Assembly (NCBI GenBank): GCA_024275165.1
Contig: JAJRZQ010000006.1
Span: 92,288 to 156,287, forward strand
DNA from: a bacterium
GTDB taxonomy: Bacteria > SAR324 > XYD2-FULL-50-16
DNA length: 64,000 nt
Reading direction: 5' to 3'
The position numbers and the translations under genes were made by a program. Within the stretch, counting starts at the first letter, position 1; the number at the start of each line of letters is the position of its first letter. The notes under the pieces are model-generated. The model ran no database searches. It was not told the origin of the DNA and saw only the letters and a list, made by a program, of their open reading frames with translations. Positions 1 to 64,000 of the stretch are shown in pieces.

Positions 1-301
1 TCTCTAAGATTTGCACAATCGCGGCAATCACCCCGATATAAGAAATAAAACCTAAAAAGCTCAAATCCGTATTGGGTAGCCCTGCCCAGGCCAAGGCCCC
101 CTCTTTGAGCACCAGAGAATAGATTAGGTTATTGACAGGTACCGTAATCGCCTGCACCAAAATAACCGCAATCCCCAATCCCATCGAGGTCTCAACTTTT
201 TTGGAGACCGCCAAAAAGGAACACATGCCCAGGAAAAACGCCAGGGCCATGTTTTCGATAAATAAGGACTTAATAAATAATGAAAGATAATGTTCGGCCA
301 T
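1..301 (-). CDS. nqrE: Na+-translocating NADH:quinone reductase subunit E (partial)
   Basis: Membrane subunit of the Na+-pumping NADH:ubiquinone oxidoreductase. The reverse strand opens with ATG at 301 and reads [20 protein letters not shown], then hydrophobic helices with the conserved [16 protein letters not shown] segment, typical of the NqrE/RnfA family. About 100 of the usual ~200 residues are present; the C-terminal half and nqrF lie beyond the left edge. The start is 2 bases after the nqrD stop, so it is the fifth gene of the nqr operon. NqrE and NqrD form a pseudo-symmetric pair that holds a 2Fe-2S centre in the membrane (family knowledge). Confidence 0.95.
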
Positions 302-303
302 GG

Positions 304-930
304 CTATTCCTTTTCCACCTGTTCAGGCTTGTAGGTACGCAAAGCCCAAATCAACAGACCAATAATAAAAAAGGCGGAGGGCGGCAGGATCATCAAGCCG
401 TTGACCGTGTACCAACCCCCCTCGGTGGTGGGGGTTAAAATGTTATGCCCAAAAAGTTTACCGGAACCCGCAAGCTCGCGGATCGCGCCCACGACAAAAA
501 GTAATGTCGAGTAACCCAATCCGTTGCCGATCCCATCTAAAAAACTCAACAAGGGGGGGTTTTTCATGGCAAAGGCCTCGGCCCTGCCCATGACAATACA
601 GTTGGTGATGATCAAGCCCACAAATACCGAAAGCTGTTTGGAAATACTAAAGGCATAGGCTTTTAAAACCTGATCTACCACAATCACCAAACTGGCAATG
701 ATGGTCATCTGCACGATGATCCGAATGCTGTTGGGGATCTGGTTGCGAATAGCGCTGATAAACAAGTTGGAAAAAGCAGTCACAAAGATCAGCGCGACGC
801 TCATGGCCGCGACCGTCTCTAACTTGCTGGTTACGGCAAGGGCGGAGCAGATGCCCAACACTTGCAGCATAATCGGGTTGTTGGCTAAAATAGGGTCTAA
901 CAAGACCCGTTTAGGGGTCAACTCAGCCAT
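304..930 (-). CDS. nqrD: Na+-translocating NADH:quinone reductase subunit D
   Basis: Integral membrane subunit of Na+-NQR, about 208 residues and six hydrophobic helices, paralogous to NqrE/RnfE. I start it at the ATG at 930 ([20 protein letters not shown]) because this matches the usual NqrD N-terminus (short hydrophilic stretch, then N-P-I[14 protein letters not shown]). The frame is open upstream to 984, but that extension lies inside nqrC. The gene overlaps the 3' end of nqrC by 8 bases, indicating translational coupling. Conserved [17 protein letters not shown] and DGIGNGLGY segments are visible. No defects seen. Confidence 0.96.
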
Positions 931-1699
931 GGGTTTCTCCTCTTGTACGGAAGTTACGCAAAAAGGGAGCAAAGCCCTCTTCACCCAACCAGTAACGGAT
1001 TAGGTTGTTGACGCCGCGAGTCGTCAAGGTCGCGCCGCCCAAGCCGTCCATTGTGGTTATGGCACCGGGTCGATTGGGATCAACCCGACCTTTGATAACG
1101 CGAATCGCCAACTGGTCATTTTGATAAATATGCTTGCCGAGCCAGCGGTTTTTCCACAGAGGGTTTTCCACCTCGCCGCCTAGGCCCGGGGTCTCACCAT
1201 GGTCGTAAAAGGTAACGCCCTTCACCGTGTTGCCGTCTCCGCTCAGCGCGACAAAGGCATACATGGTAGACCACAACCCCTTTCCATAAACGGGTAGGAT
1301 CAGAGTTTCAATGCGGTCGCCCTGCTTGACCAGGTAAACCTTAGCGAGCCGAGAACGACTGCGGATCTTTGCGATATCCTTATCCGCGGGAATGCTCTCT
1401 ATGAGTTCCGGGTTTTTCATCGCCGCGCGAGGGTCAAAGGTGGTCGGGTCCATTTGATCGGTAAAGTGATCGGTATCCAAATCCACCAAACGAGGCTCAA
1501 TCTGCTCAAAGAGCTTTTCTATATCGCCCCCAGGGACCATCAAGCCCGCCGCCTCTAAGATGTTTTTTTTCTCTTCGAGGGCCTTGTTCCGCTCTTGCAA
1601 GGGTTTTAAGGCCACGACCGAACTGGAAACCAAGACCGCGCAAACAATACAGAGTACCGTCGCAACGAGGAGGGTTCGACTAACGGAGTCCTTATGCAT
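923..1699 (-). CDS. nqrC: Na+-translocating NADH:quinone reductase subunit C
   Basis: Flavin-carrying subunit of Na+-NQR, 258 residues. One N-terminal transmembrane helix (about residues 8-31) anchors a periplasmic FMN-binding domain. The covalent flavinylation motif near the C-terminus reads [10 protein letters not shown]; the acceptor Thr of the xGAT motif is about residue 224, matching the site modified by the flavin transferase ApbE in known NqrC proteins. The first motif Ser is Gly here. The gene overlaps nqrB by 8 bases and nqrD by 8 bases. ApbE itself is not in the window. Confidence 0.96.
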
Positions 1700-2900
1700 G
1701 GCGTAAAGCCCTCCTTTTGATATTCGCCTTTAAAACGAAGTGGTCGATGACGGGGGCAAAGATATTGCCAAACAAAATCGCCAGCATCATCCCTTCAGGG
1801 AAGGCGGGATTAACCACCCGCACCAGCAGCACCATGACCCCGATTAAAAATCCGTAATAAAATTGCCCCTTTTGGGTCATGGCCGCGCTGACCGGATCGG
1901 TGGCCATATAAACCGCGCCAAAGGCAAAACCGCCCAAAACCAAATGCCAGATAAAAGGCAAGGCAAACATGGGGTTGGTGGCGCTACCGATTTCGTTGAA
2001 AATAAAACTCATGGTCATGCCGCCGAGCAGCACGCTTAAAATAATACGCCAGCTACCGATTCCCGTAGCGATCAGCACCAGGGCCCCAAAAAGACAACCC
2101 AAGGCACTGGTTTCCCCCATGGAACCGGGAATAAAACCGATAAAGGCATCCGACCACCTGACGCTCTGCTCTAAAGCCGAAAGCCCTCCGCTAGCGGCGA
2201 TGCTGAGCGGGGTCGCCCCGGAAAAACCGTCCACGGCAGTCCAAATCTGATCCCCTGAGATGGAAGCGGGGTAAGCAAAGAATAAAAAGGCCCGGCCCGT
2301 CAAGGCGGGGTTCATGAAGTTTTTGCCCGTACCGCCAAAAACCTCTTTCCCGATCACCACCCCAAAACTAACGCCTAGGGCAACCTGCCATAAGGGCATG
2401 GTCGGGGGAAGGATCAAGGGAAACAGCATTCCGGTGACTAAAAAACCTTCATTCACCTCATGGCCTCGTACAGAGGCAAAAATCACCTCCCAAAAACCAC
2501 CGACAATATGCACCACCAAAAAGATGGGCACAAACCAAGCAAGGCCGTGCAGTAGATTGTCATAGATGCTGGTAGGGTCAAAACCGACCCCCAGGGCGCT
2601 GAGCAGGCTGCCGCGCCACCCCTCGATTTCGCCCAAGCCCATTCCGGTTAAGGCTTGATTGGCTTGCAGCCCCGTATTATAGACCGCCATGATAATGCAA
2701 ATTTGCAACGCGATGATGACGGTAAACATCAAGCGTTTTAAGTCCAGGCCATCTCGCACATGGGTTTTGCCTTGAGTGACATCACCAGGAGTGAACAAAA
2801 GCGTATCTGCCATTTCATAAAGGGCATATAGCTTTTCATACTTTCCACCCTTGCTTACATGTGGATGAACCCGATCCAAGAGGTCGCGCAGAAATTTCAT
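1692..2900 (-). CDS. nqrB: Na+-translocating NADH:quinone reductase subunit B
   Basis: Large membrane subunit of Na+-NQR, 402 residues, carrying riboflavin and covalent FMN and forming part of the Na+ path. The flavinylation motif [10 protein letters not shown] places the FMN-bearing Thr at about residue 230, close to the Thr236 known in Vibrio cholerae. Multiple transmembrane helices follow the N-terminal cytosolic segment that starts [14 protein letters not shown]. The start codon abuts the nqrA stop with no gap. Length and motifs are complete. Confidence 0.97.
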
Positions 2901-4250
2901 CTAGCCTTCCTTTTCAATGATCGTCAAATTTTCCCTTAAAAGAGGGCCGAAGTCGGTTTTGCCTGTATCCACGAAGGTGCAAAGAGCCAAGTCCTCTTCA
3001 TCGAGTTCCAAGCAACCTAAGTCTTGGGCTTGATCGGTGTCCTTCATGACCAAAGCCCGCAGCAAATAAGTGGGTTCAATATCCAAGGGCATCACCGCCT
3101 CAAACATCCCCGTGGGCACAATGGCGCGAGGGCTGCCCTCGGTGCTGGTCGTAAAGGCCTTGGATAAAAACCGGCCATAGGGGCCCGAAGCAAAGGCCAT
3201 GCTGACCGAGAATTTGGTAAACCCCGGGGCTTGCCAGCCCATAAAAACCCGCTCTCTCCCTTCTGCCAGAGCCGTTACCTGCAAACTAAAGCGACCTAGA
3301 TAAGCCAGTTCCCCTTGAGCTTGATGCCCCCAAAAAGGAGAGCCGGAAATGACCCGATTCTCTCCAACGCTCAACTCCCCTTGAGTGAGTTGATCCAAGT
3401 TGGCGCCAATTCGGGTGCGCAGCAAACGAGGCTCTTTCACTTGGGGCCCCGCCAAGGAGACCACTCGGTCCGTAAAGAGTTTACCGCTTTGAAAGAGATG
3501 GCCGATGGCGATAGCGTCTTGATAATTCAAGTACCAAACGCTTTTGTCGTGATGAACGGGGTCTAAAAAATGAATGTGGGTGCCGCTCAAACCGGCGGGG
3601 TGCTTGCCGGCGAACTTAACCGGGGTAACACCCGGTAAACGCACCGTAGGGGCCCATGCCCCCCCGCCGTAGCAGAGGTAAGTCTTGCCCTGGGTAAGCT
3701 TTTTCAAAACCATCAGGCCCCGGCAAAAGGCCTCGGTCTGCTCTAAAAGGTAATGGGTCGGATCCGCCGCGAGAGGGTTGGTATCCATGGCGTTGACAAA
3801 AATCGCCGCGGGAATCGCCTCCACCGCCGGGGACTTCGAAAAGGGACGGGTTCGCAAGGCGGTCCACAAACCCGATTCAATCAGTTGTTTGCGTACCGTA
3901 GCGGGGTCGAGCTTTTCGATTTCCTTGTCATCGAAAGCGGGAAAGGTCACTTCTTCTTCTTGCCGGCTTAAGTCAATCACTACGCTCAACAGGGCTCGCT
4001 TCTCCCCTCGGTTGATGGCGCTGACCTTCCCCCCGCCTGGAGAGGTAAACATCACGCCGGGATTTTTTTTATCCTCAAAAAGGGGCTGACCCTTTTTCAC
4101 GCTATCGCCGACCTGCACCAGCATAGTCGGCTTCATCCCATTGTAGTCCGGGCCCAAAAGGGCTACCTGCGAGACTTGGCGCCCCGAAGAAATCGTTTGA
4201 GTGGGTTTGCCTGTAATGGGCAGGTCCAGGCCTTTTTTGATCTTGATCAT
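2901..4250 (-). CDS. nqrA: Na+-translocating NADH:quinone reductase subunit A
   Basis: Peripheral, cytoplasmic subunit of Na+-NQR, 449 residues, first gene of the operon. The N-terminus [16 protein letters not shown] and the following barrel-sandwich region ([40 protein letters not shown]) are the family signature. An AAGG lies a few bases before the ATG at 4250. The roughly 265 bp upstream hold the promoter, including a small hairpin (GGAGA/TCTCC, 4284-4297 on the plus strand). The operon order A-B-C-D-E is standard; nqrF is beyond the edge. Confidence 0.97.
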
Positions 4251-4450
4251 ATTGCCTTAATCCAATAGTCACGCATCCATTGCGGAGATTAGTCTCCAAT
4301 TTAAGCATAGCTTCATAGAAAAAAAAAGAACAAACTCGGCCAGAAACTGAAGTTTTTCCCCTTCTTTTCTCTTTTTGTTCTAAGTTGCATAGGCCTTATT
4401 CGTCTCAAAAACGGAAAAAGACCTCCTGCCAGCTTGTGCTTTGCAAAGTG

Positions 4451-4473
4451 GTTCCACTGCACTAAAGTGGAAC
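4451..4473. promoter_or_regulatory. Inverted repeat upstream of the permease gene
   Basis: A perfect 8-base inverted repeat GTTCCACT / AGTGGAAC with a 7-base loop lies 43 bases before the permease start. The core TGCACTA-AAG-TGGAACA agrees at 11 of 14 half-site positions with the enterobacterial NtrC consensus TGCACCA-N3-TGGTGCA, so it could be an operator. It could also be a simple transcript hairpin, although no T-run follows. Function is inferred only from position and shape. Confidence 0.3.
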
Positions 4474-4515
4474 AGAAACCGATGCTTAGCACCGGATACA
4501 GCAAATTGCAAATTA

Positions 4516-5370
4516 ATGAATCTGAATATTCAAAAAATCATCGACTCTTCCAAGGTTCAAGGAACCCTATTGCAGATTCTGCTTTTTACCCTTGCTTTAG
4601 CCACCTTGGCCCCTTTATGGGTCATGGCCGTAACCAGTTTGATCTCCGGCGCGGGGGAATTGTGACTCCATTCTTTTTGGCCCAACCTCAAAGATTTAAC
4701 CTGGAAAAACTACAGCGAAGTTTGGACAGAGGGAAATTTTGGAATCTATTTTTTCAACAGCCTCATCGTCACCTTAGCCATCACCCTGTTCAACCTGCTC
4801 TTTGATTCTCTGGCGGCCTATGCCCTAGCCCGGAGAGAGTTCCCCCTCAAGGGGCCCTTGATGGTGCTGATCTTAGCGAAATTGATGATCCCCGCCGCTG
4901 TTTTGATGGTCCCGACCTTTGTCTTAATCAAGGGGATGGGGCTCTACGATAGCCACTTGGCCCTGATTTTACCGATGGTAGCAGAGACCTTCGGGATTTT
5001 TTTACTCCGCCAATACATGCTCAGCCTACCCAAGGAGTTGGAAGAAGCGGCAAGGCTGGAAGGAGCATCGGACTTTTATATCTTTTTCACCTTGATTCTC
5101 CCCCTCTGCCGACCCGCCTTGGCCGTGGTCGCCATCCATTCGGTGCTGGTGAGTTGGAATGCCTATATCTACCCCTTAATCCTCACCAGTTCCGACAGCA
5201 TGCGCACCCTTCCCCTAGGAATCGCCTTTTACCGGGCAAGCCACGCGGGGGTGGACGCGGGGCACCTGATGGCGGGCAGCATGATCGCCAGCCTGCCGGT
5301 GATTTTGACTTTTTTGGTTTTTCAAAAACAGATCATCAAGGGCCTCACCCAAGGCGCGGTAAAGGGCTGA
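4516..5370 (+). pseudogene. Carbohydrate ABC transporter permease (MalG/UgpE type), interrupted by in-frame TGA
   Basis: Inner-membrane permease of the sugar ABC family. Starting at ATG 4516 (MNLNIQKIIDSSKVQGTLLQ), one frame runs to 5370 with all expected parts: first helix (LALATLAPLWVMAVTSL), the WKNYSEVW periplasmic segment, further helices, the EAA loop (EEAARLEGASDFYIFFTLILP) that docks the ATPase, and a C-terminal FLVFQKQIIKGLTQGAVKG typical of MalG-like proteins. A TGA at 4663-4665, after about 49 codons, interrupts it without shifting the frame. Restart at an internal ATG (4858) would lose the first two helices, so the gene is either dead, read through, or miscalled at one base. No partner permease, binding protein or ATPase is adjacent; a MalK-like ATPase lies at 34607. 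TGA is an ordinary stop elsewhere in the window. Confidence 0.85.
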
Positions 5371-5374
5371 ACCC

Positions 5375-5875
5375 ATGGAAGGCTTAGGGGAGTTTTTCTA
5401 CGCCACCGAAGGGGAGGCCATTCAACATTATCTATTAAGCTTCGGGGCCTGGGCCGCGGCAGTGAGTTTCGCCTTGATGCTCTTGCAGGCCTTGATCGCC
5501 CCCTTGCCTGCCTTTGCGGTCACCTTAGGCAACGGGCTTTTATTCGGCTTCTTTTGGGGTGGATGTTTAAGCCTGCTCAGCGGAGTGGCGGCCGCTTTTT
5601 TGGGCTATGAACTGGCTCGGGCCTTAGGCCGGGGTTGGGTTCAGGGCAAATTGGGCGAAAAAAGGTTTTTGCAGGCGCGGCGCTGGGTCGAGCGCTGGGG
5701 AATCGGGGCCTTGGTGGCCCTGCGCTTGATCCCCTTTCTCCCCTTCGACCCCTTGAGTTATTTCCTGGGTTTAAGCCCCATGAGTCGGCGGAGCTTTCTG
5801 CTTGCCAACCTAGTGGGGCAAGCGCCGGGGGCTTTTTTCTACGCTGGGGTGGGGGCAGGGCTGGCACAATTTTAG
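5375..5875 (+). CDS. TVP38/TMEM64 (DedA-like) family membrane protein
   Basis: Small polytopic inner-membrane protein, 166 residues. It shows the SNARE-associated/DedA-like core: a re-entrant segment LPAFAVTLGNGLLFGFFWGG, the FLGYELARALGR helix, then VALRLIPFLPFDPLSYFLGL with the R-x-I-P-x-x-P-F motif and a final GxxPGAFFYAGVG helix. Proteins of this family are implicated in lipid scrambling and membrane homeostasis in general; the substrate here is unknown. It starts 4 bases after the permease stop, so the two were probably co-transcribed. Slightly short (family often 180-230). Confidence 0.85.
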   Translation: MEGLGEFFYATEGEAIQHYLLSFGAWAAAVSFALMLLQALIAPLPAFAVTLGNGLLFGFFWGGCLSLLSGVAAAFLGYELARALGRGWVQGKLGEKRFLQARRWVERWGIGALVALRLIPFLPFDPLSYFLGLSPMSRRSFLLANLVGQAPGAFFYAGVGAGLAQF

Positions 5876-5933
5876 ATGCCGCTGGATCATTCCTGGCTGC
5901 CGGAAACCTTGCCTTGAGGCACAGGAACTCACT

Positions 5934-5962
5934 AAAAATAAAAAGCCGCGCAGCCGCAAGGC
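5934..5962 (-). terminator. Probable intrinsic terminator of the trp-operon transcript
   Basis: Read on the minus strand, a GC-rich stem (GCC-TT-GCG, loop GCTG, CGC-GGC, with a two-base bulge) is followed directly by TTTTTATTTTT. It sits 11 bases beyond the stop of the last minus-strand gene (5974). The stem is short and bulged, so strength is uncertain. Confidence 0.5.
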
Positions 5963-5973
5963 CCCAAAAACCT

Positions 5974-6210
5974 CTAGCCCTGCCCCCTCTGCCGGCAAGC
6001 TTGAGAACAATAAAGCTTCCCGCCTTTTTTCAAACTCTCCTCTTCCTTGACCCAGGTGCCGCAGACCGTACATGGCACTAATTTGTTTTCTTTTTTGATC
6101 TCCGGCCTGGGGGCGCCAAAAAGACTCCGCAACTTTTTGCGCGCCAGCGCCTTGACCAGCCGATAGCCGAAATACAAAGCAACGATAAAAATAAAAATCT
6201 TAATCAACAT
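5974..6210 (-). CDS. Small membrane-anchored zinc-ribbon protein (PP0621-like)
   Basis: 78 residues: one N-terminal transmembrane helix (MLIKIFIFIVALYFGYRLVK), a basic linker, then a zinc-ribbon-like C-terminus with CTVCGTW and YCSQACR, the four Cys spaced as two pairs. This matches the small PP0621-type family of unknown function seen in many proteobacteria. It overlaps the end of trpF by 7 bases and is therefore part of the trp transcript. No function can be assigned. The membrane orientation with a cytoplasmic zinc ribbon is inferred from the basic residues after the helix. Confidence 0.75.
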   Translation of the reverse strand: MLIKIFIFIVALYFGYRLVKALARKKLRSLFGAPRPEIKKENKLVPCTVCGTWVKEEESLKKGGKLYCSQACRQRGQG

Positions 6211-6836
6211 GGAAGCCGACCCAGGTTTTGCAGCAATTGGGCCAGCAAGGCAAAATCCTTGATCCCCGGGGATTCTTCCACTCCGCTCGAAAGATCCAAT
6301 CCGTAAAGTTGTACCGCCCGCGTCGCCCGCACTACATTTCCCGGGGTCAGCCCCCCCGCCAAGATCACCTTGCAGCGCAGGCTTGCCGCTTGAGCCAAAG
6401 ACCAGTCAAAGGGTTTCCCCATGCCCCCGACCCCTTGATCCGAATAAGCGTCGAGCAGCACAAACTCCAGCCCCAAGGCCTCAATCTCGGCTAAATCCCC
6501 CGCCTCTTTCACCCTCAAGGCCTTCAACCAGGAAACCCCGACCCGGTCCAACTCATCCAAATAGGCACGCCCCTCAGAGCCATGCAATTGCGCCAATCCC
6601 AAGCCCGTGGTTTGCATGATCTCAATCAGGCGATCTAAAGGCTGATCCACAAAAACCCCTACGGACTGCTGCAAAGGCCCCACGGCCCGCGCCAAGCGTT
6701 TCAGTTGGGCCACTTCCACATGACGGGGCGATGCGGCATGGTGGATAAAGCCCACCGCGTCAATCGCCAAGTTCGCCGCTGCCTTAACCTGTTGGACCTG
6801 GGTAAAGCCGCAAATTTTTAAACGAGGCAAACTCAT
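6204..6836 (-). CDS. trpF: Phosphoribosylanthranilate isomerase
   Basis: Third tryptophan-pathway enzyme in this operon; converts N-(5-phosphoribosyl)anthranilate to CdRP (Amadori rearrangement). 210 residues in a (beta/alpha)8 barrel. The N-terminal KICGFTQ carries the catalytic Cys, VGFIHHAASPRHV is the FxxxSxR-type strand-2 loop with changes, and FVLLDAYSDQGVGGMGKPFDW holds the catalytic Asp and the GGxGxxFDW motif. The phosphate-binding end reads LAGGLTPGNV and GLDLSSGVEESPGIKD. The start overlaps the trpC stop by 4 bases (ATGA). Complete. Confidence 0.95.
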   Translation of the reverse strand: MSLPRLKICGFTQVQQVKAAANLAIDAVGFIHHAASPRHVEVAQLKRLARAVGPLQQSVGVFVDQPLDRLIEIMQTTGLGLAQLHGSEGRAYLDELDRVGVSWLKALRVKEAGDLAEIEALGLEFVLLDAYSDQGVGGMGKPFDWSLAQAASLRCKVILAGGLTPGNVVRATRAVQLYGLDLSSGVEESPGIKDFALLAQLLQNLGRLPC

Positions 6837-7615
6837 AACCCCTCCACTAAAGAAGGGATCAGGCTACCGGGGTCTTGCGCCCTCATCAAGACTTCTCCAA
6901 CTAAAACCGCATGATAACCAGCGGCATACAGAGTTTGGCAATCTTTCGCGTTGCCAATCCCCGATTCGCTGACCCGAATCACCCCTTCTGGAAACCGAGG
7001 CGCCAAGCGCAAGCTGGTGTCTAAACTGGTTTCAAAAGTCTTTAAATTGCGGTTATTCACCCCGATCAGCTTTGCCCCCACCTCTAAAGCGCGGTCTTGC
7101 TCTTCCTCGTCATGCACCTCTACCAGCACGCTCAGGCCAAAACTCAAGGCCAAGCGATGGAAGTAATCGAGCTGCTTTTGGGATAAACTCGCACAGATCA
7201 AGAGAACCGCGTCCGCGCCCATTTCATAAGATTCTCGGATCTGGCGCGGGTCCACCATAAAATCTTTGCGTAAAATAGGGAGTTGAACCACGGCCCGAAT
7301 CGCCTTTAAGTAATCCGCGTGGCCTTGAAAATAATTCTCTTCAGTTAAAACGCTCAAACAAGCCGCGCCCTGTCGGGCGTAGCTGCGGGCAAACTCGAGG
7401 GGGAAAAAATCTTTGCGGATCAACCCTTTAGAAGGGCTCGCTTTTTTAACCTCCGCAATGACCGAAAGCCCGCCCCCCGCCAAAGCCCCGATAAAATCCA
7501 AGGGCACCCGCTCATCTCGAGGGCCTTTGAGCAGGTCAGATTCGGCCATATGACCCAAACGGGCATCGACCTCCAACCGCTTATCCCGATTGATCCGCGC
7601 TAGAATATCGCTCAT
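6833..7615 (-). CDS. trpC: Indole-3-glycerol phosphate synthase
   Basis: Converts CdRP to indole-3-glycerol phosphate, the step after TrpF. 260 residues, a monofunctional (beta/alpha)8 barrel. Key features visible: VIAEVKKASPSKGLIRKDF with the catalytic Lys, LPILRKDFMVDPRQI with the second catalytic Lys, GADAVLLICA, LIGVNNRNLKTFETSL with the conserved Asn, and SESGIGN plus VLVGEVLMRA for phosphate binding. It overlaps trpD and trpF by 4 bases each, so the three genes are translationally coupled. Confidence 0.97.
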   Translation of the reverse strand: MSDILARINRDKRLEVDARLGHMAESDLLKGPRDERVPLDFIGALAGGGLSVIAEVKKASPSKGLIRKDFFPLEFARSYARQGAACLSVLTEENYFQGHADYLKAIRAVVQLPILRKDFMVDPRQIRESYEMGADAVLLICASLSQKQLDYFHRLALSFGLSVLVEVHDEEEQDRALEVGAKLIGVNNRNLKTFETSLDTSLRLAPRFPEGVIRVSESGIGNAKDCQTLYAAGYHAVLVGEVLMRAQDPGSLIPSLVEGL

Positions 7616-8628
7616 GCAAAACCGTTGGAAACCTGGATGAGCCTCTCTAGAGCCTGCAACCCCACTTGCTCGCCCAACAGGGCTTCTGCCCGCTGAAAGG
7701 CCTCTTTAAAGTTCAGCCCTTCAGCGGCGGCCAAGACAAAACCCGCGTTCAGCGCGACCACTTCTCGCTTAGGGCCTCGCAACGCCCCCCCAAGAATCTC
7801 GCGGCAAGTCACGGCGTTTTCCGCCGCGCTGCCTCCGGCAATCTCTGTGAGCGGCACCTTTTCATAACCAAACATCTCCGGGTCGAACTCGAATTCCTCA
7901 ATCTCTCCGTTCGGGGCCAAATGGGCTACCAGGGTATTTTCGCTCAGAGCGACCTCATCAAAACCGGAAACCCCACTGACCACAAAACCGGATTGAACCC
8001 CCAAGCCCTTTAATACCCTGGCCATCACCCCGACCAATTGAGGGTCAAAGAGCCCTAAAACCTGTACATTCGCCCCTGCCGGATTGGTCAAGGGCCCCAA
8101 CAGATTAAACAGAGTGCGCACCCCCAACTCTTTTCTCACCGGCACCACATGCCTCATGGCCGAATGCAGGGCAGGGGCAAACAAAAAACCGATCCCCGCC
8201 TGGTCAATACATTGCCCCACCTGCTGCGGGGTTAGGTCGATTTTCACCCCCAGCGCCTCCAGCACATCGGCGCTACCCGAGCGAGAAGTCATGCTCCGGT
8301 TGCCGTGCTTGGCTACCTTATGCCCCGCGCCGGCCATCAACAAAGCGACGGTAGTCGAAATATTGATGCTCCCCGAGGCGTCCCCCCCCGTGCCGCAGGT
8401 GTCGACCACCTGCGCGTAGTCCGCCGCAATCGGAGTCGCCTTTTCTCGCATCACTTGCGCAAAAACCGTGATTTCTTCCGCTGTTTCCCCCTTCATGCGC
8501 AAGGCCACTAAAAAGGCCGCCATGACCGGAGGGGAAAGTTCCCCCCCCATCAAGGCCTCCATGAGGGTTCTTGCCTCTGAACTGGTCAAATTTTCTTTCC
8601 GAATTACCTTTTCCAGTAGTCCTTTCAT
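7612..8628 (-). CDS. trpD: Anthranilate phosphoribosyltransferase
   Basis: Transfers phosphoribose from PRPP to anthranilate. 338 residues, full length. The glycine-rich PRPP loop VDTCGTGGD, the SINIST segment, KHGNRSMTSRSGSADVLEALG, and FLFAPALHSAMRHVVPVRKELGVRTLFNLLGPLTNPA are all present, as is the metal-binding DE pair (GFDEVAL). It is the first gene of trpD-trpC-trpF; neither trpE/trpG upstream nor trpB/trpA downstream is present. Start ATG 8628; 186 bp separate it from the divergent hemerythrin gene. Confidence 0.97.
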   Translation of the reverse strand: MKGLLEKVIRKENLTSSEARTLMEALMGGELSPPVMAAFLVALRMKGETAEEITVFAQVMREKATPIAADYAQVVDTCGTGGDASGSINISTTVALLMAGAGHKVAKHGNRSMTSRSGSADVLEALGVKIDLTPQQVGQCIDQAGIGFLFAPALHSAMRHVVPVRKELGVRTLFNLLGPLTNPAGANVQVLGLFDPQLVGVMARVLKGLGVQSGFVVSGVSGFDEVALSENTLVAHLAPNGEIEEFEFDPEMFGYEKVPLTEIAGGSAAENAVTCREILGGALRGPKREVVALNAGFVLAAAEGLNFKEAFQRAEALLGEQVGLQALERLIQVSNGFA

Positions 8629-8814
8629 GATTTATCGTTTGCTGGGGTTGACCTTTTAAAATAAAGAAAAAACGCTTAAAAATCAAGGCTTGATTGAAGG
8701 AGCTTATTTCATGGCCAGATTGAAAAGTTTCCATTGCTTTTTTTGATTTTTTTAAGATATTATCTATTGTCATGCAGAGCCAATCAAAATTAATTTCTTC
8801 TTAATGGAGCAGCC

Positions 8815-9225
8815 ATGCCTCTTCTGACTTGGAACGAAAACCTAAGTGTTAAAATTCTCTCTATCGACAATCAGCACAAACGATTGATTGATTTAATCAA
8901 TCAACTGCAAGACGCCATGTCTAGTGGAGACTCGCGTTCGGTCTTGGGTGAGATTTTCGATGGTTTACTGAATTACACGATTGAGCATTTTAAGTTTGAG
9001 CAAGACCTTTTTGCAAAGTACGGGTTCCCCGGTGCCGAGGACCACATTAAAGAACACGACCAATTCACCCAAAAGGTAGGCGACCTGCACAAGCAGTTTG
9101 TAGGGAGCAGCAACTTCATGATCGGGGTGGATGTAATGAAGTTCTTGACCGACTGGTTGGTCAACCACATCCAAGGGGTTGATAAAGGTTATTCTGACTT
9201 TCTGATCGCCAAAGGGGTCAAATAA
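8815..9225 (+). CDS. Bacteriohemerythrin
   Basis: Non-haem di-iron oxygen-binding protein of 136 residues forming a four-helix bundle. All seven iron ligands can be placed: His21, His58, Glu62, His77, His81, His118 and Asp123, in the motifs IDNQHKRL, EHFKFEQ, HIKEHDQF and HIQGVDKGY; these spacings match the Methylococcus capsulatus protein almost exactly. Such proteins store, deliver or sense O2 in micro-oxic or motile bacteria. Stand-alone gene; GGAG lies about 5 bases before the ATG. The upstream 186 bp are AT-rich and shared with trpD. Confidence 0.95.
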   Translation: MPLLTWNENLSVKILSIDNQHKRLIDLINQLQDAMSSGDSRSVLGEIFDGLLNYTIEHFKFEQDLFAKYGFPGAEDHIKEHDQFTQKVGDLHKQFVGSSNFMIGVDVMKFLTDWLVNHIQGVDKGYSDFLIAKGVK

Positions 9226-9564
9226 CTTTCAGTTCGCGACCCCGCAACCCGGCAAAGCGCATCGAAGAAAGCGCCTACTCGACAAAACTTGCGGGGCCTC
9301 GGCTCTCTCCAGCACCCCCTTCCAGACCGGAAATAAAAATTAGGTTGCCCCGTGGAAAAGGCCTCACTCAAGAGGTCCAGGCCCGCAAAGCGATTCACTT
9401 AAGGACCCCTCTGAAAAACTCCTTGCCTACCGCTTGCTCAAGCGTTAGGTTCGTGCCCTTCGGGCTGATTATAGCCCCTGAGGCGCATTGAGCTTTTCGG
9501 TCTTTTCGGTGGGGAATGAAATCCACAATCCCAACGCGAATCAACAAGTACCACTTTTTGATTG

Positions 9565-9586
9565 GGCAAGGCATCCCTGCCTTGCC
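9565..9586. repeat. Perfect 8-bp hairpin beside the dispersed repeat
   Basis: GGCAAGGC, loop ATCCCT, then GCCTTGCC. It ends one base before the 27-base repeat at 9588. No T-run follows, so a terminator role is doubtful; a repetitive extragenic palindrome is more likely. Confidence 0.5.
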
Positions 9587-9587
9587 G

Positions 9588-9614
9588 GGAAACTCCGCGT
9601 TTTTCAGAGTTTCC
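9588..9614 (+). repeat. 27-base palindromic repeat, copy 1
   Basis: Stem arms GGAAACTC and GAGTTTCC enclose an 11-base loop CGCGTTTTTCA. The identical 27 bases occur in reverse complement at 39343-39369, 30 kb away, where they lie between hisF and alaS. The loop is conserved as well as the arms, so this is a true dispersed repeat rather than two chance hairpins. It resembles a REP-type extragenic palindrome. Confidence 0.7.
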
Positions 9615-9728
9615 CTAAAACAAATCGGCACACCTTACGCCCTTCCCGGATTGCCTTGTTTTACCAGCGCTCCAGCAGCTCCCCCAAATCAAAACATCCC
9701 CGACTTTCAACAACAAGCGCCGCTAAAA

Positions 9729-10919
9729 CTATTCGTTGAAACCTGTCGGCTTTTGCCAGCCGAGCCGTTTCAAAACCGCCTCGACAATGCGCTGCGAGAG
9801 CTGGGTCATCTCTGTCAAGACATCCTGCCTTTTGAGCCAGCGAGGGTCTTCTTCAATGGCCAAACAATGAATGCAGGTGGTTAAATATTCCAAAATCAGA
9901 CTGGGCTGAGGGCTGTAATCCGCATCAAAAAGCTCCTGCAATGGTTTTTGCTTCAACTCGGTCAGCAAAGCGACCCGCTCTTCCTCATTTTGCGGCAAAA
10001 CTAAACGGGACTCCTCTAAGCCAAAATGCCTTAAAGCATTTTTCCATAACAGGGGAAGGAATTTTTTAGCCGGGAATTGCGTGTTGAGAGGCGCCAAAAA
10101 AGGCTCTTTGTCTGTTCCCTGACCCCCAGCCTCTTTTTCATCCTTGGCCTCTACTACCTTTTTATTTTGAGCGTAGTAAAAAAGTTTTCTTGCTTCCATC
10201 GGGTCATCGACGGAAATCCCAAATTTAAGAAAAAGAGGCCTCCTCTCGTAACCCATCCACAACTCGTCAAAAAACCGCTCACTCGCGCCCAGTTCTTCAA
10301 ACAGGTTGATCATGCTCATGTTTAGGGCGAGCATACTTGCCGCGTCCCAAAGCCCGCTCTCGGTTCGTTCCTTGGCCTTGTTTAAAATCGCGTCCGCCTT
10401 AGCGAAGAAACCTTGCGGGTCTTTGTCGGGTCGAATCCCTCGTTTAAACATAAAACTATGGATTTCCCGCTCTACATCCTCTCGTTGCAAACCGATAAAC
10501 ATGCGGTGGTTTCTCACCATGCCAACGACCTGCAAGGACTCTTTGGTTTTGTTTTTAAAAGAAAAAATAAAAGGCAGGGTTTTGCCATGCAAGGCCAGGG
10601 CAACCTGATCGGCCTTGCGCCAGAGATTGGGGAAACTAATGGCCGGGGAAGCCGGAATATGCTGACCGTAAGAAAAGCCCTTCTCGCTGATATCACATAA
10701 GGAATAGGACTTACTCCCCACTTGAGCGGTGATCCCTAAAATATCATGGCTCAACAGATCAAGGCGATCCGGTCGATTTTTATATTTACGGTTGCCCAGG
10801 CGAATCTTCCCCAACGCCTCGGGCAGGCTTTTTTCACCAGATACCTTTTGAAAGCTTTTTGAGAGCGTTTTGCTGGATTGCAATTTTTTCTCGCCTTGGG
10901 CAATCTCTTGGGCTCCCAT
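9729..10919 (-). CDS. PilZ-like protein with uncharacterised C-terminal region (paralogue 1)
   Basis: 396 residues, no signal peptide or membrane helix. Around residues 40-85 it shows a PilZ-like arrangement: basic RPDR, then about 25 residues later CDISEKGFSY, matching the D-x-S-x-x-G c-di-GMP-binding motif. Strand-like segments follow (VVGMVRNHRMFIGLQ). The remaining ~250 residues are alpha-helical and unrecognised, with an NLFEELGA...GYERRPLFLKFGI block. The neighbouring gene is a clear paralogue with the same block order. GAGGAA precedes the ATG at 10919. Binding of c-di-GMP is inferred from the motif only. Confidence 0.65.
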   Translation of the reverse strand: MGAQEIAQGEKKLQSSKTLSKSFQKVSGEKSLPEALGKIRLGNRKYKNRPDRLDLLSHDILGITAQVGSKSYSLCDISEKGFSYGQHIPASPAISFPNLWRKADQVALALHGKTLPFIFSFKNKTKESLQVVGMVRNHRMFIGLQREDVEREIHSFMFKRGIRPDKDPQGFFAKADAILNKAKERTESGLWDAASMLALNMSMINLFEELGASERFFDELWMGYERRPLFLKFGISVDDPMEARKLFYYAQNKKVVEAKDEKEAGGQGTDKEPFLAPLNTQFPAKKFLPLLWKNALRHFGLEESRLVLPQNEEERVALLTELKQKPLQELFDADYSPQPSLILEYLTTCIHCLAIEEDPRWLKRQDVLTEMTQLSQRIVEAVLKRLGWQKPTGFNE

Positions 10920-11026
10920 AAGTTCCTCGCCGCATGTAAATAGGGTATTTAACCTAAAAGCTAATTGTACTGGGCAAAAAATTCAAGCTAAAAGTCCCTT
11001 TCGCTTCCTATTCCATTTAGATCTAG

Positions 11027-12247
11027 CTATCCTGGCCAACCAACCTCTTTTAACTTTTCCTCCATCGCCCTTTGCATGAATTGAAATACCCTTTTGTTCA
11101 AATCCTCTTCCTCTATGTCCAGGTTGCCCAAGCCTAAAAAAGTTTCAAATAGAAATTGATGGCACACCACTTCCGCGCGCCGAAAATCCTGGTCAAAAAT
11201 TTCTTGCAAAGGTTTTTCGGCCATCTCCATGCGCAAATCCGAAGAGAGCGGCTCTAAAAAAGGAAGGGGCAATCGCAAGGAAGGGTCTAGCTTAAAATAA
11301 GCCAACCCCAAACCCCAGGCATGCTGCAACAAGTCAGAGGCCGTAAAGCGCTCCTCCAGCAATTCCAAAAAAAGCGCTTTGCTTGCTTGCCTGGCCTGAG
11401 ATAAGGCGATTTCACTGGGTTTAAGCTTTTTTTCCCGCACCGCCAAGGTAACGCTTTCTTCCAAGGCGTCCACCTCTTCTGTGGCGGTGACATCGGAAAA
11501 AGAAGGCTCTAGAGATCGATAATGCTCATGCAGCTTCGTAAACCGAGCCAATTGCCGCGCTTCATTGGGGTCGTCAATGGCAATCCCGAACTTGATATAC
11601 AACGGCCTTCGTTCATAGCCTTGCCAAAGCCGATCAAAATCCGCTTGCGTGGCACCCAACTCTTCAAAAAAATTGATTAAAGAAATATTTAAAGCCAGCA
11701 AACTGGGCATGCTCCAGTTTTTACTATAGGCCAAACGGCGCGCCTTATCGAGCAAAGCCTCTGCTTTGGCGTAACGATGCAAGGGGTCGTCTTTGGGAAT
11801 GCGATGCAAAAATAAAAATTGTTTGAGCTCTTTGGATACATCTTCCAGCGAAAGCCCAAAAAACAACCGATGATTGCATACTCGGCCATGCACCCGCAGC
11901 ACCTCCCCCTCCGACTCCCCACGAAAATAAAAGGAAATGGGCAAAACCTTGCCGTGCAGATTGCCCCCGCTCGCCTTGACCCGTTCCACCTCCATCGGCA
12001 ATGAGGCGCGCGCCTTTAAGGGGATATGCTGAGCGTAAGAGAAGCCTTTGGCGCTAATATCGCAAAGGGAATAGGATCGACTCCCCACCTGAGCGGTGAG
12101 TTGGGTGAGATCATGGCTCATCAAATCAAGCCTGGCCGGCCTTTGAATGCTCGGGTGCCCATGGGCGATGCGGTCAAATTTCCCCGGAGTACGAGGGGCC
12201 GCGCCGGGGTGCTGGAAGTTTTTTACTAAATCCTTCGAGGATTGCAT
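11027..12247 (-). CDS. PilZ-like protein with uncharacterised C-terminal region (paralogue 2)
   Basis: 406 residues, tandem paralogue of the gene ending at 9729. Shared blocks include RPARLDLMSHDLTQLTAQVG followed by SRSYSLCDISAKGFSYAQHI, VHGRVCNHRLFFGLSLEDV, and INFFEELGA...GYERRPLYIKFGIAIDDPNEAR. The RPxR and DISxxG motifs suggest a PilZ-like c-di-GMP domain at about residues 35-130. The C-terminal third is less conserved between the copies, and this one has an extra acidic linker (TEEVDALEES). It probably precedes its paralogue in one transcript (108-base gap). No clear Shine-Dalgarno is seen before the ATG at 12247. Confidence 0.65.
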   Translation of the reverse strand: MQSSKDLVKNFQHPGAAPRTPGKFDRIAHGHPSIQRPARLDLMSHDLTQLTAQVGSRSYSLCDISAKGFSYAQHIPLKARASLPMEVERVKASGGNLHGKVLPISFYFRGESEGEVLRVHGRVCNHRLFFGLSLEDVSKELKQFLFLHRIPKDDPLHRYAKAEALLDKARRLAYSKNWSMPSLLALNISLINFFEELGATQADFDRLWQGYERRPLYIKFGIAIDDPNEARQLARFTKLHEHYRSLEPSFSDVTATEEVDALEESVTLAVREKKLKPSEIALSQARQASKALFLELLEERFTASDLLQHAWGLGLAYFKLDPSLRLPLPFLEPLSSDLRMEMAEKPLQEIFDQDFRRAEVVCHQFLFETFLGLGNLDIEEEDLNKRVFQFMQRAMEEKLKEVGWPG

Positions 12248-12362
12248 GGGGGAAACTTACAAGAATCGGAGTGAAATAAATATATTTATGTTAATATAAA
12301 CCCTATGATTCCGCAAGATAAAAGAGATTTTCTAAATATGATACTCCGGTCTTTGCCCTAGC

Positions 12363-14957
12363 TTAGCGGCGGCCTCTTTTTCCTCTCCCAGTCCCCTTCT
12401 TCGCCTTCTTTTCGCTCAGCCATTCTAAGGCTTGCTCTAGGGTCACCGATTCGGGGGTCACATCCTTCGGCAAGCTCGCGTTGGTTTTCCCATGTTTTAC
12501 ATATAAACCATAGGGGCCGTTAAAAATTTGTATCTCCTGCGCGTCTTCCGGGTGCTTGCCGAGGTCGCGCAGGGCTTCACTGGCCTTTTTACGCCCTCGT
12601 TTTTCTTGCGCCAAGAGCTCTAAGGCTCGCTCTAGCCGAATCGCAATAATACTGTCTTCCTTGGTTAAACTGCGGAAATCCTTGGTACCGTCTTCTTTTT
12701 CATGCACCGTATAAGACCCAAAACGACTGATTCCCACCTTAACCGGCCCCCCCTCGGGGTGCATCCCCAAGGTGCGAGGAAGGGAGAGAAGAACCAAGGC
12801 GGTATCCATGTCCACTTCCGATTCCTTCATCCCCTTCGGCAGGGTCACCCGTTTCGGTTTCGGCTTGCCTTCTTCCACCTCGCCAAGCTGCACATAAGGG
12901 CCATAGGCTCCATTGAGCAAAAAAACAGGCAATTGCAACTCGGGATGAATCCCCAACTCTTCATTGCCCTTTTCTTTTTGCATAAAGATCAGGTCGACCT
13001 TTTCTTGGTCCAATTCAGCGGGACTGATCTCCGGGGGAATGCTCGCCGTTTTCTTTTCCTCACCCTCGACCTTTTCCAAATAAGGGCCAAAACGGCCAAT
13101 GCAAATATCCGCGTTCAACTCTGAAAAACGCAAATGACGAAACTCACTCGCTTCGATCTGCTCGGTTTTGGCCAAGGTACGCTCTGCCAAGCCCTGCTTG
13201 CCCAAATAGAATTTTTTTAAATAGGGGAGCCATTCGCTCTTGCCGCTGGCGATCTGGTCTAGCGTTTCTTCCATAGTGGCGGTAAAATTCGTGTCCACCA
13301 ATTCAGAGAAGTGATTCTCCAACAGGTTGACCATGGCAAAGGCGACAAAAGTGGGCACCAGGGTATGACTGGCCACCTTGACATAGCCCCGGTCTTGAAT
13401 GGTTTCAATAACCGTGGCATAGGTACTGGGACGACCGATCCCCTCGGTTTCCAACTTTTTGACCAGGCTCGCCTCGGTAAAACGCGCCGGGGGTTTCGTT
13501 TCGTGCCCTTTGGGCTCTAAATCGGCTAGCTTGAGCCTTTCTCCCGGCTTTAACTCGGGCAGAGGGCTCTCTTTGTTTTCCAGTTCTTGAGCCGGGTCAT
13601 CGCTCCCTTCCACATAGGCGCGAAAAAACCCGGGAAACAAAATCCGGCGGCCCTGGGCACGGAAAATACAATCTTCCGCCTCAATGCGCAAGGTCACATG
13701 AGAGAGCTGGGCTTCTTTCATCTGGGTGGCGACGGTTCGCTTCCAAATGAGGTCGTAGAGTTCCAATTCATAACCACTCAAGCCCGTCTTTTCGGGCAAG
13801 ACAAAGGTGGCCCCAGCAGGGCGAATCGCCTCGTGCGCCTCTTGGGCGCCTTTGGATTTACTGGTAAACACCCGTGGTTTGGGGGTTAAGTACTCTTTCC
13901 CGTAACGACTGGACACGCATTTGCGTGCCGCTGACATGGCCTGATCAGAGAGGTTGACCGAATCGGTTCGCATATAGGTGATAAAACCCTTTTCATAAAG
14001 GGCCTGCGCCACCTGCATGGCGCGACGGGGGCTGAGCCGCAGCTTTCGGGCCGCTTCCTGCTGCAAGGTCGAGGTGATAAAAGGGGCAGAGGGTTTTTGT
14101 TTCGATTGCTTTTCTTCTTGATCCAAGACCTTCCATTCCGCTGTTTCTAAACGCATGGCCAGCTCTCGCGCCTGTTTTTCACCCAAGAGCAAAACCTCTT
14201 TGCCTTGCTTGATTTGACCCGTATTTTCATCAAAATCCGCGCCAATCGCCAAACGCTTGCCGCCAACCGAGTAGGCTTGCGCGTCAAGCGAATTTTTCCC
14301 CTTGCCCAACTTGGCTAAGAGATCCCAGTAACTGCCTTTTTTAAAGGCCATGCGCTCCCGCTCTTTTAAGACCAACAAGCGCACCGAAACCGATTGCACC
14401 CGGCCCGCTGAAATCCCGGCGGCTACCTTCTTCCAGAGTAGGGGGCTTAAGGTATAACCGACCAAACGGTCTAAAATGCGCCTTGTTTCTTGGGCATGGA
14501 CTAAGTCCATGTCGATCTCGCGAGTATGGTCTACCGCCTCTTGAATCGCTTCCTTGGTGATCTCGTGAAACACCATTCGCTTAATGGCAATGGGTTTTCT
14601 CTTGGGCAAATCCGCCCTTAAGACCTCTAAAAGGTGCCACGAGATGGATTCCCCCTCGCGGTCTTCATCGGTCGCGAGAATCAATTCATCTTTTCCCTTC
14701 AGTTTCGCTTTGATCTCCCGAATGACCTTGGCCTTGTCTTTGGGAATAATATAAAGAGGCTCAAAGTTTTTTTCCGTGTTGATCCCCAATTGAGCCCAGG
14801 CCTTTTCATTCTTTTTGATCTCTTCGGGAATATCGGCGGCCGATTGGGGGAGGTCTCGAACATGACCCATGCTGGCAATAACCTCATACCCCTTCGGAAG
14901 AAAATCCTTGATCGTTTTCGCCTTGGTGGGCGACTCGACAATAACCAATGCACTCAT
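12363..14957 (-). CDS. topA: DNA topoisomerase I
   Basis: Type IA topoisomerase relaxing negative supercoils, 864 residues. N-terminal Toprim domain starts LVIVESPTKAKTI and contains ATDEDREGE; the catalytic Tyr is about residue 328 in FITYMRTDS, close to Tyr319 in E. coli. The C-terminus lacks the Cys4 zinc fingers of enterobacterial TopA and instead carries about four Toprim C-terminal repeats (IGRFGPYLE, NGAYGPYVQLGE, ISRFGSYTVHE, FNGPYGLYVKHGK) and a basic tail (KKGTGRGKRGRR). This layout is common outside the gammaproteobacteria. No neighbouring dprA. Start ATG 14957. Confidence 0.97.
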   Translation of the reverse strand: MSALVIVESPTKAKTIKDFLPKGYEVIASMGHVRDLPQSAADIPEEIKKNEKAWAQLGINTEKNFEPLYIIPKDKAKVIREIKAKLKGKDELILATDEDREGESISWHLLEVLRADLPKRKPIAIKRMVFHEITKEAIQEAVDHTREIDMDLVHAQETRRILDRLVGYTLSPLLWKKVAAGISAGRVQSVSVRLLVLKERERMAFKKGSYWDLLAKLGKGKNSLDAQAYSVGGKRLAIGADFDENTGQIKQGKEVLLLGEKQARELAMRLETAEWKVLDQEEKQSKQKPSAPFITSTLQQEAARKLRLSPRRAMQVAQALYEKGFITYMRTDSVNLSDQAMSAARKCVSSRYGKEYLTPKPRVFTSKSKGAQEAHEAIRPAGATFVLPEKTGLSGYELELYDLIWKRTVATQMKEAQLSHVTLRIEAEDCIFRAQGRRILFPGFFRAYVEGSDDPAQELENKESPLPELKPGERLKLADLEPKGHETKPPARFTEASLVKKLETEGIGRPSTYATVIETIQDRGYVKVASHTLVPTFVAFAMVNLLENHFSELVDTNFTATMEETLDQIASGKSEWLPYLKKFYLGKQGLAERTLAKTEQIEASEFRHLRFSELNADICIGRFGPYLEKVEGEEKKTASIPPEISPAELDQEKVDLIFMQKEKGNEELGIHPELQLPVFLLNGAYGPYVQLGEVEEGKPKPKRVTLPKGMKESEVDMDTALVLLSLPRTLGMHPEGGPVKVGISRFGSYTVHEKEDGTKDFRSLTKEDSIIAIRLERALELLAQEKRGRKKASEALRDLGKHPEDAQEIQIFNGPYGLYVKHGKTNASLPKDVTPESVTLEQALEWLSEKKAKKGTGRGKRGRR

Positions 14958-15061
14958 GCGGGACTTATTACTTTAATATTTTAGAAAAGGAAAATCGAAT
15001 CCAAGAGATAAGGCGAAACGCTCCCCCTTTGTCAAGCCTCAAGGGAAATAAAAACCCTTCT

Positions 15062-16849
15062 TCAACCCTGGCTTTGGCTGGAGCGCGTTTCTAAATCTTC
15101 CCAACGGGCATAAAGCTCCTCCAGGTGATCTTTTTCTTTCCTCACCGCCTCATAAGCCTCTTGCAGGGCTGCCGGGTTGCCGGCTAAATCGGGATCGAGC
15201 AGGGCTCTTTCCCGCTCTTGCCAACGCAGTTCTTGTTTGTGAATCCGCTCTTCGATTTTTTTGAGTTCTTTTTGCTCTTCATAACTCAAGCCGGACTTGT
15301 TTCCCTTCCCCAAGGCCGCCCCTTCCCGATTCGGTTCGGATAGAGGTCGGTTTTGCCGACTCTGCCATTGGTCGAAGTCGGGAAAAAAACCAGCCCCTCC
15401 TTGGCCATCTAAGGCTAAGATTTGGGTAGAGACTTGCTGGAGCAAAAAACGGTCGTGGGTCACTAAGATGATGGCCCCGGGGAACTCGCTCAAGGCCTCT
15501 TCCAAAACCTCTAAAGCGGGGATATCGAGGTCGTTGGTCGGCTCATCCAAAAGGAGCAAGTCCGCCGGAGAAAGCATCAACTGAGCGATCAAAACCCTGG
15601 CCTGCTCTCCTCCTGAAAGGCTCCCCACCGGTTGCTCCAAGCGGTCGGCGGCAAACAAAAAACGCCGGGCCCAAGAATAAACATGGATCGACTTCCCTTG
15701 ATACACCACCGCGTCCCCCTCGGGGCAAAGTGCCCGGTATAGGGTTTCTTCTGAGTTGATTTGGCCGCGGTTTTGGTCAAAATAGATCACCCGCAAATCA
15801 GCCGCCCGTTTCACCCTGCCCTGATCGGGCTCCAACTCGCCCTGCACCAGCCGCATGAGGCTCGACTTGCCCGAGCCGTTCGGCCCTAAAAGCCCCAAGC
15901 GATCCCCCGGGCCGAGTTTGAATTTCAACCCCTCAAACAATCGGCTCCCGCCCAAAGACTTCCCTAGGTTATAAGCTTCCACCAGCCGTTTGGTATTCCG
16001 CGCGGTATGCACAAACTCGATCCCCGCCTTGGCCTGGGCTCGGTTGAGCCCCTTTAGGCGGCGCAGCTCGGCTTGCAGGCGATGCGCCTCGTCAATGCGG
16101 TAACGGGCTTTGGTGGTCCGCGCTTGAGGGCCTTTGCCCAGCCATTCCTTTTCTCGCTTTGCCTTATTTCTAATGGAACTTTCCTGTTTTGCCATCCCTT
16201 CTAAATACAGGGCTTTGCGCTCAATAAAATCCGCGTATCCGCCTTGTACCTCGAAAAATCCCTTTTCATAATGGTGGCTCAACTCAAGAAGGCGGCTCAC
16301 CCCCCGCTCTAAAAAAGCGCGATCGTGACTCACTAAAACAAAGGCAAAGGCCGGGGCCCGGAGCAACTCTTCAAGCCAAATGATCCCTTCTAAATCCAAA
16401 TGATTGGTCGGCTCGTCCAAAAAAAGCAGGTCCGGCTCTTGGATCAAGACGGTCAAAATGTGCAACCGCTTTTTCCACCCCCCAGAAAGCTCGCCCACCT
16501 TTTTATTTAAATCCGGAAATTTCGCCTCTTCCAAAAGCTCAATCACCTTCGCCTCCTCCCACAGGGGTTGAAAGGGGCTTAAGGTCTCCACCAAACCGGA
16601 TGCTTCGGAAAAATCAGAGCGTTGGGAGAGATAAACCCGCTTGATTCCCTTTTGAAAAACCAATTCCCCCTCGTCTGCCTCTTCCAATCCCGCCAAGAGT
16701 TTTAAGAGCGTCGACTTCCCCGAACCATTGGCCCCAATCAACCCCAAGCGCTCACCGGGAAAAATACCCAAAGTGATCTTTTCAAATAGTGGATCGCCGC
16801 CAAAAGACTTCGCGATCTCTTTACAACTGGCTAGGGGGGACAAAGACAT
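15062..16849 (-). CDS. uup: ABC-F family ATPase, Uup-like
   Basis: Soluble twin-ATPase protein of the ABC-F family, which acts on ribosomes or DNA rather than in transport. 595 residues. First cassette: Walker A GANGSGKST, signature LSGGWKKR, Walker B LLFLDEPTNHLDL. Second: GPNGSGKSS, LSGGEQARV, LLLLDEPTNDLDI. A charged linker lies between the two, and a C-terminal coiled coil (KKIEERIHKQELRWQERER) of the type in E. coli Uup. No membrane helices. Assignment to Uup rather than EttA/YbiT rests on the C-terminal coiled coil and length. Confidence 0.88.
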   Translation of the reverse strand: MSLSPLASCKEIAKSFGGDPLFEKITLGIFPGERLGLIGANGSGKSTLLKLLAGLEEADEGELVFQKGIKRVYLSQRSDFSEASGLVETLSPFQPLWEEAKVIELLEEAKFPDLNKKVGELSGGWKKRLHILTVLIQEPDLLFLDEPTNHLDLEGIIWLEELLRAPAFAFVLVSHDRAFLERGVSRLLELSHHYEKGFFEVQGGYADFIERKALYLEGMAKQESSIRNKAKREKEWLGKGPQARTTKARYRIDEAHRLQAELRRLKGLNRAQAKAGIEFVHTARNTKRLVEAYNLGKSLGGSRLFEGLKFKLGPGDRLGLLGPNGSGKSSLMRLVQGELEPDQGRVKRAADLRVIYFDQNRGQINSEETLYRALCPEGDAVVYQGKSIHVYSWARRFLFAADRLEQPVGSLSGGEQARVLIAQLMLSPADLLLLDEPTNDLDIPALEVLEEALSEFPGAIILVTHDRFLLQQVSTQILALDGQGGAGFFPDFDQWQSRQNRPLSEPNREGAALGKGNKSGLSYEEQKELKKIEERIHKQELRWQERERALLDPDLAGNPAALQEAYEAVRKEKDHLEELYARWEDLETRSSQSQG

Positions 16850-17107
16850 AAAAGGGGTACCTGCAAAAACTTAAGAGTGCCCGGGTCGCAGGGGCTTGGC
16901 AAGGGGGAAAGCCCCCCATTTTGACCAAAAGCGCTGGAACTGCTATGCTGAAATCTTTTATACCTTACAACAAAGTGAATACAACCAAACCTTGGCTGAA
17001 ATGAGTGGCTCTTTTTTTAGGGAAAAAACCTAATCAAGAGTTAGGCAACGCGCTTCGCGCTGGCCTACTTGCGCGAGCAAGAGCCCTGGGAAGCTAAGGA
17101 AAAAGGA

Positions 17108-18214
17108 ATGAACCATACCAATTATCAAATCGAAAACTGGAAACATCAATTACAAAACTCAATTCGCACCAGAGAAGAACTCGCCAAATGGATCCATATC
17201 TCCCCTGAAGAAGAGGCGGGGATTCAGGCCCTTTCCCATACCCGCTGGTCCATCACCCCTTACTACGCCAGCTTGATGGACCCAGATGACCCCAATTGCC
17301 CGATCCGCAAGCAGGTCATCCCCTCCATTCACGAAAAGGAAAACCGCTACGGCATGGACGATTACCTGATGTTTAAGGAAAATCGCCGTGATGAAGCCGA
17401 TATCAGGCCCGATGCCATTGGCCGCCAGTACAAAGACCGCATCGCCTTTACGGTCACCGACCGCTGCGGCATCTATTGCAGGCACTGCTTCCGCAAAGAG
17501 GTGGTGGTGGATCAGGAGATACAGCTCCGTTTTGATGTGGACGAAGGCATAGCCTGGATCAGCGAGCATCCAGAAATCCGCGATGTCTTGATCACCGGGG
17601 GGGACCCCTTGATGCTGTCGGACGACAAATTAGAATACCTGATCCGCAAGTTGCGCGAGATTCCCCATATCGAGATGATCCGTTTTGGCTCGCGTCTGCC
17701 GGTCGTGTTGCCACAGCGAATTACCCCAGGTTTAAAGCGGGTCTTGGGCGGCTTTCACCGGGTTCCCATCTGGCTCAATACCCAGGTCAACCACCCCAAG
17801 GAAATCACCCCCCAACTCGCTCACGCGGTCTATGATCTCTTAAGCTGCGGGGTCAATGTGGGCAATCAGATGGTTCTGCTGAAGGGGATCAACGATGATG
17901 ACGCCACCTTTAAAAAACTACATTTAAAACTCTTGCAGGCGCGGATTCGCCCCTATTATGTCTTTTATTGCGAGCCCGCGCCGGGGATCGACCACTTTCG
18001 CACCTCGGTAGAGCGAGGCGCGGAATTGATTCGAGACAATTTGCGGGGGCACACGACGGGCTTGGCCCAGCCGATGTATGTGCTGGCGACCAATATCGGT
18101 AAAATCCCCCTCATGCCCGACTATTACATCCAAGAAAAAACCGAAGAACATTATATCTTAAAAAACCATCGGGGGGAGACGACCACGATCCCCAATATTC
18201 CCGAAGTGGAATAA
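17108..18214 (+). CDS. KamA-like radical SAM aminomutase
   Basis: 368 residues from the ATG at 17108, which follows AAGGAAAAAGGA; an in-frame extension to 17069 has no such signal. The radical SAM cluster motif is Cys120-x3-Cys124-x2-Cys127. By alignment to clostridial lysine 2,3-aminomutase, the PLP Lys is Lys332 (NIGKIPLMPDY) and the carboxylate-binding Arg is Arg129. The two Asp that hold the lysine epsilon-amino group (293 and 330 in the clostridial enzyme) are Glu289 and Ala327/Thr328 here. It may therefore use a different amino acid, or be a divergent lysine enzyme. It is longer than EpmB. No acetyltransferase (AblB) or EF-P gene is adjacent. The upstream 258 bp hold GC hairpins but no recognised riboswitch. 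Confidence 0.85.
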   Translation: MNHTNYQIENWKHQLQNSIRTREELAKWIHISPEEEAGIQALSHTRWSITPYYASLMDPDDPNCPIRKQVIPSIHEKENRYGMDDYLMFKENRRDEADIRPDAIGRQYKDRIAFTVTDRCGIYCRHCFRKEVVVDQEIQLRFDVDEGIAWISEHPEIRDVLITGGDPLMLSDDKLEYLIRKLREIPHIEMIRFGSRLPVVLPQRITPGLKRVLGGFHRVPIWLNTQVNHPKEITPQLAHAVYDLLSCGVNVGNQMVLLKGINDDDATFKKLHLKLLQARIRPYYVFYCEPAPGIDHFRTSVERGAELIRDNLRGHTTGLAQPMYVLATNIGKIPLMPDYYIQEKTEEHYILKNHRGETTTIPNIPEVE

Positions 18215-18222
18215 GCTTCCAA

Positions 18223-18264
18223 GGGTAAAGAGGGCCTCGGCCCTCTTTACCCCGAAATATTCGG
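18223..18264. terminator. Bidirectional terminator between kamA-like and RND genes
   Basis: A 14-base perfect inverted repeat (GGGTAAAGAGGGCC and its complement, separated by TC) spans 18223-18252, followed by a smaller CCGAA/TTCGG hairpin and a T-rich tract. It lies 8 bases after the kamA-like stop and 28 bases before the convergent RND gene stop, so it can serve both transcripts. Confidence 0.75.
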
Positions 18265-18279
18265 TTGATTTTTAAGGTA

Positions 18280-21200
18280 CTAGGGCTTTTTCTCAAAAAG
18301 TTTTTTCACTCCCCGGGCAAAGCCCTTTTTTGGCGGCCCGGTTTCTTGTGGGGGGTCTGCCTCCACTTGAGTCGGATGAACCGTTTCTTCCATTACCGGG
18401 GCCGCTTCCCCAGCCGGAGCCTTCAAGGCGAGGTAGCCCCACTTGGCCGGAGACCGCGCCCAAGCCAGCAGCCCCTCCCATTTGCCCAACCAATATTTTT
18501 TGCCGGTATCAATCAAGGAATAACAAACGGGCACCACGATTAAGGTCAAGCCCGTGGCCACCCCCAAACCGTAGATCACCGTTCGCGCCATGGGCACCCA
18601 CATGGCGCCGGACTCCGACCCAAGATGAATAATGCCGGGGCGATAAAAATTGATGTCCAACCCGATGGTGATGGGAAAAAGCCCCAGCATGGTGGTAATG
18701 GCCGTCAGCAAAACCGGGCGAATGCGCAGCATTCCCGCCAGCACAATCGCCTCTCTCCGCTCCATTCCCTTTGCCCTGAGCTGATTGATATAATCAATTA
18801 ATACAATCGCGTTATTTACCACCACTCCGGCTAGGCTGATGGTTCCAATCCCACCCATCATAATACTTACCGGGCTTTGATGGATGATCATCCCTAAAAA
18901 AACCCCCATAAAGGAAAGAAAAACGCTGATCATAATGATCAAAGGGAGCAATAGAGAATTAAATTGCAATACCAAAATCAAGAAAATCAAAAAGATGGCA
19001 ATGAAAAAAGACTTGCCCAAATATTGTTGCATTTCCTTGCGACTTTCATTCTCCCCTGTATATTCAATACGATACCCCTTAGGCAGAGGAAAGTCTTTGA
19101 GGTTTTTTTGTACCTTTTTCAAGGCGTTGGGGCCGCTGATTCCCTCCACATCCGCGCTGATGGTGATGACCGTTTTGGAATCAATATGGCGAATACTGCC
19201 TTTGGAGGCCGTGGGGAGGATCGTCGCCAGCTCGGCAAGGCTGACGGATTGGCCCTGCGGGGTTTTGACATAAAGCCGCTCAATATCGTTCAAAGAGGTC
19301 CGATGCGCCTCATCCAACCGCACGATAATATCATATTCTTCCTTGCCGATCCGATAGGTACTCACCTTGCGGCCATTAATCGCCGTGCGAATGATCCCCG
19401 CCACCTCGCGGGTATTCAACCCCAGTTTCGCAATCTTGATCCGATCCAGCTTGATTTGAATCTCGCTGCGGGTGCTGGTGAAGTCGTCACTGAGATTCAC
19501 CAAGCCTGGAATCGCCTTGATTCGCTGCTGAATTTCCAAACTCAATTCCTTCATTTGAGTTAAGTCATTGCCGTACAACTCCAGATTGACCGCCTTGCCC
19601 GAAGGGGGGCCCCGACTGGGTTTGGACAAGGTAAAGCTGCCCCCCGTAAACTGTTCCAGCAGAGGGCGAATTTGCGCAATCACCTCACTGGGTTTCACCG
19701 TCCACTCGCTCCAATCTGGAAAACTCAAGGTAATATGGCTTAAATGGGTCGTACTTCCCGAATCGCCACCCGAACCCTGCCGCTGGCCGATATTGGCCAC
19801 TACGGCGTCGGTAGCGGGCCAAAAGGGCTTGATGACCGCCTCCACCTGCCGTACCAGCCGATCACTGGTTTCTAAGGTACTGCCAAAGGGAGCCTTGATC
19901 TCAATGGTCGAACTCCCGGGCTCAGAGGTGGGAAAAAATTCCACCCCCGCCCGTTGGAACACCACCCCGATATAGATTCCCGCCAACAAAACCCAGAGGC
20001 CGAGCATCGCGAAAACCACCTTCCAACGATGATCCAACGACCAGACCAAGGCCTTTTTGTATTGTCGCAACCAAAGCGAACCATCGGAGAAATGATCTTC
20101 TCCCACCAACTTTAATTTTTTCGGGTTTTTCATCATCAACCCGCACAAAACGGGGTTAAAGAGCAAGCCCACAACTAAACTACAGGTTAGGGTAATGATC
20201 AAGGTCTTGGGCAAGAAACTCATGAACTGCCCCGAGATACCGGGCATAAACAACAAAGGGGCAAAGGCCGCCAAGGTGGTAAGGGTGGAAGTGATCACGG
20301 GAACCGCGACCTCACCGACCCCTAAACGGGCCGCCTCCATGCGAGGCAGCCCCGACTCCAGATGACGATAGATGTTCTCCACCACCACAATGGCGTTATC
20401 CACCAACATGCCCAAGGCTAAGATCAGGCTAAAAAGCACCACAAAATTCAGGGTCATCCCCACCCAGCTAATCACAATAAAGCTCAGCAACATCGAAAGA
20501 GGGATGGCCACGGCGATAAAAAGGCTGTTTTTAAAGCCCATAAAAAACATGAGTACCAGGCAAACAAAAATCAAGCCCGTGTAAATGTTGTTTTCCAAAT
20601 CACTCACCAAACTGCGAATTCGCTTCGATTCATCGTTTAGGATGTTAAAGGCTACTTTATCCCCCCATTTGCCCTGCTCTTGCGCCACGATTCCTTTGAT
20701 TTCGTCACTGATGGCAATGAGATTTTCCCCCGTGCGCTTCGAAACCGAAAGGCTGACCGAATCCACCCCATTCTTACGGCTGCGGCTGGTGATCTCTTGG
20801 AAACCGTAAACCACCTTCGCCACATCTTGGGTATAGATGGGCAATTGATCGGCAGCGGTGATGACCATGGTTTTAATCTCTTCGGGGTCGGTGATCTCAC
20901 CGGGCACCCGAATATTGTATTTCATCGTGCCCACGGTGATATTCCCGGCAGGCAAACTGGTATTTTCCCTTTGGATGGTATTGGAAACCTGATTGAGATC
21001 AAGGTTGTAATAAACCAATTTATCCGGGTCCACCTCAATGCGCACCTCGCGCTCTAATCCCCCGGCTCGCTTGACTTCCAAAACCCCGTGTACCCCTTCG
21101 ATCCGGTCTTTTAAATCTTCGGCAATCTCTTTTAAACGCAACAGACCCAGCTTGCCGGCCAGGTTGACAATCATAATCGGTCGCTCAGAAAGGTTGATTT

Positions 21201-21594
21201 CCTTGATCAGCGGGTCTTCTGCCTCAGCGGGCAACTCAGGGGCCACCCGATCTAAGGATTCGCGTACCCTAGCGCGCGCCTCGTCGATATCCACGCCCAA
21301 AACAAATTCCAGGGTAATCATCGCCGCCCCCTCGGTGGCGGTGGATTTCATTTCCTTTAACTGATCCAACCCCTTAAACTCGGTTTCTGCCTTATGGATG
21401 ATCAGCGCCTCCACATCTTCAGGAGAGGAACCGGGATAAGGAATGGTCACAATCAACCGAGGAATTTGAATATCCGGGGCAGATTCTCGTGGGAGGGCGC
21501 GATAATCCAAAAATCCAATCACCGTGATGAGGACAATCAAGATCAGCACCCCAGAAGCTTTATTGAGAGCAATCTCTGCTGGTTTAAATCTCAT
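18280..21594 (-). CDS. RND efflux transporter permease (AcrB/HAE type)
   Basis: Inner-membrane proton-driven efflux pump, 1104 residues, twelve helices and two large periplasmic loops. N-terminus MRFKPAEIALNKASG then the first helix and PRESAPDIQIPRLIVTIPYPGSSPEDVE. Helix 4 reads LGMLVDNAIVVVENI: the first proton-relay Asp of AcrB is kept while the second is Asn, as in several non-AcrB clades. A long hydrophilic C-terminal tail rich in Pro, Glu and Lys follows the last helix. It overlaps the MFP gene by 4 bases. The substrate is unknown; the local TetR suggests a drug-like or lipophilic inducer. Confidence 0.95.
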   Translation of the reverse strand: MRFKPAEIALNKASGVLILIVLITVIGFLDYRALPRESAPDIQIPRLIVTIPYPGSSPEDVEALIIHKAETEFKGLDQLKEMKSTATEGAAMITLEFVLGVDIDEARARVRESLDRVAPELPAEAEDPLIKEINLSERPIMIVNLAGKLGLLRLKEIAEDLKDRIEGVHGVLEVKRAGGLEREVRIEVDPDKLVYYNLDLNQVSNTIQRENTSLPAGNITVGTMKYNIRVPGEITDPEEIKTMVITAADQLPIYTQDVAKVVYGFQEITSRSRKNGVDSVSLSVSKRTGENLIAISDEIKGIVAQEQGKWGDKVAFNILNDESKRIRSLVSDLENNIYTGLIFVCLVLMFFMGFKNSLFIAVAIPLSMLLSFIVISWVGMTLNFVVLFSLILALGMLVDNAIVVVENIYRHLESGLPRMEAARLGVGEVAVPVITSTLTTLAAFAPLLFMPGISGQFMSFLPKTLIITLTCSLVVGLLFNPVLCGLMMKNPKKLKLVGEDHFSDGSLWLRQYKKALVWSLDHRWKVVFAMLGLWVLLAGIYIGVVFQRAGVEFFPTSEPGSSTIEIKAPFGSTLETSDRLVRQVEAVIKPFWPATDAVVANIGQRQGSGGDSGSTTHLSHITLSFPDWSEWTVKPSEVIAQIRPLLEQFTGGSFTLSKPSRGPPSGKAVNLELYGNDLTQMKELSLEIQQRIKAIPGLVNLSDDFTSTRSEIQIKLDRIKIAKLGLNTREVAGIIRTAINGRKVSTYRIGKEEYDIIVRLDEAHRTSLNDIERLYVKTPQGQSVSLAELATILPTASKGSIRHIDSKTVITISADVEGISGPNALKKVQKNLKDFPLPKGYRIEYTGENESRKEMQQYLGKSFFIAIFLIFLILVLQFNSLLLPLIIMISVFLSFMGVFLGMIIHQSPVSIMMGGIGTISLAGVVVNNAIVLIDYINQLRAKGMERREAIVLAGMLRIRPVLLTAITTMLGLFPITIGLDINFYRPGIIHLGSESGAMWVPMARTVIYGLGVATGLTLIVVPVCYSLIDTGKKYWLGKWEGLLAWARSPAKWGYLALKAPAGEAAPVMEETVHPTQVEADPPQETGPPKKGFARGVKKLFEKKP

Positions 21595-22619
21595 TGTTGG
21601 GCGATCTGATCACGGGTTTGTACCACTTCGATCTCCTCATTGTGAGCAATCAATTCCTGACCCACGATGATCAGGTGATCTTCAAAAGCGACCCCCTCTT
21701 TGATTTGCACCTCCGAGCCCTGACTGATCCCTAAGCGAACGGGCCGTTTCAGGCTATGCCCCTTGTTGACCAAATAAACATAAGAGCCTTTCTCATCCTG
21801 CAGCACGGCGTAACGAGGGATCACCACCTGCCGAGAAAGGTCATAAGTCGTCATCCGCACCCGAGCCAGCATTCCCGGCAAAAGTTCGAATTGGGGATTG
21901 GAAATCTCGACTTCAATCGCAAAGCTTCGGTTTTGGGTGTTCGCCTCCCGACTCACCATGGAGATCACCCCCTCATAAGTTTGCCCGGGAATGGCATCGA
22001 GACTGACCATCACCTCTTTCCCAACCTTCGCAAAGCGGATATCCCGCTCTGGCAGATTGATTTCTGCCTTCACCCACTTCATGGAGATCAACTCCAAAAG
22101 AAGCTTTCCCCGAGCTTTATATTCCCCCTGCTCCACTTTTTTTTTCGAGACCACCCCATCAATGGGGCTTTTGACCGTGGACTTCGCCAAGTCCAAGCGA
22201 GAAAGCTCCATCTGGTATCGGTTCACTTCCATCTTGGTTTTTAAGGTTTCCACCTGCGACTTGGCCGATAACCCTTGTTTGTACAGTTCTTTTTCCCGCT
22301 TGTACTCCGCAAAGGCGAGCTTGTAATTGGCACGATTAAGCTTATGGGCCAAGGCCGATTTACTGGTTTCAAAGCGCACCAAAACCTGGCCCTCGGTGAC
22401 CCTTTGCCCAAGGTCGAAATTGGCTTTTTCAATGATTCCCTCCACCTCAGAGCTGATGGGAACCCGTTCCTTCGGGGCCAAATGCCCCACGAAAGAGGCA
22501 TAGCTGGTCAAGCTACGCGGTTTGATCACCAAGGCTTTCACCTTGGTCAACTTCGCTCCCGCTTGAGCCATCGACCCCATTGAGCAAAGTAAGAAAATCA
22601 AAAACAGGCTTTGTTTCAT
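21591..22619 (-). CDS. RND efflux periplasmic adaptor (membrane fusion protein)
   Basis: 342 residues. Signal peptide MKQSLFLIFLLCSMGSMAQA, then the lipoyl-like half motifs (SSEVEGIIEKANFDLGQRVTEGQVLVRF and STVKSPIDGVVSKKKVEQGEY) flanking an alpha-hairpin (about residues 90-145), then beta-barrel and membrane-proximal domains. It links the RND pump to the TolC-like channel. It is coupled on both sides by ATGA overlaps. No lipobox Cys is visible, so it is probably a soluble periplasmic or signal-anchored protein. Confidence 0.93.
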   Translation of the reverse strand: MKQSLFLIFLLCSMGSMAQAGAKLTKVKALVIKPRSLTSYASFVGHLAPKERVPISSEVEGIIEKANFDLGQRVTEGQVLVRFETSKSALAHKLNRANYKLAFAEYKREKELYKQGLSAKSQVETLKTKMEVNRYQMELSRLDLAKSTVKSPIDGVVSKKKVEQGEYKARGKLLLELISMKWVKAEINLPERDIRFAKVGKEVMVSLDAIPGQTYEGVISMVSREANTQNRSFAIEVEISNPQFELLPGMLARVRMTTYDLSRQVVIPRYAVLQDEKGSYVYLVNKGHSLKRPVRLGISQGSEVQIKEGVAFEDHLIIVGQELIAHNEEIEVVQTRDQIAQQ

Positions 22620-24181
22620 GAGGAAAGAGGGTACAGGTTAAAGACCTGATCGGTCATTAAAAGTAAATCCAAAAAAGTCTTTTCATAGGCAATCAAAGCT
22701 TGATTCAGCCGCATCTGGGCTTCGGCTAAATCCTGCTGGGCTAAGGCAACACGAAAACTGGTGGATTGACCCACTTTAAATCTTGCCGAGGCCTTGCCAT
22801 AGAGTTCTTCGTTGAGTCGCACCCCGGTTTGGGCTAAGCGAATCGCCTCTTCATTTAAACGCAGCGTTTGCAAAAGCGAGTAAAAGTTCACCTCGGTCAC
22901 TGCTTTTTGATTTTCCAATTGCAAAATGATGCGCTCCCCTTCCAACTCCGCCTTAATGCGTTTGCGCTGCCCTTGATGGTTAAAAAGAGGAACTTGCCAA
23001 GTCAAGGCCACTTGGTAATCCACCGCGCCTTGCTTGCTCACGCCTCTGGCCGCCTCAGAGGCAAAGGTGCCATACCCATTTTGTTGGTACTTCAGGCTCA
23101 AATCCAAGTTGCTGGAATCTGCGTTATTTGCCTCTTGCAAGTCCAACTCATTCAAACTGATTCCCGCCCGCAATAGCGCCAAATCCGGGTCTTGTTGCAA
23201 AGCCCGGGCTAAAAGCTTATCTTCGGGCAAAGGCAGGGGTTTGATCTGCGGTTCTTCCTTCGCCCAATACTCTAGTTTTAAATTCCTTAAGTCTAAAAAG
23301 ACCTTGATTTGATCCTCAATCAAGCGCTTTTTGGTTATTTCCGTTAAGAGTTCTTGCTCTGCCAAGGCCAATTGAGTCTTTGCCTGGGTCACCTCGGTGG
23401 GGTCTAGGGCCCCTAAGCGAAACTTCGTTTCCGCCTCCTTTAAGACCCGGTTCGCCAATTCTTTGGCAGAGGCTCTGACCTGAATGTTTTTCTGCGCCGC
23501 GACCAGATCCCAATAGGCCCCTCCCACTTGACGCAACAAGGCTCGATTGGCTTTTTGCTCTCGGTGTTGCGCCTGGATAAACAAGGCCTCACCCCGGTAT
23601 TCAGGGAGGTAGCCAATGGAGCCGAAATCTTTCAACAAAGGTAATTTCATCTCCGCGATCCAGCTATCGGCAATATAGGCATCATCCAGGGCGATAAATT
23701 TACTCAAAGGTTGATCCGGCGAAGTAAAATAAGCGATAAACCCTTTTCTGCTGGCCCTTTGATAGGTCAACCCATAACTCAAACCCCATTTGGCCTTTTG
23801 ACTAAATCCGGTACTGGCGATGACGGAATCGTTTCTGGAATAGGGCAACCCGGAAGCCTTAGAACTCACAAAACTGGAAGAAAGCAGGTTGCCGCTACGG
23901 GTATTGACCACTTGATTGCTCCAGGTCAAGGGATTCATCGCCTGCTGCTCTTGCCAGTCGCGCAAGGCCTGCTTGGTTTCAATGGAGGAAATTTTATACC
24001 CCGTCGCTCGCTCCACCGTCAGGGCTAAGATCTGGCCCAAACCCACGGCAAGCTTTTTCTTCCCCTCAATGACAATCTGGCTCAAGCCTTTCGGCAAAGC
24101 GGGATTAAATTCCGCCTTCAAGCCCTCCGCGCTCAAAAGCAGGCACCCCAAACCAAGGAAAAGCCCCCGCAATGCTTTCAT
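22616..24181 (-). CDS. TolC-family outer-membrane efflux channel
   Basis: 521 residues with signal peptide MKALRGLFLGLGCLLLSAEG. Long amphipathic helices rich in Ala, Gln and Leu, with the repeated OEP pattern (for example ANRVLKEAETKFRLGALDPTEVTQAKTQ in the first half and NEELYGKASARFKVGQSTSFRV in the second). It forms the trimeric exit duct for the adjacent RND system. It overlaps tetR and the MFP gene by 4 bases each. No lipobox. Confidence 0.9.
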   Translation of the reverse strand: MKALRGLFLGLGCLLLSAEGLKAEFNPALPKGLSQIVIEGKKKLAVGLGQILALTVERATGYKISSIETKQALRDWQEQQAMNPLTWSNQVVNTRSGNLLSSSFVSSKASGLPYSRNDSVIASTGFSQKAKWGLSYGLTYQRASRKGFIAYFTSPDQPLSKFIALDDAYIADSWIAEMKLPLLKDFGSIGYLPEYRGEALFIQAQHREQKANRALLRQVGGAYWDLVAAQKNIQVRASAKELANRVLKEAETKFRLGALDPTEVTQAKTQLALAEQELLTEITKKRLIEDQIKVFLDLRNLKLEYWAKEEPQIKPLPLPEDKLLARALQQDPDLALLRAGISLNELDLQEANNADSSNLDLSLKYQQNGYGTFASEAARGVSKQGAVDYQVALTWQVPLFNHQGQRKRIKAELEGERIILQLENQKAVTEVNFYSLLQTLRLNEEAIRLAQTGVRLNEELYGKASARFKVGQSTSFRVALAQQDLAEAQMRLNQALIAYEKTFLDLLLMTDQVFNLYPLSS

Positions 24182-24780
24182 GTTTCCTGCTCGATCAATT
24201 GCCCGACGAGCAAAGTCAAAATCTCCTTAGCCCCTTGCTCCGCGTTCATAAAGGGGGAGTGGGCTCCATAGAACCGCCGCTGGTTGATCATCCCTTCCCG
24301 CAATAGAGAAAAACCGAGCAATACCCTTTCTAGCCCTTGGGGCTCTAGGGGTTTTTGAAAATAACTTTGCAAATCCACTCTCATCTGTTGAATCATGCTT
24401 TTTTTAAACTCTTGGACCTGCTTGCGAAAGGATTCATCGCGCTGTACCCGCTCTAAAATAGCGATATAGCCTTCGCCTTGTTTATCCATCACCTGCTTTA
24501 CGCTAAAATCAAAGGCCGCCCGCAGGTATTCGCTCGCGGTATTGCAGCGTGCTTGTTGAAAGATTTCCAGCTTTTTTTCCACCTGTTCTTTCATGCTGAA
24601 CATCAGCACTTCATCCACCCCGGAAAAATGATGATAGAGGCTCGACTGGCTGACCCCGGCCTGGGCGGCGATCCCTCTGGTGGTCAGTTTGTCGATCCCT
24701 ACCTTTTCAATCAGCACCTGCGCCGCTGCCAAGATGCGTTTGCGGGTTTTCTCCCCCTGTTTTTTGCGTTGATCCTTCAT
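24178..24780 (-). CDS. TetR-family transcriptional regulator
   Basis: 200 residues. N-terminal helix-turn-helix: KTRKRILAAAQVLIEKVGIDKLTTRGIAAQAGVSQSSLYHHFSGVDEVL, then an all-helical ligand domain. I start it at the ATG at 24780 because GGAAAGGAAAGGG directly precedes it; the next ATG upstream (24795) lies close to the likely transcript start. It is the first gene of its own efflux operon, and its promoter is covered by a palindrome (24831-24842), which fits autorepression relieved by an efflux substrate. Confidence 0.9.
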   Translation of the reverse strand: MKDQRKKQGEKTRKRILAAAQVLIEKVGIDKLTTRGIAAQAGVSQSSLYHHFSGVDEVLMFSMKEQVEKKLEIFQQARCNTASEYLRAAFDFSVKQVMDKQGEGYIAILERVQRDESFRKQVQEFKKSMIQQMRVDLQSYFQKPLEPQGLERVLLGFSLLREGMINQRRFYGAHSPFMNAEQGAKEILTLLVGQLIEQET

Positions 24781-24811
24781 CCCTTTCCTTTCCATACCTG
24801 TATCATTTTAC

Positions 24812-24842
24812 ATACTAAAAATACCCGATCACTTGATCAAGT
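24812..24842 (-). promoter_or_regulatory. Promoter and palindromic operator of the tetR-efflux operon
   Basis: On the minus strand a -35 element TTGATC (24835-24840) and a -10 element TAGTAT (24812-24817) are separated by exactly 17 bases. The -35 lies inside a perfect 12-base palindrome ACTTGATCAAGT (24831-24842), the shape expected of a TetR-type operator. Binding would block RNA polymerase. The same region is upstream of the divergent gene at 24995 and could affect it too. Confidence 0.55.
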
Positions 24843-24994
24843 AAAAAAAGGTAACAAAAAGTAACAGGCCCTCAATGGCAGATCAAAACAGAAAACATCC
24901 CCTTGGTATGGCTTTTGCTTTAATCAAAGTATGGAGCGGCAATAAACCAGGTAAATTCAGGCCTGGCCTAATCTCGCCTTTATCGAGCAAAAGT

Positions 24995-25546
24995 ATGAAG
25001 ACCTATATCTACCTCTTAGTCGGATTGAGTTTTTTTGGATTCTCCCCCCTCTTGCGCGCGGAACTGCCGCCCGTATTGGACATCTTACGAGTCGAAAAAA
25101 TACAAGAAATCAAAAAATTGCTGCAAACCGAGCTGGGAACCCAGGATTTTCAAGTCCAATTAAACTGGCAGGCCACCACCCGCAGCGCCCCAGCCAAACC
25201 CTCTTGGAAAATCAAAAAAATCAATGGAGATTACCCCAAAGAGGGGCGATTTTTGCCGAAGGAAACCGAGATTTTAGGCGATACTCAGTTTATTTTGCGC
25301 AAACAAGAGGCAAATATTTCCATCCAAACCCGCTTGAGCCAAGAAAAAGCCGCAAAACTCCAAAGCCAAATCAAAACACTTTTAGTTCTCAACAACAAGC
25401 GGGGGGACCAGCTTCACCTGAACTTCAAACTACGCCCCGCTGTTCCCGTAGCCAAAGCGAAAGCCCCCAGCCTGACCCCTGAAGAAGCGGTCTTACTAGA
25501 GGCAAAGGCGCGGTTGAACTCGGCCCCGAAACCCTGCAAGCCCTAG
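24995..25546 (+). CDS. FliF ring-domain-like N-terminal fragment of a frameshifted FliF/FliG-like protein
   Basis: 183 residues as read. I start at ATG 24995, which gives a signal peptide (MKTYIYLLVGLSFFGFSPLLRA) with cleavage near residue 22. A periplasmic segment follows. Residues 108-146 (ISIQTRLSQEKAAK, then LLVLNNKRGDQLHLNF) follow the pattern of the last ring-building domain of FliF, which ends with the conserved KRGD-x-L-x-V before TM2. The frame ends at 25546 after a Pro-rich tail, LNSAPKPCKP, that looks out of frame. In the next frame, open from 25483, the coding sense continues with a membrane helix and the FliG-like region; one lost base around 25483-25546, perhaps in a G run near 25512, would explain this. 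Homology is by pattern only. Confidence 0.6.
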   Translation: MKTYIYLLVGLSFFGFSPLLRAELPPVLDILRVEKIQEIKKLLQTELGTQDFQVQLNWQATTRSAPAKPSWKIKKINGDYPKEGRFLPKETEILGDTQFILRKQEANISIQTRLSQEKAAKLQSQIKTLLVLNNKRGDQLHLNFKLRPAVPVAKAKAPSLTPEEAVLLEAKARLNSAPKPCKP

Positions 25547-26595
25547 CCCATGCAACCCCTGAGGCACAAACAACCTCACCCAACCCAGCGCTGCAACGGC
25601 TGAAAGCAATCTTTTCTTGGAAGAGCCTAGCCCTCTTCGCCTTCTTTCCCCTGATTTTTTGGATTCTACGCAAAAACCGTCCAGCGCCCCAAAAATCCGG
25701 CACCACCGCAGATAAATTTAAAACCAAGGCACCTATGGAACTGATCCAACGCATTGAACGGGCAGACCAATTAGCCCAAGAACAAGACCTAGCCCCAATG
25801 GAAAAAATGATTGCCTATACCGGGGATATGGAACTAGATTTAGATTATGAGATCAACCTGGAAATGGATGAGGTCATTCTCGCCGCGGAACAAGCTTTAA
25901 CCGAGGCCGAGAAGCTACGAGAAGAAAAAAACCCCTTAGACCTACAAACCGCTTTAAAAAGCACGGAAGAAGAGCCCAGCAGCGTGGATTTTTCTTTTTT
26001 AAACCGGCTAGAAACACCCGCCCTTACCGAGCTGTTTGCCCAAGAAACCCCGCTCGTGCGGGCCTTGATCATCAGCCGCTTGAGCCTGCGCAAGGCCGAA
26101 GCGATCTACGCCTCCATCAAGCCCCAAGAGCGCTTTGAAGTGGTTTGGGAATTAGGGAACCTCCACCTCTTAAAGCAGGACGAAAAAACAGCTCTCTCCC
26201 TAGAGCTCCAGGTCAAAGCCAACCAGCAGGGGAGCGAAAAATTAAGGCTAGTCAGCGCGCCCCAGAGCGAGGTATTCTTAGACGACATCTTTACCGATCC
26301 CTTAACGCTGGATGAACTCTCTAAATTGAGCCGCCCCCTTTTGGTAGAAACAGCCCATCGCATGAACTTAGAAGATTTAATGATCGCCTTAAGCCATGCG
26401 CCCAAGGTTTTAAAAGAACGCATGGTCGCTGCCTTAGACAGCGCCAGACGAATCGAGTTTTTACAAGGAGTTCAAGGCCTGCGAGCCGACTTAGATGACA
26501 GCATGGAGCGCCAACAGATTCTCTTAGATACGGCTCAGGCCATTCTAGACGAGCAAAAGGCAACCCGTTCAGCCATTGATTTAAAACAAGCATGA
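25483..26595 (+). CDS. FliG-like C-terminal portion of the frameshifted FliF/FliG-like protein
   Basis: The open frame runs from 25483 to 26595; its first ATG is 25735 (AAGG 7 bases upstream), giving 286 residues if translated alone. The stretch before that ATG is clearly coding: a helix KSLALFAFFPLIFWILRKNRP resembling FliF TM2 and its basic exit. From ATG 25735, residues 88-145 (ETPLVRALIISRLSLRKAEA) resemble the FliG middle domain and residues 178-275 (NLEDLMIALSHAPKVLKERM) the start of FliG-C. The final torque helix is not evident. No flagellar genes are nearby. The stop overlaps the ATG of the outer-membrane barrel gene, so the two products are coupled. The restored full protein would be about 533 residues. 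Confidence 0.65.
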   Translation, partial: RSGLTRGKGAVELGPETLQALAHATPEAQTTSPNPALQRLKAIFSWKSLALFAFFPLIFWILRKNRPAPQKSGTTADKFKTKAPMELIQRIERADQLAQEQDLAPMEKMIAYTGDMELDLDYEINLEMDEVILAAEQALTEAEKLREEKNPLDLQTALKSTEEEPSSVDFSFLNRLETPALTELFAQETPLVRALIISRLSLRKAEAIYASIKPQERFEVVWELGNLHLLKQDEKTALSLELQVKANQQGSEKLRLVSAPQSEVFLDDIFTDPLTLDELSKLSRPLLVETAHRMNLEDLMIALSHAPKVLKERMVAALDSARRIEFLQGVQGLRADLDDSMERQQILLDTAQAILDEQKATRSAIDLKQA

Positions 26596-27593
26596 AATTA
26601 AGCTTTCCCCTCCTCCTGCTCATGGCAGCGGGGTGGAGCCTGCCCCTCCTCGCTCAGGTGGCAACCGCCCCCTTGGATTCGAGTTTAGAAATCCGCATGC
26701 CCCAAGCAGCAAGCTGGCGCTTTGTCAAAGCGGGAAACGAACAAGACGACAACCGTACCGCCACCTTGGCCGGGGTCACCTTCAACGGCAAGGGAGAAAG
26801 CGACAACCAGCAAACCGACTGGGAAACAAGCGGCAAATCTTTCCTCCTCATTGCCCAGACCGAAAATGTCAATATCGAGGCCTACAACCGCACCAGTCTA
26901 AAAACCACCATCAACTTTCAGGCCTATGACTGCACCCGCGTTGACGACATTCCCCTCTGCGGCACCGGCAAGGTAACCCAAGATCGGGTCGAAAACCGGC
27001 TCGGCTTTTCCCTCAAGGCCAAGGGGGCCAGCTACGGCGCAAGCTACAACACCGAAGAATTCTCTTGGGCCAACTCCAGCCCCTATAAACGACAAAGCTA
27101 CGCCTTAGGCGGCACCTGGCAGTTTGGCAAGGTCTTGTTTGCCTCCCTAGGGCTAGAGCGGGTCACCCAATCGAATCTCTACCTCCCCACCCTGAACTGG
27201 AACAACCAAATCTGGGCTTTTGGGGTCATGGCAGGCAACCCGGAGGAGACACAATTAAGATTGGAGTATGCCGGGATCACCAGCCCGGAAAAAAATAAAA
27301 CCGATGACTTGGGCAGAACGCAGCGCCACCAAGGAGAGCAAAAAAGCCTGCTCAGCGCGGAAGTCAAAATGCAGGGGATTTTATTGCACTTTCGCAAAGA
27401 AACAACCCGTTACCTCACCGCGACCTACTGGGGGGAGCAAAGTCGCAGCCGCAGCATAATGGGCCTCGGTTGGGCCCCCAGCAACGGCATTATCGCCTCT
27501 GCCCAAGCTTATACCGATCACTATCAAATCTCCACCAGCCAACCCGACCAAGTCGCCAAATCCTTGCGGCTTTCTGTAGGTTATAATTTCTAA
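26592..27593 (+). CDS. Predicted outer-membrane beta-barrel protein
   Basis: 333 residues with signal peptide MKLSFPLLLLMAAGWSLPLLAQ. The mature part is rich in alternating polar/aromatic strands (RQSYALGGTWQFGKVLFASLGLE, IWAFGVMAGNPEETQLRLEYAG) and ends LRLSVGYNF, the terminal-Phe signature recognised by the Bam machinery. Two Cys (YDCTRVDDIPLCGTG) could form a loop disulphide. I do not recognise the family. ATGA overlap with the FliG-like gene upstream indicates a joint function. The stop is only 12 bases from the convergent phoU. Confidence 0.7.
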   Translation: MKLSFPLLLLMAAGWSLPLLAQVATAPLDSSLEIRMPQAASWRFVKAGNEQDDNRTATLAGVTFNGKGESDNQQTDWETSGKSFLLIAQTENVNIEAYNRTSLKTTINFQAYDCTRVDDIPLCGTGKVTQDRVENRLGFSLKAKGASYGASYNTEEFSWANSSPYKRQSYALGGTWQFGKVLFASLGLERVTQSNLYLPTLNWNNQIWAFGVMAGNPEETQLRLEYAGITSPEKNKTDDLGRTQRHQGEQKSLLSAEVKMQGILLHFRKETTRYLTATYWGEQSRSRSIMGLGWAPSNGIIASAQAYTDHYQISTSQPDQVAKSLRLSVGYNF

Positions 27594-27605
27594 AAAGCTT
27601 ATCCC

Positions 27606-28265
27606 CTACTCCTCTTGGTGGCGTACAATAACGCCCTCCACCAAGTAAATCACATCTTCGGCGATATTGCAGGCTAAATCCCCAACCCGCTCCAAATAGC
27701 GAGAAAGCGAAGGGAGCTGGATGATCACATCAATCCGGTCTAAGCTTCGTTTCATCTCCTCTTTAACCACCTCATAAACAGCGGCGTGGCGATCATCCAC
27801 CTCATCGTCTTGAGCGATCACCTCACGGGCCTTATTCGGGTCCATTTCAATCAAGGAATCCAGCGCTTTAGAAAGCATTCCTTGGGCAATATCCGCCAGC
27901 CCAATCAAATCAAAGGGAAACTTACCCGCCTCGAGGCGATGCAGGTCAATAATCCGCTCTGCCATGTTGACGCTAAAATCGTTGATCCGTTCCAACTCAT
28001 TGTTGATCTTTAAGATGGCCACCACAATGCGCAAATCAATCGCTACGGGCTGGTGCAAGGCGAGGGTTTTTAAGCATTCTTCTTCAATATCGATCTCCAT
28101 CTGATTGATGATCTCTTCTTCTTGCTCAATCAAGCGCTTGGCTTCGGATACATCCAAACGATCTACGGCAACCACGGCGTCATGGACATTTTGCTCCACC
28201 TTGGCACCCATCTCCAGAATCATTTTCTTTAATGATTCAATCTCTTTGTGTATATGTATACTCAT
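27606..28265 (-). CDS. phoU: Phosphate transport regulator PhoU
   Basis: 219 residues, two three-helix bundles with the repeated E/D-x-x-x-D metal-binding motifs (for example NNELERINDFSVNMAERI and YLERVGDLACNIAEDVIYLVEG). PhoU links the PstSCAB transporter to the PhoR/PhoB two-component system and restrains phosphate uptake. It is the last gene of the pst operon, 5 bases after pstB. PhoB/PhoR are not in the window. Confidence 0.97.
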   Translation of the reverse strand: MSIHIHKEIESLKKMILEMGAKVEQNVHDAVVAVDRLDVSEAKRLIEQEEEIINQMEIDIEEECLKTLALHQPVAIDLRIVVAILKINNELERINDFSVNMAERIIDLHRLEAGKFPFDLIGLADIAQGMLSKALDSLIEMDPNKAREVIAQDDEVDDRHAAVYEVVKEEMKRSLDRIDVIIQLPSLSRYLERVGDLACNIAEDVIYLVEGVIVRHQEE

Positions 28266-28270
28266 AACTC

Positions 28271-29050
28271 TTATCCAAATCGTCCTGTAATATAATCTTC
28301 GGTCTGCTTTAAACTCGGTTTGGTAAAAATTTGCCCTGTTTCGCCAAATTCAATGAGCTTGCCTTCAAAGAAAAACGCGGTATAATCACTCACCCGGCTG
28401 GCCTGCTGCATATTATGGGTTACTATGATAATAGTATAGTCACCTCGCAAATCTAAAATCAATTCTTCAATTCTCGCGGTTGATTTTGGATCCAAGGCAC
28501 TACAGGGCTCATCCATCAATAAAATCTCTGGGTTGACCGCAATGGCGCGCGCAATGCAAAGCCGTTGCATCTGCCCCCCTGAAAGCCCCATGGCCGAGGT
28601 GTGCAATCGGTCCTTCACCTCATCCCATAAAGCGGCTTTTTTTAAACTCGTTTCCACCACTTCGTTCAGCACCGACTTTTTGCCCTGCCCAGCGATCCGC
28701 AAGCCATAGACTACATTTTCATAGATTGATTTGGGAAAGGGGTTCGATTTTTGAAAAATCATCCCGATTCGCCTTCTCAATTGAATGGGATCTTGGTCTT
28801 TGTGGTTGATATCAATATAATCATCCAAGATCAAACTCCCCGTGATGCTCACATCACCGACTAAGTCATTCATCCGGTTAAAGCAACGCAAAAAAGTGGA
28901 CTTGCCGCAGCCCGAAGGCCCGATAAAGGCGGTGACCTGATGTTTGGGCACCTCCATATTAATATCAAACAGGGCCTGGGATTGGCCATAGAAAAAGTCC
29001 AATTCCTTTACGGAAATAACACTTTCAAAATCCGTTGGGTTCATGCTCAT
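28271..29050 (-). CDS. pstB: Phosphate ABC transporter ATPase
   Basis: 259 residues. Walker [10 protein letters not shown], signature [15 protein letters not shown], Walker [14 protein letters not shown], and the PstB-specific [23 protein letters not shown] around the Q-loop. Drives high-affinity phosphate import through PstA/PstC. The start is one base after the pstA stop. The [10 protein letters not shown] Cys is the usual PstB feature. Confidence 0.98.
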
Positions 29051-29051
29051 C

Positions 29052-30659
29052 CTAAAAAGCTTTCGCTTGGTATCTCTTGCGTATCTTATTGCGCAAAATA
29101 ATGCTGGTACTAGAAAGAAGGATCACAATGCTCAAGAGCAATAAGGTCGTCACAAAAACCATGGGTTTTGCCGCCTCCACATTGGGCGACTGAAAACCGA
29201 CATCATAGATGTGAAAACCCAAGTGCATAAATTTGCGTTCCAAATGAATAAAGGGAAAAGTCCCGTCAATCGGTAAAGCAGGGGCGAGTTTCACCACCCC
29301 GGTGATCATCAAGGGGGCCACCTCCCCCGCGGCGCGGCTCATGGCTAAAATAAACCCGGTGATAATCCTCGGGCTCGCCATGGGCAGGGTCACCTTCATC
29401 AAGGTCTGAAACTTCGTGGCCCCCAAGGCGAGGCTGCCGTGGCGCACATCGGAGGGCACCCCGCCTAAGGCCTCTTCGGTGGCGACAATCACCACCGGTA
29501 CGGTCAATAAAGCCAAGGTCAGGCTTGCCCATAAAATTCCCCCCGTACCAAATGTGGGGGTGGGCAATTGTTCGGGATAAAAAATCTGATCTATCCCTGA
29601 ACCAATCGTATAGATAAAAAAGCTTAACCCGAAAATCCCCCAGACAATACTGGGAATCCCCGCCAAATTATTGACCGCAATGCGAATGGTCTGCAACAAA
29701 AACCCGGGGCTAGCGTATTCCTTCATGTACACGGCCGCCACCACCCCCATGGGGAAGGAGAAAAGGCTCATGGTCAAAACCAGCATCACCGTACCGATAA
29801 TCGCGGGGAAAAGCCCTCCTTCCGTATTGGATTCCCTCGGCTCGTCGAAAAAGAGTTCCCACAAATGGGCAAGGTAATGGGAAAGCTTGGCAAAAAGCCC
29901 CATTTGGTTGGGTTGGTATTGGCGAACAACATGGGATAAGGGTAGGGTTTTTGTGGTGCCCTCGGCGTCTCGCAGTAATACTTGGTATTGCGACAAAACC
30001 GTATGCTGCTTCCCTTGAGCCTCTAAAAGCAAATCAAAATGTTCCCTTAAAACTCGTTGTTCCGCCTCGATTGCGGCATGATTTTCCCCCTCGTATTGGG
30101 CTTTGAGAATTTTTCGCCTCAAGGACTCCATCTCGACTGCGACGCTCTTAATCTCCTCATTCAATCGAGCTAAAACCTGCACCTCTTCGGTAAATGAAGG
30201 CTCAATCCGCTCTAAGACATTGGGCCCTTGAACCGGCTCTGCGCCGGTAAGCGGACTTTGATAGCCTTGGATAAAGCCGTAAAAGTTCCCGTATTCCGTC
30301 CGTTCAATCGCTACCGCTTCTTTCGGATAGGTGATCCGCGAGATCGTTTTAGACTGAATCCATTTAAAGTCGAGACTATATAACTCTCGATTGCCTACCT
30401 TAAGCTGAATCCGTTCCTCACCCGTATGGGGGTGCAGGGTGGTTTGCTTGATCTCGCCGAGATAATACTCCCCTGAGTTGGTTTCAACCAAGGCTAAGGA
30501 ATGGGGCCAGAAGGCGACAAAGCCGTTTTTCACAATCACAAACAAGAGCGTACCGATGATCAACAAAATCATACCGACTCCGATTGAGCTAAGCCAGATA
30601 AAGGCCTCGCCCTCGCGCCAAAACCTACCTTTGACGATCCCGGGGTTAGAATTGAGCAT
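29052..30659 (-). CDS. pstA: Phosphate ABC transporter permease PstA (long form)
   Basis: 535 residues, nearly twice the E. coli length. One N-terminal helix is followed by about 250 residues of periplasmic sequence with a coiled-coil stretch ([23 protein letters not shown]), then the normal six-helix permease core with the EAA-type loop ([25 protein letters not shown]). Long PstA proteins of this kind pair with long PstC in many marine proteobacteria. It overlaps pstC by 14 bases. Confidence 0.95.
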
Positions 30660-32889
30660 AACGCTTCCTTAAGGCACTCCGCACTATCTCAGCGAGGCTA
30701 TTGATAACAAAGGTAAAAGCGAACAAAATCACGGCCGATAAAAACAGTACTCGGTAGAGGGTTCCGTCCACCGGGGCCTCGGGAATCTCTACCGCTATAT
30801 TGGCCGACAAGGTACGCATCCCATTAAAGGGACTGAGGTCAATAATCGGGGTATTCCCCGTGGCCATTAAAACAATCATGGTCTCCCCAATCGCTCGCCC
30901 CATGCCTAAAATCACACCCGCAAAAATCCCCGGGCTGGCGCTGGGCAAAAGCACTTTCCACAGGGTTTGCCACCGACTGGCCCCCAGGGCTTGACTGGCG
31001 GCCTTTAAGCTAGGGGGGACACCGGACAAGGCATCATCGGTCATGGTAAAGATAAAAGGAATCACGATAAACCCCAGAGCGAACGCAATAATAATGCTGT
31101 TGCGTTGGTCGTAGTCGCTTGCTAGGTTTTCCAAAATCCAACGATGAAAATCCCCGCCAAAAAAGACCCCTTCCACCCCCGGGGCAATCAACATCGCCAC
31201 AAACAAGATCAACACCGCCAAAGGAATCATCAACAACAACTCCCTGGATTGCTCAAACTTTTGAAAGCGTTTTTGGCAACGGAGCCTGGCCCAAATGAAT
31301 AAAAAAAGCCCAAAACCCATATGCAGCAAAACCAGGTACAAAAAGAAGGTCAAAAGCCCTTGGTGAATCAAGGGGGCAAGCCATAAGGCCGCGATAAAAC
31401 CGATAATAACGCTGGGCACGGCCGCGGTAATCTCTACGGTGGGCTTGACCCAAGCGCGAAAACGAGGGCTGGCAAACTCGTTGGTATAGACCGCGCCTAA
31501 AATACCTAGGGGCAAGGCAAAAAGCATGGCATACAAACTGCCTTTCAGGCTGCCGAAGATCAAAGGGGTTAGACTGAATTTTGCCTCGAAATCATCCGCG
31601 CCAGCAGAGGATTGCCAAACCAAGGCGGGCTCGTCATACCCCTCATACCAAAGCTTTTGAAACAAAGACTTAAAATTGATTTCTGGGTGCGGCGTGGAAA
31701 CCGACCACAAATGCAGGCGCTTGGCCTGATCTAAAGCAAATAAACCGTTCCCCCTCGGCCCTAGGTCAAATAGTTTCAAACCGGCTAAAGCGACAAATTC
31801 CAAAAGGTGCTTTTCACTGGTTACATGATCGAGATGAACTCGACCGGTTTGATCGCGACTCAAAATCGCTTTGTGGCGCAGGCTTGTTTGAATCTCTACA
31901 ATCGAGCTGCTGTGGCGTTGAAAGCGATGTACCAAGGTCAAATGTCGATTCCCGTACGGCCCGGTGACCCCGGCAAGGCTAAAAAGTTGGCCCTGAGCGT
32001 CCCCAATGGCCAAGGACTGATCCCCAAAAACCAAAGCCATCGCCGTTAAGGGATGCGGTTCCCCAAAAGGCAACACCTCGTCAACCAGCTCGGCGCTCTC
32101 TTCCCCTAAATTCCACGCGAGAACCCGCCCCTCCGCGGTATAAGCATATAACTTTTCCCCATTGCCGCTGAGGGTAAAGTTTTGAATCGGGTAGGGAGAA
32201 TCTAAGATAAAACCTTGAACCTCAGGCGCGGCTTCATCGCTATTCTCTGCCAAAAACATGGCCATGAGGTCGTCACTTTGGGCCGCCGCCCCCTTTCTTA
32301 AAATCTGCAGCCGACCCGAGGGCAACAGAGCCGCCACCACGGCGGAGTCTTCCCCCTGGCGACCGATCACCTGGAGCGGCTGTTCTGCGAACTCGCTGGG
32401 CTCAACCTGCAAAAGGTTTTCCACCTGAGGGCGCACCACCCTTTTCGGGATTTCATCCCCTTCATAAACAGGGACTAAGGCGAGCCGATCCAAGCGAAAA
32501 TCACCGGAACTCAATAAAGAAGAAAAAAGCGTGCCTTGCCGTTCCACAAAAAGAATTTTGCGGCCCCCGACCCAGTCGGGCAAGGGATGACTTTGACTGA
32601 CCTGTTCTTGAACCAGATCGATTACAAAATAATGACCTTGATCAGAAAGCCAAAGACCCTTTTCCAGATATTCATCCAGTAAAAGGGCCATGGGTTTGCC
32701 TGCCGCCTCGGGCAAGGCGAAGCGGGTAAGCTTCGTTTGCCCGGAGCCAAAAAAGAGAGGCAGAGTCACCTCGATCAAGAGCGCGAGGATTCCAATCACA
32801 CAGATTAGAATGAATACCCCGCCAATACTTATCAGCCGTTTCGCTAAATAGTCAGCCCTCTTGTTACGCTCTAAGATCTTGCGTTCCAT
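30646..32889 (-). CDS. pstC: Phosphate ABC transporter permease PstC (long form)
   Basis: 747 residues. An N-terminal helix (about residues 20-45) is followed by some 350 periplasmic residues with repeated blades resembling a WD-like propeller (for example GNGEKLYAYTAEGRVLAWNL and LAIGDAQGQLFSLAG), then the permease core with the EAA loop (DDALSGVPPSLKAASQALGASRWQT). The propeller may receive PstS or polyphosphate-bound ligands; its role is not established. Starts 6 bases after pstS. Confidence 0.95.
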   Translation of the reverse strand: MERKILERNKRADYLAKRLISIGGVFILICVIGILALLIEVTLPLFFGSGQTKLTRFALPEAAGKPMALLLDEYLEKGLWLSDQGHYFVIDLVQEQVSQSHPLPDWVGGRKILFVERQGTLFSSLLSSGDFRLDRLALVPVYEGDEIPKRVVRPQVENLLQVEPSEFAEQPLQVIGRQGEDSAVVAALLPSGRLQILRKGAAAQSDDLMAMFLAENSDEAAPEVQGFILDSPYPIQNFTLSGNGEKLYAYTAEGRVLAWNLGEESAELVDEVLPFGEPHPLTAMALVFGDQSLAIGDAQGQLFSLAGVTGPYGNRHLTLVHRFQRHSSSIVEIQTSLRHKAILSRDQTGRVHLDHVTSEKHLLEFVALAGLKLFDLGPRGNGLFALDQAKRLHLWSVSTPHPEINFKSLFQKLWYEGYDEPALVWQSSAGADDFEAKFSLTPLIFGSLKGSLYAMLFALPLGILGAVYTNEFASPRFRAWVKPTVEITAAVPSVIIGFIAALWLAPLIHQGLLTFFLYLVLLHMGFGLFLFIWARLRCQKRFQKFEQSRELLLMIPLAVLILFVAMLIAPGVEGVFFGGDFHRWILENLASDYDQRNSIIIAFALGFIVIPFIFTMTDDALSGVPPSLKAASQALGASRWQTLWKVLLPSASPGIFAGVILGMGRAIGETMIVLMATGNTPIIDLSPFNGMRTLSANIAVEIPEAPVDGTLYRVLFLSAVILFAFTFVINSLAEIVRSALRKRYAQF

Positions 32890-32895
32890 CCACCC

Positions 32896-33864
32896 TTATT
32901 TGATGTTCTTTAATTGCGCCTTCACTAATTTTGCAGTTAAAGGAAGGTAACCGTCTTTGACTACAATCTTTTGCCCTTCTTTGCTCAAGACAAAGCGTAA
33001 GAACTCGCGGGTCAATTTATCCATGCGTTGACCGGGCTTTAAGGGAACATAAATGTACAGCATGCGACCTAAAGGGTACTTCCCTTTCAGCACATTTTTA
33101 TAATTAGGTTCATAGTATTCTTTTCCGTCTTTGGAAAGAGCAATAGCTTTCACTCCGCTAGTTTTGTACCCAATCCCCGAATAGCCAATTCCAGCTAAAT
33201 CTTCGGTTACGCCCAAGACCACGGAGGCACTGCCGGGTTGCTCCTTAACACTGTTTTTAAAGTCGCCTTTGCACAGGGCATGCTTTTTAAAATAACCGTA
33301 GGTGCCACTCGCCGAGTTCCTGCCGTATAAGCTTACCGGCCTGTTGGCAAACTTGCCTTTTAGGCCCACTTGACCCCATTGGGTGATCTCTCTTTTGCCG
33401 CATTTGCGAGTTGAAGAAAAAATCGCATCCACCTCTTTAATGGTCAGGCGTTGAATCGGGTTATCCTTGTTCACAAACACGCCTAGGCTGTCTAGAGCCA
33501 CCCCAATCCGGGTGGGCTTGTAGTGATGCGCCTTTTCAAAAGCTTCGATCTCTTTCTTTTTCATGGCGCGGCTCATGGGGCCTAATTGAGAGGTGCCTTC
33601 GGTCAAGGCAGGGGGGGCGGTACTGCTGCCTTTGCCTTCAATCTGAATATTTACGTTGGGGTAAGTTTTGCGGAAGTCTTCTGCCCAATAGGTCATTAAG
33701 TTGTTCAAGGTATCCGAACCCACCGAGTTGAGATTTCCCCCAACCCCGCTGGTCTTTTTATAAGACACGATACGCTTATCTACCTTGATACCCGCCATTG
33801 CGCTTTGGCTGACCAGTGCCAGACAAAGACCTAAGAAAAAAGTCTTGAGATGAGAAGGAGCCAT
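32896..33864 (-). CDS. pstS: Phosphate-binding periplasmic protein PstS
   Basis: 322 residues from the ATG at 33864, chosen because AGAGGT lies just upstream and the protein then begins with a normal signal peptide (MAPSHLKTFFLGLCLALVSQSAMA); an ATG nine codons further up is also in frame. Mature features: SVGSDTLNNLMTYW at the first phosphate loop, GKGSSTAPPALTEG, and SLYGRNSASGTYGYFK, the phosphate-binding segments of the PstS family. First gene of pstSCAB-phoU and preceded by a Pho-box-like repeat. Confidence 0.95.
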   Translation of the reverse strand: MAPSHLKTFFLGLCLALVSQSAMAGIKVDKRIVSYKKTSGVGGNLNSVGSDTLNNLMTYWAEDFRKTYPNVNIQIEGKGSSTAPPALTEGTSQLGPMSRAMKKKEIEAFEKAHHYKPTRIGVALDSLGVFVNKDNPIQRLTIKEVDAIFSSTRKCGKREITQWGQVGLKGKFANRPVSLYGRNSASGTYGYFKKHALCKGDFKNSVKEQPGSASVVLGVTEDLAGIGYSGIGYKTSGVKAIALSKDGKEYYEPNYKNVLKGKYPLGRMLYIYVPLKPGQRMDKLTREFLRFVLSKEGQKIVVKDGYLPLTAKLVKAQLKNIK

Positions 33865-33956
33865 TGATACCTCTTTATAAGGAAAAATCATGCGGTTAAG
33901 TTACTCGGGCCGTCAACTCGGCAAAGAGTAGAAGTTGGATTCAATCTATGACCCAA

Positions 33957-33974
33957 TTGTTAGCCGAATGTTAG
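33957..33974 (-). promoter_or_regulatory. Pho-box-like direct repeat upstream of pstS
   Basis: On the minus strand CTAACAT-TCGG-CTAACAA: two 7-base direct repeats with an 11-base period, the exact geometry of the E. coli Pho box (CTGTCAT-N4-CTGTCAT), with the first repeat matching it at 5 of 7 positions. It also fits the Bacillus PhoP form TT(A/T/C)ACA-N5. About 95 bases before the pstS start; a -10-like CATAGAT lies about 8 bases downstream of it. Binding of PhoB is inferred. Confidence 0.55.
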
Positions 33975-34040
33975 GGGTAAAAATAATTCTGCTGTTGGAC
34001 TTTTTTATACTGTAACGGTAGACTTATAGAGGAGAACAAA

Positions 34041-34610
34041 ATGAATAAAGATCGTTTAATCATCGGCATTACCGGCGCGAGTTCGGTGATCTACGGGGCG
34101 CGCCTCTTAGAACACCTCAAAGCCTTGGACCTCGTAGAGACGCATTTGGTTTTATCTGGTGGCGCCAGCGAAACCCTACGCTTGGAAACCAATAAAGAAC
34201 CGCAAGAAGTGCGCGCCTTGGCGGATCAGGTTTGGGAAGAGATGGATTTCACCGCCCCGATTTCTTCTGGGTCTTATCAAACCCTAGGAATGATCATCCT
34301 CCCCTGCTCCATGAAAACCCTAGCTGCCGTTTCCCATGGCTACGACGATAATTTACTTTCCCGCGCCGCGGGGGTGCAGCTCAAAGAACGGCGCAAGCTC
34401 GTCCTTTGCCCTAGAGAGACCCCCATGCACAGCGTCCATTTGCAAAACATGCTCACCTTGAGCCAAATGGGCACGATCATCCTACCTTGCGTCCCCGCTT
34501 TTTATCATCAGCCCTTGAGCATCGAAGACTTAATGGATCATTCGATTGGTAAAATCTTAGACCAATTTAAGCTTGAGCATCAACTCTATCGCCGCTGGAG
34601 AGAAAAGTGA
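34041..34610 (+). CDS. ubiX: Flavin prenyltransferase UbiX
   Basis: 189 residues. Makes prenylated FMN, the cofactor of UbiD-type decarboxylases (ubiquinone synthesis and others). N-terminal GITGASSVIYGARLLEHL binds flavin phosphate; ISSGSYQTLGMIILPCSMKT and RAAGVQLKERRKLVLCPRETPMH are the conserved prenyl/FMN site segments. GAGGAG precedes the ATG at 34041. No ubiD is in the window. Its stop overlaps the GTG start of the following ATPase gene. Confidence 0.95.
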   Translation: MNKDRLIIGITGASSVIYGARLLEHLKALDLVETHLVLSGGASETLRLETNKEPQEVRALADQVWEEMDFTAPISSGSYQTLGMIILPCSMKTLAAVSHGYDDNLLSRAAGVQLKERRKLVLCPRETPMHSVHLQNMLTLSQMGTIILPCVPAFYHQPLSIEDLMDHSIGKILDQFKLEHQLYRRWREK

Positions 34611-35650
34611 GCGGAATTCGGATCGCAAATTTAGAAAAACGCTTTGGCCAAGTCCAAGCCCTCTACCCCTCGAACCTGGAAATCGCCGAAGGGGAACTCT
34701 GCGTTTTTGTCGGGCCTTCGGGCTGTGGCAAAACCACCTTTTTACGCATGATCGCCGGTTTGGAAGAGGCCACCGAAGGGGAAATCTTTATTGACAACCA
34801 AGAGGTGACCTGGATGGAACCCAAAAAACGGCAGGTTGCCATGGTTTTCCAAAACTATGCCCTCTACCCTCATCTAACGGTGCAAGGCAATTTAGAATAC
34901 CCCTTGAATATTCTCCGACTCAACAAAGAGGCAAAAGCGCGACGGGTTCGGCAAGTGGCGGGCCTATTGGAAATCGAGAAGCTGTTGCAGCGCAAGCCGG
35001 CTCAGCTTTCGGGGGGACAACGCCAGCGAGTCGCCATTGGCCGGGCTTTAGTGCGAGAGCCCAAGGTGTTTTTATTCGACGAACCCTTAAGCAACCTCGA
35101 CGCGCGGCTTAGAGAACAGATGCGCTTAGAGATTCGCCAATTGCACCTCCGGCTAAAACGCACCAGCGTTTATGTAACCCATGACCAGCACGAAGCCATG
35201 ACCTTGGGCGACAAGCTGGTGGTCATGAACCAAGGCCGCATCTTAGAAATCGGCCCCCCCCTAGAGCTTTACCGCAACCCCCAAACCCTGTTCACGGCGA
35301 AATTTTTAGGCCACCCCCCCATCAACCTGTTTCCGGGGGAAGCAAGAGAGGGAGTTTTTCAGGCCGGCCCGCTCCAATGCCAAGCGCCCATCCACTCCGG
35401 CCCCTTAACCCTCGCTATCCGCCCCGAAGACTTGACCCTAGGCCAAGGCCCGGGGTTGCAACTTCAAGGAAGGGCGCAACTGATTGAGCATCTAGGCAGA
35501 GAGGCTTATGTGACTTTAGCGACAGATTTAGGGACTCTGCGCCTAGTGACCGCCGAAGAACCGGCCCAAGTGGGCGAGAACCTCTCGGTTTGGGCCGCGG
35601 AAAACAAAATCTTATGGTTTAACGACCAAGAACAACGAATCATTTCATGA
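34607..35650 (+). CDS. ABC transporter ATPase, MalK/UgpC type
   Basis: 347 residues from a GTG at 34607 that overlaps the ubiX stop (GTGA). Walker A GPSGCGKTT, signature LSGGQRQRVAIGRAL, Walker B VFLFDEPLSNLDARLREQM, H-loop YVTHDQHEAM, then a C-terminal TOBE-like domain with LAIRPEDLTLG, as in sugar and glycerol-phosphate importers. No permease or binding protein is adjacent. The broken MalG-like permease at 4516-5370 is the only candidate partner in the window. Confidence 0.9.
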   Translation: MSGIRIANLEKRFGQVQALYPSNLEIAEGELCVFVGPSGCGKTTFLRMIAGLEEATEGEIFIDNQEVTWMEPKKRQVAMVFQNYALYPHLTVQGNLEYPLNILRLNKEAKARRVRQVAGLLEIEKLLQRKPAQLSGGQRQRVAIGRALVREPKVFLFDEPLSNLDARLREQMRLEIRQLHLRLKRTSVYVTHDQHEAMTLGDKLVVMNQGRILEIGPPLELYRNPQTLFTAKFLGHPPINLFPGEAREGVFQAGPLQCQAPIHSGPLTLAIRPEDLTLGQGPGLQLQGRAQLIEHLGREAYVTLATDLGTLRLVTAEEPAQVGENLSVWAAENKILWFNDQEQRIIS

Positions 35651-35784
35651 TACTGATTTTTTTATTGCTTGCCTTGGCCATAGGGAGTGAGGTCTTTTAC
35701 CTGCGCTGGAAAAACAACAACAGGCCGCCCCTGCCCCCGCGACAAGCAGTCACCCACGCCGAGGCGAGACGAAAAAACCATTAG
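35647..35784 (+). CDS. Tiny single-helix membrane protein
   Basis: 45 residues. The ATG overlaps the stop of the MalK-like gene (ATGA), indicating coupled translation. It has one hydrophobic helix ([21 protein letters not shown]) followed by a basic, Pro-rich tail ([13 protein letters not shown] and on). The stop overlaps the convergent yyaL stop by 4 bases. No family recognised; it could be a small subunit or an accessory of the ATPase, or simply a coupled short frame. Confidence 0.45.
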
Positions 35785-37814
35785 GGATTCCAGGCCGCTT
35801 TCAAGGCCTCCAGACCCGTCAAGGGGGCCTGACAGGTGAAATCTTCACAAAGCCAAGCGGTGGGGCCTCCAAGGGCCTCTTTTTCCGCCGCTAAAGGAAT
35901 CGTTTGGGCAAAAGCGACCTCCTGCCCCAAGGGCACCCACAATAAGGCGAGGTCGGGGTGATAACCTTGGCGTACCAACCGGAGCATCTCCTTCTTTTCA
36001 TCCCCTAAAATCACCAATTGCCGCTGGGTTTGCCAGCGCTCAAAAGCGGCGAGCATTACCGTCAGGCCGGCCCCCTGCTGGGAAAGCTCCAGAGAGAATC
36101 GTTGAAATATCCGGTCCGCCCGCTCCGCGCAATCTGCAAACCCCCAGGCCGCCAACCGCGCCCACAACATGGCCGCCGCGCTGTTGCCCGCGGGCTCGAC
36201 CCCGTCATAAGCCTCTTGCGTCCTCACCAAAACGCCGGACTGATCCTTGGCCGTATCATAATAACCTAAGTCCGCGGCAAAAAGGCGGTGCGTCTCTTCC
36301 GCGAGCTTGACCGCTCGTTGCAACCAAGCTAAATCCCAATTCACAATAAACAGGTCCAAACAGGCGAGCCCCAATTGGGCATAATCGGCCAAAAAGGCGG
36401 GGGCGCCCCGCTCCCCTTCCATATAACGGCGGTAGAGGCGGCCCCCCGCATCCAGGCAATGGGCAACGACAAATTCCCCGGCCCGCCGCGCCCGCTGCGC
36501 ATAAGCTTCCGAATCAAAAGCCATTGCCGCTTGAGCAAAGGCGCTGATCGCCAGCCCGTTCCAGGCGGTTAAAATCTTTTCATCCCGCAAGGGGCGAGGC
36601 CGCTTTGCCCGCGCCGCCAACAGCAACGACTTGATCGAGGCGAACTCTTGAGCGAACTCCTCTTGAGTTAGCCCCAAGCCCCGCGCCATTGCCCTATCCC
36701 CCAAAGAGCGGGTCAAGATGGTGGCCCCCTCGTAGTTTCCTTCCTTAGAAACTTGCCAGACCCTGCAAGCCAATGCCGCTTGCCGCGGGGGAAGGATTTG
36801 CTCCAACTCCTCTAAGCGCCAAAGATAAAACAAGCCCTCTGCCCCTGCCGAATCAGCGTCTTCAGCGGAATAAAAGCCCCCCTCAGGGTGGGAAAGGTCA
36901 CGGGAAAGATATTCTAAGGTTGCTTGCGCGGCCTGACGAAATTCCTCCCACCCCGTTACCTGCCAAGTCTCAACGAGAGCGGAAACAAACAGGGCGTTGT
37001 CATAAAGCATCTTTTCAAAATGAGGCACCCGCCACTCCGGGTCAGTGGAATAACGATGAATCCCCCCACCGATTTGATCATAAATCCCCCCTTGCAGCAT
37101 TTTTTCTAAAGTGAGGCGCGCTCGTTCCAAGGCGGTCGCCTCCCCCTTGCGGCGAGCATAGCGCAACAGCAGCGGCAAGCTCATGGACAAGGGAAACTTA
37201 TTGGGCAGGTTGTGATTCAAACCGCCCCAGGTTAGGTCAAAGGATCGCAGCAACTGCTCACAGGCGGTATCCACCACCTCAAGGCTGAGGGGGAGAATCT
37301 TTTCCGGCCCCGACTGCCCTGCCCGAAGCCGCTCTACAAGCTCGTCGGCGCTCTCAAGCAATTCCTCGCGCTGCTCCTGCCAGGCCCGAGCAAGGGCTTG
37401 CAGGATATCGGAAAAGGCTCTTCTTCCATAGAGGTCTTTCGGGGGGAAATAGGTCCCCCCGTAAAAGGGTTTGCCCTCCGGGGTGGCAAAGAGATTCAAG
37501 GGCCAGCCCCCCTGGCGCCCCATGGCATGCAGGGCGGACATAAAAACCCGGTCGAGATCGGGCCGTTCCTCCCGATCAATTTTAAGGGCGATAAAGTCTT
37601 TATTGAGCAAATCGGCAATCGCCGGATCCTCAAAGGATTCCCGCTCCATCACATGACACCAGTGGCAGGTGGCGTAGCCAATGCTGACAAACAGGGGTTT
37701 TTGTTCCTCTCGCGCCCTCCGCAAGGCCTCCTCCCCCCAGGGATACCAATCCACGGGGTTGTTGGCGTGTTGCCTTAAATAGGGGCTTTTTTCTTGGCTC
37801 AGGCGATTGCTCAT
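35781..37814 (-). CDS. yyaL: Thioredoxin-domain protein YyaL (DUF255 family)
   Basis: 677 residues. The N-terminal thioredoxin-like domain begins [29 protein letters not shown] and has the conserved [20 protein letters not shown] motif with a CxxC redox pair. Two-thirds of the protein is an (alpha/alpha) barrel resembling glycosyl-hydrolase/epimerase folds ([32 protein letters not shown]). Widespread family; the enzymatic role is not settled. Stand-alone gene on the minus strand. Confidence 0.92.
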
Positions 37815-37940
37815 GAGGTCTTTTTTATGGTTTTAGCTATCTTAAATTAGCTTATCAAAGATTTCCAGCATAAAGAACAACTTTCTCCGTTGGCAATTTT
37901 CTTCGCGTTGTCTAAAGTAAAGAATCAATCTGGAGGAGCC

Positions 37941-38552
37941 TTGATCGGCATTATCAACTACCGCGCGGGAAACCTGCAAAACCTGCAAAACGCCTTAACC
38001 TATCTGGGGGCAACATCAACCCTGCTGGATCAACCAGGCGATTTGGCAAACTACTCCAAGCTGATTCTTCCCGGAGTGGGGGCCTTTGGCCATGCCATGG
38101 CCAACCTAAAGCACTACGGCTTTATCCGGCCCATCCGGCGGGCGGCCCAAGAAAATAAAACCCTTTTAGGGATTTGCTTAGGCATGCAACTCCTCTTTGA
38201 TTTCTCCGATGAAGACGGTGGCCACCCAGGCTTAGGCCTGATCCCCGGAAAGGTAACCCGCTTTGACCATGAAGGATTAAAAATTCCCCACATGGGTTGG
38301 AACAACGCGAACTTTACCGATTCGGCCGACCCGCTAGTCAGCGACTTGCGCCCAACGCCTTGGTTTTATTTCGTTCATTCTTATGCTTGCCACCCCGCAA
38401 ACCCCCAAAATCAATTGGGGGTTACCGAATATGGCGAGCCTTTTTGCTCAATCGTGAAACGAAACTCCCTCTATGGGGTGCAATTCCACCCCGAAAAAAG
38501 CCAAGCCGACGGACTGGCCCTGCTCCACAACTTCATTCGCTTGGAGGTGTGA
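37941..38552 (+). CDS. hisH: Imidazole glycerol phosphate synthase, glutaminase subunit
   Basis: Supplies ammonia to HisF in histidine synthesis. I start at the TTG at 37941 (LIGIINYRAGNLQN) because GGAGGAG lies just upstream and the protein then has the usual length, about 203 residues; the frame is open further upstream but without homology. Class I glutamine amidotransferase triad: Cys in LLGICLGMQLLFD, and His/Glu in GVQFHPEKSQ. The stop is 1 base before the hisF ATG. Confidence 0.93.
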   Translation: MIGIINYRAGNLQNLQNALTYLGATSTLLDQPGDLANYSKLILPGVGAFGHAMANLKHYGFIRPIRRAAQENKTLLGICLGMQLLFDFSDEDGGHPGLGLIPGKVTRFDHEGLKIPHMGWNNANFTDSADPLVSDLRPTPWFYFVHSYACHPANPQNQLGVTEYGEPFCSIVKRNSLYGVQFHPEKSQADGLALLHNFIRLEV

Positions 38553-38553
38553 G

Positions 38554-39312
38554 ATGCTGGCCAAACGAATCATTCCCTGCTTGGACATCAAAACGGGTCG
38601 CGTGGTCAAGGGAGTCAACTTTTTAGGCCTCAAAGACGCGGGCGACCCCTTGGAACTGGCCAAGAAATACAACGAGCAATCCGCCGATGAGTTGGTCTTT
38701 TTAGACATCACCGCCACCAACGAAAAACGCGCCACGGTTTTGGACTTGGCAAGCCGCTTGGCCAAAGAGCTCTTCATCCCCTTTACCATCGGTGGGGGCA
38801 TCTCTACCAAAAAGCAGATCCATGAGATCATCACCGCCGGGGCCGATAAAGTGAGCCTCAACACGGCAGCCTTAAATCGGCCCGAGTTGATTAGCGAAGG
38901 GGCGGCGCAGTTTGGCAGTCAAGCCATTGTGGTGGCCATTGATGTGAAGGAATCCTCCCCGGGAAGCTGGAGCGTCTTTACCCATTCGGGCACGAGGGAT
39001 ACGGGAATCAAGGCGGAAGAATGGGCACAAGAAGTCGCCCGGCGGGGAGCGGGGGAAATATTATTGACCAGCATGGACCGCGATGGGGCCCAAAAAGGTT
39101 TTGCCTTGGAAATCACCAAACGAATTTCCTCTCAAGTTTCCATCCCCGTGATTGCCTCTGGGGGAGCGGGCAGCTTAGAGAGCTTTGCCCAAGCGGTGCT
39201 GCAAGGCCAAGCTGACGCCGTACTGGCTGCCAGCGTCTTTCATTACGGGACCTTTCACATTCGTCAGGTCAAAGAATATATGGCGAGCCGGGGCATCCCC
39301 GTGCGCCTGTAA
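38554..39312 (+). CDS. hisF: Imidazole glycerol phosphate synthase, cyclase subunit
   Basis: 252 residues, (beta/alpha)8 barrel. Starts MLAKRIIPCLDIKTGRVVKG with the catalytic Asp in CLDIK; the second Asp is in LLTSMDRDGAQKGF. Phosphate sites: FTIGGGIST and VIASGGAGSLE. Converts PRFAR and ammonia to IGP and AICAR. Start at 38554 is preceded by GGAGGT. hisA and the other his genes are elsewhere. Confidence 0.96.
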   Translation: MLAKRIIPCLDIKTGRVVKGVNFLGLKDAGDPLELAKKYNEQSADELVFLDITATNEKRATVLDLASRLAKELFIPFTIGGGISTKKQIHEIITAGADKVSLNTAALNRPELISEGAAQFGSQAIVVAIDVKESSPGSWSVFTHSGTRDTGIKAEEWAQEVARRGAGEILLTSMDRDGAQKGFALEITKRISSQVSIPVIASGGAGSLESFAQAVLQGQADAVLAASVFHYGTFHIRQVKEYMASRGIPVRL

Positions 39313-39342
39313 CTCGGCCCGCCTACCTGGCAAGTCATCTTA

Positions 39343-39369
39343 GGAAACTCTGAAAAACGCGGAGTTTCC
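39343..39369 (-). repeat. 27-base palindromic repeat, copy 2, between hisF and alaS
   Basis: Exact reverse complement of the 27 bases at 9588-9614: arms GGAAACTC/GAGTTTCC around TGAAAAACGCG. It ends immediately before the alaS stop codon and 30 bases after hisF, between convergent genes, so it may serve as a transcription terminator here while also being a dispersed repeat. Confidence 0.65.
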
Positions 39370-42024
39370 TTATTTAAAAACCTCTTTCAGCTTGGAGATC
39401 AACCCCGCTTTAAACTCCTCCAACCCCGCGGGGTCGCCCCCGCCGCATTGGGCAAACTCGGGTTTGCCCCCCCCTCGCGCTTGAATCAAGGGAGCCAGTT
39501 CGGCAATCAGCTTCCCCGCTTGGAGGTGATCGGTTAAGTCCTTGGAAACCAAAAGCATGACCGAGGCCTTGCCCGCCTGCTCTTTGCTCAGCATGACCAA
39601 ACCGCTGCCCAATTGAGCGAGGTATTCCGGCCCAACCTGCTTTAAATTCGCCTCTTCCGCAAGTTTTAGGGCCAACAGCTTTACCCCGTTGATTTCTTGC
39701 GCCCGCTCTAAGGCCTTGCCGGCCTGAAGCCGACTCAACTCCTTCTGGGCCGCTTCTAAGCCTTTTTCCTTTTCTTTCAACTGCGCCAACAATTGGGCAA
39801 AACGAGGCTCTACCTGATCTAGGCCCACCTTCAACTGAGAGGCGATTTGCTCTAACTGCCCCAATCGGCGCTGGGTCCAGGCCAAGCCAGCCCGCCCGGT
39901 TAAGGCCTCAATGCGGCGCACTCCCGCGGAAATCGCCTCCTCGCCGACGATTTTAAACATCCCAATATTACCCGTGGCGGAAACATGGCAGCCCCCGCAG
40001 AACTCCTTACTGCTCTTGCCTGCGGTGATCACCCGCACGCTATCGCCGTATTTCTCTCCAAAAATAGCCATGGCCCCGGTGCGCAGCGCCTGATCATAGC
40101 CCATGATTTGCGCTGATACGGGTTCATTGGCACGAATCGCTTTATTGACCAGTTCTTCAATGTCTTGAATCTGTACCGGAGTCAAGGGGGCATAGTGGCT
40201 GAAATCAAAACGCAGCTTTTCGGGCGTCACCAGGCTGCCCGCTTGCTTGACATGCTCGCCCACCACTTGGCGCAGAGCCGCCTGCAAGAGGTGGGTCGCC
40301 GTGTGGTTTCGTTCCGTGGCCCGACGGCGCTGGGCATCGACTCGAGCGATGACCGGCTCCCCTTTGCTCACCTTCGCCCCTTGACCGATCACCTGAGCGA
40401 CCTGACCTTTGGCGATACTCAACCCCGGGGCCAGGCTTTGGGTTTCGGCAACTTGAATCAGAAAATCACCCTGCTCAATCTCTCCCCGGTCTCCCACTTG
40501 GCCCCCTCCCTCAGCGTAAAAGGGAGTCTCTTTCAGCCAGACTTCCACCAAATCGCCTTGATGAATTTCTTGCGTCAAGTTCCCCTCTTGCAAGATCGCT
40601 AAAATCTCGGTCTCCACTTCGAGCCGCTCATAACCCACAAATCGGCTCTCTTGGTTTTGCTCCGTTAGGTTTTGATAGGCTTTGTCGAGCCGCAAATCAA
40701 TTCCCCGGGTATTCTGCGCTGCCTTGGCCCGCCGGCGCTGCTCGGTCATGGCCTGCTCAAACTGGGGTTTGGAGTAGGCATAACCTCGGTCGATTAAAAT
40801 ATCTTCCGCTAAATCAGGGGGAAAACCGTAGGTATCATAGAGTTTAAAGATTTCGGCGCCATGAATATCTTTGCTCCCTGCCTGTTTTTGCTGCTCTAAA
40901 AGCTCATCTAAAATCTTCATTCCCTGAGTCAGGGTGGCGGCAAAACGCTGTTCTTCTCGCTTTAAGAGAATCTGAACCAAGTCTTGGGCCTCGGCGATTT
41001 CTGGGTAGGCCGGGGCCATTAAGGGAATAAAGTAGGCCGCCAAGTCACTAAAAAAGCCGGGGGAATACCCCAACTCCTTCCCGTGACGAGCGGCGCGACG
41101 GAGGACGCGGCGCAAGACATAGCCCCGCCCCTCATTAGCAGGGGCAACCCCATCGGCGATGAGGAAGACGCAAGCCCGAATATGATCGGCAATGACACGG
41201 CAACTCACATCAACCTCTTCGGACTCGTGAAGCCGGTGCCCCGCGCCCTGGGCAATATGCCGAGTCAAGCCATAGAGTAAATCGGAATCATAATTGGTGA
41301 CCTTGCCCTGCACCACGCTGGCAATGCGCTCCAACCCCATCCCCGTATCGATGCTCGGTTTGGGTAGAGGGTTCAATCTGCCTTGGGCACCCCGATTGTA
41401 TTGCATGAACACCAGGTTCCAGACCTCTAAAAAACTGCCGTCATCGGCCTCTAGGCTTTCTCTGGGGGTGCGCCCCTCTACCAAAGGCCGCAGATGGTAA
41501 TGAATCTCGCTACAGGGGCCGCAGGGGCCCGTATCCCCCATGGACCAAAAATTATCCTTCTCCCCCAAACGGGCAATGCGCTCTTCAGGAATGCCGATGT
41601 CTTGACGCCACAACCCAAAAGACTCCTCATCTTTTTCATAGACGCTCACGGCGAGTTTATCCGTGTCGAGCCTTAAGACCTCGGTCAGAAACTCCCAGGC
41701 GTAGCGGATCGCCTCTTTTTTAAAGTAGTCCCCAAAAGAGAAGTTCCCCAGCATCTCAAAAAAAGTATGATGGCGGTCGGTGCGGCCTACATTTTCCAAA
41801 TCATTGTGCTTGCCCCCGGCGCGCAACACCTTTTGCGCTGTCACGGCGCAGGGGTAGGCGGCGGCCTCGTTGCCCAAAAAGACATCTTTGAACTGGTTCA
41901 TGCCCGCGTTGGTAAAGAGAATCGTCGGGTCGTTGTGGGGCACCAAGGAGGAGGAACGAACCTCTTTGTGCCCCTTGGACTTAAAATAAGTGATAAAAGC
42001 GTTGCGGATTTCGGCGCCGGTCAT
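39370..42024 (-). CDS. alaS: Alanyl-tRNA synthetase
   Basis: 884 residues, full length. N-terminal class II aminoacylation domain (MTGAEIRNAFITYFKSKGHKEVRSSSLVPHNDPTILFTNAGMNQFK), editing domain with the zinc-binding HTATHLL and CGGCHVSATGNIG motifs, and a C-terminal C-Ala domain ending with GGGGDPAGLEEFK-like glycine residues. Charges tRNA-Ala. Stand-alone; diverges from gmhB. Confidence 0.98.
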   Translation of the reverse strand: MTGAEIRNAFITYFKSKGHKEVRSSSLVPHNDPTILFTNAGMNQFKDVFLGNEAAAYPCAVTAQKVLRAGGKHNDLENVGRTDRHHTFFEMLGNFSFGDYFKKEAIRYAWEFLTEVLRLDTDKLAVSVYEKDEESFGLWRQDIGIPEERIARLGEKDNFWSMGDTGPCGPCSEIHYHLRPLVEGRTPRESLEADDGSFLEVWNLVFMQYNRGAQGRLNPLPKPSIDTGMGLERIASVVQGKVTNYDSDLLYGLTRHIAQGAGHRLHESEEVDVSCRVIADHIRACVFLIADGVAPANEGRGYVLRRVLRRAARHGKELGYSPGFFSDLAAYFIPLMAPAYPEIAEAQDLVQILLKREEQRFAATLTQGMKILDELLEQQKQAGSKDIHGAEIFKLYDTYGFPPDLAEDILIDRGYAYSKPQFEQAMTEQRRRAKAAQNTRGIDLRLDKAYQNLTEQNQESRFVGYERLEVETEILAILQEGNLTQEIHQGDLVEVWLKETPFYAEGGGQVGDRGEIEQGDFLIQVAETQSLAPGLSIAKGQVAQVIGQGAKVSKGEPVIARVDAQRRRATERNHTATHLLQAALRQVVGEHVKQAGSLVTPEKLRFDFSHYAPLTPVQIQDIEELVNKAIRANEPVSAQIMGYDQALRTGAMAIFGEKYGDSVRVITAGKSSKEFCGGCHVSATGNIGMFKIVGEEAISAGVRRIEALTGRAGLAWTQRRLGQLEQIASQLKVGLDQVEPRFAQLLAQLKEKEKGLEAAQKELSRLQAGKALERAQEINGVKLLALKLAEEANLKQVGPEYLAQLGSGLVMLSKEQAGKASVMLLVSKDLTDHLQAGKLIAELAPLIQARGGGKPEFAQCGGGDPAGLEEFKAGLISKLKEVFK

Positions 42025-42134
42025 GGGGCTTGTCAGGATGATGCGGTTGGTAAAGAATGGGGAGGAAATCGCCCAAAATGTATTTTCAAAATAAATATCT
42101 TAAATCAACAACTTTAGCCAGCCCGAAACCAAGC

Positions 42135-42689
42135 ATGCGCCCTGCCCTTTTTTTAGATCGAGACGGCTGCCTGATTCAGGAAGTCGATTACCTAAACGAC
42201 CTGGCCGCCGTCAAGCTGCTGCCGGGGGTGGGGGAGGCCTTGGCAAGGGCGCAGGCGGCGGGTTACGCCTTGGTGGTGGTGACCAATCAATCCGGGGTGG
42301 CCCGGGGCTTCTTTGACGAAGACTTCGTGACCCGGGCCCATGAGCGCTTGAAAGAATTGTTGCGAGGCTTTGGGGTGGAGTTGAGCGGGATTTATTATTG
42401 CCCCCACCACCCCTTGGGCAACGCCCCCTACAATATTGCCTGCGATTGCCGCAAACCCAAGACGGGGATGCTGGAGCGAGCCTTTGCCGAATTAGAGATC
42501 CAACGAGAAGGCTCGGTCATGGTGGGCGATAAATCATGCGATGTGGAGTTGGGTTATAGGGCGGGGCTGGCGGGTTGGCTGGTCTTAACCGGCCATGGAA
42601 AAGAAGAGCTCGCGCGGGTTAAGGAGCGGTTTGCCGATGCCAAGGTTTTTAAGGATTTGCCCGACGCCGTAAGGGAATTGTTGGAATAG
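42135..42689 (+). CDS. gmhB: D-glycero-D-manno-heptose 1,7-bisphosphate 7-phosphatase
   Basis: HAD-family phosphatase for ADP-heptose synthesis in LPS core assembly. From ATG 42135 it has 184 residues, starting MRPALFLDRDGCLIQEVDYL with the DxDG nucleophile motif. Zinc-binding loop: YYCPHHPLGNAPYNIACDCRKPKTGML. Motif II T/S in VVVTNQSGVARGFF, and metal-binding VMVGDKSCDVELG. The frame is open upstream to 42057 but without family match. The spacing to alaS is about 110 bp. Confidence 0.92.
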   Translation: MRPALFLDRDGCLIQEVDYLNDLAAVKLLPGVGEALARAQAAGYALVVVTNQSGVARGFFDEDFVTRAHERLKELLRGFGVELSGIYYCPHHPLGNAPYNIACDCRKPKTGMLERAFAELEIQREGSVMVGDKSCDVELGYRAGLAGWLVLTGHGKEELARVKERFADAKVFKDLPDAVRELLE

Positions 42690-42838
42690 GCGCCAAGGAT
42701 TTGAAGAACGACTCAATTACCCCGCCAAGACTCGTCTTGACAAGCTTGCCGTGGCCTGCGCCATATAGGATATTTGGTGAAATCAGGCCCCTTTTGCGGC
42801 CCCAGGGCAAACCGAAAAAATAAAAACGCAACGCCGCT

Positions 42839-44074
42839 ATGAATGAACCAACCACCCCAACCGCTGGCCTTTGGAAACGCGCTAAAAAAATCCTAGGAAA
42901 GGTTTCGAATTGGCTTTCCAATGGGATAAAAACGCGTGCTTTTGCGTTGTTCTCCCTTGCGGCAGTAGAAACTGCCCTGATCATCGCCTGCTTATTGCCC
43001 TTCGATTGGAACAAACTCATGGCCCTGGCGACAACCGAGGCACAGGAAAGAGCGTTTTGGAACGGGCTCTTTCTCTTGCTCGGCCTACCCCCCGGATTTG
43101 CCCTCTGGTTTTGGCGCAATGCCGATAAAAAAGAGGAGTTGCGCAATCACGCCATTACCAACAACCAAACCAATTTTCATAAACTGGTCGAATGGCTCAG
43201 CAGCGAGAACGACGCCCTCTCTGCGATAGCGGTTCCCCAATTTATCCGTTTTTTAAAAGACAAGGAATTTGGAGAATTTTTTCAAGAGCCCGCTGTCATC
43301 GCCCTCAAAACCAAGCTGGCACATTGGGCCGAGAGTGAAGAAGTCGAAACAGCCATCGCACAAATCGAAAAGGCCAAAGATGCGGAGCAAGCACAGGAAC
43401 TACGAAAAACAAACCCCGTCCAAATCCCCCTCTCGATCCGTGAGATCCACCGGCTTTTCAAAACCGAGGGGGAACTTTTCCAAAGTCTAAACTTAAATGA
43501 GGTTCAGCTTCCCTTTGCTGACTTATTCGATTGGGAACTTCCAAAGGGAGAGTTACAAGGGGCGAACCTCCTATGGGCGAACCTGGAAAGGGCGAACCTC
43601 CAAGGGGCGAACCTCCAAGAGGCGAACCTCCAAGAGGCGTACCTCCTATGGGCGAACCTCCAAGAGGCGAACCTCCAAGAGGCGTACCTCCGAGGGGCGT
43701 ACCTCCTAGTGGCGAACCTGGAAAGGGCGAACCTCCTAGGGGCGTACCTCCAAGGGGCGAACCTCCTAGTGGCGAACCTGGAAAGGGCGAAGCTCCAAAG
43801 GGCTGATCTCCGAGGGGCGAACCTGGAAAGGGCTGATCTCCAAGGGGCTGATCTCCAAGGGGCTGATCTCCGAGGGGCTGATCTCCGAGGGGCTGATCTC
43901 CGACATACCCAACTCTATGAGGCATCTTTTTCCAAGGCAAAATACAATGAAACCACCCAACTCGGCCCCCTGGCCCCTGAAGAAATCGGAGAAGAAGAGT
44001 TCAACAAACTGGGTATGATCCATACCCCCCCGGATCAAGAAACAACCCCCCCCCAAAAAGAAACAGACCGCTAA
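42839..44074 (+). CDS. Membrane-anchored pentapeptide-repeat protein
   Basis: 411 residues. Two N-terminal membrane helices (about residues 38-60 and 78-98: LAAVETALIIACLLPF and GLFLLLGLPPGFALWFWRN), a helical linker of about 140 residues, then 23 consecutive pentapeptides of form A(N/D/Y)LxX (residues 239-353), which would build a square beta-helix, and an acidic tail. The architecture resembles pentapeptide proteins with an N-terminal membrane domain seen in other aquatic bacteria; function unknown. The repeat DNA is a near-perfect 15-base array, so reading frames on both strands are open there by chance. Confidence 0.85.
   Translation: MNEPTTPTAGLWKRAKKILGKVSNWLSNGIKTRAFALFSLAAVETALIIACLLPFDWNKLMALATTEAQERAFWNGLFLLLGLPPGFALWFWRNADKKEELRNHAITNNQTNFHKLVEWLSSENDALSAIAVPQFIRFLKDKEFGEFFQEPAVIALKTKLAHWAESEEVETAIAQIEKAKDAEQAQELRKTNPVQIPLSIREIHRLFKTEGELFQSLNLNEVQLPFADLFDWELPKGELQGANLLWANLERANLQGANLQEANLQEAYLLWANLQEANLQEAYLRGAYLLVANLERANLLGAYLQGANLLVANLERAKLQRADLRGANLERADLQGADLQGADLRGADLRGADLRHTQLYEASFSKAKYNETTQLGPLAPEEIGEEEFNKLGMIHTPPDQETTPPQKETDR
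43553..43897 (+). repeat. 15-base tandem array encoding the pentapeptide repeats
   Basis: Exactly 23 units of 15 bases. Units share the core GGCGAACCT and differ mainly in two codons (CAAGGG, CAAGAG, CTATGG, CTAGTG, GAAAGG, CGAGGG). Blocks of two or more units recur exactly (CAAGAG-CAAGAG pairs; CTAGTG-GAAAGG pairs). The first 16 units encode mainly Asn or Tyr at the second position, while the last seven encode mostly Asp (GGGGCTGAT). The pattern points to expansion by unequal crossing-over or slippage. Confidence 0.85.
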
Positions 44075-44159
44075 CCAAGCGCCCCCTTGCCAGAACCGAT
44101 CAAATCAGGAAAAATAAAAACTCATAACCCAAACTTCGACCCCCAGCAAGCGCAACCAC

Positions 44160-44669
44160 ATGGCAACCGACATCCAAGCGACCATCGAAACCAACCAAGG
44201 CCCGATTCACATCACCCTTTTCGCCTCCAAAGCCCCCGTTACCGTGGCAAACTTTGTCAACCTAGTCCAAAAGGGCTTTTACGACGGCCTGACCTTCCAC
44301 CGAGTGATCAAGGATTTCATGATCCAAGGGGGCTGCCCCAGCGGCATGGGGACCGGCGGCCCCGGCTACCGCTTTGACGATGAAATTCACCCAGACCTAA
44401 AGCACGCCAAAGCGGGGGTTCTCTCCATGGCCAACGCCGGCCCAGGCACCAATGGCAGCCAGTTCTTTATCACCCACGGCGCTACCCCCTGGCTCGACGG
44501 CAAACACACTGTTTTTGGCGAATGCGTCAGCGGTGAGGACATCAAAATCGTAAATTGCATTCAACAAAAAGATAAGATGGAAAAAATCACCTTAGAAGGG
44601 GATGTAGAAACTCTGCTCGAAGAACAAAAAGACCATGTCGCGGAATGGAACAAGGCCCTAAAGGGATAA
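44160..44669 (+). CDS. ppiB: Peptidyl-prolyl cis-trans isomerase, cyclophilin type
   Basis: 169 residues, no signal peptide, so cytoplasmic. Cyclophilin core: [20 protein letters not shown] with the catalytic Arg, [16 protein letters not shown], and the [14 protein letters not shown] segment. Accelerates proline isomerisation during folding. One base separates its stop from the TTG start of the rhomboid gene, so they are probably co-transcribed. Confidence 0.95.
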
Positions 44670-44670
44670 A

Positions 44671-45507
44671 TTGGATCAACCTGAATCCATCCTTTGCCCC
44701 CGCTGCAAAAACCTAATCTCCAGCTATCTGGCGGAATGCAGCCATTGCGGCCTGCCGGAACCCTTGAAAAAACACCAAAGGTCAAACTTCCTAGCCCCCC
44801 AAAGCCTAGTCAAGCCCTTGATCTGGTTCCAGGGGGGGCTATTCGGGCTCAGTTTCGCCCTCTCTTTTGTCCTTGAGGGGAGAGTCAACCTCGGTCACGG
44901 TTTTTTCAGTCTACCCGCCCCCAGCTCACAAGCCTTAGCGGCCCTAGGCTGGGCCACCACTCAAGACCTCTTTACCTTCAACCCCTTCCCCCTCATCACC
45001 GCCACCTTTCTTCACGGCGGCATCTTGCACCTCATCTTCAACATGCTCTGGTTAAGGGATTTAGGGCGCCTAGCCGAAGAGGCCTTTGGCAAGGGCAGGC
45101 TGCTCTGGCTTTTGATCCTCACCTGGTTGATGGGCAATCTGGTCGCCACCGCCCAACCCCTTTTTTGGCTGGCCTTGGGCATCTCCGCCGGCCCCACCGC
45201 CGTCTTGGGGGCCAGTGGAGCCGTCTTCGGCCTCATGGGGGCCATCATGGCCTACGGCAAACGCATGCCCCGCCTAGAGGCAAAAATGATCTCCAAGCAG
45301 ATGGGCAAATGGGCCTTGATCTTGATCATCATCGGCTTGATCATTCCCCAAGTCAGCAACGCCGCTCACATCGGCGGGTTCATCGCCGGCTGGCTCTATG
45401 GCCGCTTCACCCCCCTCGCCCCCAAGGGGGAACACCCCCTGTTGACCGGTTCGGCCCTCGCCCTCATCGCTTTAGCTTTCGTTCAAGTATGGCTCCGCTT
45501 CATTTAA
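44671..45507 (+). CDS. Rhomboid-family intramembrane serine protease with N-terminal zinc ribbon
   Basis: 278 residues from a TTG at 44671 (AAAGGG upstream). Residues 9-26 form a small zinc ribbon (CPRC...CSHC), then about six transmembrane helices. The catalytic Ser is Ser182 in LGASGAVFGLMG and the His is His233 in NAAHIGGFIAGWLYG; the HGGILHLIFNMLWL helix supplies the oxyanion-side His and Asn. Cleaves membrane-protein substrates within the bilayer; targets unknown. Convergent with the kinase gene, 2 bases apart. Confidence 0.9.
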   Translation: MDQPESILCPRCKNLISSYLAECSHCGLPEPLKKHQRSNFLAPQSLVKPLIWFQGGLFGLSFALSFVLEGRVNLGHGFFSLPAPSSQALAALGWATTQDLFTFNPFPLITATFLHGGILHLIFNMLWLRDLGRLAEEAFGKGRLLWLLILTWLMGNLVATAQPLFWLALGISAGPTAVLGASGAVFGLMGAIMAYGKRMPRLEAKMISKQMGKWALILIIIGLIIPQVSNAAHIGGFIAGWLYGRFTPLAPKGEHPLLTGSALALIALAFVQVWLRFI

Positions 45508-45509
45508 CC

Positions 45510-48500
45510 TCACTCAAACTCCGCCAACTCACTAAAAAGCTGTTCCATCCTCGCTTTCAGTAACTTGACATCCCCGCCCTGCTTGCTCAAAATCTCAATA
45601 TCCTGAATCAAATTTCCCTGTTCCTGCAGGTTGATATTCGACATCAGCCCCTTTAATTTATGCAGTTCTTGCGACAAGGCCTTTTTACTCCCCTCTGCGT
45701 AACTCTTTCGAATTGCCGCAAAGCCTTCACTAATCTCCCGCACCGCGGTGGATAATATTTCTTCTTGCACCTCTTCGGGGCTGCCGATAGTCTCCAAAAA
45801 CTCACGCATCTTACCGGTTAAGGCCCGCCGCTGACCCATTTGTTTTTTTTCTAAGACGAGCGCCAATTCTTCAGAAGAAACCCCCAACATCTTTAACTGA
45901 TTGGGCACCCCACCGACCTCGCGAATACTGCGCAAAAGCTTTAAAATATCTTCCTTCTGCACTGGTTTGGGGAGGTAATCATTCATTCCCGCTTCTTTAA
46001 TATTGCGTACATCCTCGGCAAAGAGGCTACCCGTCATCGCGATAATGGGAATGGAAGCGTCAAATTTACGAATCTCCTTGGTTGCCTCGATTCCATCCAA
46101 CTCGGGCATTTGAATGTCCATCAACACCAAATCATAACGCTGAGTTTTCACCTTTTTCACCGCCTCGCGGCCATTGACCGCCAAATCCAATTCGACCTTA
46201 AAAAAGCGTTTGAACATCTGGGCGTAAAGTTGCCGATTCGCGTCCGCGTCCTCCCCCATCAACACCTTCAACTGGCTGAAATCCTCACTCTTGGCATCGC
46301 CACCTCCCAATAAACTCTTTTTAATCGCTTTTCCCAATTGGAAGTAGCTAAACGGGCGTAGCAAAGTCTGATCCACCAGTTCATTGCTTTCTAAATTCGT
46401 TTTTGTTTTCAAGCCAATCACGGAAATCTCTGGATGACACTCCCGTAAAACCCCGGCTACAAACATGCTGCGCTCTTTTAAGATATCCAGATCCAATAAA
46501 GCGACTTCTGGAAGGTCGAGGTCTAAAATCTCTTGAAATAGGGTTCGCCCGGGCTCGTGCGCGTCAATAAAACGCAAAAAGGCCCCGGTATCTAAAATTT
46601 TCCTCTTTTGCGGCTCTGACAGACTGGGGTAATCCCCGATCACCAAAAGCCTTCTCCCCGCAAAATCAAAATCCGCCTCTTTCAGCCTTCCCTTTGCCAA
46701 GACCAATTCGACAATAAAGCGGCTCCCCTTACCTAAATCACTCTCTACGGTAATGTCGCCATCCATCAACTGAGCGATTCGCCTAGAGAGATACAAGCCT
46801 AAACCGGTCCCTCCGTATTCCCCGATATGGGCCTGCTTAAAGGGCTGAAACAGTTCTTTTTGCTTCTCCTTGCCGATCCCGATCCCCGTATCTTTTACAC
46901 AAACCCGCAAAGAAAGTAGGTTTTCCCCAATCGAAGTCATGTCTTGGACATAGATACTGATTTTTCCCTGATTCGTGAATTTAGCGGCATTGGAAAGAAG
47001 ATTAACGAAAATCTGCTTGATGCGGATGGGGTCGCATTTGATATAATTTGTAAAATCAATTGGCTGAACATCCAACCTCACCCCTTCTTTCAGTTTGGAA
47101 GAGACCATCACCCCACAAGCGGTAAAAATATCCCCAAAAACAACCTCTTGCAGATTTAAACTCAATTGGTTCGATTCGATTTTAGAGATATCCAAGATAT
47201 CATTGATCAAGCTGACTAAGTGCTGGCTGTTGAGAGCGATATTTTCGGCAAATTGCCGTTGTTCATCCCTCAGCCCTGGGCTGGCTAAAAGAAAATCCGT
47301 ATAACCTAAAATCGAAGATAGGGGGGTGCGCATCTCATGGCTCACACTGGCGATAAAGGCCTTTTCCGAAGCAAGAGACCGCCTTAGGTCTTCTTCGACC
47401 TTCCTCATTTCGGATAGGTCTTCTAAAATAACGAGAAACCCTACCGCGTCATCCACGGCATTCTGCATCATGGTAATGGTTAGCCGACAAAAACTAACCC
47501 CCGCCTTGGTTTGAATCGGGACTTCCAACCGCTCGGGTTGACCGCTCTGGCTTGCCCTTTTAAACGCCCCTTCGACTTTAGAAAAACTTTCTTTAGAAAC
47601 CCAATCAAAAAACTTCTGCCCTTGAGCCTGAAGAGGTTCGATGCGCAATAAATCCGCCGCGATGTCATTCGCTTCATGAATTTCACAAGCCAAATCCATC
47701 TGCAAAACACCGAAAATCTCCTTTTCAAACAGGAGGCGCTCCTGCTCTTTTTTTTCTGTTATATCAGTTATATAACTAATATAATGAGTGACCTCCCCCT
47801 GCTCGTTACGCAGCACCTTGGTGGCGTCAAAAACCCAGATCACCCGCCCCGCTTGCGTAATGAGTCGATACTCTTGAGTGATGTCACTCACCCCGGCTTC
47901 AGAATATTCTTTGACCATCCCCTCCACCCGCTCTAAATCAGCGGAAAAAACCAATTGAGTATAGGACTTCACCCCCTGAATCAACTCCTCGGCAGAATAG
48001 CCCAAAAGCGCGCGCACATTTAAGGAAACAAACTCCACCGGCCAGCCAGGGAAATTTTTCCAACGAAAGATCGTCACCGCGCCGCGCCCTGCCGACTCAG
48101 GTAGAGAAAGCCCTCCCCCCCTGAGGCTAGAGGCATAAATCGCCTCTTCAAAGGATTTAAGAGCGCTGGTGATAAAGGTAAGTAAGCGCACCTCCCCTAA
48201 AACACCATGCCCCATAAAACCTTGCAGCCCCTTTAAAAGCTCAGGGTCTGTAATATCTTTGGGCTGGCCTGTGCAGTTGAGAATGCGGGTCCAATGGTTC
48301 TGGCAGGCGCTGCGGGTATATTGCAGCAGGTGGGTGGCACGGTCCGATTGCGAGAGCTTGCCCAGCAAAATAACCGCAAGATCCGTGTTTTGCTCAATCA
48401 ACACTTCCGCGATTTCGATATCGGTCGCGCTGATCAATTCAGCGGATTTACCTTGATAGACAAAAGATTTTAACAGGTCATTGGCCGCGACATGAACCTC

Positions 48501-48587
48501 TTCCTCCTCGTCGATCAATAAAAGCTTCCACTTTTGAGAACGACTCAAAAGCTCAAAGGGGGCCAGTTTTTTTGTTTCCTCGATCAT
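45510..48587 (-). CDS. Hybrid sensor histidine kinase (degenerate receiver, PAS, HisKA, HATPase, REC, REC, Hpt)
   Basis: 1025 residues, no membrane helix. Residues 20-110 look like a receiver of the DUF3369 type, but the acceptor position is Gly76 (AVILLGK) instead of Asp. Then a PAS/PAC (about 170-280), a second PAS (290-395), HisKA with His417 (SVSHEMRTPLSS), HATPase (N-box NLLSNAAKF, GTGLGLYL), a weak receiver (about 670-790), a canonical receiver (VLMGEDADANR, DLVLMDIQMPELDG) and a C-terminal Hpt with His976 (ELHKLKGLMS). Acts as a cytosolic phosphorelay hub. It overlaps trmJ by 35 bases. The output partner is not in the window. Confidence 0.92.
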   Translation of the reverse strand: MIEETKKLAPFELLSRSQKWKLLLIDEEEEVHVAANDLLKSFVYQGKSAELISATDIEIAEVLIEQNTDLAVILLGKLSQSDRATHLLQYTRSACQNHWTRILNCTGQPKDITDPELLKGLQGFMGHGVLGEVRLLTFITSALKSFEEAIYASSLRGGGLSLPESAGRGAVTIFRWKNFPGWPVEFVSLNVRALLGYSAEELIQGVKSYTQLVFSADLERVEGMVKEYSEAGVSDITQEYRLITQAGRVIWVFDATKVLRNEQGEVTHYISYITDITEKKEQERLLFEKEIFGVLQMDLACEIHEANDIAADLLRIEPLQAQGQKFFDWVSKESFSKVEGAFKRASQSGQPERLEVPIQTKAGVSFCRLTITMMQNAVDDAVGFLVILEDLSEMRKVEEDLRRSLASEKAFIASVSHEMRTPLSSILGYTDFLLASPGLRDEQRQFAENIALNSQHLVSLINDILDISKIESNQLSLNLQEVVFGDIFTACGVMVSSKLKEGVRLDVQPIDFTNYIKCDPIRIKQIFVNLLSNAAKFTNQGKISIYVQDMTSIGENLLSLRVCVKDTGIGIGKEKQKELFQPFKQAHIGEYGGTGLGLYLSRRIAQLMDGDITVESDLGKGSRFIVELVLAKGRLKEADFDFAGRRLLVIGDYPSLSEPQKRKILDTGAFLRFIDAHEPGRTLFQEILDLDLPEVALLDLDILKERSMFVAGVLRECHPEISVIGLKTKTNLESNELVDQTLLRPFSYFQLGKAIKKSLLGGGDAKSEDFSQLKVLMGEDADANRQLYAQMFKRFFKVELDLAVNGREAVKKVKTQRYDLVLMDIQMPELDGIEATKEIRKFDASIPIIAMTGSLFAEDVRNIKEAGMNDYLPKPVQKEDILKLLRSIREVGGVPNQLKMLGVSSEELALVLEKKQMGQRRALTGKMREFLETIGSPEEVQEEILSTAVREISEGFAAIRKSYAEGSKKALSQELHKLKGLMSNINLQEQGNLIQDIEILSKQGGDVKLLKARMEQLFSELAEFE

Positions 48588-49347
48588 CAGGGTCTTGCTT
48601 TTCTTGAATTAAATCCGGACGATTTAAAACCAACTGCATCCGGTGCAGCATTCCCCTCAACAGGGCTAAATCTCTCCGATTGGGCCGCATACGGCCAATC
48701 AAATCAGCTAAGCTCAGTACAAGACTGGTCTTTTGTTCATCCGATTTAAAATAACCCACTCGATCTAAAAGGCTTGAAAGTTGCGCCTTGAACCCTTGGG
48801 TTTCTTTTGAAATAGCAGTATCCGATGGATTTGAAAAGAAGTCCGTACTCGATTCCACCGTTTTCTTCAATTCCCATAAAGTCAATAAGACAGCCTGGGC
48901 TAAGTTCAAGCTCGGATTAGAGGGATTGGTCGGAAAGGTCAGCAAGGAGTTGCAATAACTTAAGTGCTGATTTTTCAGCCCAATGCGCTCATTCCCAAAC
49001 AGAATGGAACAACTCGCCGAACCGGCAGAAGAAAGTATTTGAGGGAGTTGACTCGGGAGGGCCGGCTCACTCAAAAAACTACGGTGGCGCGCCGTCACCC
49101 CAATGATCAAGCTGCTCTCGGCCACGGCCTCGGCAAGGCTATCATAGACTTTTGCCTCTTCAAGCAGCCAGAGCGCGTTGCAAGCCATGGCCCTCGCTTC
49201 TTTATTGAGATGTTCACAAGGCTGAACCAAAGCCAAATGACGAAAGCCCAGGTTATCCAGGGCACGGGCAACCGAACCCACATTGCCTGAAAAGGAAGGC
49301 TCGACCAAAACCACCTGGATTCGCTCCGTCAAATCGCCTTTATCCAT
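48553..49347 (-). CDS. trmJ: tRNA 2'-O-methyltransferase TrmJ-like (SPOUT)
   Basis: 264 residues. N-terminal SpoU core: [34 protein letters not shown], then [13 protein letters not shown], and the SAM-binding knot [19 protein letters not shown] with [10 protein letters not shown]. These match TrmJ, which methylates position 32 of certain tRNAs. The C-terminal region is helical. Embedded between uxs and the kinase gene, with overlaps of 8 and 35 bases. Confidence 0.9.
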
Positions 49348-50284
49348 GGCCCTTCAACCACTCGTCAAAATAGACGATGGTGCGTTTCAACCCCTCTGCT
49401 AAAGAAATTTTAGGTTCCCAACCTAACTTTTCCTTGGCTAGAGAAATATCCGGTCGCCTTTGAGTAGGGTCATCCGCCGGCAGAGGGCGAAATACTTTTT
49501 TGGACTTTGAGCCCGTCATCTCAAGGATCAAATCGGCCAACTCCAGCATGGTGAACTCCCCGGGGTTGCCGATGTTGACCGGGCCGGAGAAGTTATCCGC
49601 ATCCATCATCGCCAAGATGACCAGGATCAAGTCATCGACAAAGCAAAAACTGCGCGTCTGCTCGCCTTTTCCATAAATGGTCAAGTCCTTACCTTGCAGG
49701 GCCTGCACCACAAAATTGCTCACCACCCGTCCATCGGCAGGGTCCATACGAGGGCCATAGGTATTAAAGATGCGCACCAACTTCGCATCGACCCCTAAAA
49801 TACGGCGGGAGTCGTTGCACAGGGTTTCTGCCGCTCTTTTGCCTTCGTCATAACAACTTCGTTCCCCAATGGGGTTGACATTGCCCCAGTATGCTTCTGT
49901 TTGGGGATGAATCAAGGGATCGCCATAGACCTCAGAGGTACTGGCGTGCAATAGCCTGGCTCCACTTTTTTGGGCCATTTCCAGCAGATTGGCCACCCCA
50001 AGTACCGAGGTCTGAAAGGTATGAATGGGGTTTTCTTGATACCGAGGAGGGCTCGCGGGGCAAGCAAAATTAAAGATTTGCTCAAACTCCCCCTCAATCG
50101 GCTGCATTACATCCTGCTCCAGAAAGGTGAAATTAGGATGCTCTAAGAGGGGAAGGATATTTTCTTTGCTCCCGGTTTGCAGGTTGTCCAAACAGGTAAC
50201 CAGGTCCCCCCGCAGAAGGTGCGCCTCCACCAAATAAGACCCTAAAAACCCGGCCCCACCCGTAATCAAGACCCGCTTGCTCAT
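49340..50284 (-). CDS. UDP-glucuronate decarboxylase (UDP-xylose synthase)
   Basis: 314 residues, extended SDR fold. NAD-binding [17 protein letters not shown]; catalytic [10 protein letters not shown] and [10 protein letters not shown] (Tyr and Lys); [18 protein letters not shown], the segment characteristic of UXS. Converts UDP-glucuronate to UDP-xylose for surface polysaccharide. It directly follows ugd with a 4-base overlap, so the two make a UDP-glucose to UDP-xylose pathway. Confidence 0.93.
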
Positions 50285-51630
50285 GCAGGCCGACCCACAG
50301 AGTAATACTCAAACCCCTTTTCCTTCATTTTCGTTGGATGGTAAATATTGCGCCCATCAAAGATTAAGGGACGCCTTAAAAGCTTTTGCATCCGGGCAAA
50401 GTCGGGCCGATGAAACTCATGCCACTCGGTGAGGATCAAGAGCGCCTCAGCCCCCTCTAAGGCTTCATAAAAATCTTGATGATAATGAATGTGGTCGAGA
50501 TAATCCCTCAACCCCTCCTCGGGGAGGCTAAAGACGCGTTTGGCCTCGGCCATGGCTTCTGGGTCATGGAGATGTAGCCTTGCCCCCCTTTCGAGCAGGC
50601 CCTTGACAATCACCCGACTGGGGGCCTCTCGCATATCATCGGTCTGGGGTTTAAAAGAAAGCCCCCAAATCGCAAGCTTTTTCCCCTGAATCTGCTGGCC
50701 TAAAACCCGATCCACCTTGACCAGCAGGCTCTTTTTTTGCTTTTCGTTCACCTGTTCGACCGCTTCCAAAAGCTCCATCGGACATTGATTCTGCGCCCCC
50801 GTACGCACTAAGGCTTGCACATCTTTAGGGAAGCAAGACCCCCCATAGCCCACTCCGGGAAACAAAAAACTCGGGCCGATCCGGTGATCGGAACCGATGC
50901 CAACGCGAACCATATCCACATTCGCCCCCACCTGCTCACAGAGTTGACTGACCTCGTTCATGAAACTGATTTTAGTCGCCAGCAAGCTATTGGCGGCGTA
51001 CTTGGTCATCTCAGCGCTACGCAAGTCCATGACCAAGAGTTTATCGGCTTCCGGCATAAAGGGGGCATAAAGCTCTTTCATTGAGGCCAGGGCACTAGGC
51101 GCGCTGGCGCCGATAACCACCCGATCCGGCTCCATGAAATCTTTCAACGCCACCCCTTCGCGCAAGAACTCTGGGTTGGAAACCACCTCAAACTCCCAAT
51201 CCACCCCCCGCCGGTCTAATATTTTTTGGATCTGCGCCCGTACCTTGTCCCCCGTTCCCACCGGAACCGTCGACTTATCCACCACGATTTTCTCGCCTTC
51301 CATGTGTTCGCCAATCGTAGCGGCGACAGAGAGAACATATTGCAAGTCCGCGGAGCCGTCTTCATCAGGGGGGGTGCCCACGGCGATAAACTGAAACAAA
51401 GAGGCCCGAACCCCAAAAGCCAAATCCGTGGTAAATTGAATCCGGCCCGCGCGCATATTGCGCTTGACCATTTCTTCCAACCCCGGTTCGTAAATGGGCA
51501 TTTTTCCATTATTGAGCATCTCGATTTTATGAGGGTCCACATCCACGCAAATGACTTGGTTCCCCGACTCCGCAAAACAGGCCCCTGCGACCAAACCTAC
51601 ATAGCCGCTGCCAAATACAGTTATCTTCAT
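50281..51630 (-). CDS. ugd: UDP-glucose 6-dehydrogenase
   Basis: 449 residues. N-terminal Rossmann [27 protein letters not shown], catalytic Cys in [14 protein letters not shown], conserved [18 protein letters not shown], and C-terminal [16 protein letters not shown]. Oxidises UDP-glucose to UDP-glucuronate, the substrate of the next gene. Starts one base after the clpP-like stop. Confidence 0.97.
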
Positions 51631-51631
51631 C

Positions 51632-52210
51632 TTATAGCTCGCTTCGAGTGGTAAGGACCTGATCCACGAGGCCGTAAGCCAAGGCTTCGTCCGCCGTCAT
51701 CCAATTATCCCGGTCTAAGTCTTTTATGATTTGATCTACCTTTTTCTTCGTTACCTGAGCGTATAGCTCCGCGATACGCGACCTCGTTTTCAGAATTTGC
51801 TTAGAATGAATCTCTAAATCCGTAATATTCCCCTGGGCCCCCTGCATCGAAGGCTGATGAATCATGATTTTCGCGTTGGGCAGAATAAAACGGCGACCTG
51901 AATCCCCCACAAGGCTTAAAACCGAGCCCATGCTGGCGGCTAAGCCCACCACAAGGGTCGCAATCGGGCAACGGACGAACTTCAAGGTGTCGAAAATGGC
52001 AAAGCCATCTGTCACCGACCCGCCTGGAGAGTTGATAAAAACTTTAATCTCCCCCTTGGGGTCGAGCTGTTCTAAAACCAAAACCTGTTGGATCACCTTA
52101 TCGGCCAGTTCGTTATCCACCTGATCGCAGATCACTATAGAACGGGTATCCATAAAGGCTTGAGAAAAAATATCCTTTTTCTCTTCAGAGGGGGATTCTT
52201 TTTTTGACAT
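51632..52210 (-). CDS. clpP: ATP-dependent Clp protease proteolytic subunit (ClpP family)
   Basis: 192 residues. The catalytic triad can be placed at Ser93 (GLAASMGSVL), His118 (MIHQPSM) and Asp164 (IIKDLDRDNW), with spacing close to E. coli ClpP (97/122/171). The handle region GAQGNITDLEIHSKQIL is present. No clpX or tig is adjacent; instead it leads an operon with ugd, uxs, trmJ and a kinase, so it could be a second, specialised ClpP. Confidence 0.92.
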   Translation of the reverse strand: MSKKESPSEEKKDIFSQAFMDTRSIVICDQVDNELADKVIQQVLVLEQLDPKGEIKVFINSPGGSVTDGFAIFDTLKFVRCPIATLVVGLAASMGSVLSLVGDSGRRFILPNAKIMIHQPSMQGAQGNITDLEIHSKQILKTRSRIAELYAQVTKKKVDQIIKDLDRDNWMTADEALAYGLVDQVLTTRSEL

Positions 52211-52424
52211 GGAATTAAGGGGCTAAGGAGTGAGTCGTTTTAAGCTATTCGGAAATTTTATCTGAAGAGCGTTGAAAAAGCAATGCTCAAGGCTTAGCCT
52301 CCTTCCCTCACAAGTGAAAAACGATAAACGCCTGATTTTGGCATAAATCATGATTACCTATATCTAGAGCTTATAAAATCAACAAGAGGGCAACGCCCTC
52401 CTCAACCTAAGCCTGTACCGCAAA

Positions 52425-53021
52425 ATGATGAACGCCAAGCTAACCCAACCCGTCCACTCCGCTAGCGTCTTAGACCCTGTTGCCAAGCACAAGGAACCCG
52501 GTACCGGCGAGCTAAAAAACAAAAAAGCGCAGCACGCCGCCACCTCCCAAGGAAAGGAAAAATCTGCCGCGACAATGGAGAAAAAACAGCCTCAGGGCAA
52601 GGCCGACGAGGTGAGCGAATACCTAAAATCCATCAGCCGCTTAGAAAACAAATTGAAAAAAAACGAAGTGAGCGATGAAGACTTGGGCAAACTCATGGAA
52701 AAGCTGGAAGAAAAGATTAAATCCTTAACGCCCCAGCAGAAAAAAGCGTTGAAAAAAATGGAATTTTTTATGCAAGGATCCTTAGAAAACCTCAAGGACT
52801 TCAAAGGCCACTTAACCAAAATGCTCAAAGATCCCCCAGAGCGGGGCAAAGCCTTGGAATTTTTAAAAGATCCGCGGTTTATGGCACTGATGGAAGACAA
52901 AAAAGAAGAACCCCTAGCCCAGGGCTACGGCCCCCAAGCAAAAACGGCCCCCTCCCCCTCCAGCAAAGAGGTAGCAGGCCATGCTACAGTTCGGGAACCC
53001 TTAAAAAACCCAAAGCTTTGA
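52425..53021 (+). CDS. Lys/Glu-rich helical protein of unknown function
   Basis: 198 residues, no signal peptide or membrane helix. Residues 65-160 are strongly helical and charged (YLKSISRLENKLKKNEVSDE, GKLMEKLEEKIKSL, KKMEFFMQGSLENL), probably a coiled coil; both ends are Pro/Ala/Lys-rich and look disordered. No family recognised. It stands alone on the plus strand, convergent with accC, behind 214 bp of intergenic sequence. Coding is supported by its length, biased codon use and absence of a better frame. Confidence 0.6.
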   Translation: MMNAKLTQPVHSASVLDPVAKHKEPGTGELKNKKAQHAATSQGKEKSAATMEKKQPQGKADEVSEYLKSISRLENKLKKNEVSDEDLGKLMEKLEEKIKSLTPQQKKALKKMEFFMQGSLENLKDFKGHLTKMLKDPPERGKALEFLKDPRFMALMEDKKEEPLAQGYGPQAKTAPSPSSKEVAGHATVREPLKNPKL

Positions 53022-53083
53022 CGCGGGTTTCATCCCTAAACTCAGCGCGTTGGTTATGGATGCCGCGCGCCGCTTTGCTTGAC

Positions 53084-54097
53084 TTACATCTGCACGAAGT
53101 TTTCCAAAAACTTAGTGGAAAGCCGCCCCTCTTGAAAGCGCAAGGATTTTAAAACGCGCCGATGCAGCGTGATATTCGTCCGCACCCCCAAACCTTCGAT
53201 GACATATTCATCTAAAGCCCCCAGCATTTTTTTAATCGCTGTCTGTCGATCTGGGGCATAGGCGATCAATTTGGCGATCATGGAATCATAATAGGGTGGA
53301 ATATTCCACCCTTGATAGGCTGCCGAGTCAACCCGAATCCCCAACCCACCTGGGGCATGGTAATCGGTGATCTGGCCTGGGCTGGGAATAAACTTCTCCG
53401 GGTCTTCCGCATTGATCCGGCATTCAATGGCATGACCGCGAAATTCCACTTGATCTTGGGTGAGGGTTAAGGTTTCCCCCTTGGAAATCCGTATCATCTC
53501 CTTGACCAAGTCCACCCCCGTGATCATCTCGGTAACCGGATGCTCCACCTGTAAGCGGGTATTCATCTCCATGAAATAAAAATTCTCATTTTTATCCACC
53601 AAAAACTCAATCGTGCCCGCGCTATAATAACCGACCGCCTCAGCGACCTTGACCGCCGTCTCGCCCATCTTGCGCTTCAGGTCCTCAGAAAGCCCACTCG
53701 CGGGCGCCTCTTCGATAATCTTCTGATTGCGCCGTTGGATGCTGCAATCCCGGTCCCCTAAGTGTAAAATATTGCCCTGTTTGTCCCCTAAGAGCTGCAC
53801 CTCGATATGGCGAGGCTCCTCAATGAATTTCTCCAAATAAACCGACTCATCGTTAAAGGAGGAAAAGGCCTCTGCCTTGGCGGTTTCATAAGAATTCACC
53901 AAGCTGCCCATGTTGTGCACGATGCGCATCCCGCGCCCGCCACCGCCCGCAGCGGCTTTGATGATCACGGGAAAGCCGATCTGCTCGGCCACCTCTTTCA
54001 GTTCTTCCACATCTCGCAGCGCCTCTTTCGTGCCCGGGGTGGTAGGGGCCCCGGCAGCTTCTGCAACCTTTCTCGCTTGGATTTTATCCCCCATCAT
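53084..54097 (-). CDS. accC: Biotin carboxylase, C-terminal fragment (frameshifted accC)
   Basis: 337 residues from [22 protein letters not shown], corresponding to E. coli AccC from about residue 112 onward. It holds the ATP-grasp parts: [14 protein letters not shown] (glycine loop), [43 protein letters not shown], and the C-terminal ECRINAED and [11 protein letters not shown] segments. The upstream frame continues open to the fragment at 54094-54429. One missing base near 54140 separates them; adding it restores the normal [19 protein letters not shown] junction and a protein of about 447 residues. Confidence 0.9.
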
Positions 54098-54429
54098 ATT
54101 AATCGCGTGGGCACTCGGTCCAATGAAGTCAATTCCGCTCGCTTCGCACTTTCCACAAAGTCGCCGTCTTCACTCAAAAAGCCGTACCCGGGGTGAATGG
54201 CCTCTGCCCCGGTGATTTCAGCGGCGGCAATGATATGAGGGATTTTAAGGTAGCTGTCTTTGCTCGGCGCTTCACCAACACACAACGACTCGTCCGCCAG
54301 TTTCGTATGGAGGCTGTCTTGATCAGCCTGGGAATGGACCGTAACCGTTTTGATGCCCATCTCGCGACAAGCGCGGATGATCCGCAAGGCGATTTCGCCT
54401 CGGTTAGCAATGAGGATCTTTTTATACAT
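54094..54429 (-). CDS. accC: Biotin carboxylase, N-terminal fragment (frameshifted accC)
   Basis: 111 residues. Begins [25 protein letters not shown] and includes [15 protein letters not shown], the standard AccC N-terminus, then diverges to [14 protein letters not shown] and stops. The correct continuation lies in the next frame. AccC is the ATP-dependent biotin-carboxylating subunit of acetyl-CoA carboxylase and is essential in most bacteria, so this single-base loss (in the CG before AGCGGA, about 54140-54141) is more likely a sequence error than a real mutation. 17 bases downstream of accB. Confidence 0.9.
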
Positions 54430-54446
54430 AAAATAAAAACTAACGG

Positions 54447-54920
54447 TTAAGCAGGTTTGATGGCGAGAATCTTAGCCCCATAGTCAACAGGGCTCGCATT
54501 GGAGGGGATGACTTCCACCAAGGTGCCATTGACATCCGATTCGATTTCATTCATGAGCTTCATCGCCTCGATAATGCACAGCACCTGGCCTTTTTTCACC
54601 TGATCCCCCACCGCCACATAAGGCGGCGCGTCAGGAGAAGGACTCGAATAAAAAGTACCCACTAGAGGCGCGGTAATATAATGCAGGGCATCTTGTTCCG
54701 CAGGGGCCGCCTCCGGCGCCGTTGATTGAGGCGCCGCCGCGGACGCGGGCACTGACGCCGCGACCTGAGGCGCTGCCTGCACCAGCATTTGCTGTGGGGC
54801 CGCCTTTTCCCGCTTGAGGGTAAGCTTCACATCGCCATCTTCAATTGCGATTTCGCTGATATCCGAGTCCCCCATCAACTTGATTAACTCACGGATATTT
54901 TTAATTTCCTTAATATTCAT
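54447..54920 (-). CDS. accB: Biotin carboxyl carrier protein of acetyl-CoA carboxylase
   Basis: 157 residues. N-terminal [38 protein letters not shown], an Ala/Pro/Gln-rich flexible linker, and the C-terminal biotinyl domain with the EAMKLMNEI motif carrying the biotinylated Lys. First gene of accB-accC. Confidence 0.96.
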
Positions 54921-55052
54921 AGATGGACCCTAGCTTCAAATAGGTTCTTTTTAGTCGGGCTTTTAACAATCAGCCTAGTGCCTTAAAGTACAAAACGCAA
55001 GTGAATTTGCCCTACCCTTCCCTTTGCCTCATCGCAAAGCCGAATGAGGCGC

Positions 55053-56492
55053 TCAATAAGACTGGGCAAATAAAACCCGTTGTTCACTCGGCTTACCGGA
55101 AATCATGCAAACCCCTTCTTCGGCCGGGACATGGGTGGGAATACAACGAATCGTCGCTTTGGTTTCTTCTTGAATCTGTTGCGCCGTTTCCCTCGTGCCA
55201 TCCCAATGGGCGTAAATCAACCCGCCCCCCTGGGCCAGAACCTCTTTGAACTCGGCGTAACTTTCCACCTGAACGCTATGCGCCTCACGGCGATCCAAGG
55301 CGGTTTGATACAACCCTGCCTGAATTTCAGCCAAAATCGCGGGGATTCTTTCTGCCATTACCTCCAAACTCACAGGTTCTTTTGCCCGGTTATCGCGGCG
55401 TACGGTCATCCCGCTTTGCTTTTTCACATCCATCGGCCCCACCTCGATACGCAAAGGCACCCCCCGCTGCACCCAGTGAAAAAACTTATCCGAGGGCCGT
55501 AAATCATCCCGACTGTCTAAAGATACCCGCAGCTTGCCTAAAACCTGACCCAATTTTGCTTTGATTTTTTCGGCATGCTCATAGACCTGTTCCCGCTCCT
55601 CTGCCCGTTTAAAAATCGGCACAATCACCACCTGCGTGGGGGCAAGCTTAGGGGGAATGATCAAACCGTCGTCGTCCCCATGCACCATGATCACTCCCCC
55701 GATCATCCGAGTGGTACAGCCCCAACTGGTCGTCCAAGCGTATTCCAATTGATTGTCTCGGCTTAAATATTTGATTTCAAAGGCCTTGGCGAAGTTTTGC
55801 CCCAAGTTGTGACTGGTGGCGATTTGCAAGGCTTTGTTATCTTGCATCAAGGCTTCGACCGTGTAGGTGTCCCTCGCCCCGGGGAATTTTTCATGCTCCG
55901 GTTTGGCCCCCGCGATCACCGGAATCGCGCAAACCTCTTGCAAGAAATCCTGATAAACCTGGAGCATCTTGAGGGTTTCGCCTTGCGCCTCCTCATAGGT
56001 CTCATGGGCGGTATGACCCTCTTGCCATAAAAACTCGGTGGTGCGCAAAAAGAGACGGGTCCGCAATTCCCAACGCATCACATTGGCCCATTGATTGATC
56101 AAAAGGGGCAAATCACGATAACTCTTGATCCATTTGGCATACATATGCCCAATGATGGTTTCTGAGGTGGGGCGGATGACGAGGTTTTCTTCCAACTCCT
56201 TCCCGCCGGCGTGGGTTACGACCGCCAACTCCGGAGCAAAGCCTTCTACATGCTCCGCCTCTTTGGTAATAAAGCTCTCTGGAATCAAAAGCGGAAAATA
56301 AGCGTTTACATGACCCGTCTCTTTGAAGGTACGGTCTAGGGTGGCCTGCATGGCCTCCCAAATAGCGTAACCCGTCGGGCGAATCACCATGCAACCCTTG
56401 ACCGGAGAATGATCGGCCAATTCCCCTGCCGCAATAACATCTTGATACCATTGGGGGAAGTTTTCCGCTCGCGCGGTAATGTTCTTTGCCAT
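55053..56492 (-). CDS. proS: Prolyl-tRNA synthetase, short archaeal/eukaryote-like type
   Basis: 479 residues, lacking the ~180-residue editing insertion of the common bacterial ProS and having the C-terminal zinc-associated-type extension (ending GVCMISGKPSEQRVLFAQSY). Class II motifs: ENLVIRPTSETIIGHMYAKW (motif 1/2 region), RTTEFLWQEGHTAH, and AWTTSWGCTTRMIGGVIMVHGDDDGLIIPP. Charges tRNA-Pro. Last gene of the ilv-xseA-proS run, 5 bases after xseA. This type occurs in scattered bacterial lineages. Confidence 0.95.
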   Translation of the reverse strand: MAKNITARAENFPQWYQDVIAAGELADHSPVKGCMVIRPTGYAIWEAMQATLDRTFKETGHVNAYFPLLIPESFITKEAEHVEGFAPELAVVTHAGGKELEENLVIRPTSETIIGHMYAKWIKSYRDLPLLINQWANVMRWELRTRLFLRTTEFLWQEGHTAHETYEEAQGETLKMLQVYQDFLQEVCAIPVIAGAKPEHEKFPGARDTYTVEALMQDNKALQIATSHNLGQNFAKAFEIKYLSRDNQLEYAWTTSWGCTTRMIGGVIMVHGDDDGLIIPPKLAPTQVVIVPIFKRAEEREQVYEHAEKIKAKLGQVLGKLRVSLDSRDDLRPSDKFFHWVQRGVPLRIEVGPMDVKKQSGMTVRRDNRAKEPVSLEVMAERIPAILAEIQAGLYQTALDRREAHSVQVESYAEFKEVLAQGGGLIYAHWDGTRETAQQIQEETKATIRCIPTHVPAEEGVCMISGKPSEQRVLFAQSY

Positions 56493-56497
56493 ATGAT

Positions 56498-57826
56498 TTA
56501 ATCCAAGGGGTTGATGCGTTGGGTCGTTGCCTCTACCTCACCATCTTTGAGGCGCAGGGTAAAGGGTTGCTCTAGGGTAAATTGTTCCGCCTTTTCCAGC
56601 AGGCGCCCCGCATTGTCTTGGGCCAAGGCATAACCTCGCTCCAACACCGACAAAGGGCTCAAGCTGTTTAAAAGGGACGCGAGACGAGAGAGGCGATGCC
56701 CCGCCTCACCAATGCGCCTCATCATAATGGATTGGAGGCGTTCTTCCGTAAATAAAAGTTGCTCCCCCATCCGCGCCACGCGGACAACAGGGGCCTGGTG
56801 ACGCAAACTCTCTTGGGATTTCTCGAAGCGGTGCCTCACATAATTGGCCTTTGCCTCCCAGGCTCTTTTGAGGCGCAAACCGAGTTCATCGACTCGTTGA
56901 CTATGGGTTTGAATCACCCACTGGGGGCTTTTCAAGCGCTTTTGCGTCTGCCCTAAGCGCTCGGCCAGCATGGCTAATCGTTGACTCAAGGCGCTTTTCA
57001 TCCGCCGCTCCGCCTCACTCATAGCCAAAAAATAATCTTCCTTGAGCGGAACGGCAAGCTCCGCCGCGGCAGAAGGGGTCGGGGCGCGCAGGTCGGCCAC
57101 AAAATCGGTTAAGGAAAAATCGGTCTCATGCCCCACGGCGCTCACAATCGGGGTTTTCGCCTCATGAACCGCCTGCGCCAAAACCTCTTCATTAAAAGCC
57201 CAGAGGTCTTCTAAACTGCCCCCGCCCCGCGCGAGAAGGATTAAATCAATCTCGGGCCTCGCGTCTAAAACCGTGACTTGGTGCGCCAGCATTTGCGCCG
57301 CATGCTCCCCCTGCACTAGGCTGGGGGCGATCAAAATCGGCACCCCGGAAAAACGGCGTTCTAAGATTTGCAACAGGTCTTGAATCGCGGCCCCCGTTGG
57401 GCTGGTGACGATTCCAATCCCTTGAGGGAGACGGGGCAAAGGTTTTTTAAACTCCTCTTTAAACCAACCTCGTTGTTCCAGTTTGTTTTTTAACTGCTCA
57501 AAAGCAAGGCGTAAGGCCCCCTCGCCTATCGGCTCCAAGGAATCCACCAAAATTTGATAGCTCCCTCGAGGCGCGTATACCGAGACGCGGCCCGAAACCA
57601 AAACCTCCATCCCCTCTTCGGGCGCGAACTTCAGCCCCTGGGCTTGGTTGCGAAAAATAGCGGCGGAGATCTGCGCCTTTTCATCTTTTAAGGTAAAATA
57701 AAGATGCCCCGACGCGGGGCGAGACAACCCCGAGATTTCTCCCTTTAAGTAAATCTGACCCAGGTTGTCTTCCAAAAGCAGCTTGATTCGTCTTGTCAGC
57801 GCGCTAACGCTAAAGGTCTGCCGCAT
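56498..57826 (-). CDS. xseA: Exodeoxyribonuclease VII large subunit
   Basis: 442 residues. N-terminal OB-fold (VSALTRRIKLLLEDNLGQIYLKGEISGLSRPASGHLYFTLKD), catalytic domain with GIVTSPTGAAIQDLLQIL and LARGGGSLEDLWAFNEE, and a long coiled-coil C-terminal half ending with LERGYALAQDNAGRLL. Degrades single-stranded DNA. Lies between ilvC and proS with short gaps; the small subunit xseB is not in the window. Confidence 0.96.
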   Translation of the reverse strand: MRQTFSVSALTRRIKLLLEDNLGQIYLKGEISGLSRPASGHLYFTLKDEKAQISAAIFRNQAQGLKFAPEEGMEVLVSGRVSVYAPRGSYQILVDSLEPIGEGALRLAFEQLKNKLEQRGWFKEEFKKPLPRLPQGIGIVTSPTGAAIQDLLQILERRFSGVPILIAPSLVQGEHAAQMLAHQVTVLDARPEIDLILLARGGGSLEDLWAFNEEVLAQAVHEAKTPIVSAVGHETDFSLTDFVADLRAPTPSAAAELAVPLKEDYFLAMSEAERRMKSALSQRLAMLAERLGQTQKRLKSPQWVIQTHSQRVDELGLRLKRAWEAKANYVRHRFEKSQESLRHQAPVVRVARMGEQLLFTEERLQSIMMRRIGEAGHRLSRLASLLNSLSPLSVLERGYALAQDNAGRLLEKAEQFTLEQPFTLRLKDGEVEATTQRINPLD

Positions 57827-57834
57827 GATAGGTT

Positions 57835-58827
57835 TTAGCCGTTCTTTTTGAACATCTTGCGCAATTCGGCCCCTACCTTTTCAATCGGATGCTCTTCACT
57901 GGCGCGGCGCATTCCGTTAAAATGAGGCTGACCCACTTTATTTTCAGCCAACCACTGACTCGCGAAGCTGCCGTCTTGCACTTCTTTTAAAACCTGCCTC
58001 ATCGCCTTGCGGGACTCTTCGCCAATGACCTGAGGGCCACGCAGCAAACCGCCGTATTCCGCGGTTTCCGAAACCGAATAATTCATTTGGCTGATCCCCC
58101 CTTCGTAAAACAGGTCCACGATCAGTTTCAACTCATGCAGACACTCAAAGTAAGCGATTTCAGGAGGATAACCCGCCTCGGTCAAGGTCTCGAAACCGGC
58201 GCGCACCAGTTCCGCCGCCCCGCCGCACAATACGGCCTGCTCCCCGAACAAGTCGGTTTCGGTCTCGTCACGGAAATTAGTCAAGATGACGCCCGCGCGA
58301 GTGCCGCCAATCCCTTGAGCCCAAGCCAGAGCTAGGTCTTGGGCTTGGCCGCTTGCGTCTTGGTGAACCGCGATCAAACAGGGAGTGCCAAAACCTTCGC
58401 TATAGGTGCGGCGCACCAGGTGGCCGGGGCTTTTGGGCGCGATCATGATGACATCCACCTCCGCCGGAGCGATGATCTGGTTGTAAACAATGTTGAACCC
58501 GTGGCCAAAGGCCAAGACATTGCCCGGTTTTAGGTTGGGAGCAATATCGTTTTTGTAGATGTCCCCTTGGCTCTGGTCCTGGGCTAGAATCATGATCACA
58601 TCGGCCAACTTGGCCGCTTCTGCGGTTTCCACCACCCGCAAACCCGCTGCCTCGGCTTCGGGCCAAGACTTAGAGCCCTTACGCAGACCCACGACCACAT
58701 CCATTCCTGAATCCTTCAGGTTTTGAGAATGGGCGTGCCCTTGGCTGCCAAATCCGATTACAGCGAGCTTCTTGCCCTTTAAGAGGTTTAGGTTCGCGTC
58801 TTTATCATAAAAAATAGGAAGTTTCAT
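57835..58827 (-). CDS. ilvC: Ketol-acid reductoisomerase (class I)
   Basis: 330 residues. NADP-binding [22 protein letters not shown], then [17 protein letters not shown], and metal-binding [15 protein letters not shown] region with [19 protein letters not shown]. Second enzyme of branched-chain amino acid synthesis. Class I length (without the extra C-terminal repeat of E. coli IlvC). 21 bases after ilvH. Confidence 0.98.
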
Positions 58828-58848
58828 AGAACACCCAAAAATTAAAGG

Positions 58849-59319
58849 TTACTTGTGAATAGCGGCCTCGCCGGTGCGAGCCATTTCGAGAATCGTAAAC
58901 TCGCTGAAGACCTCGGCCACCCCATCGAGTTTACTGGCAGAACCGGCAATCTCAAAGGTAACCGATTCATGATTCATCTCAATCAGATTGCCTTGGTAGG
59001 CCTGGACTAGGGTTAAGACTTGGGTGCGCTGCGCCACCCCCGCTTGCACCTTCACCAGCATCAGCTCCAAACTGATGGTTTGGTGCGGTTTTAAATGCCG
59101 TACCTCCCATACATAAACGATATTTTTCAAAAGCTTTAAAATCAAGCGGATCTTATCGTCGTCTCCCGTGGTGACTAGGGTCATGCGATGCACGCCTTTT
59201 CGTTCACACTCGCCGGTACAAACCGATTCCAAGTTGTAGCCCCGCGAGGTAAACAATTCCACCACCCGAGCCAAGGCCCCGATCCGGTCTTCTACCAAAA
59301 CAGAGATCACATGTTTCAT
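58849..59319 (-). CDS. ilvH: Acetolactate synthase small subunit
   Basis: 156 residues with an N-terminal ACT domain (HVISVLVEDRIGALARVVELFTSRGYNLESV) that mediates valine feedback, and a C-terminal domain (LEKAEVFSEF-like region, residues 80-150). Directly follows ilvB without gap. Activates and regulates IlvB. Confidence 0.97.
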   Translation of the reverse strand: MKHVISVLVEDRIGALARVVELFTSRGYNLESVCTGECERKGVHRMTLVTTGDDDKIRLILKLLKNIVYVWEVRHLKPHQTISLELMLVKVQAGVAQRTQVLTLVQAYQGNLIEMNHESVTFEIAGSASKLDGVAEVFSEFTILEMARTGEAAIHK

Positions 59320-61008
59320 TCAAGCCCCCTCGATGATATCTTTAAATTCCTTCCCCGCTGGAATCATAGGATAAACCATGGAATGGGGGTCGATCATAAA
59401 CTCAATTAAGATCGGGCCTTGATGGGTTAAGGCCCGCTCAATAGCGGGGACGACTTCTTCCTTTTTACCCACCCTGCTCCCGGGGATGGAATAACCCTCC
59501 GCGATTTTTACAAAGTCAGGGGCATCGGGGGAAAGCGTCGAGGCATAACGGGAATCCCAAAATAAATCTTGCCACTGCTTGACCATCCCTAGGTTTTTGT
59601 TGTTTAAAACCACAATCACAATGGGTAGGTTGTAGCTGCGAACCGTGGCCAACTCCTGGATGTTCATTTGAAACCCTCCATCGCCGCAAAAACACACCAC
59701 CTGCTCATGGCCTTCCGCAAAGCAAGCCCCCACGGCGGCGGGGAGCGCAAAGCCCATGGTGCCCAGCCCGCCGGAAGTCAAATGACTGCGCTGTTGGGTG
59801 AAGGTGAAATGCTGCGCCACAAACATCTGATGCTGCCCCACATCACTCACCACCACCGCCTTGCCTTTCAAATGACGGCTAAACTCTTGAATCACGAATT
59901 CCGGGCGCAGCTCCCCCACTTTCATCTTTGCCTGATCATAATTGGGCAAAGGGTGGTTTTGCCGAATGCTTTTGATTTCTTCCAACCAGGGTTCGCTGTC
60001 CACCTTGTGGGCGAGCTTCCCGATTTCAGCCAAAAAATCCTTGGCATCGGCCACCACCCCGAGGTGAACCTTTTTGATTTTATTGATTTCACTAGGGTCT
60101 AAATCCACATGAATCATCTGAGCCAAGGGGGCAAAGCGCTCCACCTTACCCGTCACCCGGTCGTCAAAGCGAGCCCCCACGGCAATCACCAAGTCGGAAC
60201 GATGCATGGCCCAGTTGGCCGTATAGGTGCCGTGCATCCCCAGCATACCTAACGAAAGGGGGTGATCTTCAGAAATGGCCCCCTGCCCCAACAAGGTGGT
60301 GGTTACGGGAATCTCCGCCGCTTCCGCAAAGCGTAATAAGTCCTCCCCCGCATGGGCGAGGTTCACCCCGCCGCCAATATACAACACCGGACGGCTGGCC
60401 ATGCGGGTCATCTCCCAGGCCTTTTTTACCTGCCGCAAATCGGCCTTGGGGGGGAGATCGTAACCGGGAATCTCGATTTTTTCAACAAACTCCGCTGAAC
60501 TGGTCAAGCTTTGCAAATCCACGGGGAGGTCGATCAAAACCGGCCCCGGCCTCCCTGTGGTGGCGATATAAAAAGCCTCCTGCAACACCCGGGGCAGGTT
60601 GTTTAAATCCTTCACCAAATAATTGTGCTTGGTCACCGGACGGCTCACCCCGATCACATTGGTTTCTTGAAAGGCATTCGTCCCAATCACCGGAGTGCGC
60701 ACCTGCCCGGTAATGATGATCATGGGAATCGAGTCCGTCATGGCGGTGGCAATCCCCGTGATGGTATTGGTCGCGCCGGGGCCACTGGTCACGATCACCA
60801 CCCCAGGCCGCCCCGTAAGCCGAGCAAAACCGTCTGCCGCGTGGGCTGCCGCCTGCTCGTGGGCAACCCGAATCAGAGAGATATCCGAATGATTCAAGAA
60901 CTCATCAAAAAGGGGGATCACGCAACCGCCGGGATAACCAAAGACCTGGCCGACCCCTTGATCCTTCAAGGCTTGTAAAATGATTTGGCTGCCGTTTCGT
61001 TCCATCAT
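59320..61008 (-). CDS. ilvB: Acetolactate synthase large subunit
   Basis: 562 residues, full ThDP-dependent enzyme. FGYPGGCVIPLFDE at the start, VAHEQAAAHAADGFAR with the ThDP-activating Glu, FAD domain in the middle (VGARFDDRVTGKVERF), and the ThDP-binding GDGGFQMNIQELATV with ...NNKNLGMV. First committed enzyme of valine/leucine/isoleucine synthesis. Four bases downstream of the lipoprotein gene. Confidence 0.98.
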   Translation of the reverse strand: MMERNGSQIILQALKDQGVGQVFGYPGGCVIPLFDEFLNHSDISLIRVAHEQAAAHAADGFARLTGRPGVVIVTSGPGATNTITGIATAMTDSIPMIIITGQVRTPVIGTNAFQETNVIGVSRPVTKHNYLVKDLNNLPRVLQEAFYIATTGRPGPVLIDLPVDLQSLTSSAEFVEKIEIPGYDLPPKADLRQVKKAWEMTRMASRPVLYIGGGVNLAHAGEDLLRFAEAAEIPVTTTLLGQGAISEDHPLSLGMLGMHGTYTANWAMHRSDLVIAVGARFDDRVTGKVERFAPLAQMIHVDLDPSEINKIKKVHLGVVADAKDFLAEIGKLAHKVDSEPWLEEIKSIRQNHPLPNYDQAKMKVGELRPEFVIQEFSRHLKGKAVVVSDVGQHQMFVAQHFTFTQQRSHLTSGGLGTMGFALPAAVGACFAEGHEQVVCFCGDGGFQMNIQELATVRSYNLPIVIVVLNNKNLGMVKQWQDLFWDSRYASTLSPDAPDFVKIAEGYSIPGSRVGKKEEVVPAIERALTHQGPILIEFMIDPHSMVYPMIPAGKEFKDIIEGA

Positions 61009-61012
61009 AAAC

Positions 61013-61519
61013 CTATTGCAATTGGTCTTCGCTAAGGTTGAGCCACTGGCCTAAAAAAAATTGTTGTCGCGCCGACATGGCATAGCGCGGCTCCGTCATG
61101 AAGCCGCTCAAATAGGGCCGCAGAGTCAGATAAAAAATTCCTTTCCAATCCTCTGCCTTTTCCAAGGCCACATCATACTCGTAGGCCCCCACCCCAAAGG
61201 TGCGCTCAAAACGCATGCGATGAGGCAAATAACCTTGCGCCACAAAAAGCAGACTGACCCCCTTGGTCTCATCGGGCAGGGAAATATGATATTTCCCCTT
61301 CTCGTCGCGCTGGGCCAAGCCGACACTCATCCGAGTCTGCTGCCCATTCGGCCCAGGGGGCAAAAAGGTTTGGTCTTCCCGCTCAATCAGCACAAAGGCG
61401 TTTTGCGGCTCTAATCGACCTAAAATTTCTTGGGTTACCCAACCGGGGCGATAGGTCACCTTATCGGCGCAGGCAGCCAACCCAAGGGCCAAACCCAGAG
61501 CCAGGAAAATTATTCTCAT
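61013..61519 (-). CDS. Predicted lipoprotein of unknown function
   Basis: 168 residues. Type II signal peptide MRIIFLALGLALGLAACADK with a lipobox LAAC and an Asp two residues after the Cys (ADK: Cys-Ala-Asp), compatible with membrane attachment. The mature part is short, beta-rich (YHISLPDETKGVSLLFVAQG, EYDVALEKAEDW) and ends SEDQLQ. No family recognised. It is the first gene of the ilvBHC-xseA-proS transcript, an odd neighbour for biosynthetic genes. Confidence 0.75.
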   Translation of the reverse strand: MRIIFLALGLALGLAACADKVTYRPGWVTQEILGRLEPQNAFVLIEREDQTFLPPGPNGQQTRMSVGLAQRDEKGKYHISLPDETKGVSLLFVAQGYLPHRMRFERTFGVGAYEYDVALEKAEDWKGIFYLTLRPYLSGFMTEPRYAMSARQQFFLGQWLNLSEDQLQ

Positions 61520-61594
61520 GCGAATTCACAAAGGGAGTAGAAGCAGTCAGCTTGGCAATTTTCACGCAAGCCGTCAACCATTGGCCGCCCCTCG

Positions 61595-61636
61595 GTTACA
61601 AAGAATTACAAAGCCCTGCTTTACAGCTTCCTTACA
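61595..61636. promoter_or_regulatory. Array of four TTACA repeats upstream of tesA
   Basis: GTTACA-N4-ATTACA at 61595-61610 and TTTACA-N5-CTTACA at 61620-61636. The second pair has the 11-base period of the repeat upstream of pstS (CTAACA-N5-CTAACA) and resembles PhoP/PhoB-type boxes. It lies in the 196-base divergent region between the lipoprotein and tesA. Direct repeats are certain; the factor is not. Confidence 0.35.
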
Positions 61637-61715
61637 AATTTTCTACCTTAAGATAAATAGTTAAACAAATTTCATTAATCTCTGGGCTACCCATGCCGAC
61701 TGTCTCTTTAAATCT

Positions 61716-62348
61716 ATGACTCGAGTTTTCCCCTTCAACAAAATTGTTTTTTCCTTACTGCCCTTCTTCCTCTGCTATTTTATGCTGGGAAGCCTACAGG
61801 CAGAAACCCGCATCTACTGTATCGGGGATTCGCTCACCCAAGGCTTTGGGGTGGATTCCACCGAGGCTTGGCCTTTTTTGGTCGAAAAGGCCTTGCGAAA
61901 ACAAAATCATAAAGTAGTGGTGATCAATTCGGGGATCAGCGGCAGCACCAGCGCGAGCGGCCCGGGCCGGATGCGTTTTGCCTTAAAAACCAAGCCCGAC
62001 TGGATCATCTTTGCCCTAGGCGCCAACGACGGGCTACGGGGGTTGGATTTAGACATCATGGAGGCAAACCTAGCCCAAGCCATTGGGCTCGCCTTAGAAG
62101 CCAAGGTCAAAGTCCTTTTGGTGGGAATGCGCATCCCCCCCAATTACGGCAAGGCCTATGCCGAACGCTTCACCCAGGCCTTTGTTCATCTCGCTGAAAA
62201 ATACCAACTCCCTTGGGTGCCTTTTTTATTAGAAGGGGTCGCGGGGAACCCCGAACTCAACCAAGCCGATGGAATTCATCCCAATCGGGCAGGCCATCAA
62301 ATCATCGCCCGGCAATTGACCCAAAAACTAGCCCCCCTCTTGCCATGA
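61716..62348 (+). CDS. tesA: Arylesterase/lysophospholipase, TesA-like (SGNH hydrolase)
   Basis: 210 residues with an N-terminal signal peptide (VFSLLPFFLCYFMLGSLQAE). SGNH motifs: block I IYCIGDSLTQGFG with the nucleophile Ser, block II Gly, block III FALGANDGLRG, block V ADGIHPNRAGH with Asp and His. Periplasmic esterase/thioesterase family. The stop overlaps the ybbA start (ATGA), reproducing the tesA-ybbA-ybbP cluster of many proteobacteria. Confidence 0.93.
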   Translation: MTRVFPFNKIVFSLLPFFLCYFMLGSLQAETRIYCIGDSLTQGFGVDSTEAWPFLVEKALRKQNHKVVVINSGISGSTSASGPGRMRFALKTKPDWIIFALGANDGLRGLDLDIMEANLAQAIGLALEAKVKVLLVGMRIPPNYGKAYAERFTQAFVHLAEKYQLPWVPFLLEGVAGNPELNQADGIHPNRAGHQIIARQLTQKLAPLLP

Positions 62349-63016
62349 GCCTCGAACTCAAACAACTGAGCAAAAGCTTCACCAAAGGAGAAAAAAAACT
62401 GACCCTCTTGCAAGGGGCCTCTTTATCCTTAACTACAGGGGAAAGCGTAGCGATTTTAGGCCCTTCGGGTAGCGGAAAATCGACCCTCCTCAGCCTCATT
62501 GCCGGGTTGGATCAACCCGATTCCGGCGAGGTATGGCTGGAGCAAATCTGCCTGACCACCTTAAAGGAGGCGGACCTAACCCGTCACCGCGCCCAACATT
62601 TAGGAATCGTGTTCCAACAATTCCACCTCATGCCTCACCTCACCGCCTTAGAAAACATCAGCCTACCCCTCGAACTGAGCAAAGACAAACAAGCCCTGAG
62701 CAAAGCAAAAAGCCTCTTGGAGGAAGTGGGTTTGGGCGAGCGGGCGGGGCATTTTCCCAGCCAATTGAGCGGCGGAGAATGCCAGAGGGTGGCCATCGCT
62801 CGCGCCCTGGTGGTTGAACCGGACCTCCTTTTAGCCGACGAGCCCACAGGCAACCTCGACGAGACAACGGGGCACCAGATCGCCGACCTCCTCTTTAATC
62901 TGGCAGAGCGGAAACAGACCACCTTGGTGATCGTCACCCACAACCAAGAACTGGCAAAGCGCTGCCAGCGCCGCTTTCATCTACACCAAGGTCGCCTCCA
63001 TGAAGATATGGCTTAG
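62345..63016 (+). CDS. ybbA: ABC transporter ATPase, YbbA (LolD/MacB-like)
   Basis: 223 residues from the ATG at 62345 that overlaps the tesA stop. Walker [10 protein letters not shown], signature [15 protein letters not shown], Walker [15 protein letters not shown]-loop [10 protein letters not shown]. Belongs to the group that drives FtsX-type mechanotransmission permeases, not classical transport. The next gene overlaps its 3' end by 17 bases. Confidence 0.94.
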
Positions 63017-64000
63017 GCTGAGCCTCCGAGAGCTACTCAATCACAAGGGATTTAGCCTCTTTTTTATCCTCAACCTCGCCTTGGGCTTGATGGGCTTTAT
63101 CGCCCTGGACTCCTTTAAAACCAGCCTGCACGAGCATATCCAAAGCCAATCCAAAAGCCTCTTGGCCGCGGATTTAAGCCTCAGCGCCTTTCTCCCCCTG
63201 ACCGACCCAGAACAGAGCTTGACCCGCGACCTCTTAGGGCCCATTGAGGAGCAATCGACTCAAATCCTGTTCAACACCATGGTTTCTGGCCCTGACGACA
63301 CCCAACTGGCCGAGCTCAACGCGGTTAGCGCAGGCTACCCCCTTTATGGGGAATTGATTTTAACCGATGGCCGCCACCTCCGCGCCCCAGAGTTGCAAGC
63401 CCTCTGGCAAGGCAAGCCCCGCGCCTTGGCGCAGCAAGAGCTCTTAGACGCCTTAGGGCTAAAACTCGGCGAAAGCATAACCATTGGGGAGCAGGCCTTT
63501 GAAGTTGCCGGCGGCCTCCTCCAATCCCCCGGGCAAAGCTTCTGGAACGCTCGGATGAACTATAAGGTCTTCATCAGCGAGGCCTGGGCCCAACAAACCG
63601 GCTTGCTTCAATTTGGCAGCCATCGCCGCTACAACTACCTCTATCGCTTAAGCGACGGCGATCAGGCCGACTTTTTAGCCAAAAAAATCAATCGGGAGGC
63701 GAAAAAAGCCTTTGGCCCCAACCCCTATTTCCAGGCCCTGCCCCATAACCGAGCGAACCCTCAGATGTCTCGTTTGATGGATTACCTAGGCGACTACCTT
63801 GGGCTTGCCGCCTTGGTGGCTTTGTTTCTTGCCGGCCTGGGCACCGCCTACCTCTTTCGGGCCTATTTAGCTCAAAAAACCTTGGAGATGGCGATTTTGC
63901 GCAGCCTCGGTGCCAGTTCAATGCAAACAGGAGGGTGGATGATCTTAGAAATCAACCTCTTAGGCACGCTGGCCGCCCTGGTTGCGGGGCTCTTGGCACG
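63000..64000 (+). CDS. ybbP: FtsX-like ABC permease, YbbP (partial)
   Basis: Starts ATG 63000 ([20 protein letters not shown]) and continues beyond the right edge; about 333 residues are present. First helix FFILNLALGLMGFIALDS, then a MacB-like periplasmic domain (GRHLRAPELQALW, GESITIGEQAFEV) and the beginning of the FtsX core (LGLAALVALFLAGLGTAYLF, AILRSLGASS). YbbP normally has about 800 residues in two such halves. Partner of YbbA and TesA. Confidence 0.9.
   Translation, partial: MKIWLRLSLRELLNHKGFSLFFILNLALGLMGFIALDSFKTSLHEHIQSQSKSLLAADLSLSAFLPLTDPEQSLTRDLLGPIEEQSTQILFNTMVSGPDDTQLAELNAVSAGYPLYGELILTDGRHLRAPELQALWQGKPRALAQQELLDALGLKLGESITIGEQAFEVAGGLLQSPGQSFWNARMNYKVFISEAWAQQTGLLQFGSHRRYNYLYRLSDGDQADFLAKKINREAKKAFGPNPYFQALPHNRANPQMSRLMDYLGDYLGLAALVALFLAGLGTAYLFRAYLAQKTLEMAILRSLGASSMQTGGWMILEINLLGTLAALVAGLLA

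Follow-up and report, generated by a model that had tools for sequence, protein, structure and literature searches.

The window, a 64,000-nucleotide stretch of DNA from a SAR324 genome (2.69 Mb, 98% complete), holds a split gene for a protein that appears to join the end of FliF to FliG (FliFG), followed by a gene for an outer-membrane barrel. This pair is probably the reduced remnant of a non-flagellar MotAB–FliFG envelope machine of SAR324. The assignment rests on gene content, on orthology by synteny and profiles, and on predicted folds in a relative. In several SAR324 lineages, FliFG lies in an operon with MotA, MotB, further FliF-like ring proteins, TPR proteins and outer-membrane proteins. 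The features of the window locus are as follows.

18280..24795, minus strand: flank with RND pump, membrane fusion protein, TolC-like protein and TetR; the same in L082, in part in L007/L091
24995..25546, plus strand: ORF1 of split FliFG, signal peptide and RBM3-like periplasmic domain with NNKRGDQLHLNF
25076..25447, plus strand: RBM3-like region, ORF1 residues 28–151 (hhalign to intact relatives)
25397..25408, plus strand: KRGD motif, end of the RBM3-like domain
about 25500..25546, plus strand: frame-switch zone (ORF1/ORF2 overlap and codon preference)
25483..26595, plus strand: ORF2 frame of split FliFG, membrane helix and FliG-like cytoplasmic part
25612..25668, plus strand: membrane helix, SLALFAFFPLIFWIL region, helix sequence SLALFAFFPLIFWILRKNRP (from the sequence)
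26023..26235, plus strand: FliG_M match, ORF2 residues 181–251 (Pfam)
26278..26547, plus strand: FliG_C match, ORF2 residues 266–355, shorter than in intact relatives (Pfam)
26592..27593, plus strand: outer-membrane β-barrel protein, about 14 strands, terminal Phe (AF2 model; orthologues after FliFG in L082 and L039)
27606..33891, minus strand: flank with phoU, pstB, pstA, pstC and pstS; phoU also after the barrel in L082

ORF1 (24995–25546) and the open frame at 25483–26595 overlap and are out of frame with each other. The original prediction had treated them as one protein of about 533 residues, and the codon statistics bear this out. Judged by the codon usage of the other window genes, the preferred frame changes once, from ORF1 to ORF2, at about 25,515–25,525; GC content by codon position is gene-like on both sides of the switch, and both halves retain coding character. 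The restored gene (24995–26595) comprises about 533 codons, and its anatomy is as first described, with a signal peptide, a periplasmic part, the KRGD segment, a membrane helix and FliG-like helices. The frame switch may be a real frameshift or an assembly error. A programmed frameshift was also considered, and inspection of the sequence revealed no clear slippery run at the switch. The RGD is common to ORF1, the intact relatives and flagellar FliF, and in length and arrangement (signal peptide, single RBM, then membrane helix) ORF1 agrees with the corresponding part of an intact relative, P0005.

Profile searches returned the FliG resemblance first read from the letters, weakly for the window copy and well over the cut-offs for its intact relatives. 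In the window protein, the Pfam matches come in domain order, FliG_M (E 0.0033) before FliG_C (E 0.0042), yet neither reaches its curated cut-off, and the matches to TIGR00207 (E 9e-4) and to the PDB FliG 3hjl (E 0.0036) are weak. A contig search across the genomes with the window FliFG as sole query gave no match because the protein is too diverged. It is the intact orthologues, the synteny and the comparison of profiles that make the strong case. In hhalign comparisons with the intact relatives, ORF1 alone is colinear through the RGD with an E value of 2.5e-4 and a probability of only 43%, and ORF2 alone aligns with an E value of 1.5e-11. Combined with its orthologues from genomes G009 and G010, which are single intact frames of 597 and 606 residues, the window protein matches the FliFG family with a probability of 99.3 and an E value of 3.4e-20.

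Two genomes of the same family as the window genome (G007 and G005) encode FliFG proteins of 602 and 608 residues, each in one frame, with a signal peptide, a periplasmic domain ending in RGD, a membrane helix, FliG_M and FliG_C. Pfam E values for the intact relatives are 4e-11 for FliG_M and, in G007, 2.5e-14 for FliG_C, and both domains are matched well over the cut-offs in all 13 aligned relatives. A profile of these 13 finds FliG in the PDB with an E value of 1e-22 and a FliF with 0.0025. Counting strong matches only (E < 1e-50), an intact FliFG of about 600 residues is present in 27 of the 52 genomes of the SAR324 class. A pattern scan with the intact relatives, which distant relatives in other phyla would escape, gave 27 named loci with FliFG, all titled SAR324, Candidatus Lambdaproteobacteria, or something older or vaguer (Deltaproteobacteria, Proteobacteria, bacterium); the system may also occur outside SAR324.

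The fold evidence for FliFG is taken from the intact relative P0005; the second model is that of the window barrel. The AlphaFold2 model of P0005 has a mean pLDDT of 76 and a pTM of 0.31, and its periplasmic domain follows an α-β-β-α-β order. Residues 24–154 superpose on FliF RBM3 with Z values of 11–12.3, and residues 289–582 superpose on full-length FliG with Z values of 14–16 (both by VIA-align 2). The single M and C domains fit FliG at 1.6–1.8 Å, whereas the RMSD on the whole of FliG is large because the domain arrangement differs. SpoIIIAG and needle-complex ring proteins give weak fold matches (Z about 6.9). P0005 lacks TM1, RBM1 and RBM2; ahead of its membrane helix stand a signal peptide and just one RBM. 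Given the fold matches of P0005 and the profile and domain matches, the FliFG family is, as modelled, FliF RBM3, TM2 and FliG in one chain. The proposed joining of the FliF end and FliG in one polypeptide is thus upheld by intact orthologues, by synteny and by matches to both folds. An unrelated membrane protein with helical repeats that resembles FliF and FliG by chance would suit the domain scores of the window copy alone, which stay below the curated cut-offs, but this has a negligible probability: the domain matches are ordered, the intact orthologues score well above the cut-offs, the folds match both FliF RBM3 and FliG, and the gene order is common to the relatives. For the FliFG family, chance resemblance is already contradicted.

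The full locus is represented by L006, with the gene order MotA, MotB, outer-membrane protein, TPR lipoprotein, two RBM-like/TPR proteins and, last, FliFG. Its domain matches are MotA_ExbB (E 2e-22), MotB_plug (3e-12) with OmpA (6e-12), and TPRs, and the first RBM-like protein matches YscJ_FliF_C (E 2.4e-4). The MotA of the locus is of the flagellar type by sequence (PDB MotA 2e-27 versus TolQ 0.008), and so is the MotB; the counterparts of E. coli R90 and E98 have no confident alignment in the system MotA. The outer-membrane protein (L006:7815-8924) has no Pfam match above the cut-off; by eye, its N-terminal part is FlgO/CsgG-like, and a short C-terminal barrel ends in Phe.

Other arrangements were also observed. 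In genus g19, the system-type MotA/MotB are unlinked from FliFG, and a flagellin-like gene is found within a few kb of them (L124:8078-9686, L126:9033-10641). A B-type FliFG–MotA–MotB locus (L040, L041, L042, L044, L045 and L050) occurs in 14 genomes of SAR324 family f4; it encodes a fusion of about 550 residues with a strongly diverged FliG_C, a MotA of about 288, a long MotB of about 523 and a porin-like protein of about 416, often with a FecR-like gene. A third, distant fusion of 746 residues with a proline/lysine-rich N-terminal part is found in G042 (L127:8384-13010), followed by MotA- and MotB-like genes, and genes resembling a contractile, phage-tail-like injection system lie just downstream. 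The window gene does not seem to belong to the B-type, the second paralogue group: searching the window genome with a B-type query gave no match, and the gene order places the window gene with the 600-residue group instead.

The window genome has a true FliG on contig C16 (E 6e-42), a true FliF on C47 (E 5e-35) and a flagellar MotA/MotB pair on C21; these separate genes show that the window FliFG is a different protein from the flagellar one. Genes for export, rod, hook or switch are seen neither in the relative loci read nor around the window gene, where the original prediction had likewise noted no adjacent flagellar gene. In three flagellar FliG proteins of SAR324, all five torque charges (K264, R281, D288, D289 and R297) are kept. 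By comparison, each of the 27 intact FliFG relatives has S, T or A at the positions of D288 and D289, which means that the torque interface of the flagellum is not preserved, and the equivalents in the window lineage are not D or E. FliFG and its MotAB might be an accessory of the ordinary flagellum that modifies or anchors the motor, since the same genomes encode flagella and the unlinked MotAB of g19 lie near a flagellin-like gene. We consider this improbable: stator, RBM, TPR and outer-membrane genes of their own are present in the loci, no export, rod, hook or FliM/FliN genes could be seen there, and the encoded FliFG proteins do not preserve the torque residues.

That the window pair is what remains of a larger locus is evident from L082. 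There, RND, membrane fusion protein, TolC and TetR genes are followed, divergently, by MotA, MotB, outer-membrane, TPR, RBM, RBM-TPR, FliFG and barrel genes, and then by PhoU. Both flanks, FliFG and the barrel are common to the window and L082, and the six genes between TetR and FliFG are missing from the window. The flank from RND to TetR also stands, in part, beside the full MotA–MotB…FliFG operon in L007/L091. No system-type MotA or RBM-TPR protein was found elsewhere in the window genome (G000, 98% complete), G009 or G010; in the same three genomes, the outer-membrane protein of the full locus finds only a partial match, of 20% identity, in G009. Because the flanks and barrel match L082, six genes are missing and no system-type MotA or RBM-TPR protein was found elsewhere in the genome, we regard the window as a reduced locus, and the short form as derived, since the full form is widespread in the phylum. 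The reading of the window pair as a complete system was rejected in view of the full locus of L082. Hence, the original prediction of a rotor-like envelope complex suits the wider family, but the window pair is not a minimal complete rotor: relatives add MotA, MotB, a second outer-membrane protein, a TPR lipoprotein and two FliF-like/TPR proteins. In a MotA+MotB tree, the window genome groups with G009 and G010 with a bootstrap of only 62%, so one or two independent reductions may have occurred. Just past the pst operon of the window lies a ubiX-like gene (34041–34610), and in L007 such a gene (8747–9316) directly follows FliFG, possibly another trace of a common gene order.

The barrel gene starts at 26592 and overlaps the FliFG stop codon (26595) by ATGA, as predicted. 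Its product has 333 residues with a signal peptide, a closed β-barrel of about 14 strands and a C-terminal Phe; the AF2 model, from an alignment of three sequences only, has a mean pLDDT of 65 and matches CymA (Z 24) and OmpG (Z 21.7) best. A PHROGs search gave no match. The proposed link of FliFG to an outer-membrane barrel extends to orthologues in L082 (34% identical) and L039, and the barrel is retained in G000 and G009. It is not a constant neighbour: among the loci read, no barrel homologue was found in L038 or, after the fusion, in L006/L007.

The window FliFG shares 24–26% identity with its nearest orthologues, compared with about 90% for flagellar FliG, and may be a decaying gene. Fast divergence, the shortened FliG_C and the frame switch make decay or a passive role likely. 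Caution is needed on decay, as the neighbouring TetR and TolC are likewise fast-evolving (32–38% identity), and the intact frames of 597–606 residues in G009 and G010 argue for a retained role. A functional, repurposed protein is conceivable: FliFG might form a static ring in the inner membrane and serve as scaffold or gate for the porin-like 14-strand barrel, either stator-less or driven by the flagellar MotAB. The intact orthologues of about 600 residues, the barrel kept in G000 and G009, the coding character of both gene halves and the flagellar MotAB of these genomes fit such a ring; the divergence, shortened FliG_C, frame switch and barrel-less L038 do not, and we think it rather unlikely.

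In the complete machine of which the window probably holds a remnant, the conserved parts suggest an ion-driven assembly spanning the envelope. Ion flow through MotA/MotB would act on the FliG part of FliFG. As RBM3 and FliG are covalently joined, we propose that force would go straight to a putative periplasmic ring, which other periplasmic proteins, containing RBM3-like and TPR parts, may join. The ring would meet outer-membrane parts and do work there, such as surface movement or the opening or moving of outer-membrane cargo. Tentatively, and with a chance that we place just short of even, SAR324 has a second, non-flagellar motor in which a ring of one-piece FliF/FliG chains, turned or pulled by MotAB, passes force on through stacked RBM-TPR rings to outer-membrane proteins, and of which the window lineage would retain a stator-less ring. 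The replacement of D288/D289 in 27 of 27 relatives, which argues against a plain repeat of the flagellar mechanism, and the unlinked MotAB of g19 speak against the proposed machine. The window lineage lacks the genes for the stator and the stacking rings; FliFG and the barrel, if the FliFG copy is still made, would thus amount to no more than a passive anchor or ring.

FliF and FliG are generally seen as parts of the flagellum. If the proposal is true, the flagellar rotor–stator unit can be split off from the flagellum and work by itself as an envelope motor; force would reach outer-membrane proteins, and the machine, with several forms in one phylum, would be a trans-envelope motor of a new class that serves gliding, transport or the movement of adhesins. 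The host belongs to a globally abundant, uncultured ocean phylum in which the system is widespread and operon-encoded without export genes, and such a motor would bear on flagellar evolution and on the way SAR324 acts on substrates or surfaces. With its reduced locus, the window would add a natural deletion series for asking which parts are needed. No description of a MotAB–FliFG system was found in searches of the open-access literature. A survey of MotAB and its non-flagellar homologues mentions neither SAR324 nor FliF in its text (PMC12505986), and the paper on the SAR324 phylum names, as motility genes, generic flagellar ones only (PMC9031357). MotAB–FliFG appears to be an undescribed envelope machine of the MotAB type, which may well prove to be a new class when its function becomes known.

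Compared with the flagellar FliF, FliG and MotAB, FliFG shares the RBM3 fold, the RGD before TM2 and the FliG N/M/C folds, and the full loci also encode flagellar-type MotA and MotB. It differs in being one polypeptide, in its replaced torque charges and, in the intact relative, in lacking TM1, RBM1 and RBM2; its loci have outer-membrane, TPR and extra RBM-like proteins in place of export, rod and hook. The nearest published precedent that we found, and the best-known exception to flagella-only FliF/FliG, is the small FliF–FliG fusion of Chlamydiaceae, likewise a natural joining outside the ordinary flagellum; it has about 330 residues and only FliG_M, is linked to few flagellar genes, and is described with no MotAB operon or outer-membrane barrel (PMC4768692). 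Engineered FliF–FliG fusions (PDB 8z4d, PMC11481574) have the same covalent order and assemble rings, so such chains can work, although they are artificial and contain the full FliF. SpoIIIAG and needle-complex ring proteins, like FliFG, carry RBM-type domains outside flagella, but without a FliG part or MotAB. The ring parts of T9SS/GldLM and of Agl-Glt gliding are not known to be homologues of FliF or FliG, and the stators are of another type than the MotAB of the FliFG loci. Both systems use different ring parts, and in both, as proposed for the FliFG system, a stator-type ion channel is coupled via the periplasm to outer-membrane parts (PMC13104615).
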